34,519 nt of DNA, from assembly GCA_020430245.1 (NCBI GenBank), contig JAGQKG010000013.1, forward strand, positions 1-34,519, written 5' to 3'. Source of the stretch: Nitrospira sp. Lineage in GTDB: Bacteria > Nitrospirota > Nitrospiria > Nitrospirales > UBA8639. The translations under genes and the position numbers were made by a program. The notes under the pieces are model-generated. The model was not told the origin of the DNA. It did no database searches and worked only from the letters and a program-made list of their open reading frames with translations. Positions 1-34,519 of the stretch are shown here, piece by piece (position 1 is the first letter of the stretch; each line of letters begins with the position of its first letter).

Positions 1-2039
1 ATGAGCCCTTTGGCAACAATCAACTTGTCAAATTCCGCTAAGGTGTCGGCATCCGTATTCGGATCGATCCCTTCTGTGACAAGGATGGCTTTCGCTCCTG
101 CCACTACGGCCCGGTAGGCTTTATTGATGGCAAACGCGTATTGGTGTTTTTCAGCCAACAAGCGTGCTTGATACAGTTCCTGTTCTGCTTCAAGAATCCG
201 ATTGTCGATCATCTCCAATGCGCCGCCGGCGCATTCGCCGGGTCCGAGGTCCTCGACCGAAAATTCCTCATCGCTTTCCCAGTCAACATAGAATTGTGGA
301 TCCTCTTGATACGTGGGAAGAATCGTGTAGGGGATCAGTTCATCTTTTAGATGGATTTTCCCGGTGCGGTCAATGAAGGCCAACAGGGACTCCTCATTGT
401 GTTTGTCCCGGCGATAGAGATCGAGCAGATGCTGAACGGCAGCAGGGACGTTTTTCGCAGGGACCTTCACAATGAGTTGGGCAATTTTGGCTGTGCCATT
501 GACCCGTCCCCCAAGGTGCAGTTCATACACCGGTGCGACATGGTCTCCAATGCGTTTGCCGACTCCATGTAAACCGATCGTGGCGATATGATGTTGAGCG
601 CAGGAATTGTGGCAGCCACTGATTTTTACGTTCACCCCTTCCAGGTCTCCTGCGATTTTTCCGGCAGGGAACACCTCTGCCAGCGCTCGTGCCAGTCCTT
701 TAGAGGAAGTGATTCCCAACCCACAGGTGTCCGTCCCAGGGCAGGAGACGATATCTGCTACGCCCTCAGCTCCAGGGTCGCCCAACCCATGAGCGGCTAA
801 TTCGTCATAAAAGTGCCGGAGGTGGATATCGGGAACCCATCGAACCAAGATGTTCTGATTGATGGTTGTACGAAGGTTTCCGTTGGCATACCGTTCGGTG
901 ATGTCCGCCAACGCAAACATTTGTTCCGACGTGATATCACCCGAGGGGAGTCTCACCGCGGCTGTTTTATATCCTGACTGGCGTTGGGTGATCACATTTG
1001 TTGCGCACCAATGATCGAACGCTTCTTGCGACGAAGCATCTCCATTTAGTAATGAGCTATGGGATTGGCTGTTCCCATTGCCCTTGGCGGTGGTGCCGTT
1101 CCCGGATTTTGTCGGCATCACTAATGGAGGATCATCAGGATACGGGGTTGTTTCCAATCCAAGTTTGGTGGCGCCGGATTGCAACATGGCATCGTAGGTC
1201 TCTTTCCATCGATGAGAAAATTCCTCAAATCCTAATTTGTCAATGACAAATTTCATCCGGGCCTTGCTGCGATTTTTTCGATTGCCTAAATTATCAAACA
1301 CCTTGAGCATGGCTTCGATGGCGGGGATCAATTCTTCCATGGGAACAAATTCATGAAGCACTTTGGCAAGGCGCGGAGTAGACCCCAACCCGCCACCAAC
1401 GACCATTTTGAATCCCGGAGCCCCTTCGAAATTGCGAGCAGCCAGAAGTCCGACATCGTGGATAGGGGTTAGGGCGCAGTCGTGTTTGCAGCCGGAAAAG
1501 GCAATTTTAAACTTGCGGGGGAGACTTTGGTTGAGTGGATTCCGTAATAAATGATAAGCCACGGTTTTCGCGTAGGGGGTCACGTCAAACACTTCGCCGG
1601 GGCACACCCCTGCCAAGGCACAGGCTGTGACGTTTCGCACGGTATTGGCACAGGCTTCCCGGGTGGTGAGTGTAACTTCTGCTAGTTTTCGCATGATCGT
1701 GCCAACGTGTCGGAGGGGAACAAAGTGCAGTTGAATATCCTGTCGCGTCGTGACATGTCCCACGCCGGTGGCAAAAGTATCCGCAATGTCTGCGACTTGG
1801 CGGAGTTGATTGGCGGTAAGACCTCCAAAGGGAATCTTGATCCGGACCATTTGTACATCCGCTTGGCGCTGACCATAAATGCCGTATTGAAGTCGAAACG
1901 GTTTGAACACGTCGGACGGCGTGTCACCTGATTGCAGGCGATTGACCTCATCTTCGAATGTTTCTATTTCTTCAAGAATCTCCTGGGGTATCGGTACCGT
2001 GTGAATAGGAGGGTGGCTGGTGACCGGTGAGGTGCTCAT
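1..2039 (-). CDS. Ferredoxin-type nitrite/sulfite reductase with HEPN-like C-terminal extension (partial, runs off left edge)
   Basis: Reading the minus strand from ATG at 2039 gives 679 codons without a stop before the window edge, so the C-terminus is missing. A GGAG ribosome site lies 7 bases upstream of the ATG. The protein has the duplicated half-domains of siroheme/[4Fe-4S] nitrite and sulfite reductases. The cluster ligands are C433 and C439 (CPGTDTC) and C476 and C480 (SGCHNSC, then AQHHIATIGLHG). The first half carries a related motif around C140 (ACALAGVCPGE, then SGCKHDCA). The family reduces sulfite to sulfide or nitrite to ammonia in the cytoplasm with six electrons from ferredoxin; the substrate cannot be told from sequence here. 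From about residue 605 a helical segment resembling a HEPN domain is appended (AINKAYRAVVAGAKAIL). A co-directional Rrf2 regulator lies 102 bases upstream. The family call is firm; the substrate and the HEPN label are inference. Confidence 0.9.
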   Translation of the reverse strand, partial: MSTSPVTSHPPIHTVPIPQEILEEIETFEDEVNRLQSGDTPSDVFKPFRLQYGIYGQRQADVQMVRIKIPFGGLTANQLRQVADIADTFATGVGHVTTRQDIQLHFVPLRHVGTIMRKLAEVTLTTREACANTVRNVTACALAGVCPGEVFDVTPYAKTVAYHLLRNPLNQSLPRKFKIAFSGCKHDCALTPIHDVGLLAARNFEGAPGFKMVVGGGLGSTPRLAKVLHEFVPMEELIPAIEAMLKVFDNLGNRKNRSKARMKFVIDKLGFEEFSHRWKETYDAMLQSGATKLGLETTPYPDDPPLVMPTKSGNGTTAKGNGNSQSHSSLLNGDASSQEAFDHWCATNVITQRQSGYKTAAVRLPSGDITSEQMFALADITERYANGNLRTTINQNILVRWVPDIHLRHFYDELAAHGLGDPGAEGVADIVSCPGTDTCGLGITSSKGLARALAEVFPAGKIAGDLEGVNVKISGCHNSCAQHHIATIGLHGVGKRIGDHVAPVYELHLGGRVNGTAKIAQLIVKVPAKNVPAAVQHLLDLYRRDKHNEESLLAFIDRTGKIHLKDELIPYTILPTYQEDPQFYVDWESDEEFSVEDLGPGECAGGALEMIDNRILEAEQELYQARLLAEKHQYAFAINKAYRAVVAGAKAILVTEGIDPNTDADTLAEFDKLIVAKGL

Positions 2040-2141
2040 GATAATTCTCCAAATCTCATAGAGGGGTCATAAGTTTCTAGGGTTTGCGTAAAATGCACTC
2101 ATTGCTGTTTGATCGTCGGAATGGTTCATCCTTTGCGAAAA

Positions 2142-2600
2142 CTAGATATGATACATCACGCAGCGCTGGGTTTCGAGCGTGTGATACTGTTCAACCAACT
2201 TTTGCAGGGAAACGCCCCGAAGGACTGCCTGCTCCGCCTCTTGAACTTGTTGCCAAATACTTGAAAGTAAGACGTTCGGAACTTGTCGGCTTTCCGAATG
2301 GCCATTGGTGTGCCCATGTTGGAGTAATGGTTCTGTCGCCCACCCGTTCATTGAATTGACTAAATCTGCCAAGGAAATCTGACTGGGGTGTTGTGCAAGG
2401 GTATACCCTCCTTGGGCTCCTCGAAGGCTCCTGATGATTCCAGCTTGTTTCAAGTGCTGAAGGATTTGCTCTATAAAGCGAGAGGGTATTCCCTGTCGTT
2501 GAGCAATGATTTTGGCTTGAAGGGGCATGGATCTGTCATGCCTTGCGAGCTCGATTGTGGCCATAATCCCGTAGGTGACTTTAATGGGAAATCTGTTCAT
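2142..2600 (-). CDS. Rrf2-family winged-helix transcriptional regulator
   Basis: The 152-residue product has the Rrf2 N-terminal winged helix: KVTYGIMATIELARHD, then GIPSRFIEQILQHLKQAGI and the wing RSLRGAQGGYTLA. Family members (IscR, NsrR, CymR, RsrR) control Fe-S assembly, nitrosative stress or cysteine/sulfur metabolism. The three clustered cysteines that hold the [2Fe-2S] or [4Fe-4S] cluster in IscR and NsrR are absent; the only cysteine is near the C-terminus (RCVMYHI). It therefore resembles cluster-free members such as CymR. It precedes the nitrite/sulfite reductase gene on the same strand by 102 bases, which suggests it controls that gene and itself. A near-consensus promoter and an imperfect palindrome precede its ATG. 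Family assignment is sure; the effector is unknown. Confidence 0.92.
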   Translation of the reverse strand: MNRFPIKVTYGIMATIELARHDRSMPLQAKIIAQRQGIPSRFIEQILQHLKQAGIIRSLRGAQGGYTLAQHPSQISLADLVNSMNGWATEPLLQHGHTNGHSESRQVPNVLLSSIWQQVQEAEQAVLRGVSLQKLVEQYHTLETQRCVMYHI

Positions 2601-2606
2601 TCTTTA

Positions 2607-2629
2607 ATTCATACTAAAACGATAGGAAT
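2607..2629 (-). promoter_or_regulatory. Candidate Rrf2 operator (imperfect palindrome)
   Basis: The 23-base site has the dyad pattern ATTCnTA, nine bases, TAnGAAT. It lies just downstream of the -10 box and immediately before the Rrf2 gene, the usual place for autorepression. The length and AT-rich arms suit Rrf2 dimers, but I did not match it to a published consensus. Confidence 0.4.
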
Positions 2630-2636
2630 AATGTGC

Positions 2637-2666
2637 AATATAAAATTCGCAACAAACCTTTGTCAA
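2637..2666 (-). promoter_or_regulatory. Sigma-70-type promoter of the Rrf2-reductase unit
   Basis: On the minus strand a perfect -35 TTGACA (2661-2666) is followed after 18 bases by TATATT (2637-2642), or after 17 bases by TTATAT. The predicted start of transcription falls roughly 30 bases before the Rrf2 ATG, inside the palindrome at 2607-2629. Confidence 0.7.
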
Positions 2667-2894
2667 GAATATTGATGGTTACTTTTTTAAACGATGCAAG
2701 GAACAAAAAATGGGTATATGACAATTGTTTCCTGGAAGGCCTTGTCGGCAGGTGGCCATTGAATCAAACAAGAAAATCTGAACAAAAATTAAAAGGTCCC
2801 TAAATATTGAAGAAAAATGGGCCGATACATGACAGGGAAAAGCCCCTGAGAAAGTTGACGTTTGGATCTTTTGTGGGCTGGGAGGACCAATGAG

Positions 2895-3260
2895 ATGAAA
2901 GATATCGCTGATCTGCTTGGAGAAGCTCAAACCGTCGTTCAGTCTATTCTGGGAGAGAAGAGGAAGCTTGAGGACCGGTTGAAAACGTTGGAAGATGAAT
3001 TATCGACAATGGAGAAAGCAAAAAAGTCCATGACCCGTGATCTACAGGAAACGAAGGAAAGATTGGAACGGGAATTACAAAGCACTAAGGATAAATTGGA
3101 CCAAGTGCATCCGGAAATGCAAAGCCTGCAAAATGAGCTTCAGAATGTCGAAGTGCAGAATAATCTTCTGATTATGGATCTCAAGCAGAAGGACGAAAAG
3201 ATTAAAACATTAGAATTGCGCCTCCGTGAATACACTTCCTTGACTTCTCCCTCCTTCTGA
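2895..3260 (+). CDS. Small coiled-coil protein of unknown function
   Basis: The product is 121 residues from ATG 2895, which has a GGAGG ribosome site ending nine bases upstream. An in-frame start 11 codons earlier has no such site. Apart from a short amphipathic start (MKDIADLLGEAQTVVQSIL), the chain is a continuous Lys/Glu/Leu heptad coiled coil to about residue 112, with no cysteine and no membrane segment. It is probably a cytoplasmic dimeric structural or adaptor protein. It is transcribed away from the Rrf2 regulator. I do not recognise a family: coiled coils give many false matches, so no function is assigned. Confidence 0.7.
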   Translation: MKDIADLLGEAQTVVQSILGEKRKLEDRLKTLEDELSTMEKAKKSMTRDLQETKERLERELQSTKDKLDQVHPEMQSLQNELQNVEVQNNLLIMDLKQKDEKIKTLELRLREYTSLTSPSF

Positions 3261-3952
3261 ATTGAAGAGCCCATCGGCTAACCCCGGGAAAGCCTTCCGC
3301 ATCAAATTCCCCGATTGGGGGAATGCCTTGAAAACACGATAATGCGTTAGTTCCTTCCGGTGTGGAATAAATAACCCCAGTTGGCATGATCCTTTCTGTT
3401 ATTTTGGCCTCTTAGAAAAACTAAGGCGTGGGGGAGTCTCTTCCTTTAGCAACGTTTCACTTTAGGCGGGTGAATCATCAGCAGAAATAGCCCGGGTTTA
3501 AAATCCCAGGACTCAGAGTTGTTACGTAACGGTTCATATGGGTGAAGAAAGAGGTTACCTCTTAGTGTTCGCTGCTCCAGGACAATGCGGTTTTTCCGAA
3601 GTGCGTGAACTCCTTTTGCCCTGTCTTTGCGGATATACCATGTTATTTGGGCATCGAGATGTGGCTCAGATGAGAGAATGCATGTGTTGGGCAAGTCACC
3701 CCGGATGTGTTCTTGGTTGTTCATCGGAACGGAGGTCAGATGCGAGCGAGTGAGATGGCCCGGCCCCAGGATAGCCTGCCTAAAGGATCTGAAAACATCA
3801 ACCCCATGCGCAATCTCTTCGTTCACAAGGAATCGGAGGTATGTTGTCCGCTTCTTTGAAAAAATGGAGGCATCAAACCTCTTATCCATTGTACAATCAG
3901 CGATAGAGTTATTACGTCACGTTTTACTTACTTGTCATCAGAGGAGGATTCT
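3261..3952. other. Gene-poor stretch, no convincing gene
   Basis: About 690 bases separate the coiled-coil gene from the peroxiredoxin. Open frames exist on both strands, the longest on the minus strand at 3446-3889 (147 codons). That frame has no ribosome site, no recognisable domain and an odd composition. A decayed gene is possible. I see no RNA gene or repeat. Confidence 0.5.
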
Positions 3953-4624
3953 ATGGCATCCAAAACGAAAAAAGCCCGGCCGAGGAAACAGGATCCGTTA
4001 CAAGCAAAGCCAAAAGGCGCTGCTAAGAAAAAGGTAACACCTAAACCTTCCTCACCAAAGGGTCAGGGGGTAGCTTCAGAGTCTCGAAAATCATCAACAA
4101 TCAAAAGGGCATCCACCCTTCAAACGAAAAAGCCTGTTCAACGGAAAGTCCCAACAATTTCTGCCCGTGAGCTACGGGTTGGCGATCCTGCTCCTGCCTT
4201 TTCCCTTCCCGATGACACTGGAAATATTGTGAACTCCTCTGAGCTTCTAGGGAAAAAAGTGGTTGTGTATTTCTACCCAAAAGACGACACCCCAGGATGT
4301 ACGACAGAAGCCTGTTCGTTCCGGGATGGTATTCAGGAATTGAAAAAGAGCGGAGCGGTCATATTCGGAGTGAGTGGGGATTCAGTCTCGTCCCACCGGA
4401 AGTTTTCCGATAAATTTCAACTTAACTTTCCCTTATTGAGTGATGAATCCAAAACGATGATTCAGGCCTATGGGGTGTGGAAGGAGAAATCAATGTATGG
4501 TCGAAAATATATGGGTATTGAACGCACGACGGTGGTGATCAATGAAGACGGAACCATAAGAAAAATCTTCCCCAAGGTGAAAGTTAACGGGCATTTTTCG
4601 GAAGTGCTTGAAGCTCTTAAATAG
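3953..4624 (+). CDS. bcp: Bcp/PrxQ-type thioredoxin-dependent peroxiredoxin with lysine-rich N-terminal tail
   Basis: The enzyme reduces hydrogen peroxide and organic hydroperoxides with thioredoxin as reductant. ATG 3953 has an AGGAGG site five bases upstream; an in-frame TTG 21 bases earlier would swallow that site. In the 223-residue product the peroxiredoxin domain spans about residues 72-223. It has the motif YPKDDTPGCTTEACSFRD, with peroxidatic C116, resolving C121 (the CX4C spacing of atypical 2-Cys Bcp proteins) and the conserved arginine R191. Typical Bcp is about 150-160 residues. The extra 70 residues at the front are rich in Lys, Arg, Pro, Ser and Ala with no hydrophobic stretch, like a histone-H1-type tail and unlike a signal peptide. 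Enzyme class is sure; the tail's role is unknown. Confidence 0.93.
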   Translation: MASKTKKARPRKQDPLQAKPKGAAKKKVTPKPSSPKGQGVASESRKSSTIKRASTLQTKKPVQRKVPTISARELRVGDPAPAFSLPDDTGNIVNSSELLGKKVVVYFYPKDDTPGCTTEACSFRDGIQELKKSGAVIFGVSGDSVSSHRKFSDKFQLNFPLLSDESKTMIQAYGVWKEKSMYGRKYMGIERTTVVINEDGTIRKIFPKVKVNGHFSEVLEALK

Positions 4625-4661
4625 TGTTGCCCGGAGAATTCTGACAGGCGAGGGAAAACTC

Positions 4662-5105
4662 CTAGCCATTCCGTTCGTGGGCGTCCCCAATTTGAGAAAA
4701 AGTTTCTTCCCCGAAGATGGCATTTTCATTGAGATAATATTTGAATTCAAGCAGATTATGGGAAGGATCTTCCAAGAAAAACGTCGAATGTTCGAGAGGT
4801 GTATCAGAAAATCGTCGACGGGGTTCACGAAAAAATGTGAGGTTCTTCGTTTGGGCACGGTCACGGAGTTCATTCCACTCCTCTTCCGTCCTGCAGATTA
4901 ACCCGAAATGTCGGGGATAAATTCCTTTTTGTCGGGGGCCAAGGTTCTCGGTCATATGGGCGACAATTTGGTGGCCGTGGAAATTTAATGTGACGGCGAG
5001 GGAAGACTGGCGGCCCAAGTGGCATCCAAGGCCTTCAACGTAAAACTTTTTCGTGGATTCGATATCCTTAACCGGAATGGAGAGATGGAAAGTGGAAGAA
5101 GCCAT
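4662..5105 (-). CDS. VOC (glyoxalase/bleomycin-resistance fold) family protein
   Basis: The 147-residue product starts FHLSIPVKDIESTKKFYVEGLGC, the classic first beta-alpha-beta module of the vicinal oxygen chelate fold. The second module begins PRHFGLICRTEEEWNEL and ends DPSHNLLEFKYYL. Candidate metal ligands are H7, the histidine in PRHFGL and the glutamate in LEFKYY, so metal binding is plausible. The family includes dioxygenases, glyoxalases and resistance proteins; nothing here fixes the substrate. An AAGGA ribosome site lies about 10 bases before the ATG at 5105. It is convergent with the peroxiredoxin gene, 37 bases apart. Confidence 0.85.
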   Translation of the reverse strand: MASSTFHLSIPVKDIESTKKFYVEGLGCHLGRQSSLAVTLNFHGHQIVAHMTENLGPRQKGIYPRHFGLICRTEEEWNELRDRAQTKNLTFFREPRRRFSDTPLEHSTFFLEDPSHNLLEFKYYLNENAIFGEETFSQIGDAHERNG

Positions 5106-5225
5106 ATTTTGGATTCCTTACAAGAATTATCGCATGTTTCAGATGATCAATGAAAATATGGTGCTATTTCTTGATAAACAGCTAAAGATTGAGCGTTTCA
5201 ATAAAAAAGGGCATTGCATCCCCAT

Positions 5226-6146
5226 TCAGGGAAACCGGTTTTTGACGACAGGCGTACCACGGCCGTTCCAGTACCCTGCACTCATCCAGGGGGTGGTATG
5301 CCGGATTGCGAATCTGCCAGTGCGATCAAGGATGAGGCATCCGGCCTCCCCCTGTATTCGTCTGACCAGTGCTTTGAGTGCATAGTTGGCGGCTCTTATG
5401 GGTGTCCAGCCTAGCTCGAGCAGAATAGCTAGGTGTTTGGCCATGCCGGCTCGTATGATGGTTTCTCCTAAGCCTGTCATGGAAATGGCCCCGGCGGTAT
5501 CATCGGCATACACTCCCGCGCCGATTAAGGAGGTATCTCCAACCCGGCCAGGTAACATGACCGAAACTCCCCCTGTTGAAGCCCCTGCGGCAAGATGGCC
5601 GGCACGGTCCAGAGCGACCGCACCTACTGTGTCATACAAGCCTAACTGGCGGTAAAGAGCTTGGGATTTAGGATTCATTGTGTTTCGTGAATTCCGCTTG
5701 TTCATCAGTGAAGTGGGACGCTTCCGCTGGATCAATCGGGCTAGACCAAAATGACGAGCTAATCGATTGGCATGTTCGCCGACTAACAACACATGGTCGG
5801 TGTCGGTCATGATTCGTCGCGCGGCGCAGATTGGATGGAGATATCCTTCCAATCCGGCCACGGCACCACCCGATAAATTTTGCCCTTCCATGATCGATGC
5901 ATCCATCCGTTGAATCCCGTCCAATTGTTGAAGCGATCCTCGCCCGGCATTAAACATCCCGGATTCTTCCAGGTAGCGGATCATACTTTCTACAGCATCT
6001 AATGGTGAATTCCCTGTGTTGAGGCATGCATATCCTTCTATGAGTGCCTCTTTTAAGCAAATTGACTGACTGGGGGTCGGTTCTCGTGACCCTGCACCCC
6101 CATGGATCAGGACTCTCGGTGTGGGGATAGGTGTTGGCTTAGGCAA
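5226..6146 (-). CDS. iaaA: Isoaspartyl peptidase / L-asparaginase (Ntn hydrolase, type III)
   Basis: The family hydrolyses beta-aspartyl dipeptides and L-asparagine after self-cleavage into alpha and beta subunits. In this 306-residue protein the N-terminal HGGAG motif (15-19) and NAGRG mark the fold. The predicted nucleophile is T173 in YDTVGAVALD, directly after the cleavage point. Substrate-site motifs GRVGDTSLIGAGVYAD and TGLGE follow. The length matches the E. coli enzyme. The start is a TTG at 6146, because a stop codon lies five codons upstream and no in-frame ATG or GTG precedes HGGAG. No clear ribosome site is visible. It lies 58 bases downstream of the HDOD-GGDEF gene on the same strand. 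Confidence 0.93.
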   Translation of the reverse strand: MPKPTPIPTPRVLIHGGAGSREPTPSQSICLKEALIEGYACLNTGNSPLDAVESMIRYLEESGMFNAGRGSLQQLDGIQRMDASIMEGQNLSGGAVAGLEGYLHPICAARRIMTDTDHVLLVGEHANRLARHFGLARLIQRKRPTSLMNKRNSRNTMNPKSQALYRQLGLYDTVGAVALDRAGHLAAGASTGGVSVMLPGRVGDTSLIGAGVYADDTAGAISMTGLGETIIRAGMAKHLAILLELGWTPIRAANYALKALVRRIQGEAGCLILDRTGRFAIRHTTPWMSAGYWNGRGTPVVKNRFP

Positions 6147-6204
6147 AGGGCCAAAGGATTAACAAAAGAACGCGGAAGCGAGTCGTAGTTTCTTTTCAAA
6201 TTCG

Positions 6205-7734
6205 TCAAACGGATTGTTCAGTTTGTATTTTGTCATAGAAGGTGTGTCTGTTGCCACCTTGAGTTTTAGAATAATAGACGGCTTCATCTGCGTCATGGAG
6301 TAAATCGGTGATAGTTGGATAGGGGTGATCCGGCGTGTGGGTTGCGATTCCAAGAGAAATGGTAATTGTGATCCGGTTGTCTCCGGGAATTTTATGGGTA
6401 GAGTTACGAAACGCGGAAAGGATTCTCTCGCACACCATGACGGCAGTGGCCGATGAGGCCTTTGGCAGAATGAGTACGAACTCTTCTCCTCCGTAGCGTC
6501 CGACCGAATCGGTTGTGCGAAGACTCGATTGCAACAGATGGGCAGTAGATTGAAGAACCACATCCCCTGCTTGATGACCATAGGTATCATTGATGGATTT
6601 AAATTTATCTAAATCCCCAAATACCAGCGTCAAACATTCTTCGTTGGCGAGAGCTTGTTCAAAAGCGGTTTCTAAGTATTTGTCCAGGTAGGCTCTTGCT
6701 AACGCCCCGGTGAGGGGATCGTGTCGATGGATTTCTTCCAAATTGTGAAACTTGGCTTCCATAGCAGCATTATTCTGTTGAAGCTCCTGAACTTCCTTGA
6801 AGGTCTGAAGGCTTCGGAGGAGAAGCGACTCCCTGGCTTGTTCCAGAATGGCTTGAGGTTCGGTCCATGTTTGCAAGTCAGTTCGAAATATCTTCTCCGT
6901 TTCTGGAAGAAGCCCTTGTGTTGTTTCCAATACGTCCATAAGGCCTGCTGGGGTGAGATTCAAGGAAGTATAGGCATCCTCTTTGACCCCTTGTAGATAG
7001 GCGTCTTGAGAGTCGCGTAAAAAAATTTCCGCAATTTTCCCTGACAGCGAGACACAACGGACAAATTTTGTTCGTTCATCTCTCTGGGGAATGTAAGAGG
7101 GGTCGTCGCTTCCGGCCACGGCCAATCGGAGGCGATCCGGGAAATTCCACTGCGTCAGGAGCCAACTTCCCACGGCGGCATGATTGACTCCCAGGAGTTG
7201 GTCTTCATGGGAGATGATACTGGCATGGGATGTTTGATCCAGGTCAAGAGGATTGTAGAGGTCGGGGAATACCTGATCGAGGGCGAGCATCCCCAGGTCT
7301 TGCATAAGACTCGAAAGATATAACTCTTCAATTTCAACCAACCCACAGGCCGTTCCTAGGACCCGGCTGGCTGTTCCTGACAAAAGGGCACGTTTCCAAT
7401 ACAGCCCATAGTCCAAGCCGGTTCTGCGGCTGGATTGTAGCGATTTCATTAATGAAAAGGACAGGGCAAGAGAAATAGTCGCGTTGAGACCAAGGACCAG
7501 GACTGCCTGATGAAGACTTTCAACTTTTTTGCAATATGGGTATAAAGGAGAATTGGCAATTCGTAGAATCTTACTGGCCAGGGCCGGGTCACAATTTAGA
7601 ATTCTGATAAAACTGCAGAGGTCGACTTCCGGTTCGCTGGCCAGGTTGATGATTTGAATGGCGACGTTTGTCGGGCTGGGAAGACTTGTGCAGGATTGTA
7701 GTTTCTGTTCAAGTTCTGGTGTCATAACAGGCAC
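6205..7734 (-). CDS. HDOD domain-GGDEF diguanylate cyclase
   Basis: This is a 509-residue cytoplasmic signalling protein. Residues about 10-205 form an HDOD domain (LPSPTNVAIQIINLA, DPALASKILRIANSPLY, LMQDLGMLALDQVFP). A linker with a short helix (about 295-335) leads to a GGDEF domain (DPLTG 339-343, GDLDKFKSIND, active site GGEEF 415-419). An RTTD inhibitory c-di-GMP site sits five residues before GGEEF, so it should make c-di-GMP and be product-inhibited. There is no transmembrane segment. The HDOD part probably senses or relays a signal; the ligand is unknown. The start is a GTG at 7734, with an in-frame ATG at 7725 as alternative; neither has a strong ribosome site. Confidence 0.95.
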   Translation of the reverse strand: MPVMTPELEQKLQSCTSLPSPTNVAIQIINLASEPEVDLCSFIRILNCDPALASKILRIANSPLYPYCKKVESLHQAVLVLGLNATISLALSFSLMKSLQSSRRTGLDYGLYWKRALLSGTASRVLGTACGLVEIEELYLSSLMQDLGMLALDQVFPDLYNPLDLDQTSHASIISHEDQLLGVNHAAVGSWLLTQWNFPDRLRLAVAGSDDPSYIPQRDERTKFVRCVSLSGKIAEIFLRDSQDAYLQGVKEDAYTSLNLTPAGLMDVLETTQGLLPETEKIFRTDLQTWTEPQAILEQARESLLLRSLQTFKEVQELQQNNAAMEAKFHNLEEIHRHDPLTGALARAYLDKYLETAFEQALANEECLTLVFGDLDKFKSINDTYGHQAGDVVLQSTAHLLQSSLRTTDSVGRYGGEEFVLILPKASSATAVMVCERILSAFRNSTHKIPGDNRITITISLGIATHTPDHPYPTITDLLHDADEAVYYSKTQGGNRHTFYDKIQTEQSV

Positions 7735-8180
7735 ATGGGCAGAAGACCCTCGCGAGTGCTTCGAAAGAGTCTGCGTCCTAGGTTCTTCAAGTCCTCATTG
7801 ACCGGGATCCATGAACACGAGGATATATCCGTGATGTTTTCTGATTTATAGACATTTCGGTATATTTTTTTGCCATCTGAATAGGCGTCAGGGGAAAATT
7901 GCTTTCCCTCCCTCCCTTTGATTCGGAAGCGGTCCTCCCGATTAGGTCAATCGGAACGAGAAAATGAGATCAAGGAAAAGACAAGCGAAAAACAAGGGGC
8001 CATGAGGATAGTGATGTTCTATCTATCGTTTTAATGTTCACTAAGCAGTGGTTTCGGTTGTGCAGAGTCGGTGGATGATGAGACAGACCATCCCGAATAA
8101 TCTTGGGAGGTAGCGATTAGGGGCAAAGTGGATAACAATATTGAGGAACGGACTCAGGGAATGGCTTGGAAAACCAGTGC
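7735..8180. other. Intergenic stretch, no gene found
   Basis: About 446 bases lie between the HDOD-GGDEF gene and the hypothetical gene upstream of it. A minus-strand frame reaching into this stretch at 8041 is a shadow of that gene. The leader of the HDOD-GGDEF gene presumably lies here, but no promoter stands out. Confidence 0.5.
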
Positions 8181-8744
8181 CTAGTGAAAGAGGTGGCTTT
8201 GTGCTTGGTTCAGGTTCGGATCCTGAAAACGATTCAGGTCCAATCGGACAAAACCAAGGCCCGCGACACAGAGTTCGAAATTTGTTGAAAGCGTTTGAAA
8301 GAGTGCGGGTGGATTTTTGCCATAAAGGTCTTGATGGGAAGCGACAATGCTGTAAGAGCGTTTGCCGGCTTTGACGTAATCCACCAAAAAATCTTTGTGG
8401 TGAATAAGCCCGGAGCATTTTATCCGTTTGCAATATTCGGGGAAAAGTCCGGCGAGGAACAGGGTCAGATCCCCAATGTGACGATGAATATCTCGCTCTT
8501 TTTCGGCGGAAGATTGTTGGTTATGGGATTCGGCCGCGTACAGAAGTTCCACCACTGTTTCGACCGGTTCTCCCTCATGATCTTTAATACGGGAGAGTTG
8601 GTCGATATGGATAAATTCGAGGAGTAGGTTTGAAACATATTCCGTTACTTGAAAATCCGGCCATCCCAATGCTTCGGAAAAGTTTCGTTCTGTCAATCTG
8701 CCAAATAACTGCCTTAGAGGATGTTGTTCAGGGATTTGTGTCAT
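8181..8744 (-). CDS. Conserved-looking hypothetical cytoplasmic protein
   Basis: The product has 187 residues from ATG 8744; a TTG codon just before it could also serve. AAGG lies about five bases before the ATG. It is soluble and mostly helical, with the segments HPLRQLFGRLTERNFSEALGWPD and EYVSNLLLEFIHIDQL and a middle part rich in His and Glu (AESHNQQSSAEKERDIHRHIGDLTLFLAGLFPEYC). It has no signal peptide or membrane helix. It follows dtd by 55 bases on the same strand, so murJ, dtd and this gene may be co-transcribed. I do not recognise the family. The coding call rests on codon regularity and the absence of a better frame. Confidence 0.75.
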   Translation of the reverse strand: MTQIPEQHPLRQLFGRLTERNFSEALGWPDFQVTEYVSNLLLEFIHIDQLSRIKDHEGEPVETVVELLYAAESHNQQSSAEKERDIHRHIGDLTLFLAGLFPEYCKRIKCSGLIHHKDFLVDYVKAGKRSYSIVASHQDLYGKNPPALFQTLSTNFELCVAGLGFVRLDLNRFQDPNLNQAQSHLFH

Positions 8745-8799
8745 CAACGCCTTTCCCTCTCTTTCCGCCGAATATCCCTTCGATAGGGTCTGTCGGTTT

Positions 8800-9297
8800 C
8801 TATGTGTGTCTATCGGCCTGATGTAAAAGGTTCTTAACCTTTTTTACTCCTTTGCCTGCCCTGCTGTCCAGGATGAGGGTCATGGGCCCATCATTGTCCA
8901 ATGCCACGACCATTTTCGCGCCAAATATTCCTGACTGTACCGCCAGATTGAGGGCTCGGAATTGTTCCAGTATTTCCTGATATCGCACGCGTGCTACGTC
9001 TGGTGGTGCTGCCAACTCAAAGCTTGGGCGTCGTCCTTTCTCGATATTGGCCAGTAAGGTAAATTGAGAGATTAGGAGAAGTTCACCATTGATGTCTTGA
9101 ACCGCATCAGTCATTTTCCCTTGTGGGTCCGGGAAAATTCGTAGTCGAGGAATTTTATCGACCATGAAGGACACGTCTTGACTGGTATCCCCTTGGGCGA
9201 CCCCTAACAGGATGACGAGTCCCCGGTGGATGTGGGCGATGACTTGGTTCTCCACCGTGACCGAAGCCTGTCTGACCCGTTGTATAACGGCAATCAT
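8800..9297 (-). CDS. dtd: D-aminoacyl-tRNA deacylase
   Basis: Dtd removes D-amino acids (and glycine mischarged on tRNA-Ala) from tRNA, a proofreading step in translation. The 165-residue protein starts MIAVIQRVRQASVTVEN, with SQFTLLANIEKGRRPSFELA in the middle and the active-site loop NDGPMTL. The usual loop is NDGPVT, so methionine for valine is a mild change. The length is slightly above the usual 145-150 because of a basic tail (AGKGVKKVKNLLHQADRHT). ATG at 9297 is preceded by AAGG. It lies 72 bases after murJ on the same strand. Confidence 0.96.
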   Translation of the reverse strand: MIAVIQRVRQASVTVENQVIAHIHRGLVILLGVAQGDTSQDVSFMVDKIPRLRIFPDPQGKMTDAVQDINGELLLISQFTLLANIEKGRRPSFELAAPPDVARVRYQEILEQFRALNLAVQSGIFGAKMVVALDNDGPMTLILDSRAGKGVKKVKNLLHQADRHT

Positions 9298-9369
9298 GAA
9301 ACCTTTCGTGTTACCGCCTATCTCACGCCCAGACCGACATGAGGACGGTATGTCTGTCAGTTGGAACGC

Positions 9370-10989
9370 TTATGCTGTGGAAGGTGGTTTGCGTATTTTT
9401 CGTCGCAACATGAGCTTCAGGTGCATGAGTTCCTCTGACTTGAATAGGTGGTGAACGGAAAAATATCCAATCGTGCTTGTAACAAGCGCCAGAGTCAACC
9501 AGGCAACTTTTTCCAGGCTCTGTCCTGTTGTCTGCCATAGCGGGAATCCTGAAATCCAGACGGAAATGGCGATGAGAGGGAGAAGAGCGGTTCCTGTGCG
9601 GACCAGGGATTTTCCGAGTGTCTTCCACAGTAATCCCTTAAGGCGCTTCCCTAAAATGGTCAGTAAGATAAGGGTGTTCCCCATTGCGGCACATGCCGTC
9701 GCCAGGGCTAACCCGGTGTATTGAAACCATTGCATAAGCCATAATGACAGACCAACGTTGAGGATAACCGACACGATAGCCACAATGGCGGGTGTCTTCG
9801 TATCTTGAAGGGAATAAAACGCGGTTGCCAGAATTCGATAACTGGCAAACGCCCACAATCCAATTGAAAACCCGAGAAGGGCGGATGCGGTTCCAACCGT
9901 GTCTATAGCCGAAAAGGCGCCATGCTCAAAAAACACATGAATAATGGGTATGCGTAATAGCATTAGTCCAACCATTGATGGAAGGATGATAAATAGCACC
10001 ATGCGTAACCCGAAATTTACCGTTTCCCGTAGTTCATGAATGGCTCCGCGGGCTGCTTGGCCGGACAACGTTGGCAAAATGGCTGTGGCCATTGCCACAC
10101 CAAATATCCCTAGTGGGAATTGAATGAGGCGCATCCCGTAAAACAGATACGTGGGGCCCCCTTGAAAATACGAAGCTAAAATCGTGCTGACGGTGAGATT
10201 GATTTGGGTCACAGCTAATCCTAGCAAGGAAGGAAGGAGCAGAAAGCCCATTCGCTGCACTCCGGGATGGCGTGGATGAAAATTCCAGGACAAGGGGAAA
10301 TGATGTTTGTGTAAACTGGGTAATTGCATGAGGAATTGAGCGAGCCCTCCCACCACAATGCCAATGGCCACAGCCAGAATCGCCTGATCAAATAACGGGG
10401 AAATGGTCACTGCAAAGAAAATGACACACAGATTGAAAAAGACAGGGGCCAAGGCAGGAACGGCAAATGAATGGAGGGAATTGAGTATTCCCATGGCCAG
10501 GGCTGCAAGGCTCACAAAGAGTAAGTAGGGGAACATGATCTGCGTGAGGAGCGTGGTCGTGGCGAGTTGATTCGCTTCTCCATGGAGGCCTGGCGCAAGA
10601 AGCCAGACGAGACCCGGTGCGGCAACCATGCCCATTAAGGTGACGAAGGTCACGATCGTGAGGAGCGTGGTAAATGCTGCGCTGGCTAGCTCCCAGGTTT
10701 CCTGCTTGGAGCGGGTCGAATGATATTCAGTGAACACCGGAATAAAGGCGGAAGACATGGACCCTTCCGCAAACAGTTCTCGTAACAAATTGGGAATTCG
10801 GTAGGCGATGTAAAAGGCGTCTGCTGAAGCGTTGGCGCCAAACAAATTGGCGAGCGTGACATCTCGAATAAATCCGAGGATCCGACTAAGGAAAGTGGCT
10901 CCGCCGATCAGCCCGGCCGCACGGCTAATACGATGTGTTTCTCCTTGAGGAGATGACGGGGCTGGGGGAGGTTGAGCTGATTGGGACAT
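9370..10989 (-). CDS. murJ: Lipid II flippase MurJ
   Basis: MurJ moves lipid II across the inner membrane for peptidoglycan synthesis. The 539-residue product has many hydrophobic segments (about 14 expected) and the family's N-terminal signature: GGATFLSRILGFIRDVTLA, then ADAFYIAYRIPNLLRELFAEG and SSAFIPVFTEY. The conserved arginines in these segments line the lipid cavity in characterised MurJ. The C-terminus is short and basic. No strong ribosome site precedes ATG 10989. An inverted repeat lies 36 bases upstream of the start, in the region shared with the divergent spermidine-synthase-like gene. Confidence 0.96.
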   Translation of the reverse strand: MSQSAQPPPAPSSPQGETHRISRAAGLIGGATFLSRILGFIRDVTLANLFGANASADAFYIAYRIPNLLRELFAEGSMSSAFIPVFTEYHSTRSKQETWELASAAFTTLLTIVTFVTLMGMVAAPGLVWLLAPGLHGEANQLATTTLLTQIMFPYLLFVSLAALAMGILNSLHSFAVPALAPVFFNLCVIFFAVTISPLFDQAILAVAIGIVVGGLAQFLMQLPSLHKHHFPLSWNFHPRHPGVQRMGFLLLPSLLGLAVTQINLTVSTILASYFQGGPTYLFYGMRLIQFPLGIFGVAMATAILPTLSGQAARGAIHELRETVNFGLRMVLFIILPSMVGLMLLRIPIIHVFFEHGAFSAIDTVGTASALLGFSIGLWAFASYRILATAFYSLQDTKTPAIVAIVSVILNVGLSLWLMQWFQYTGLALATACAAMGNTLILLTILGKRLKGLLWKTLGKSLVRTGTALLPLIAISVWISGFPLWQTTGQSLEKVAWLTLALVTSTIGYFSVHHLFKSEELMHLKLMLRRKIRKPPSTA

Positions 10990-11025
10990 CCGAATAGGAA
11001 TGTTACCGGAAAGGGTTAAATCGTT

Positions 11026-11049
11026 TCACCCTGTCAGATTTCAGGGTGA
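11026..11049. repeat. 8-bp inverted repeat between divergent genes
   Basis: TCACCCTG and CAGGGTGA are separated by eight bases. The repeat sits 36 bases before the murJ ATG and upstream of the plus-strand promoter. It could be an operator or a leader hairpin in the murJ transcript. No poly-T tract follows on either strand. Confidence 0.45.
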
Positions 11050-11127
11050 GATTGTCTTGCTCTCTTTAAAAGGGGATCAGGATCCATACGCAGAACCTGA
11101 ATGCGCGCGTTTTTACTGGACCTTGAA

Positions 11128-11156
11128 TTGACACCCTCTAAATCATGCTTTAGCAT
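11128..11156 (+). promoter_or_regulatory. Sigma-70-type promoter for the spermidine-synthase-like gene
   Basis: A perfect -35 TTGACA (11128-11133) and -10 TAGCAT (11151-11156, four of six consensus bases) are spaced by 17 bases. This puts transcription start about 27 bases before ATG 11190. Confidence 0.55.
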
Positions 11157-11189
11157 CACTTCCCTTTTGTTCATGCAGTTCTCCATCTT

Positions 11190-12731
11190 ATGCCAAGATC
11201 TTCGTTGACTCAATCCAATCTGCCACGATGGACGTGTTTTGTAACCGCGTTTTCGACCGGTGCGGTGGTGATGGCGCTGGAAATTTTAGGAAGCCGACTT
11301 CTCGCGCCGGTTTTTGGAAGTTCACTATTTGTCTGGGGCGGGCTGATCGGGGTGGTCCTGGCTGCCATGAGCAGTGGGTATGCTGCTGGAGGATGGCTGG
11401 CTGATCGATTTGCTCCTCAGAGGGTGCTGGCTGGGCTGTTGTTGCTGTCCGGCACTTGGACCCTGTTATTGGCATGGGTTGGACAGCCCGTAGTTTTTGG
11501 AGTGTCCCAATGGATTCAGGATCCTCGCTGGGGGCCATGTCTTGCGGCCGGTGTGCTGTTGGCGGTTCCGGCATTTGGATTGAGCGGCGTTCTCCCGGCC
11601 CTCTTGCGTTTGGCTATCGGGGATATGGGACATCTTGGGCGTCATACCGGTGGCATGATTGCGGTTTCAACTATCGGGAGCCTTATCGGGACCTGGGGAA
11701 CGTCCTTTTATCTTTTAACCTGGCTGGGTAGTACTACCTTAGTCGCTATCCTTGGCGTGGTCCAGGTATGTCTTGGCCTATGGTGGACATTCAGAATTGG
11801 AATACTCCAGCCGAGCCTACAGGCCATGCTTCTTGCGGGAGTAGCTGGAATGACCTGGCTGGGTTTTCATCCAGTCAGCATTTTACCACCGGCTATTTAT
11901 CAGGAAGATAGCCCGTACCAGCAGGTGAGAGTGAGTGAAAATGATTTATTTCGTTATCTCATTTTGGACAATACCTTTCATGCGGTGATGTGGAAAGCGA
12001 CGCCGGAATCCCTTGCCTTGCCCTATAGCCAAGTGATGATGGGGGTTTTGCCACTTGTCGAGAGTCCTCGGCGAGGGTTGATTTTAGGCCATGGCGGAGG
12101 ATCATTGGCAAAGTGGCTAGGGAAGAATTGGCCGGATTTGGAATTGGATGTCGTGGAAATGGACCCGTCTGTTGTCAGAGCCGCAGAACGGTATTTTGAT
12201 TATACCCCACCGCTCAACCATCATGTGTATGTGCAAGACGCTCGCACGTTTTTACGAAACAATCCTTTCCAGTATGATGTGGTATGGGTGGATGTGTTTG
12301 CCAGGCATCTCATTCCATTCCATGTGACGACTCAGGAATTCTTTGAGGAATTACGGAAACATGTGCACCCTGAAGGTGCGGTGGCCGTGAATCTGGCGTC
12401 GTCCGGTTCGACCGCGAATGTTCGCCGTGCACAAGCGGTATTGAGTACGATGCAACTGGCGTTTCCTGAAGTGGTGCCCTACGGTGTTGCGGGTCCTGAG
12501 TGGTTAAATACAAAAAAAGGATCCGTGAACCTGATTTTTTTTGGTGGGAAACCTGTTTCCGTTATGCGAGATTCGCATTTTTTGGATGTCCTGGCTCGTC
12601 AGATGAATCATGATCGATTTCCGCCAGAAGGGTTTGCATTTTTCATGTCACAGGAGCCGGTCATACTGGCTCCCGGACAAATTCTGACCGATGATTTCTC
12701 TCCCCTAGATTTACTTCAGGGAGAAGGGTGA
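11190..12731 (+). CDS. Membrane-fused spermidine-synthase-like protein (SpeE superfamily)
   Basis: The 513-residue product has an N-terminal half of about 230 residues with six or seven hydrophobic helices (TGAVVMALEILGSRLLAPVFG, then GSSLFVWGGLIGVVLAAMS). This is the usual membrane part of the fused transporter-like/spermidine-synthase family. The C-terminal half is a Rossmann methyltransferase fold with LGHGGGSLAKWL, the acidic strand-2 end VVEMDP, DARTFL, and YDVVWVDVF, ending TDDFSPLDLL. In true aminopropyltransferases VVWVDVF is followed by a catalytic Asp-containing loop (DSSDP type); here it reads ARHLIPFHVTTQEFF, so polyamine synthesis is doubtful. No ribosome site is visible before ATG 11190. 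The real substrate is unknown. Confidence 0.88.
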   Translation: MPRSSLTQSNLPRWTCFVTAFSTGAVVMALEILGSRLLAPVFGSSLFVWGGLIGVVLAAMSSGYAAGGWLADRFAPQRVLAGLLLLSGTWTLLLAWVGQPVVFGVSQWIQDPRWGPCLAAGVLLAVPAFGLSGVLPALLRLAIGDMGHLGRHTGGMIAVSTIGSLIGTWGTSFYLLTWLGSTTLVAILGVVQVCLGLWWTFRIGILQPSLQAMLLAGVAGMTWLGFHPVSILPPAIYQEDSPYQQVRVSENDLFRYLILDNTFHAVMWKATPESLALPYSQVMMGVLPLVESPRRGLILGHGGGSLAKWLGKNWPDLELDVVEMDPSVVRAAERYFDYTPPLNHHVYVQDARTFLRNNPFQYDVVWVDVFARHLIPFHVTTQEFFEELRKHVHPEGAVAVNLASSGSTANVRRAQAVLSTMQLAFPEVVPYGVAGPEWLNTKKGSVNLIFFGGKPVSVMRDSHFLDVLARQMNHDRFPPEGFAFFMSQEPVILAPGQILTDDFSPLDLLQGEG

Positions 12732-13249
12732 GCTTCCCCTTCGCTTCGAGTCTCAAGGGTTCCTCCATAATTCATAAAAACGGTTTAGCATACCCCATCT
12801 TGGTGAGGGGAGATATGCGCAATTGAAATTAAACAACACGATTGAAGATTCCCCCAGTTTGTTTGGGGAATTTTCACTGGAAAAGCAAGCTATCTTTAGT
12901 TTTTATCGTGGGAATAATCTAGATGTTTAAAAAACGGTAAGGGGCCACTGTAAGAAAAAATAGGGTCCACTCATGTGGCGTCTGGGAGTATTACTCTAGC
13001 GATTATGGTTGCAAAGAGTTATTTTTGGTTTGGCGGTTTTTCATCACCACGTTTATCAGGTGCGCGTAATCCCAATATCGGGTTCAGACCAGAATTTCCG
13101 GCATGAGCCGTCCAACTATATCTTGATCTTGGCCGTCGAGAGGCCTCGTCGTCGCAATCCGGAGCCTGGAGACAAAAATTATCCTACAGACCAGCAATCG
13201 AAGAAGAAATCACTATGTACTTATGAGGGCATGGGGCCAAGATACAATC
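12732..13249. other. Intergenic stretch with a terminator and no gene
   Basis: About 518 bases lie between the spermidine-synthase-like gene and the 3' end of the small hypothetical gene. Apart from the hairpin at 12848-12874 I see no feature. A plus-strand frame from 13009 overlaps the antisense of the hypothetical gene and lacks any domain. Confidence 0.5.
12848..12874 (+). terminator. Probable rho-independent terminator
   Basis: ATTCCCC (12848-12854) pairs with GGGGAAT (12865-12871) around a 10-base loop, followed by TTTT. It lies 117 bases after the spermidine-synthase-like gene and could end that transcript. Confidence 0.45.
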
Positions 13250-13573
13250 TTAGTTTTGACAGACAGCGGCTGGCCAAAATTTGTAACGAATTTGAGGTAG
13301 CTGAGCGCCGTCAAAATTCGGAAGATCATAAAGGCATCGATCAACCACGGCTACCTCATCTTGAGTAAATTCGAAGACTTTCCGTGATTTCCAAAATTGA
13401 TCCAGCGTAAAATAATCTCCTGTAGTTGGCTTTTCCGCCAGTGCAGCCTGAAGTGCCTTGAAGACTGCGGTATCGGCTCCTGGGATCCGTCCGTTGTTAC
13501 GGGTAATGCACCATTTTGTGATTTCGGCTACCCCATACATGCTTAGATCAATTTTCTGCTTTTCCTCAGCCAT
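13250..13573 (-). CDS. Small hypothetical protein, 107 residues
   Basis: ATG 13573 follows a strong AAGGAGG site with five bases spacing; an upstream in-frame start at 13597 would overlap that site and is rejected. The protein begins MAEEKQKIDLSMYGVAEITK and has a distinctive middle (CITRNNGRIPGADTAVFKALQAAL, YFTLDQFWKSRKVFEF). It ends YKFWPAAVCQN. It is soluble, with no signal peptide or metal motif; the three cysteines are spread out. The strong ribosome site suggests good expression. I do not recognise the family. Confidence 0.75.
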   Translation of the reverse strand: MAEEKQKIDLSMYGVAEITKWCITRNNGRIPGADTAVFKALQAALAEKPTTGDYFTLDQFWKSRKVFEFTQDEVAVVDRCLYDLPNFDGAQLPQIRYKFWPAAVCQN

Positions 13574-13841
13574 GGTTTCCTCCTTAAAAACAGACAAAAA
13601 GACAAAAAATCTCTATAACATAAAGGGAGTCCTGTCATCCAGTCTGTTATGGTCATTCCTTTTAAAATAACCAATGGAAAATTTGTATCTTGTTAGAAAA
13701 GATGAGATATCTCGGACTACTAGCCGGTTTTACATCATTTGGGGAAATCCGTATACTCGGGGCGCTGGGCATGGTTTATCCTGCATCTATCTATATTCGC
13801 ACCCTCTCCACCAATCATATTCTGGAGAAAGGCAAGAAGAA

Positions 13842-15026
13842 TTGTATTCCATTCCATCCTTGTGGGCTCGACTTGGTGTTCCTCTGGGCCTTTTGGCCAT
13901 GCTGTCTTTAGTCGGATGTCCTACACGTGAGGAGTACCATCCTCCTGATCTGATCTATCATTACATTGACATTCCAGTCGGGAAAAACCCTACGTCAATC
14001 CGAGCAAGTGACTTTAACGGCGATGGATTTACGGATTTGATCACCAGCAATATTCAGGGAAATTCGCTATCCCTTCTCTTTGGAAAGGGGGACGGGAGTT
14101 TTCAGGACCAAAAAACGATTTCTGCCTGTCAGGAGCCGAGAAATGTGGCTGTTGATGATTTTAATCTTGACCACGTGCCGGATTTCGTCGTGGCGTGCTC
14201 AGGAGACAATCATGCTCTTGTGTTTTTGGGACAAGGCGATGGGACGTTTTTGCGTGGGGCCCAATACCTGGTTCATCGTACACCAGTGAGTATTGCTACA
14301 GGCGATTTTAATGAAGATTTTCTTCCTGATTTAGCGGTGGCTCTCCGCAATGACAAAATTCAAATTCTATTGGGGATGGGAAACGGAAAATTTCGGTTGG
14401 GGCCTTTGTATGAATATGGGGATACGCCTACCTCTGTGGCCACTGAGGATTTGAATGGGGATAAACATTTGGATTTGGCAGTGACCAATGGAGGGCCCAT
14501 GAGTCATGCGGTGTCGATCTGGCTGGGATTAGGGGATGGCTCCTTCCAAGCTCCAACTGACTATCGAACTGGCAAGCGCCCCCTGGGGGTCTCATTTGCG
14601 GATTTCAATACTGATCGAGCCTTGGATCTTCTTGTGATTAACGGTGAAATGAATACGATCACTGTATTTTTAGGAAACGGAGACGGGACTTTTCAAGAGG
14701 GAAAGGAATCAGGCGGTGATGCCGGTCCAAATTTTGGGGTGGCTCAGGATTTTGACGGTGATAAAGTTCCGGATGTGGCCGTTGCCAATATTCAATCCGG
14801 GAGTATTTCATTGTTATTTGGGAAAGGTGATGGGACTTTTCAATATCCGCCCAGAGATTATCCCACTCCGCATGCCCCATTTGCATTGACGACCCTATCG
14901 ATTGCAACTAATCGGGGGGAAGAACCCGGATTGGCGGTTGTGAATAACGCTTCGAGTAATGTCTCCATTTTTTTACATCATGGGTTGAATATCCGGAAGG
15001 GCCAACCTCCCGCCACTCCCTCTTGA
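13842..15026 (+). CDS. FG-GAP/VCBS-repeat beta-propeller lipoprotein
   Basis: Six repeats of about 60 residues each carry a calcium-type loop (DFNGDGFTDL, DFNLDHVPDF, DFNEDFLPDL, DLNGDKHLDL, DFNTDRALDL, DFDGDKVPDV) followed by a blade strand such as SLLFGKGDGSF. A weaker seventh blade (VSIFLHHG) closes the ring, so a seven-bladed propeller is likely. A lipobox LSLVGC gives a predicted lipidated cysteine, so the protein should be membrane-anchored and face the periplasm or outside. The frame is open from ATG 13674, but the first 56 codons look non-coding and bury the signal peptide. TTG 13842 (GGAGAAAGG upstream) or TTG 13860 gives a normal lipoprotein signal. The start is uncertain. The ligand is unknown; such propellers often mediate adhesion or protein contacts. 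Confidence 0.85.
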   Translation: MYSIPSLWARLGVPLGLLAMLSLVGCPTREEYHPPDLIYHYIDIPVGKNPTSIRASDFNGDGFTDLITSNIQGNSLSLLFGKGDGSFQDQKTISACQEPRNVAVDDFNLDHVPDFVVACSGDNHALVFLGQGDGTFLRGAQYLVHRTPVSIATGDFNEDFLPDLAVALRNDKIQILLGMGNGKFRLGPLYEYGDTPTSVATEDLNGDKHLDLAVTNGGPMSHAVSIWLGLGDGSFQAPTDYRTGKRPLGVSFADFNTDRALDLLVINGEMNTITVFLGNGDGTFQEGKESGGDAGPNFGVAQDFDGDKVPDVAVANIQSGSISLLFGKGDGTFQYPPRDYPTPHAPFALTTLSIATNRGEEPGLAVVNNASSNVSIFLHHGLNIRKGQPPATPS

Positions 15027-15080
15027 TGTTTCTCCAAATGGAATATTCTTGACACCAGATTTCTGCCATGGATACAGTAC

Positions 15081-15105
15081 TTTTGCCTTTAAGAAAGAGG
15101 CAAAA
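15081..15105. repeat. 8-bp perfect inverted repeat after the FG-GAP gene
   Basis: TTTTGCCT and AGGCAAAA flank a nine-base loop. It lies 55 bases past the FG-GAP stop codon. It may act as a transcript-end hairpin, but no T-tract follows on the plus strand. Confidence 0.35.
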
Positions 15106-15143
15106 CGCCGTTCCAAAGCGTGATTCAGCCTTGTGAGGAGAAT

Positions 15144-15344
15144 GTGCGAACTTTTGGCTGGTGGTTTGGAATGGGGTCTCTGTTGACCTTGGCCGTCTTG
15201 CTGGTTCAGGGAGGAATGAGAGACCTGATTTATGGTTCCTCCCATACTGGAACGTGGGAAGGGATTCTTTCCATGGGGCTGACGATTTTTGGGGGTGGCG
15301 TTCTTGCTGGCTGTGTCGCAGTTATTTTAAATCGACTTCGTTAG
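15144..15344 (+). CDS. Putative small two-helix membrane protein
   Basis: The predicted product, about 66 residues, has two hydrophobic helices (WWFGMGSLLTLAVLLVQGG and ILSMGLTIFGGGVLAGCVAVIL), a glycine-rich second helix and a basic end (NRLR). The GTG at 15144 has GAGGAG only three bases upstream. A GTG at 15120 extends it by eight residues without a ribosome site. The helix pattern argues for a real gene, but the short length and poor start leave doubt. No family recognised. Confidence 0.45.
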   Translation: MRTFGWWFGMGSLLTLAVLLVQGGMRDLIYGSSHTGTWEGILSMGLTIFGGGVLAGCVAVILNRLR

Positions 15345-15460
15345 GCAACTGGGATTCCTCAGGAAGAAGATTGGTTTTGGGAGTGGCGAGGGAAAGTAAG
15401 GTAGGGATTGTCCTATCCACTCACCCTGGGTATTTTATTCAGGAGTAGGGCTGTATCGAT

Positions 15461-15643
15461 ATGACGTGCCTCAGATGCCAAGGGACAATGTTAGTTGAAC
15501 GTCAGTACACCAGAGTGTCACGAAGGTTCAACGCGAAATGTATCAATTGCGGCTTTTGGTTTGATTTAGCAGATGTGTTGCGGTTTTTTAAGCGCGTTCT
15601 CGAAAGCGGTTACCAGGGTCAAAAGATCCGTGAAACTCTCTAG
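15461..15643 (+). CDS. Small zinc-ribbon protein
   Basis: The 60-residue product has two CxxC knuckles (CLRC at 3-6 and CINC at 27-30), enough to bind one zinc. A basic linker separates them (VERQYTRVSRRFNAK). A helix with hydrophobic and basic residues follows (DLADVLRFFKRVLESGY). It is likely cytoplasmic. The AGGAG upstream is 15 bases from the ATG, longer than usual; GTAGGG is closer. The tandem CxxC pattern supports a true gene; its role is not known. Confidence 0.6.
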   Translation: MTCLRCQGTMLVERQYTRVSRRFNAKCINCGFWFDLADVLRFFKRVLESGYQGQKIRETL

Positions 15644-15966
15644 CCTGTTTTAAGGCCAACCTTCTTTACTTTCAACTTTATCAACTCAAAAATTTTATGA
15701 ACTGATTGAATCTTTGTCTGTGGCCCCTTGGGTGTGGCAAAGATCGGAGTGAATTCTACGGATTAATGCCGTGGCCTATTAGGCATTGGTTTCTTATGCC
15801 CAAACTGAATAATTTTGATTTTCGAAATTTAACCCCTTTCGCCTTCCTATCCCTGATATCACAATTTGAGCACAGTTTTTTCAGGAAAAATTCAATAACG
15901 TGGACCTTGGTCAATTCTATTCATGCGAGGCCAATATCTGTAAGACTGTCAATGAGACCCCTTTAA
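15644..15966. other. Intergenic stretch, no gene found
   Basis: About 320 AT-rich bases lie between the zinc-ribbon gene and the convergent end of ruvA. The only open frame (from 15706) starts at a TTG with no ribosome site and reads as random sequence. I found no tRNA or clear terminator. Confidence 0.5.
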
Positions 15967-16578
15967 TTAACCTTTGGCCAATTCTTTGAGTGTCATGCGG
16001 ATGAGATCTTCGAGTTCGTAGGTTTTGTCCAATTTAGCGGTGGCGAAATTCATGGCTTTTTTGACTTCTGGGGTGCGATATCCCAAATTAATCAGCGCGG
16101 AGGCGGCTTCTTCTTGGAGAAAGTTAGCAGGTTCTGTTGGGGCTGGTGAGGGTTTGTGGGAATCTGAAAGCATGATCCGATGGGTTTTGTCCTTTAACTC
16201 CAGAACGATTCGGCTCGCTGATTTCTTCCCAACTCCGGGGATGGAACCTAAGATTTCAATGTCACTGGTTTCAATTGCTTTACACAAATCAGGGATGGAA
16301 AGGGTCGATAACGCACTTAGAGCGAGCTTCGGTCCGACCCCGCTGATAGTGGTAAGAAGTGAAAAGGCTTGTTTCTCTTCAGTGGTGGAAAACCCAAAAA
16401 GCTGAATAGTGTCATTCCGCAAGTGGGTGGAGACAAAAACGTGCACTGCAGAATTGATTTCAGGAAGGGTGAAATAGGTAGAAAGGGCTATAAACACATG
16501 ATAGCCCACGCCCTGCACAGAAATTACGGCGTCTTGTGGGGTTTTTGAAAAGAGGGTTCCTGACAGGGAGGCGATCAT
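15967..16578 (-). CDS. ruvA: Holliday junction branch-migration protein RuvA
   Basis: RuvA binds four-way junctions and loads the RuvB motor in recombinational repair. The 203-residue protein has the N-terminal OB fold (MIASLSGTLFSKTPQDAVISVQGVGYHVFI), tandem helix-hairpin-helix motifs (LTTISGVGPKLALSALS and LGSIPGVGKKSASRIVLELKDK) and the C-terminal RuvB-binding domain (EEAASALINLGYRTPEVKKAM). The length is normal. No good ribosome site precedes ATG 16578. It lies 280 bases downstream of yebC; ruvC, which commonly sits between them, is absent from this window, as is ruvB. Confidence 0.96.
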   Translation of the reverse strand: MIASLSGTLFSKTPQDAVISVQGVGYHVFIALSTYFTLPEINSAVHVFVSTHLRNDTIQLFGFSTTEEKQAFSLLTTISGVGPKLALSALSTLSIPDLCKAIETSDIEILGSIPGVGKKSASRIVLELKDKTHRIMLSDSHKPSPAPTEPANFLQEEAASALINLGYRTPEVKKAMNFATAKLDKTYELEDLIRMTLKELAKG

Positions 16579-16806
16579 GATTGTGCGAAACTCAACTTTT
16601 CTTCAAATTGGCGAAGGAATCGTAGGGATGTGAAGAGGTAGAGTGGTGGATATAAAAAATAATGCCATGGAAAAACGGAATAGAGCCCAGAAGGCAGAAA
16701 GCCTGTCCGAGATTAGCGATCATAGCGAGAATCTGTTGGTTTGAGTCAGGCGTTTGGAACGTTTGAGGCGATTATTTGAGCTTTTGAAGGAAAGAGAACC
16801 GAAACT

Positions 16807-16820
16807 CTGGACAAGTCCAG
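16807..16820. repeat. 14-bp near-perfect palindrome downstream of yebC
   Basis: CTGGAC and GTCCAG are separated only by AA. It lies 39 bases past the yebC stop, in the yebC-ruvA gap. It is too short of a loop to be a classic terminator; a protein-binding site or chance is possible. Confidence 0.3.
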
Positions 16821-16858
16821 TCCCCCCGCAGTTGAACGATCTAATATTGGACAGGCTC

Positions 16859-17614
16859 CTAGGCACCTTCGGCAGCCATTTTCTCCATCAATTCGTCAGA
16901 TATCTCAAAGTTGGCGTGGACCTTGGCCACATCTTCGTTCTCGTCTAGGAGATCCATGAGCTTTAAGGCTTGCTCTGCATCTCTGCCTTCAAGTTGAATG
17001 TGATTTTGTGCGAGAAAGGTCAGCTCTGACAGGCTGGTTTCAATCTGAGCCTTCTGTATTGCTTCTTTGACGGCTTCAAAATTTGCTGGTTCCGAAATGA
17101 CCTCAAATCCGGTGGGAGTTTGTTTCACGTCTTCGGCTCCGGCTTCCAGTGCCAGATCGAAAAGTTGCTCTTCGGTGACCGACTGGTTCTCTATTACCAG
17201 TAATCCCTTTTTTTGGAACTGCCAAGCGACTGCGCCAGCTTCGGCCATCGTTCCATTGTTCTTGGTGAGAATATTTCGAACTTCGGCTACCGTTCGATTT
17301 CGTTTATCGGTCGAAATTTCTAGAAGGAGTGCGGTGCCTCCTGGTCCATAGCCTTCCAGCATAAATTCCTCGAATTGCACTCCTGGAAGTTCCCCGGTAC
17401 CTCGTTGAATAGCCCGTCTGACCGTATCGGCAGGCATATTCACTTCCTTGGATTTCGCAATGGCTTGGCGTAAGGCAGGATTACCGTCTGGATCGCCGCC
17501 GCTGCGCGCGGCAATAGAAATTTCGCGGATTACGCGCGTGAAAATTTTCCCCCGCTTGGCATCTTGGGCGCCTTTGTGGCGTTTAATTGTTGACCAATGG
17601 CTATGTCCACCCAT
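16859..17614 (-). CDS. yebC: YebC/PmpR (TACO1-type) family protein
   Basis: The 251-residue protein starts MGGHSHWSTIKRHKGAQDAKRGKIF, the family hallmark, followed by EISIAARSGGDPDGNPALR and YGPGGTALLLE. The acidic C-terminus is typical. Family members have been described as DNA-binding regulators (PmpR), and the mitochondrial relative TACO1 and bacterial YebC are linked to efficient translation of difficult sequences. The cytoplasmic role here cannot be narrowed down. It is divergent from fmt with a 222-base gap holding both promoters. No clear ribosome site before ATG 17614. Confidence 0.95.
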   Translation of the reverse strand: MGGHSHWSTIKRHKGAQDAKRGKIFTRVIREISIAARSGGDPDGNPALRQAIAKSKEVNMPADTVRRAIQRGTGELPGVQFEEFMLEGYGPGGTALLLEISTDKRNRTVAEVRNILTKNNGTMAEAGAVAWQFQKKGLLVIENQSVTEEQLFDLALEAGAEDVKQTPTGFEVISEPANFEAVKEAIQKAQIETSLSELTFLAQNHIQLEGRDAEQALKLMDLLDENEDVAKVHANFEISDELMEKMAAEGA

Positions 17615-17836
17615 GCTCGCGACCCATTTCCTAAATTTAAGGCGTCGAGTGTATCAGTCAGAATGCGACCCCGCGTGGGCTTCTATCACAGTAATTGAAA
17701 GGGAGTCAATGCGTGTGGGCGTGGCCGTATAAGAGATTTGAAAACGCAAACTGGATAGTTGTTGTTCTAAAGAGTCGGCAAGCTTTATCCTGTTCAAATT
17801 GATTTTCTTCTTTGTCCGGTGTTAAGGAAATGAGTC

Positions 17837-18820
17837 ATGCGTATCGTGTTTATGGGAACACCGACCTTTGCGGTTCCTACGCTTCAGCAGTTATTGAAGA
17901 CAGAATTTTCTGTCGTGGGTGTCGTGTGTCAGCCTGACCGCGCGAGTGGGCGTGGTAAAAAAGTTCAAGTTGGGCCGGTAAAGGCACTTGCATTGTCACA
18001 AAATATTCCTGTGGTGCAACCTGAAAAAATGAAGGATCCCAAGTTTCTGGGAACTCTTCGAGCATGGGATCCTGAGGTGGTGGTGGTTGCCGCATTTGGG
18101 CGAATTTTACCAAAACCTATTCTTGATCTTCCCCCGAAAGGATGTCTGAATGTTCATGGGTCCCTACTCCCGAAGTATCGGGGCGCTGCCCCCATTCAAT
18201 GGGCCGTGATTCAGGGAGAGGTGAAGACTGGGGTGACGATCATGCTCATGGACGAAGGGATGGACACGGGGGCCATTCTTCAACAGGAAGTGATTCCTAT
18301 AGGCGCGGAGGAGACTTCAGGAGAGTTAGCTCCACGAATGGCTCAGGTTGGCGCAGACCTACTGGTCCGGACTCTGCGTGGATGGGTTGCGGACATAATA
18401 ACCCCTTTACCCCAAAATGATTTGGCGGCGACTTTGGCGCCCATCTTAACCAAACAAGATGGGTTGATGTCTTGGGATCGACCGGCGCGAAGCCTTGCCA
18501 ATCGCATTCGGGGGCTGTCGCCCTGGCCTGGCGTGTATACTTTCTTGGAGGATGAACGATGGGGAATTTGGAAAGTCCAGGTTGAAGATCATGAGCCAGA
18601 TATGCGGCACTCTCCCCATGGCACTCCTCAGTCTCCAGGAACCATTACTGCCGTCACGAAACAGGCTATCCGGGTCCAAACTGGTCAGGGAAGTTTGAAT
18701 CTTTTGGAGATTCAGCCCGAAAATAAAAAACGCATGTACGTCTCTGACTATGTAGCCGGGCATCGAGTTACAGTTGGCATGACCTTTTCAATGGGGAAGG
18801 GTGACGATAGTGCGGTTTAA
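17837..18820 (+). CDS. fmt: Methionyl-tRNA formyltransferase
   Basis: Fmt formylates initiator Met-tRNA with 10-formyl-tetrahydrofolate. The 327-residue protein starts MRIVFMGTPTFAVPTLQQLL. It has the catalytic triad N105, H107 (NVHGSLLPKYRGAAPIQWA) and D143 (MDEGMDTG), and the C-terminal tRNA-binding domain begins near NRIRGLSPWPGVYTF. The length is slightly over the usual 315. AAGGA lies eight bases upstream of ATG 17837. The peptide deformylase gene, often adjacent, is not here. The gene faces away from yebC and starts a long plus-strand run. Confidence 0.97.
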   Translation: MRIVFMGTPTFAVPTLQQLLKTEFSVVGVVCQPDRASGRGKKVQVGPVKALALSQNIPVVQPEKMKDPKFLGTLRAWDPEVVVVAAFGRILPKPILDLPPKGCLNVHGSLLPKYRGAAPIQWAVIQGEVKTGVTIMLMDEGMDTGAILQQEVIPIGAEETSGELAPRMAQVGADLLVRTLRGWVADIITPLPQNDLAATLAPILTKQDGLMSWDRPARSLANRIRGLSPWPGVYTFLEDERWGIWKVQVEDHEPDMRHSPHGTPQSPGTITAVTKQAIRVQTGQGSLNLLEIQPENKKRMYVSDYVAGHRVTVGMTFSMGKGDDSAV

Positions 18821-18904
18821 TCGTGTGGTAAAGTATGGTGTAGTGCCGGCAGGATTCTTGTGTCCGGCATTTTCATCTGACCCGTTTTGGTGTAAAAGGA
18901 TTCA

Positions 18905-19222
18905 ATGATGACCGATCAATCCTCCGAGTTATTGGCTTATATTCAAAGTCAAATAGAGGAAATCACCATCATTCACTCTCAGGCCGAGAAGGCCCTCAAT
19001 GCAGTGCAGGGAAAAGATCATGTCACGAAATGGAAAAAAAAAGTGGTTGATGGCCTAGAACCCTACGTGAGTCCGGCATATCTACAGCACATTACCAAGG
19101 AATGGCTGGAAACCACCTATTTTGTGGGTGATGTGTTTGATGAATTAGCCGATGAAGTGGACATGTGCCGTCGGCATCTTAAGAAATTAGTTAAGAACAT
19201 TCAGACCACCGGAATCCCCTGA
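18905..19222 (+). CDS. Small helical hypothetical protein
   Basis: The 105-residue product (104 if the second ATG at 18908 is used) is soluble and helical: IQSQIEEITIIHSQAEKALN, KWKKKVVDGLEPYVSPAYLQHI, and an acidic stretch FVGDVFDELADEVDMCRRHLKK. AAGGA lies four to seven bases before the two ATGs. It follows fmt by 84 bases and precedes rsmA by 54, so it is probably co-transcribed with these translation genes. No recognised family, no metal or membrane motif. Confidence 0.75.
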   Translation: MMTDQSSELLAYIQSQIEEITIIHSQAEKALNAVQGKDHVTKWKKKVVDGLEPYVSPAYLQHITKEWLETTYFVGDVFDELADEVDMCRRHLKKLVKNIQTTGIP

Positions 19223-19276
19223 TGCCGCTGGCCCTTGATTCTCTGGTCTGACATATCTCATGTCTCCCCGCCTATA

Positions 19277-20092
19277 ATGGCACCACTTCCTCCTTATCCC
19301 CGCAAACGGCTCGGTCAACATTTCCTTATTGACCCCAATTCGCTTCGAAAAATCATTAATTTAGCCGACCTTCATCCTGATGATTATGTCTGTGAAATTG
19401 GACCGGGTGGTGGCGCGTTAACCAGATTGTTGTGCCAATCGGCGAAGCAGGTGTTAGCCTTGGAAGTTGATCCCCGGATGGTGAATTTCTTGAAAGAGGA
19501 ATTTGTGGGATGCCTGAACCTTGTTATTCAGGAGCACGATGCACTCTGCTATCCCTTCGATCAACTTCCAGAGCCTGCAGTGGTGGTGGCCAATTTGCCC
19601 TATAATATTTCGACGCCCATTATGTTTCGGTTGTTAGAAGCTCGGCCCAAGATCCGTCGAATGGTCTTAACCGTGCAGCTGGAAGTCGCCAGGCGATTAA
19701 CCGCCAAACCCAATACCAAAGAGTATGGAGTTCTATCGGTCATGGCACAACGCTTGGCAGAGGTCCGTTTCGGTTTCCTCGTGTCTCGAACATGCTTTCG
19801 CCCCGTTCCTGATGTAGATTCCGGAGTGGTACGGCTGGACATTCGTGTTCCTCAACCCTGTTCTGGTCAGGAAGCCGAGGCGTTTGCTTTGGTGGTGCGG
19901 GCGGCATTTGGACAACGCCGAAAAACCCTCCTCAACTCATTACGAGGTGCAGGTTTTTCTTTGATTTGCTTAGAAAAGGCTCAGGAGCGTACAGGTATCA
20001 CGTTGACTCGGCGAGCGGAAACGCTTTCAGTGGGGGAATTTCAGCATTTAAGTGAGGCACTCAATGACCCAATGCTGCCCTCCGCTTTTTAA
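19277..20092 (+). CDS. rsmA: 16S rRNA dimethyladenosine transferase RsmA/KsgA
   Basis: RsmA dimethylates A1518 and A1519 of 16S rRNA during small-subunit maturation, using S-adenosylmethionine. The 271-residue product starts MAPLPPYPRKRLGQHFLID. It has the SAM site EIGPGGGALTRLL, the acidic strand end LEVDP and the catalytic NLPYN motif (106-110). The C-terminal helical domain contains FGQRRKTLLNSLRG. ATG 19277 fits the family start RLGQHFL; a TTG at 19235 would add 14 residues that look non-coding. Neither has a clear ribosome site, so translation may be coupled to the gene before it. Confidence 0.95.
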   Translation: MAPLPPYPRKRLGQHFLIDPNSLRKIINLADLHPDDYVCEIGPGGGALTRLLCQSAKQVLALEVDPRMVNFLKEEFVGCLNLVIQEHDALCYPFDQLPEPAVVVANLPYNISTPIMFRLLEARPKIRRMVLTVQLEVARRLTAKPNTKEYGVLSVMAQRLAEVRFGFLVSRTCFRPVPDVDSGVVRLDIRVPQPCSGQEAEAFALVVRAAFGQRRKTLLNSLRGAGFSLICLEKAQERTGITLTRRAETLSVGEFQHLSEALNDPMLPSAF

Positions 20093-20172
20093 CATCTCCA
20101 GGATATTGGGATGCCTTGTCATATGCGTAAGGGTTGTTTGCTCGATATAAACACTTATGGTAGGATTTTTTG

Positions 20173-22557
20173 ATGAGTATCTTCCCTAGTTCAAAGAGCA
20201 AGCCGACAAAAGATCAACCCAAGGGATTTTCTGTCTTAACCACACAAGTTGTGGGAATTTTAATCGCTACTTTGGGTATCCTGGGTTTGCTCAGTCTGGC
20301 AACATTTTCGCCTTCCGACACGACCCTTTTTGCCGAGCACCCTTCCTCAAATTCCGTTCCCGAAAACGCTGTGGGCCTGGTTGGGGCTACTCTCGCGTTT
20401 TCTCTCCTAACCATGGCGGGAGGGGGAGCCTATGTGGTGCCATTTTTGCTTATCCTGTTGGGGTTGAGCGTCCTATGGGGCGAAAATCTTCGTATTACAT
20501 TTGGAAGTTGTCTAGGATCGCTACTTGGTGTTCTATCTTTCAGCGCACTGCTCCATCTTCGATTTGCAGTCGGGCCTCAAGCATCATCCGAGATGAATGT
20601 CTTAGGGGTAAGCCAGGGTGGAATTGTGGGGGAATGGGTAGCGGCCGGACTCGGGTCCTATCTGGCGGTTACGGGTGCCACGATCATGTTGGGGGCACTA
20701 TTACTGATTGCCTTTCTTTTGCTCGTGCCGGTATCGATTGGGCAGATTGCTCGAACCCTCTTGAATTTCATCGGGCGCCTCAAAAATACCGTGGTGGAAT
20801 CGGTGAGGGAACGAGACTGGTGGGTATCAGACTCCCAGCCAAAAATGAATAAATCGATTCGGATTAATCGTCAATTGGCTGCTCGTGGTGGTATTGGTAC
20901 GATGGTATTGGAAAGTTTGGAACCCAAATCCAAGGTATGCAAGGTCAAAGGAGATGACCTCCCAGCCACAATCGAGATAGCGCCCACTCTCCCACTCATC
21001 GAGGAAGTCGATGACACTTTTATCTCTCGCAAGAAAATCTCAAAGTCCTATCAAATGCCTTCCCCCACGGATCTGCTGGACACTCATGCTGCGCGGGCGG
21101 CTCACCAGACCGATGCAGTCTTGAAATCTCAGTCCGAAGTCCTTGTGAACACGTTGGCAAGTTTTGGGATTGATGGGGGCGTCACGGATGTGCATCCCGG
21201 CCCGGTGATTACCATGTATGAGTTTGCTCCCGGTCCGGGCATCAAAGTCGCCCGTATTGTGAATTTGGCTGATGATCTGGCCATGGCTTTAAAAGCCTTA
21301 AAAGTTCGAGTGGTGGCCCCACTCCCAGGAAAATCCACCGTGGGGATTGAAGTGCCGAATCCTCAGCGCGAAACGGTTGGGTTGAAAGAAATGTTGACAT
21401 CGGAGGCCTTCACGCGGGCTCGCTCCAAGCTGGCCTTGGCCTTGGGGAAAGATATCTTTGGGCGCCCGGTGGTAGTGGATCTCCGTACCATGCCTCATTT
21501 ATTGGTAGCGGGTGCTACGGGGTCAGGAAAAAGTGTCGGACTGAACTGTCTGTTATTGAATATCCTATTTACCGCCCATCCCGATGAAGTGAAACTCCTG
21601 TTAATTGATCCCAAAGTGCTGGAATTACAGGTGTACGATGGGATTCCTCACCTTATTCGCCCGGTTATCACGAACCCCAAAGAAGCGGCTCGTGGGCTTG
21701 GTTGGGTCGTCCAAGAAATGGAGCGACGTTACCAGGTGTTAGCGGAATTGGGGGTTCGAAATATTGATGCCTATAATAAAAAAGTTACCGATTCTCAGGT
21801 GACAGGCTCTCCACTTCGAACCGTGAAAAAACTGAGCAAAGGCCAATCGATGAATATGGAGGAAGGGGCCCCCCTGTTGGAGCCTTCACAGGAAGAGCGG
21901 GTTCTGTTGCCTTACATCGTGGTGGTCATCGATGAGTTTGCCGATCTAATTATGGTGGCTCCTAAGGATATTGAAGATCGAATTGCCCGACTCGCCCAAA
22001 TGGCTCGTGCGTCAGGTATTCATCTCGTCTTGGCAACGCAAAGACCATCAGTTGATGTCGTGACTGGCCTGATAAAGGCTAATTTTCCTGCGCGAATCGC
22101 TTATCAGGTTTCTTCCAAGATTGATTCCCGGACCATTTTGGATGTGAATGGAGCAGAAAGTCTTTTGGGAAAAGGTGATATGCTGTTTTTATCTTCTGGC
22201 ACCGGTGGAATTAACAGGCTGCATGGTCCCTATGTTTCGGATGAGGAAGTGCGTGGAGTAGTTGAATGGGTGAAATCCCAAGCTACCCCTGTTTATGACC
22301 CGGTGGCCTTGGAGTCCGTGCAAGAATCCTCGGTGGATGAACAGGAACGTGATGAGACCTATGAGCGGGCCAGAGAATTGGTGATGGCCACTGGACAAGC
22401 CTCAGCCTCGTTTATTCAGCGTCGCTTACGGGTGGGATATCCACGGGCAGCCCGGATGATTGAACAAATGGAGGAAGAAGGCCTGGTGAGTGCCCCAGGG
22501 CGTGATGGGAGACGAGAGGTCCTCGCTCGAAGTAACGCCATTGCGGAGATAGGATGA
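20173..22557 (+). CDS. ftsK: DNA translocase FtsK
   Basis: FtsK couples chromosome dimer resolution and segregation to septum closure. The 794-residue protein has about four N-terminal membrane helices (VVGILIATLGILGLLSL and following), a short linker, and an FtsK/SpoIIIE motor. The motor has Walker A GATGSGKSVGLN near residue 446 and Walker B YIVVVIDEFADLIM near 585. The C-terminal winged-helix gamma domain (QASASFIQRRLRVGYPRAARMIEQMEEEGLV) reads KOPS-type sites. The linker is short compared with E. coli FtsK, as in many non-gammaproteobacteria. AGGA lies seven bases before ATG 20173. The stop codon overlaps the lolA start by four bases (ATGA). Confidence 0.97.
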   Translation: MSIFPSSKSKPTKDQPKGFSVLTTQVVGILIATLGILGLLSLATFSPSDTTLFAEHPSSNSVPENAVGLVGATLAFSLLTMAGGGAYVVPFLLILLGLSVLWGENLRITFGSCLGSLLGVLSFSALLHLRFAVGPQASSEMNVLGVSQGGIVGEWVAAGLGSYLAVTGATIMLGALLLIAFLLLVPVSIGQIARTLLNFIGRLKNTVVESVRERDWWVSDSQPKMNKSIRINRQLAARGGIGTMVLESLEPKSKVCKVKGDDLPATIEIAPTLPLIEEVDDTFISRKKISKSYQMPSPTDLLDTHAARAAHQTDAVLKSQSEVLVNTLASFGIDGGVTDVHPGPVITMYEFAPGPGIKVARIVNLADDLAMALKALKVRVVAPLPGKSTVGIEVPNPQRETVGLKEMLTSEAFTRARSKLALALGKDIFGRPVVVDLRTMPHLLVAGATGSGKSVGLNCLLLNILFTAHPDEVKLLLIDPKVLELQVYDGIPHLIRPVITNPKEAARGLGWVVQEMERRYQVLAELGVRNIDAYNKKVTDSQVTGSPLRTVKKLSKGQSMNMEEGAPLLEPSQEERVLLPYIVVVIDEFADLIMVAPKDIEDRIARLAQMARASGIHLVLATQRPSVDVVTGLIKANFPARIAYQVSSKIDSRTILDVNGAESLLGKGDMLFLSSGTGGINRLHGPYVSDEEVRGVVEWVKSQATPVYDPVALESVQESSVDEQERDETYERARELVMATGQASASFIQRRLRVGYPRAARMIEQMEEEGLVSAPGRDGRREVLARSNAIAEIG

Positions 22558-23246
22558 TGCTACTGCTGTTCCTGCGGCCGGCCCTTTTTCTAGCCATCGT
22601 TTGCTTGGTAATGATGCATGTATCCGATACTTCGGCCGCATCTGCTTCCGTTATGGAGGAAGTCGTTGGGAGAGTTGATGCTCGTTATGCTCAGACCAAG
22701 GATTTGCAAGCTGACTTTGTTCAGGAAACCACTTTTGAGGGATTTACGACTGGGTTTACGTCTTCAGGGCGGCTTTATTTAAAAAAACCTGGATTGCTTC
22801 GATGGGATTATCTTCACCCATCGGAAGAGCAGATTTATGTGAATGGTGATCGGGTGATGATGTATGTCCCTGAGCATCAGCAGGTGGTCAAAGGGACGCT
22901 TACGCAAATGGCTGCGTCCAAGGGTCCTCTAGCTCTTTTGCAGGGAGCAGGAAATCTTGCTCAGCAATTTACGATTCTGGAATCTGTAGATGGTTCGAAG
23001 GGTGAGGAAAAGTTCCCGAGTCTCACCCTAGTCCCTAAGCCTGTTGGCCAAACCCCTCCCACTATCAAGAAAATTGTACTCAAGCTCTTTCCTGATACGT
23101 ATTTCATTCAGGGTATTACCTTGTTTGAGGTGAGCGGGAATATCTCCCGTGTGATGTTTGACCATATTCAAGCGAATACGGGCCTTTCGTCCAGTCAGCT
23201 CACCTTCGATGTTCCGCCGGATGTAGTGGTGGTCGAACTGCCCTGA
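22554..23246 (+). CDS. lolA: Outer-membrane lipoprotein carrier protein LolA
   Basis: LolA carries lipoproteins across the periplasm from LolCDE to the outer membrane. The 230-residue protein has a signal peptide (LFLRPALFLAIVCLVMMHV, cleavage probably after SDTSAA). The LolA fold follows: RYAQTKDLQADFVQETTF, SGRLYLKKPGLLRWDY, then EQIYVNGDRVMMYVPEHQQV. The C-terminus ends in FDHIQANTGLSSSQLTFDVPPDVVVV. The ATGA overlap with ftsK indicates translational coupling. Presence of LolA implies a two-membrane cell with lipoproteins, consistent with the lipoproteins encoded nearby. Confidence 0.93.
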   Translation: MMLLLFLRPALFLAIVCLVMMHVSDTSAASASVMEEVVGRVDARYAQTKDLQADFVQETTFEGFTTGFTSSGRLYLKKPGLLRWDYLHPSEEQIYVNGDRVMMYVPEHQQVVKGTLTQMAASKGPLALLQGAGNLAQQFTILESVDGSKGEEKFPSLTLVPKPVGQTPPTIKKIVLKLFPDTYFIQGITLFEVSGNISRVMFDHIQANTGLSSSQLTFDVPPDVVVVELP

Positions 23247-23308
23247 ATTCAATATTCAGATTTGTCGTTTTAGATGGTGTTCACTGATGAAGGAAAAGGT
23301 GGAAAGAA

Positions 23309-23785
23309 ATGGCTGAGCGCATCTTGGTTGTGGATGATGACAAGGGGGTTCGGGAAGCCTTGTCAGAGTTCTTGCTATCATTGGGTTATAGCGTCGTGAT
23401 GGCCGAAAATGGTGAAGAGGCTTTGAAGCAATATCGTAAGGGTGACTTTGACGTGATTATGGCTGACTTGATTATGCCCAATATGGATGGAATGGAGTTA
23501 TTGAGGCGTATCCGGGACGGTAAACACGATGAGGTAATTTTTCTGATGATCACTGGGCATCCCTCTATTGGGACAGCTGTGGAGGCTATTAATCGTGGGG
23601 CTGATGATTATATTACCAAACCCTTCCATCTCGAAGATGTAAGGTTACGGGTAACGAAAGCGTTGGAAAAACAAACCTTAAAAGGCCGATTAAAAACAGC
23701 CCAAGGGTTGGCTTGGGGTTTAATGTTGTCTATTCCGCTTTGGCTACTTTTGGGAATAATTCTGGTTATCCTGTTTAAAGGATAA
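23309..23785 (+). CDS. Receiver-domain response regulator with C-terminal membrane anchor
   Basis: The 158-residue product is a complete CheY-like receiver. It has acidic pocket D9-D11, phosphoacceptor D53 (MADLIMPNMDG), T82 (MITGHP) and K104 (YITKPF), spanning about residues 1-122. After a short basic linker (LKGRLKTAQ) comes a hydrophobic helix at about 134-156 (LAWGLMLSIPLWLLLGIILVIL), ending FKG. No DNA-binding or enzymatic output domain is present. It should be a cytoplasmic receiver tethered to the inner membrane. It sits 62 bases after lolA, before a secreted protein. No histidine kinase is visible in the window. The receiver call is certain; the anchor is clear in sequence, but its purpose is inferred. 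Confidence 0.92.
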   Translation: MAERILVVDDDKGVREALSEFLLSLGYSVVMAENGEEALKQYRKGDFDVIMADLIMPNMDGMELLRRIRDGKHDEVIFLMITGHPSIGTAVEAINRGADDYITKPFHLEDVRLRVTKALEKQTLKGRLKTAQGLAWGLMLSIPLWLLLGIILVILFKG

Positions 23786-23867
23786 GTGGCTTTTTCTCCA
23801 GTGGTTCTTGTGTGGTTATTGCTCAATCGCCATTCCCAAATTCATTGTGAGCCTGTTGTCGTGGTTC

Positions 23868-24422
23868 ATGCGGATCTTACTGTGTGTTTTGGGTATTGTG
23901 GTGTTCGGTGCAAGCTCTCTTCAGGCCATTAGCGGTCACATCACTGAAGATCCCACCAAAATTTTACAGAAATATCTTTCCCTAGATAAAAAAGGCGTTC
24001 GGTTGGAGGCGCATTCCTGGCAGGTGGTGAGGCCATTTGTGGCTTGGCTGGAAGAACCGGTCTGGGGACACGTAGTCGTGATTTCTCAATATGAGGTTGT
24101 TGATGACGTGTCGCAATGGGAAATTTTGGGTGTATTAGATGCCAAAATTCCCGTGATGTTTGAGGTTTTAGGAACAATGCATTGGGAAAGCGTGACGTTT
24201 GTGCCAAATTCTCACCGAGAAATACAGTATTTTCAACTGAAGGCGGTTGGCGATCGGTGGCAAATTGTTGGGCCTCAATTGCCTCCACATGTGGGCCGTC
24301 AACGTCTGGTCGACTTTGTTCGTTGGGCGGAGGTCAATGAATCTATGCCCGAAAGAAAAACACTGCTCAATTCGTTAATACAACAATTAAAGCTTAATAA
24401 TGAGAAAGATGCTCAAAAATGA
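23868..24422 (+). CDS. Hypothetical secreted/periplasmic protein
   Basis: From ATG 23868 the product has 184 residues and opens with a signal peptide (MRILLCVLGIVVFGASSLQA, cleavage before ISGH). The mature part has a mixed helix/strand pattern with many tryptophans (HSWQVVRPFVAWLEEPVWGHVVVIS, MHWESVTFVP, DRWQIVGPQLPPHVG) and a charged tail. A longer frame from TTG 23808 has no ribosome site and would hide the signal peptide. The stop overlaps the next start by four bases (ATGA). The fold resembles none that I can name. Confidence 0.75.
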   Translation: MRILLCVLGIVVFGASSLQAISGHITEDPTKILQKYLSLDKKGVRLEAHSWQVVRPFVAWLEEPVWGHVVVISQYEVVDDVSQWEILGVLDAKIPVMFEVLGTMHWESVTFVPNSHREIQYFQLKAVGDRWQIVGPQLPPHVGRQRLVDFVRWAEVNESMPERKTLLNSLIQQLKLNNEKDAQK

Positions 24423-25066
24423 CTACTTGGCGTGCGGAAGTGTTGTTCTTTGACTTTGATGGGACTTTGATCGATTCGAAAATAGATATTGCCACGTCGG
24501 TAAACCTGACGCTGAAAGATTTGGGGTTGGCCTTACGATCGCGGGAAGAAATCTTTAGTTTCGTGGGTGATGGGGTGAAGCGGCTATTGCGGTTATCGGT
24601 TGGGGAAGAAAATCTTGATCAATATGAAAAAGCCTTGGAGGTTTTTCGAAAACATTATTTGGAGCATTGCGTGGAAACCACACGGTTTTATCCTGGGATT
24701 TGGGAAGTTCTTCATCACTATCAGGACCGAAGAAAAGCCATTGTGACCAACAAGTCCCTGGAGTATACCCTTTCAATTGTGGATGGATTACATGCACAGG
24801 ATCTCTTTCATCATGTCGAAGCTCCTCGGGATACGATGGAATTGAAACCAGAGCCGGTGATGTTGCTGCGGGCACTGGAGGGGTTGGGCGTCGATTCCTC
24901 TGAGACGGTGATGATTGGGGATAGTACGAATGATATTCGAGCAGCCCAGGCGGCGGGCATTCGAGCCTGTGCCGTGGGGTATGGGTATGGTAACCGGGAA
25001 AAAGTTGCAGCATTACGTCCTGACTTTTTTTGCGAAAATCCGAAAGATCTTCTTGGGTTGTTTTAA
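24419..25066 (+). CDS. gph: HAD-superfamily phosphatase, phosphoglycolate-phosphatase-like
   Basis: The 215-residue protein has all HAD motifs: FFDFDGTLIDSK (nucleophile D12, acid D14), motif II VTNKS, the motif III lysine in ELKPEP and motif IV MIGDSTNDIRAA. The helical cap between motifs I and II (NLTLKDLGLALRSREEIFSFVGDGVKRLL) is of the type found in Gph, which detoxifies 2-phosphoglycolate. It starts inside the stop of the preceding secreted-protein gene, so the two are translationally coupled. Substrate by homology only; related pyrophosphatases and other sugar phosphatases share these motifs. Confidence 0.9.
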   Translation: MTTWRAEVLFFDFDGTLIDSKIDIATSVNLTLKDLGLALRSREEIFSFVGDGVKRLLRLSVGEENLDQYEKALEVFRKHYLEHCVETTRFYPGIWEVLHHYQDRRKAIVTNKSLEYTLSIVDGLHAQDLFHHVEAPRDTMELKPEPVMLLRALEGLGVDSSETVMIGDSTNDIRAAQAAGIRACAVGYGYGNREKVAALRPDFFCENPKDLLGLF

Positions 25067-25115
25067 TTATTCCCACCTCTGTTTCATTTTCTTTGAGTGA
25101 CAGCAGCCATCTAAA

Positions 25116-25140
25116 GGGATCTGAGCATCCCGTGATTTTT
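25116..25140 (+). terminator. Weak candidate terminator after the HAD phosphatase
   Basis: GGGAT (25116-25120) and ATCCC (25127-25131) form a five-base stem around CTGAGC, followed by GTGATTTTT. The stem is short, so strength is doubtful. Confidence 0.3.
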
Positions 25141-25235
25141 CCAGTTGTGGCTAACCCAGGTATTCTTTTATGATCGTTTGAGATTTTTGGTTGCTGTTAA
25201 CATTTTTTGAAAATTAATCACGAAAAGAGGCCTTA

Positions 25236-25856
25236 ATGGTGCAACCGGTTGTCACATGTTTGGATATGGAAGGGGTGTTATTTCCTGAGATATGGCTAGC
25301 TTTGGCGGATAAAGTGGGTATACAAGAGCTACGTCTGACCACCAGAGATATTGCGGATTATGATGTCTTAATGAAAAAACGATTGGAAGTTCTGAAAGTG
25401 AATCGCATAACTCTTCGTGATATTCAAGAAGTTGCCAGCACGATTTCTCCCCTCCCTGGAGTTCCTGATTTTATTGCGTGGTTACGTGAACGATGCCAAA
25501 TTATAATATTGTCGGACACATATTATGAGTTTGTAGGTTCACTCATGAAGAAACTCCAATTTCCTACGATTTTTTGCCATACGTTGGGAGTTGATTCTCA
25601 TGGGTTCATTACGGATTACTTCTTGCGCCAACCTGATCAAAAACGACAGGCGGTCAGCGCGATGAAGGGTATCGGATTTCGAGTATTGGCGGGCGGAGAT
25701 TCCTATAATGATGTTTCAATGTTAAAGGAGGCCGACGCCGGATTCTTCTTTTGCCCTCCTGATTCGATTATCCAGGAATTTCCTCAATTCCCCGTAGCTC
25801 GTTCGTATGCAGAATTTCAGGAACATCTTGGTCTGGCAGGAGGCTTCCCTTCGTGA
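25236..25856 (+). CDS. thrH: ThrH: phosphoserine phosphatase / homoserine phosphotransferase
   Basis: The 206-residue protein matches ThrH rather than classic SerB. Motif I is CLDMEGVLFPEIWLALADKVGI, with the nucleophilic aspartate followed by Glu at the second acid position, as in Pseudomonas ThrH. Motif II is IILSDTYYEF and motif IV is GGDSYNDVSM. ThrH removes phosphate from phosphoserine in serine synthesis and can transfer it to homoserine. It lies 169 bases after the HAD phosphatase gene and likely has its own promoter. GAGGCC is the nearest ribosome-site candidate before ATG 25236. Confidence 0.9.
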   Translation: MVQPVVTCLDMEGVLFPEIWLALADKVGIQELRLTTRDIADYDVLMKKRLEVLKVNRITLRDIQEVASTISPLPGVPDFIAWLRERCQIIILSDTYYEFVGSLMKKLQFPTIFCHTLGVDSHGFITDYFLRQPDQKRQAVSAMKGIGFRVLAGGDSYNDVSMLKEADAGFFFCPPDSIIQEFPQFPVARSYAEFQEHLGLAGGFPS

Positions 25857-25948
25857 CGTGGTTATGCTGATATAGGTTTAAATCCTCTTCCCTTATTTTC
25901 GTCCAAGAGACCTCTGGCTGATGTCAAAAGGTATGGAAAGTTTACTGA

Positions 25949-25971
25949 GGGAAAGTATTGTTGCCTTTCCC
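25949..25971. repeat. 7-bp inverted repeat in the thrH-lipoprotein gap
   Basis: GGGAAAG and CTTTCCC flank a nine-base loop. It may be the transcript end of thrH or a leader element of the following lipoprotein gene. No T-tract follows. The rest of this gap of about 300 bases shows nothing further. Confidence 0.35.
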
Positions 25972-26156
25972 AATTCTACTTGCTAGATGTATGGCGTTTT
26001 ACTAGGTTGTTGGAGAAGCGCACTGTAAAGGGAAAAGGAAGTTAAAGAATCTTTTTTTGAAAGAAAAGAGATGGAAGCCTCAGGAACTTGCCAGAAATTT
26101 TTCTGGATCCAAGGTTTTATGCCAATAGCACTGACAAACTTGAAAGGAGCATTTAC

Positions 26157-26909
26157 ATGGGGGTATCTCGCATTCATCTGTCTGTATTGGTAATGGTATT
26201 TTTCTGTCTCTCTACCGTAACAGGCTGTCTTGGAAAACGGGATTGGCAATACCCCCCAGCCTCTACGGGGTCATTTCTGAATGAAAAAGCGTCCTCGCCA
26301 ATTTCGGCCAAAGCCATTGTACTTCCCTTAGAAGATTTGAGGGGAAATGAGGTAAAAGAGGAATATTGGAAAGCCGCTATTCCCCTGGTTCCCTACGGGG
26401 ACACAAAGTATCAACGACCTGAGGCCGTACCTAACCCTGAAGAAGTCGATGTCGTCAAATTTGATCCGACTAATGATCTTGCTCAATCCATCGCTGCGGA
26501 ATTCAATCATGCGGAAATTTTTTCCTCGGTTACCTTTGCCAAAGAGGAAGGGCAGCAGCCTGCAGATCTGGCCTTTCGAGGGCGTCTCCGTTCCACTGAC
26601 TGGAACCGGCGATTGTACTCGTATCTTTTCGCTCCAGTGGGAGTCGTTTTTTGGATGTTAGGCCTTCCCATGAGTGAAACCACCACTGCTCTGGAGCTGG
26701 ATCTTCGATTGACTCCTTTAAATGAACCGTCGAAGGTGTTATGGAATATGACGATGGAATTTGAGGGGAAGCAGCTTGATAGTCCATATTATGGTCTTGA
26801 GAATGCTGTCGAAAGTTATCCTGAGGCCATGCAAGAAGCTTTAAAACCGGCGGTTGCAGATTTGATTGGCTTGGCCAACGAGGACCCAAGTCGGCTGATA
26901 CCACGCTAA
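26157..26909 (+). CDS. Lipoprotein of unknown function
   Basis: ATG 26157 follows an AAGGAG site with seven bases spacing; upstream in-frame ATG 26088 lacks one. The 250-residue product has a lipoprotein signal with lipobox VTGC (modified cysteine C24). The mature part starts LGKRDWQYPPASTGSF and includes IVLPLEDLRGNEVKEEYWKA, a possible reentrant hydrophobic loop YLFAPVGVVFWMLGLP and a helical end (YPEAMQEALKPAVADLIGL). The combination of a conserved lipid anchor, a beta-rich middle and a C-terminal helix is common in envelope assembly lipoproteins. It lies 230 bases upstream of cutA, beyond an 18-base palindrome. I cannot name the family. Confidence 0.8.
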   Translation: MGVSRIHLSVLVMVFFCLSTVTGCLGKRDWQYPPASTGSFLNEKASSPISAKAIVLPLEDLRGNEVKEEYWKAAIPLVPYGDTKYQRPEAVPNPEEVDVVKFDPTNDLAQSIAAEFNHAEIFSSVTFAKEEGQQPADLAFRGRLRSTDWNRRLYSYLFAPVGVVFWMLGLPMSETTTALELDLRLTPLNEPSKVLWNMTMEFEGKQLDSPYYGLENAVESYPEAMQEALKPAVADLIGLANEDPSRLIPR

Positions 26910-27066
26910 GTAATTGAAATTATTGGCATGTGAAGAATCAAACAAAAATATGAAATATCGGGTTGATATTTGGCAAGCAGAAGATTATTTTAAGCTTCAG
27001 GAATTGATAAAACGGCCGATAATGATTAGGAAACACTGATATCTTACAAGGACATTCGTTGTCGTC

Positions 27067-27084
27067 TCTCATGAATTCATGAGA
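27067..27084. repeat. 18-bp perfect palindrome upstream of cutA
   Basis: TCTCATGAATTCATGAGA is identical to its reverse complement and lies 45 bases before the cutA ATG. It is followed by TCTTTTTCTTTC, so it could be a terminator for the upstream lipoprotein gene. As it also lies in the cutA leader, an operator is an alternative. A second perfect palindrome, TCATGCATGA, follows about 10 bases later. Confidence 0.5.
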
Positions 27085-27128
27085 TCTTTTTCTTTCATGC
27101 ATGATTTCAGGCATTTCGTGCTAATTTT

Positions 27129-27467
27129 ATGCAAGAAATTGTTGTACTGATTACCGTAAGTTCTGAAGGTGAGGCTACTAGCCTGTCAAGGGTTTTGGTT
27201 GAGAACGGATTAGCTGCCTGCGTCAATATTATCCCAGGCGTACGATCAATTTTTAAATGGGATGGGCAAATTGCTGAGGAGCAGGAACTTTTGCTACTGG
27301 CAAAAACCGTGAGGCAGGAGTTTGATCCATTGATTTCTATGGTGAAAGCCCATCATAGTTATAAGGTTCCTGAGATCATTGCTCTTCCTATTCAGCTTGG
27401 GAGCGAAGAGTATTTAACCTGGATTCGAGACTCAACCAAGAGTCGAATAGGCATGGTTGAAGAGTAA
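27129..27467 (+). CDS. cutA: CutA1 divalent-cation tolerance protein
   Basis: The 112-residue protein has the CutA ferredoxin-like trimer fold and conserved blocks: VLITVSSEGEATSLSRVLVENGLAACVNIIPGVRSIFKWDG and the ending VPEIIALPIQLGSEEYLTWI. The length is normal. CutA is linked to copper and other divalent-metal tolerance in E. coli, but its biochemical function is still unsettled. No ribosome site is obvious before ATG 27129. It sits 76 bases before the M23 peptidase gene. Confidence 0.95.
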   Translation: MQEIVVLITVSSEGEATSLSRVLVENGLAACVNIIPGVRSIFKWDGQIAEEQELLLLAKTVRQEFDPLISMVKAHHSYKVPEIIALPIQLGSEEYLTWIRDSTKSRIGMVEE

Positions 27468-27543
27468 GGGAAAGTGTTTTTGCCATTAATATTTGCAACA
27501 ATAAAAACCTTGATGCTCCTAATTTTTTAATTATTGGTGAATT

Positions 27544-28545
27544 ATGAAAGAGTCTGAAGATACATTGACGGTCATAATTTTTCGTGGAGCTCGCTCAAAT
27601 CCTTGGCGCCTAAAATTCAGAAAGTCTCTTGTGAAATACGGAATGATTTTGGGGTTAATGTTGATACTCGTTCAGGGCGGGGTTATCGCGCATTATGTTT
27701 ACCAGTGGAGCCAACTCAGTGAATTAGGAGAAATAAAACAAGAACTCACGACTTCACGGGCTCGAACCAGCAATTTTTCTACAGAAGTAGATGGAATGAA
27801 AAGGCGGATGCTGGTGTTAGAGACTCTCAATCGGAAGCTTCAGACCATGTTTGGCCTTGAGGCAGATGAGATTCAGGGGTTGCCTTCTGGTCTTCCTGGA
27901 CAGGGAGGAGAAGAATTGCCTTTTGAGGAGATGCCATATGATGGGTTGCAAGAGGAGGCCTCCTGGGAGGTAAAGCCTTCAGTCGAAAATGCCAGGATTT
28001 CCCCAGAGGTCTCAGGTGTAAATTCGACCATGGATCGAAAAATAACCGAGATTAAGGCGGGGCTGGAGTGGCTAAATCAACAAACTGAATTGGAAAGCCA
28101 AATTCTGGAAGAACTTTCTGCTGCAGCTCAGAAAAAAGCTGATCAATGGGCCTCAATTCCTTCCATATGGCCAGTTAAAGGTGCTTTAACCTCAAAATTT
28201 GGCCCTCGCGTTTCTCCATTTACCGGTAAAAAAGCCTTACATGCGGGTATTGATATCGGTGCTCCTACTGGTACCGAGGTTCGGTCACCCGCAGCGGGAA
28301 AAGTTGTCGTAGCTGCCTATGACGGTCGAATGGGAAAGTTCATTCGCATCGACCACGGGTACGGCATCGAGACCACGTACGGGCATTTATCCAAAATCCA
28401 TGTGAAATATGGTGACAAAGTCCATAGAGGCGATCTTGTCGGCCTTGTTGGGAGTACAGGGAAGTTTTCGACTGGACCCCATCTTCACTATCAAGTGGCC
28501 GTAAATGATAGAGTTGTAGATCCTATCCATTACATTTTAGATTAG
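27544..28545 (+). CDS. Membrane-anchored M23 (LytM-type) peptidoglycan endopeptidase
   Basis: The 333-residue product has one N-terminal membrane helix (YGMILGLMLILVQGGVIAHYVY, about residues 33-54), a coiled-coil region (about 60-105 and 165-200) and a C-terminal M23 domain. The zinc ligands are H233 and D237 in HAGIDIG and the HLH motif at H313 and H315, with a catalytic-type histidine in TTYGHL. All are intact, so it should be active against peptide cross-links. It is probably periplasmic and involved in cell division or elongation. The coiled coil plus M23 layout resembles NlpD/EnvC-type proteins, though those with lost ligands only activate amidases. A hairpin follows about 110 bases downstream. 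Confidence 0.93.
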   Translation: MKESEDTLTVIIFRGARSNPWRLKFRKSLVKYGMILGLMLILVQGGVIAHYVYQWSQLSELGEIKQELTTSRARTSNFSTEVDGMKRRMLVLETLNRKLQTMFGLEADEIQGLPSGLPGQGGEELPFEEMPYDGLQEEASWEVKPSVENARISPEVSGVNSTMDRKITEIKAGLEWLNQQTELESQILEELSAAAQKKADQWASIPSIWPVKGALTSKFGPRVSPFTGKKALHAGIDIGAPTGTEVRSPAAGKVVVAAYDGRMGKFIRIDHGYGIETTYGHLSKIHVKYGDKVHRGDLVGLVGSTGKFSTGPHLHYQVAVNDRVVDPIHYILD

Positions 28546-28558
28546 CCTTCCCCATCAT

Positions 28559-28595
28559 CAGGCCTGGGAGAATCCTCAGTCATCTATCAGGCCTG
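28559..28595. repeat. Two copies of the palindrome CAGGCCTG in the M23-oxidoreductase gap
   Basis: The octamer CAGGCCTG occurs at 28559-28566 and 28588-28595; both are part of the direct repeat ATCAGGCCTG. Each is self-complementary, so they can also pair as a stem with a 21-base loop. Confidence 0.35.
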
Positions 28596-28651
28596 TTAGT
28601 CATGTCTGTCTACACTTCAACTTCCACCTTCTTTTGAAAAATCAGGGACAA

Positions 28652-28690
28652 AAGACCTAAGCTGTTTGATTTTAGACTGGGTCTTCTTTT
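28652..28690 (+). terminator. Candidate terminator after the M23 peptidase
   Basis: AAGACC (28652-28657) pairs with GGTCTT (28680-28685), with an inner TAA/TTA pairing and a bulge, followed by CTTTT. It is imperfect but well placed between the M23 gene and the oxidoreductase operon. Confidence 0.4.
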
Positions 28691-28846
28691 ATAGAGGGTA
28701 GGCCTTCTTTTGTGTTGAATTCTCTAAAATAATTGCCTAGATTAATCTTAGAAGGTGTTGGGTATTTTTGTTTGTGAAAAATATTTAGGAAATGCTTAGG
28801 GCATTCCAGGAAGGTATGAATTGGAAATTGAAGTCTACCAGTTAAA

Positions 28847-28876
28847 TTGACAATAATTTATTTTCTTTGTTAGTTT
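28847..28876 (+). promoter_or_regulatory. Candidate promoter of the 2-oxoacid oxidoreductase operon
   Basis: A perfect TTGACA (28847-28852) is followed after 18 bases by TAGTTT (28871-28876, matching the key T, A and final T). It lies about 97 bases before the beta-subunit ATG, in AT-rich sequence. The long leader could hold further regulation. The -10 is weak. Confidence 0.4.
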
Positions 28877-28972
28877 CTTGTTTCGCTGAGGTCTTTTACC
28901 TAGCATAAGTTTGAATACGAAAACAACAATGGTAATGGTTACTTTTGTTTTTAACCAGGGAGGAGGCCAGAT

Positions 28973-29863
28973 ATGAGTCTCGATTATGTAAAATTCACGC
29001 CCGGTTTCGGAAAATTTATGCCAAAAGAGTATAGAGATATGGTCGAACATGGTCCATTTGGAAAAAAGACCTCGGTTTCGCAAGTGGGAACGTTTAAAGA
29101 GATCCTAGAGGAACATCCTATGTGTGCGGGGTGCGCGATGACGTTGTTTATCCGCTTGGCAATGATTGCATTTCCTAATCCAGAAGATACGATTACAGTT
29201 GGGACGGCTGGATGCGGGCGACTAGCTATTTCTCAGGCAGCTATTCCTTTTGTCTATGGAAATTACGGCGATCAAAATGGAGTGGCCAGTGGGTTGTCTC
29301 GTGGGCTTCGCTTAAGATTTGGAGATCGTCCCAAAGATGTTGTCGTAATGGCGGGTGATGGGGGAATGGCAGACATTGGTTTTGCTCAAACTTTGCATTC
29401 CTGGTTTCGAAAAGAAAAGTTTACGACTATCATGTTGGATAACGAAGTGTATGGAAATACCGGTGGTCAAGAAAGTGGAATGACCAACAAGGGCCAAGTT
29501 TTGAAGATGGCCCCTCTAGGGAAAAAATTTGAAAAGATGGATATGTTAGGAATGGCCAAGGTTGCAGGGTGTGCGTATGTGGCGACAGTAGTTCCCAATA
29601 ACCCAAGAAGAGTAGAAAGTGTCATTAAAAAAGCGGTCTTGATTGCACGGGAAGTGGGTCCAACGTATATCCAAGCCTATACCTCCTGTAATATTGAATA
29701 TGCAATTCCAACAGATAAAGTTATGGAAGATGCAAAAGATGTCGAGAATGATCGTTATGCATTTTCGGAATATCTTACAGACGAAGCCAAGCAGTATTTA
29801 GGGGAATTGTATGGGTACAAAGAATATCTCCCGAAGCCTGCGGCTGCAGTAACTAAAGGGTAA
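28973..29863 (+). CDS. forB: 2-oxoacid:ferredoxin oxidoreductase, beta subunit
   Basis: This subunit binds thiamine diphosphate and a [4Fe-4S] cluster and carries out the 2-oxoacid chemistry (pyruvate or 2-oxoglutarate synthase). In 296 residues the cluster cysteines are C51, C54 (HPMCAGCA), C81 (AGCGR) and C239 (TSCN). The thiamine-pyrophosphate motif is GDGGMADIG (D129) with N157 in NEVYGNTGGQ. A GGAGGAGG site lies upstream of ATG 28973. It opens a five-gene operon in the order beta, gamma, delta, epsilon, alpha, like the five-subunit For/Por complexes of Hydrogenobacter used in the reductive TCA cycle. The symbol follows that usage; substrate (pyruvate versus 2-oxoglutarate) cannot be told here. 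Confidence 0.93.
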   Translation: MSLDYVKFTPGFGKFMPKEYRDMVEHGPFGKKTSVSQVGTFKEILEEHPMCAGCAMTLFIRLAMIAFPNPEDTITVGTAGCGRLAISQAAIPFVYGNYGDQNGVASGLSRGLRLRFGDRPKDVVVMAGDGGMADIGFAQTLHSWFRKEKFTTIMLDNEVYGNTGGQESGMTNKGQVLKMAPLGKKFEKMDMLGMAKVAGCAYVATVVPNNPRRVESVIKKAVLIAREVGPTYIQAYTSCNIEYAIPTDKVMEDAKDVENDRYAFSEYLTDEAKQYLGELYGYKEYLPKPAAAVTKG

Positions 29864-29946
29864 TGATCTACCCTAAGATTTTGTATACTTGGTTTGGATG
29901 CCCTTACTACCCTTACCTTGACAAGGTATGAAAATGGAGGTTGAAA

Positions 29947-30669
29947 ATGGCTATTCGTTATAACATTCGTATGGCAGGAGTTGGTGGTCAGGGCGTGGTG
30001 ACTGCATCCCACATCTTTAGCACAGCGGTCATTAATGCTGGAGGGGAGAGCACAATCGTTCCGTTTTATGGGTCTGAAAAGCGAATGGCTCCTGTGGAAA
30101 GTTATGTGCGTGTTTCGAATGAGCCAATATATGAAATTGGAGAAATTACCTTTCCCCACATTCTCATGGTCTTTCATCCACAGTGCATCACTCATGGAAA
30201 GAGTTACACGAATCCTTTTTATTATGGGTTAAAAAAGGAGGGCGTCGTTCTCATCAATAGCAATACACCGATGAATCTTGATCCGGATCAAGCTGCGGAA
30301 TTGAAAGACCTCAATGCGAAAATATATTACATTCCAGCTACCCAGATGTCGTTAGATGTGGCGGGAATTGATTTGGCCACCAATATGGCGATGGTTGGGG
30401 CGATCGGGGCCATTACGGGGCTTTCAGACTTAGAGGCTACGGGTACAGCGGTGAAAGATCGATTTCTCGGAAAAGGATTTGTGGTGTCAGGTGGAACTGC
30501 TGCATTGGACAGTGTGGTGGAAAGAAAGTTTAAAAAGAAAGCAGAGCTCATTGAGAAAAATTTGGCCGTAGTGAAAGCGGCGTGGGATTATGCCATCGAG
30601 CATGGATGGTCTGCAGGAGGTTCCTCAATGGCCGACCAAACAGCTGCTGCAGCGAAGGCTTCGGTCTAA
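29947..30669 (+). CDS. forG: 2-oxoacid:ferredoxin oxidoreductase, gamma subunit
   Basis: The 240-residue product shows the gamma-subunit signature near the N-terminus: AGVGGQGVVTASHIFSTAVI (GxGGQG at about 11-16), then PFYGSEKRMAPVESYVRVS. This subunit supports coenzyme and substrate binding in the complex. ATG 29947 has GGAGG six bases upstream; a TTG two codons earlier is inferior. It lies 83 bases after the beta gene in the same operon. The C-terminus is rich in Ala and Ser (SSMADQTAAAAKASV). Confidence 0.92.
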   Translation: MAIRYNIRMAGVGGQGVVTASHIFSTAVINAGGESTIVPFYGSEKRMAPVESYVRVSNEPIYEIGEITFPHILMVFHPQCITHGKSYTNPFYYGLKKEGVVLINSNTPMNLDPDQAAELKDLNAKIYYIPATQMSLDVAGIDLATNMAMVGAIGAITGLSDLEATGTAVKDRFLGKGFVVSGGTAALDSVVERKFKKKAELIEKNLAVVKAAWDYAIEHGWSAGGSSMADQTAAAAKASV

Positions 30670-30696
30670 AAACGGGGGAATTGAAAGGGGAGAGCG

Positions 30697-31020
30697 ATGT
30701 ATCTTGTTGCGAATATAGATATAGATATTTGTGCTGCAACCAGCTGTAAGTTGTGTACCCAATATTGTCCAGAAGCCAATACGATTCAGTATGATACGGA
30801 GGCGGGAAAGGACAGGGGGTTAAAGTACGGATCGGCTTATGTAGCCGTAGATCGTTGTAAGGGTTGCGCACAATGCGTTTGGGTGTGTGACAACATGGCC
30901 AAGCATCATGCTATTAAAATGGAAATGATCGATCAAATCGGAGATGCGGCACTCACTGAAAATATTTCCTACTTGGAAAAAAATACCAAAGCGGTCCTTG
31001 CTAGTCCGCTTAAGGGATAA
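30697..31020 (+). CDS. forD: 2-oxoacid:ferredoxin oxidoreductase, ferredoxin-like delta subunit
   Basis: The 107-residue protein is predicted to hold two [4Fe-4S] clusters and pass electrons to or from ferredoxin. The second set is the classic CxxCxxCxxxC (C54, C57, C60, C64). The first set is C12, C17, C20 and C24 followed by proline, so its first spacing is four residues instead of two. It follows the gamma gene by 27 bases with a strong AAAGGGGAG site. The gene position and size match the delta subunit of five-subunit complexes. Confidence 0.9.
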   Translation: MYLVANIDIDICAATSCKLCTQYCPEANTIQYDTEAGKDRGLKYGSAYVAVDRCKGCAQCVWVCDNMAKHHAIKMEMIDQIGDAALTENISYLEKNTKAVLASPLKG

Positions 31021-31076
31021 TCTGACAAAACCTTTTCATTCTCCAGTTATTTCATACTCATCAATCGGAGTCCAAC

Positions 31077-31838
31077 GTGGAATTAACGAAAGAGTTAGAA
31101 GAAGCAATCGTGGCTCCAGGGCCACAAGGTTTCCATCCTCCATCAGCTGCAGAGCTAGGTGTACTTCCCCCAGACTCGGGAATGGGCCTCAAATTCGGGC
31201 ATATTGTTGAGGAAGAACGAGCTATGGAAGCTATGGCGCATTCGATGTTCACAAGGAAAAATGCCACCATCTTCCCTGGGCCGATGGTTTTATGGGCTTG
31301 GAACGACCATGCTGCTGATAAGGCGAAGGCGGTTTTGGAGTTAGCGGCCCAAATTCCTGATGTATTAATAATTCCAATGCCAGACTACAGACCAAAGTAT
31401 CCAAAGGTTGAGCCAGAAGAAGTCATCAACCCTAATCATCCCAATCTCACTATTTGGGGGAATAAGATTGAAGCCTGTATTTTTATTGGTGTGCACTGTC
31501 ACTATGCCAATTTGACCCTCAAGATGATTCGAGCCGGAACCAACTGCTGGACTTCTGCTATTTGCGCGGAACAAGGACATGAGGATGCCATGTTCACCGT
31601 TCGAGATTCTGATGCGGCAAAGATCCGAAGGGCCGCAGCGGTCTTTAAGAGGGTGCGGGAAGAAATGGGGATTAAATTGCCAGAAGATAGCAATAATGTT
31701 CGTTTTACTGGATTACAATCAAGAGTCCATGGCGGCAAAACTCACACCAATCCCCTGGATTTCAGTATAGAAAGTCCTGTTGATGGAAACGCGGCAGCGT
31801 TTGGCCATAAAGCTGAACATATGCAAAAAGAAGCATGA
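31077..31838 (+). CDS. forE: 2-oxoacid:ferredoxin oxidoreductase, epsilon-type accessory subunit (CODH-beta-like family)
   Basis: This 253-residue protein has no iron-sulfur or thiamine motif. It starts at GTG 31077 with a CGGAG site six bases upstream. Sequence segments such as FGHIVEEERAMEAMAHSMF and TIFPGPMVLWAWNDHA, together with its place in the operon, match the fifth subunit of Hydrogenobacter-type For/Por enzymes, a family databases often label carbon monoxide dehydrogenase beta-subunit-like. Its biochemical role in the complex is not established. The cysteines are spread out (ACIFIGVHCHYA, NCWTSAICAEQG). The operon role is confident; the function is not. Confidence 0.85.
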   Translation: MELTKELEEAIVAPGPQGFHPPSAAELGVLPPDSGMGLKFGHIVEEERAMEAMAHSMFTRKNATIFPGPMVLWAWNDHAADKAKAVLELAAQIPDVLIIPMPDYRPKYPKVEPEEVINPNHPNLTIWGNKIEACIFIGVHCHYANLTLKMIRAGTNCWTSAICAEQGHEDAMFTVRDSDAAKIRRAAAVFKRVREEMGIKLPEDSNNVRFTGLQSRVHGGKTHTNPLDFSIESPVDGNAAAFGHKAEHMQKEA

Positions 31839-31881
31839 GCAAGTTTTTGAATTTTCACTTCAGTCATAAGGGGGTAAAACC

Positions 31882-33234
31882 ATGAGCGAAGCTCTTGAAT
31901 CGGAAGTTAAAACAAATCCCCAAGGTGATCCAATTACCAGTGCGCCAGAAGCACCATCCGTTGATAGCTCAAAGGGAAGAAAAGACCCTCATGGAGATGC
32001 CAAACGCCAGAGGGAAGTTTCTCCGGAATATATGTTTTTTGAGGCTCCTCGTGAGCGGGAGTTTATTACCGGGAGTGAATGTGCGAAAGAGGCGGTGAGG
32101 CGATCAAATGTGGATATGTCTGTGGCCTATCCCATTACCCCACAAAGCGAAACATTGCAATTAATTGGGGTCTTGTATGGGGAAGGGTATGTGAAGGAAT
32201 TCTATCGGGGTGAAGAAGAATATGGCGTCATGTCGGCAATTGCCGGGGCTTCGCGCGCAGGTGTTCGAGCTTTTACGGCCACAGCTGGTCCTGGGACATT
32301 ACGAGGTCTTGAGCCCATCGTCTCGTGGGCTGGTCACCGTCTCCCTGCCGTTTGCATGTTTACATGCAGAGTTGTCAATGCTCCGCTGGCAATCCAACCC
32401 GATAATATTGAAATTGCCTATCTTTTGAACAGCGGAATGCTGGTATTTCATGCTGAAAATCAACAGGACCTGTTCGATTTTATCATGAAAGGCTTTATTA
32501 TCAGTGAAAAAAATGATGTGACGCTCCCCGTAGGTGTTTGCTGTGATGGTTTTTTTGTAACTCATGCTCGGGGATATTGTGCGATGCCGGATCGTGGTCT
32601 TAAGCTCCCAGGTCGAGATCCTTACCGAGGGTCGGTACCGGTCTTGGATGCGGAGAACCCTCCAGCTCGATTGTCTCGTGATGCTCCCGTTCAAAAATCC
32701 AATTTTATGGCCTACAACATTCACGCGGTGTGGCAGCAGGAAGTATGGGCTGGCGTGGAACGTTCACGGAAATATATTAATCAATATATGGATGGGTTGT
32801 TGGAAGCTCAGGATGTGGAAGACGCAGATGTCCTCCTAATTGCATCGGGGAGTGCAGCGGCTCAATCCCGCGAAGCGGTCCGCCAATGTAAGGAAAAGGG
32901 GATTAAGGCAGGATTGATTAAGATTCGCTCCTTGCGACCTTTCCCAACAAATGAACTAAGAGAGCTGTGTGGGAAAGCCAAGCTTATTGTCATTCCCGAG
33001 TTTAATTATGTCGGATGGTTAGCTAAGGATGTGGCTACGGCAATTTATGGGTTTTCCAACGCAAAAATTGTGGCTGGTCCACATGTCTACGGTGGAATGT
33101 CTATGCCAGTTGAGATGATTACGGATGAAGTGGAATGTGGGTTAACCGGTAAGAAGTCGAACACGGTTCCAGAGTCTCATATTATGGGAACAGTTGATCC
33201 AGCAGCGGTGGCTCAATTTATGAAGAGCATTTAA
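31882..33234 (+). CDS. forA: 2-oxoacid:ferredoxin oxidoreductase, alpha subunit
   Basis: The 450-residue alpha subunit has the conserved YPITPQSETLQ motif (83-93) of the pyrimidine-binding domain. Further conserved segments are EFYRGEEEYGVMSAIAGASRAG and the C-terminal transketolase-like domain (DVLLIASGSAAAQSREAV, then SLRPFPTNEL). Residues 1 to about 57 are a low-complexity, Pro/Ser/Lys/Glu-rich extension before the catalytic fold. A GGGGG ribosome site precedes ATG 31882. It is the last gene of the operon and is followed 29 bases later by a strong terminator. Confidence 0.94.
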   Translation: MSEALESEVKTNPQGDPITSAPEAPSVDSSKGRKDPHGDAKRQREVSPEYMFFEAPREREFITGSECAKEAVRRSNVDMSVAYPITPQSETLQLIGVLYGEGYVKEFYRGEEEYGVMSAIAGASRAGVRAFTATAGPGTLRGLEPIVSWAGHRLPAVCMFTCRVVNAPLAIQPDNIEIAYLLNSGMLVFHAENQQDLFDFIMKGFIISEKNDVTLPVGVCCDGFFVTHARGYCAMPDRGLKLPGRDPYRGSVPVLDAENPPARLSRDAPVQKSNFMAYNIHAVWQQEVWAGVERSRKYINQYMDGLLEAQDVEDADVLLIASGSAAAQSREAVRQCKEKGIKAGLIKIRSLRPFPTNELRELCGKAKLIVIPEFNYVGWLAKDVATAIYGFSNAKIVAGPHVYGGMSMPVEMITDEVECGLTGKKSNTVPESHIMGTVDPAAVAQFMKSI

Positions 33235-33263
33235 GTTTAGTAAATTCCCAAGATGGGAAGACC

Positions 33264-33303
33264 AAAAGCCCGTCCCAAGAACAATTGGGACGGGCTTTTC
33301 TTT
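33264..33303 (+). terminator. Strong rho-independent terminator of the oxidoreductase operon
   Basis: AAAAGCCCGTCCCAA pairs perfectly with TTGGGACGGGCTTTT around a six-base loop (GAACAA), a 15-base stem, followed by CTTTG. It ends the operon 29 bases after the alpha stop. Confidence 0.9.
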
Positions 33304-33381
33304 GCCATCAGGAATAATTGAGGATTGAGAAATGAGAAGGCTGTCGATTATCACAAGCACCTGATAAAGTAAAAGGTCTAA

Positions 33382-34206
33382 ATGGTCGTTTCTTCTTCCA
33401 GGCACATCATCCTAATTACCAATGATGATGGAATACATGCTCCTGGCATCAAGGTGTTAGCTGAGGCTCTTCGCCCGTTAGGGGAAATTTGGGTGGTGGC
33501 CCCGGAGAAAACACAAAATGCTGTCGGGCGGTCAATGACGTTACATAAACCATTGCGTCTCCGTAATCTTAAAAAACGGTGGTACGCGGTCAATGGCACT
33601 CCTGCAGATTGTGTAACCCTGGCTGTTTGTAGTCTTTTACAGTCCTGCCTGCCGAAATTAGTGGTATCAGGTATCAATAATGGCTGGAATTTGGGTGATG
33701 ACGTTACTAATTCCGGGACCGTTGCCGGTGCCATTGAAGGGATGCTTCATGGTATCCCTTCCATTGCCATTTCCTTGGAAGACCTACCAAAATGCCAATA
33801 TGTCGTCGCAGGCCATATTGCCTTTTTGGTTGCCAAACGTGTTTTAGCATGTGGGCTTCCTGAAGAGACCATATTAAACGTGAATGTTCCGAGTCGTCGA
33901 TTGGAGCATATTGCCGGCATCCAACTGACTTGTTTGAGCCAGCGACGTTATCTCAATCCCGTAGTCGAAAAGACAGATCCTAGGGGCAATCGATATTTTT
34001 GGATTGCAGGACAACGAGAGTCATGGGCTCGAGGGAAGCATTCTGATCATGATGCCGTTTCCAATAATATGGTTTCAATTTCTCCACTTCATTTGGATCT
34101 GACCGATTATTCTGCGATGCAGGCGCTTAAGGGTTGGGAGAAGGCTCTGTTTGCCACAAAACAATCCGTGCGAAAACCAAAAAAGATTTCTGAGAGAGGT
34201 AGATGA
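33382..34206 (+). CDS. surE: 5'-nucleotidase SurE
   Basis: SurE removes phosphate from nucleoside monophosphates and is linked to stationary-phase survival. The 274-residue protein has the metal-binding start ITNDDGIHAPGI (D15, D16), the GTPADCV block and SGINNGWNLGDDV with ligand N99. Compared with E. coli SurE (RSGAS) the loop after VVAP reads KTQNAVG, so the metal-ligand serine is replaced by N46. The usual Y in DVIYSGTV is N110. The rest aligns well. The C-terminus carries an extra basic tail (SVRKPKKISERGR). AAAGG lies close before ATG 33382. Activity with these changes is an open question. Confidence 0.93.
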   Translation: MVVSSSRHIILITNDDGIHAPGIKVLAEALRPLGEIWVVAPEKTQNAVGRSMTLHKPLRLRNLKKRWYAVNGTPADCVTLAVCSLLQSCLPKLVVSGINNGWNLGDDVTNSGTVAGAIEGMLHGIPSIAISLEDLPKCQYVVAGHIAFLVAKRVLACGLPEETILNVNVPSRRLEHIAGIQLTCLSQRRYLNPVVEKTDPRGNRYFWIAGQRESWARGKHSDHDAVSNNMVSISPLHLDLTDYSAMQALKGWEKALFATKQSVRKPKKISERGR

Positions 34207-34267
34207 TCTCCTATATAAATCAGATGTTTATGAGGAAATGAGCACCAGTAATATCTATTGAGAAAAT

Positions 34268-34519
34268 ATGGAATTGGGCAAACAATTATACGAGTGGATG
34301 TTATCATGGTCCGACTCTCCCTATGGAGTTCCTGCCTTATTCTGTCTCGCTTTTGCTGAATCTTCATTTTTTCCACTGCCTCCTGATGTATTAGTCATTG
34401 CACTGACTCTTGGCAATCCAAGTCTGGGCTGGTGGTACGCAACGGTTGCGACAATGGGCTCTGTGCTTGGAGGAGCTTTTGGATATGGAATCGGATGGTT
34501 TGGGGGGCGGCCCCTTCTG
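34268..34519 (+). CDS. YqaA/DedA (VTT-domain) family membrane protein, partial
   Basis: The visible 84 codons (ATG 34268 to the window end, no stop) read [18 protein letters not shown], then [24 protein letters not shown], then a glycine-rich helix [21 protein letters not shown]. This is the N-terminus of the YqaA branch of the DedA/VTT family, membrane proteins implicated in lipid scrambling or envelope homeostasis. The C-terminal part lies outside the window. The ribosome site is weak. It follows surE by 61 bases. Confidence 0.85.

Follow-up and report, generated by a model that had tools for sequence, protein, structure and literature searches.

A five-subunit Nitrospira operon that very likely encodes a 2-oxoglutarate:ferredoxin oxidoreductase, and the gene neighbourhoods of its CODH-like subunit

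The window analyzed here, a stretch of 34,519 nucleotides of Nitrospira sp. DNA (contig JAGQKG010000013.1), carries at positions 28973-33234 five intact open reading frames on the + strand which very likely form the operon of a five-subunit 2-oxoglutarate:ferredoxin oxidoreductase (OGOR) of the Hydrogenobacter/Nitrospira type, from a Nitrospirota chemolithoautotroph. ORF calling and domain searches gave the order beta, gamma, ferredoxin-like, CODH-like and alpha, and all five genes of the 2-oxoacid:ferredoxin oxidoreductase operon with a CODH-like subunit announced by the original prediction were thereby recovered. The operon is an ordinary member of an already known enzyme type, one more five-subunit case in the reductive TCA cycle of Nitrospirota; the new part is the genomic context of the genes encoding the CODH-like subunit.

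The beta gene (ForB, 28973..29863, +) matches TPP_enzyme_C with 66 bits, and sequence inspection revealed at residue 128 the GDG motif of TPP binding. It is followed by gamma (ForG, 29941..30669, +; POR domain, 124 bits), which groups in trees with Aquificota OGOR gamma and for which the ATG at 29947, six bases past a GGAGG, is a more likely start than the TTG at 29941. The ferredoxin-like gene (30697..31020, +) encodes 8 Cys, which likely form two [4Fe-4S] sites (C12, C17, C20, C24 and C54, C57, C60, C64), and C51, C54, C81 and C239 of beta are likely the ligands of one [4Fe-4S]; the beta ligand residues and both ferredoxin-like cluster sites that mark five-subunit enzymes are present. The CODH-beta/ACS-epsilon-like gene (31077..31838, +) matches CO_dh (PF02552) with 134 bits (cut-off 21), and alpha (ForA, 31882..33234, +) matches POR_N with 181 bits and PFOR_II with 66 bits, carries YPITP at residue 83 and has an N-terminal extension when compared to the alpha subunit of the paralogous cluster in the same genome. 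Gaps between the genes measure 27-77 bases, and the operon ends 3' of alpha at an intrinsic terminator hairpin (33265..33298, +) with a 14-bp stem and an energy of -30.2 kcal/mol (33255-33305, z -6.4). This hairpin was absent from the list of a consensus terminator scan, probably because its stem absorbs the T run. A promoter scan found 6 candidates versus 8.8 expected, and neither an Rfam match at gathering scores nor a tRNA was detected in the window. NCBIfam provided no equivalog for the window subunits, the best beta match being a 3-methyl-2-oxobutanoate model (104 bits versus a cut-off of 405).

The CODH-like subunit is termed delta and the ferredoxin-like subunit epsilon in the Hydrogenobacter/Aquifex nomenclature given in PMC10052474, and we therefore replaced the name epsilon that had been proposed for the former; in the naming of four-subunit enzymes, it is the ferredoxin-like subunit that is called delta. 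The gene order had also been described as matching Hydrogenobacter-type enzymes, a claim that had to be abandoned: Aquifex/Hydrogenobacter OGOR genes are ordered D-A-B-G-Fd and those of Aquifex PFOR Fd-D-A-B-G (PMC10052474), whereas the window order B-G-Fd-D-A corresponds to neither and is a circular permutation of the Aquificota order with the same subunit composition.

Homology and phylogeny firmly support the OGOR identity of the operon. The original prediction had left the choice between pyruvate and 2-oxoglutarate to phylogeny, and in trees built from the five-subunit enzymes of Nitrospirota and Aquificota alone, which offered no non-carboxylating enzyme as an alternative, the window subunits grouped with the Aquificota D-A-B-G-Fd clusters, that is with OGOR, and their paralogues with the Fd-D-A-B-G clusters (alpha 100/100, beta 100/100, gamma 97/92). 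Repeated alpha and beta trees returned the same grouping with 100 SH-aLRT; the program issued a warning of long branches meeting for the beta trees. Identities between the window and an Aquificota OGOR (L102) or pyruvate:ferredoxin oxidoreductase (POR; L089) were 62 versus 48% for alpha, 61 versus 45% for beta and 58 versus 49% for gamma, and the range over two Aquificota OGOR clusters was 57-62%. These POR and OGOR labels of Aquificota MAG clusters derive from gene order and delta mass, matched to Aquifex enzymes identified by activity: delta measures 26.5-27.0 kDa in four D-A-B-G-Fd clusters (27.6 in Aquifex OGOR) and 21.3-21.4 kDa in three Fd-D-A-B-G clusters (21.3 in Aquifex PFOR, both values from PMC10052474). 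The mass of alpha is no discriminator, since two tables of the same source list 42.7 and 44.7 kDa for OGOR alpha. Furthermore, the N. marina POR-alpha peptide TPSFFTGSEVIK is found in the paralogous alpha and is absent from the window alpha. It is very improbable that the assignments are swapped, the window operon encoding the pyruvate enzyme and the second cluster of the genome (C443) the 2-oxoglutarate enzyme: the D-A-B-G-Fd order of C443 is indeed that of Aquifex OGOR, but the three trees and the identities oppose this reading, and complete Nitrospirota POR-type clusters also display D-A-B-G-Fd, which makes gene order a poor guide to the POR/OGOR distinction.

As an OGOR, the window enzyme would bind thiamine diphosphate and one [4Fe-4S] through alpha and beta, the ferredoxin-like subunit would relay two low-potential electrons, and the carboxylation of succinyl-CoA would yield 2-oxoglutarate as a step of the reductive TCA cycle, a chemistry that we infer from the Aquificota enzymes; the reverse reaction is probably feasible too. 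A copy count had been suggested, and the genome holds two five-subunit clusters, the second of which (C443, D-A-B-G-Fd) is assigned to POR from its sequence. Only two POR_N matches exceeded the cut-off in this incomplete genome (88% complete, 4.3% contamination, 512 contigs). Both ATP-citrate lyase genes are present and adjacent. Together with the POR and OGOR clusters, this pair supports the proposed reductive TCA capacity, against which an absence of the other enzymes of the cycle was to have counted.

The role of delta had been put forward as unexplained, in agreement with PMC10052474 and PMC3578206, where it is called open. The subunit was also said to have no cofactor motif, which stands in so far as no known motif is present and fails in its strong form, because delta possesses an invariant His/Cys set. 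H121, H140-C141-H142, C157 and C163 are conserved along with D103-Y104-R105, and the six His/Cys are invariant in an alignment of 86 delta sequences across five sequence groups; the loci were limited to >250 bits and <300 aa, degenerate deltas being therefore left out. Comparison of POR with OGOR within each of 18 genomes gave delta as the most similar subunit in 17. Its tree differs from those of alpha, beta and gamma in that both Aquificota deltas cluster together, which suggests that the Aquificota POR may have acquired its delta separately (the alternative topology was not rejected, p-AU 0.083). We found no delta relatives in viral contigs or plasmids, nor in a sequence search of solved structures, and a delta profile run against the epsilon chains of the PDB gave no match up to E 10; AlphaFold2 on the single window delta sequence yielded a mean pLDDT of 35.5.

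In the window's own genome delta occurs only in the two operons. To describe its surroundings elsewhere, we used 43 genomes chosen for extra or atypical delta copies. The counts rest on PF02552 rows above 26.5 bits (six rows scored no higher than this) and POR_N rows above 61 bits, and do not include two second fragments of DabA. In at least 13 of the 18 genomes searched of a related family (f20), delta genes adjoin the DabAB inorganic-carbon pump, with a chance expectation of 0.6 among the matches listed if placement is random; these genomes are closely related, so the count does not represent 13 events. The 18 were drawn from 20 listed genomes, G097 and G105 being left out with one match each (E 3e-4 and 7e-4). 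By analogy we consider the family Leptospirillum-like, its genomes being small and POR and OGOR standing in tandem as in PMC5418355; both members of its delta pairs are POR-type. In one genome (G038) delta lies beside DabAB without other subunits, and its orthologue trails a POR operon in three relatives. This DabAB-linked delta groups with the OFOR-linked deltas of G029, G101 and G117 (SH-aLRT 98), which speaks against its being an unrelated paralogue. At least seven genomes from other families have a POR-type and an OGOR-type delta, one of each, close to a Hyf-like proton-pumping arm. Two genomes carry on one strand, in this order, HyfBCEFGI, a degenerate delta without the His/Cys set and an OGOR operon. 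The operons of loci L206-L208 are OGOR-type in the alpha and beta trees.

We hypothesize that delta, the fifth subunit, plays a role independent of the 2-oxoacid. It would seat on the catalytic core and aid stable holoenzyme formation, and its conserved His/Cys face would link the enzyme to something common to POR and OGOR, the likeliest candidate being a source of inorganic carbon or of electrons. The divergent delta tree and the Nitrospina gracilis OGOR, which reportedly does without delta (PMC3578206), count against this main reading. Since delta stands beside DabAB in G038, POR/OGOR-type pairs occur near the Hyf-like arm and an OGOR operon follows HyfBCEFGI and delta, we tentatively suggest, as a doubtful reading, that delta is an adaptor docking the carbon-fixing 2-oxoacid oxidoreductases to membrane machines that provide two scarce substrates, DabAB for CO2/bicarbonate and the proton-driven Hyf-like arm for low-potential electrons, D-x-R and the His/Cys possibly forming a metal or CO2/bicarbonate site. 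The degenerate state of the delta behind HyfBCEFGI and the POR-type nature of both members of the f20 pairs speak against it. Were it true, the carboxylases of aerobic reductive TCA bacteria would be physically tied to the uptake of inorganic carbon and to reverse electron transport; the invariant His/Cys and the DabAB and Hyf-like neighbours make the role of delta directly testable.

A different role, unlikely but with several points in its favor, is that of a shield: in the manner of the methanogen CODH epsilon, delta would cover one of the Fe-S clusters of the oxidoreductase, making it oxygen-tolerant. Delta belongs to the same Pfam family as this epsilon, which is described as a single Rossmann fold that binds alpha and buries the D-cluster (PMC11474084), and in PMC8115632 and PMC3578206 the five-subunit form is presented as the O2-tolerant one, present in aerobic autotrophs. 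However, a shield leaves unexplained why delta lies beside DabAB or in pairs near the Hyf-like arm, and most of the invariant set has no counterpart in the archaeal CODH/ACS epsilon (CdhB; chain 1ytl): in an alignment made through an Aquificota fusion domain that matches 1ytl weakly (E 0.033), the His of the delta GHED is shared (YHPN in 1ytl), whereas H140-C141-H142, C163 and DYR are not. Somewhat less probable still is an assembly factor that stays in the complex without a catalytic part. Heterologous expression in E. coli reportedly requires delta, and the Nitrospina gracilis OGOR reportedly lacks delta, for which that of POR may substitute (PMC3578206). The Nitrospinae genome G016, considered as a delta-less control, matched neither POR_N nor PF02552 and is uninformative on this point. 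Against such a factor, mass spectrometry identified delta in the activity-stained bands of Aquifex enzymes (PMC10052474), and its His/Cys set is invariant across five sequence groups. Membership in a carbon monoxide dehydrogenase oxidizing CO, evoked by the Pfam name and by the Ca. Nitrospira nitrosa CODH that is described beside a hyf operon (PMC5596200), was rejected as extremely unlikely, the catalytic Ni-CODH (TIGR01702, E <= 0.001) being unmatched in 18 of 18 genomes searched including that of the window. Among 14 control genomes the same search matched five, two of them above the cut-off.

When compared to known systems, the window operon displays no substantial difference from the POR/OGOR of N. 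defluvii and N. marina, the latter also having two five-subunit clusters per genome (PMC8115632). A third, four-subunit POR reported in N. marina and KorAB reported in Ca. Nitronereus were not seen among the POR_N matches of the window's incomplete genome. The five subunits and cofactor residues are shared with the OGOR of Aquifex aeolicus and Hydrogenobacter thermophilus; it is to be noted that two window subunits are longer than those of Aquificota OGOR, alpha with 450 versus 388-389 aa and the ferredoxin-like subunit with 107 versus 74-78 aa.

The operon at 28973-33234 (+ strand) comprises five intact genes, assigned from open reading frames and Pfam domains, which encode in order beta (B), gamma (G), a ferredoxin-like protein (Fd), a CODH-beta/ACS-epsilon-like protein (CO_dh, PF02552) and alpha (A). 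The CODH-like subunit is named delta (D) in Hydrogenobacter/Aquifex usage (PMC10052474). Beta carries GDG at residue 128 and cysteines C51, C54, C81 and C239, the ferredoxin-like protein eight cysteines arranged as two cluster patterns, and alpha YPITP at residue 83. Homology shows the predicted enzyme to be a TPP- and Fe-S-dependent 2-oxoglutarate:ferredoxin oxidoreductase (OGOR) with a ferredoxin-like relay, which would catalyze the reductive carboxylation of succinyl-CoA. The operon ends at a 14-bp hairpin (z -6.4), with CutA1 and M23 peptidase genes upstream and SurE downstream. Elsewhere in the window, a nitrite/sulfite reductase gene with NIR_SIR domains (3-2039, - strand) displays a weak HEPN match close to its C-terminus.

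Aquificota clusters, some of which end at contig ends, were of two kinds: one ordered Fd-D-A-B-G with a 189-190-aa delta, the other D-A-B-G-Fd with a 235-240-aa delta. By order and delta mass these correspond respectively to the pyruvate enzyme (PFOR or POR) and the OGOR of Aquifex, both identified by activity. Alpha mass was not decisive because the Aquifex paper prints both 42.7 and 44.7 kDa for OGOR alpha (PMC10052474). In trees of alpha, beta and gamma (49, 46 and 45 rows), the window grouped with the OGOR kind (support 100/100, 100/100 and 97/92) and a second cluster of the same genome, on contig C443, with the PFOR kind; the beta tree, read in part, drew a program warning that long branches meet. 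A second build of the alpha and beta trees (41 rows each) gave the same split with support 100. Window identities to Aquificota OGOR versus POR were 62 vs 48% (alpha), 61 vs 45% (beta) and 58 vs 49% (gamma). The choice between pyruvate and 2-oxoglutarate, which the original prediction had left to phylogeny, thus falls on 2-oxoglutarate in both tree builds, and on sequence grounds the window enzyme is an OGOR. Its supposed Hydrogenobacter-type gene order does not hold, since B-G-Fd-D-A differs from the Hydrogenobacter order. This arrangement is common to OGOR clusters of the window's family, its order and two further families (L139, L140, L142, L145, L146, L148, L161, L170, L193 and L197), and OGOR clusters of four other families in the class follow D-A-B-G-Fd (L150, L152, L155 and L157); from these comparisons, B-G-Fd-D-A is a local rearrangement. 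Five-subunit enzymes of Nitrospira and relatives are already published (PMC8115632, PMC10579370, PMC3578206), and the window enzyme is a further case of this known kind.

The window's assembly (4.05 Mb in 512 contigs, with 88% completeness and 4.3% contamination) contains two POR_N genes above the family cut-off and two genes matching PF02552; the window and C443 each have one from either family, so that the copy count is two five-subunit clusters. The C443 cluster is ordered D-A-B-G-Fd and its alpha holds TPSFFTGSEVIK, a target peptide of Nitrospira marina POR-alpha (PMC8115632), which is absent from window alpha. Contig C16 carries two genes in succession, the first encoding citrate-binding (ATP-citrate lyase) and ATP-grasp domains, the second CoA-ligase and citrate-synthase domains; by domain content these are the two ATP-citrate lyase subunits. 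Together with the two clusters, this predicted pair makes the anticipated reductive TCA capacity well supported.

Delta conservation was measured on 86 distinct sequences covering both enzyme types (OGOR and POR) in two phyla as well as copies located outside these operons, degenerate deltas being left out. H121, H140, C141, H142, C157 and C163 were invariant, as were D103, Y104 and R105, with C134 at 92% and H168 at 85%; a 48-sequence alignment agreed. The sole alignable archaeal epsilon chain (1ytl, E 0.033) has no H-C-H, DYR or C163 counterparts but keeps the later His. DabA2, part of an inorganic-carbon pump (DabAB), binds CO2 and bicarbonate with a Cys2His zinc site and an Asp-Arg dyad (PMC13144422); delta too has an invariant D-x-R and His/Cys, a likeness that, compared by sequence alone, is only suggestive. 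When POR and OGOR of one genome were compared, delta was the most alike subunit in 17/18 genomes (mean identity 57.6% vs 46.0-50.3% for the others), the exception being G204, with two subunits missing, where alpha was higher. This fits a role of delta independent of the 2-oxoacid, gene conversion being an alternative cause.

Among 295 genomes of the phylum, 138 had a PF02552 match (E <= 0.001), 134 of them above the cut-off. All three listed genomes of the window's genus had two copies, as did 13/16 listed from other genera of its family, the remaining 3/16 having three. We placed 144 deltas relative to POR_N and DabA in 43 genomes selected for carrying additional or atypical copies (18 from f20, a related family presumably Leptospirillum-like, and 25 others). 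Outside f20, 48/87 deltas lay within 4.5 kb of a same-strand alpha and 2/87 near DabA (G291). Within f20, 3/57 lay near alpha and 24/57, in 13/18 genomes, within 9 kb of a same-strand DabA gene (about 0.6 expected at random), although these neighbourhoods represent few events because f20 genomes are related. In an 81-row delta tree, the delta following the POR operon of G029, G101 and G117 grouped with one DabAB-linked delta of genome G038 (SH-aLRT 98), and solitary f20 deltas with the other DabAB-linked copy (93). The tandem OGOR-POR locus of G038 (L218) has no recognisable delta and the relative of the POR-operon delta sits at DabAB; therefore, in this genome delta occurs at the carbon pump without the other subunits. 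In the window's genome, DabA is on C493, C178 and C130, and the delta genes on other contigs. Deltas adjoin or flank DabB-DabA at L183 (7288-15785), L184 (2899-11198) and L204 (4246-15342), all + strand; in L183 and L204 a 444-470-aa protein separates DabB from DabA. At L199 (2730-11010) and L200 (2750-11034), also + strand, tandem OGOR-type and POR-type operons precede one delta gene.

Among the loci examined, deltas were also found near HyfB, HyfC and HyfF (NuoL, NuoH, NuoM) homologues in ten genomes (G291, G245, G038, G269, G138, G150, G251, G146, G116 and G166), nine of which, all except G138, have HyfE; NuoCD- and NuoB-like genes were confirmed in G245, G291 and G038. Two deltas are present in each cluster apart from those of G166, which has one, and G251, whose second is a 107-aa ORF, and in G038 and G150 several genes lie in between. 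Two more delta-pair loci, L163 and L165, end at contig ends, and the pair of L205 has no Hyf-like arm at its locus. One OGOR-type and one POR-type delta occur in the seven genomes with both tree rows on different sides: G245, G269, G116, G146 and, less surely owing to long branches, G138, G150 and G291. Both Hyf-linked deltas of G038 are POR-type, as are the DabAB-linked f20 pairs. In G245, G269, G146 and G116 the two deltas flank a 477-501-aa 2-oxoacid oxidoreductase-like protein, which in G166 precedes the single delta and also occurs in L163 and L165; the three scanned have PFOR_II and no POR_N match. The G138 counterpart of this protein, a complete fusion of gamma and alpha, matches POR_N (184 bits) and adjoins a TPP-binding beta, whereas the protein scanned in Nitrospira relatives lacked a POR_N match. 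At this G138 locus (L189, 1160-12406, - strand), the Hyf-like arm adjoins the complete KorAB-type oxidoreductase, with a delta on each flank.

In two of the three f20 loci examined, L206 (2563-14000, genome G111) and L207 (3147-13999, genome G070), both - strand, and not L208, HyfB-C-E-F-G-I comes first, next a degenerate delta scoring 19 bits (below the Pfam cut-off) and then an alpha-beta-gamma-ferredoxin operon, all in one orientation. Pfam confirmed HyfB, HyfC, NuoCD- and NuoB-like genes in L206, trees place alpha and beta of all three loci with the OGOR type of the window, and their degenerate deltas are without the His/Cys motif. This arrangement suggests that the oxidoreductase is coupled to a proton-pumping arm. 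Ca. Nitrospira nitrosa has been described with a hyf operon adjoining a CODH (PMC5596200); because catalytic CODH had no match in 18/18 genomes searched, that gene is probably delta-like, judging from these other genomes.

Three readings of delta can be weighed, none of them proven. An adaptor or CO2 handler best fits the genome contexts, structural precedent is best for a shield (PMC11474084), and an assembly factor has the only published expression result, as cited in PMC3578206. No statement of the delta-DabAB or delta-Hyf links was found in the open-access literature, a search outside which most subscription papers fall. In Aquificota, L106 (3224-5407, - strand) and L107 (3-2174, + strand) encode 727- and 723-aa fusions of a lipoate-ligase domain, a DUF116-like stretch and a CO_dh domain. 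Of 19 genomes searched, nine have CO_dh inside frames of 723-759 aa.
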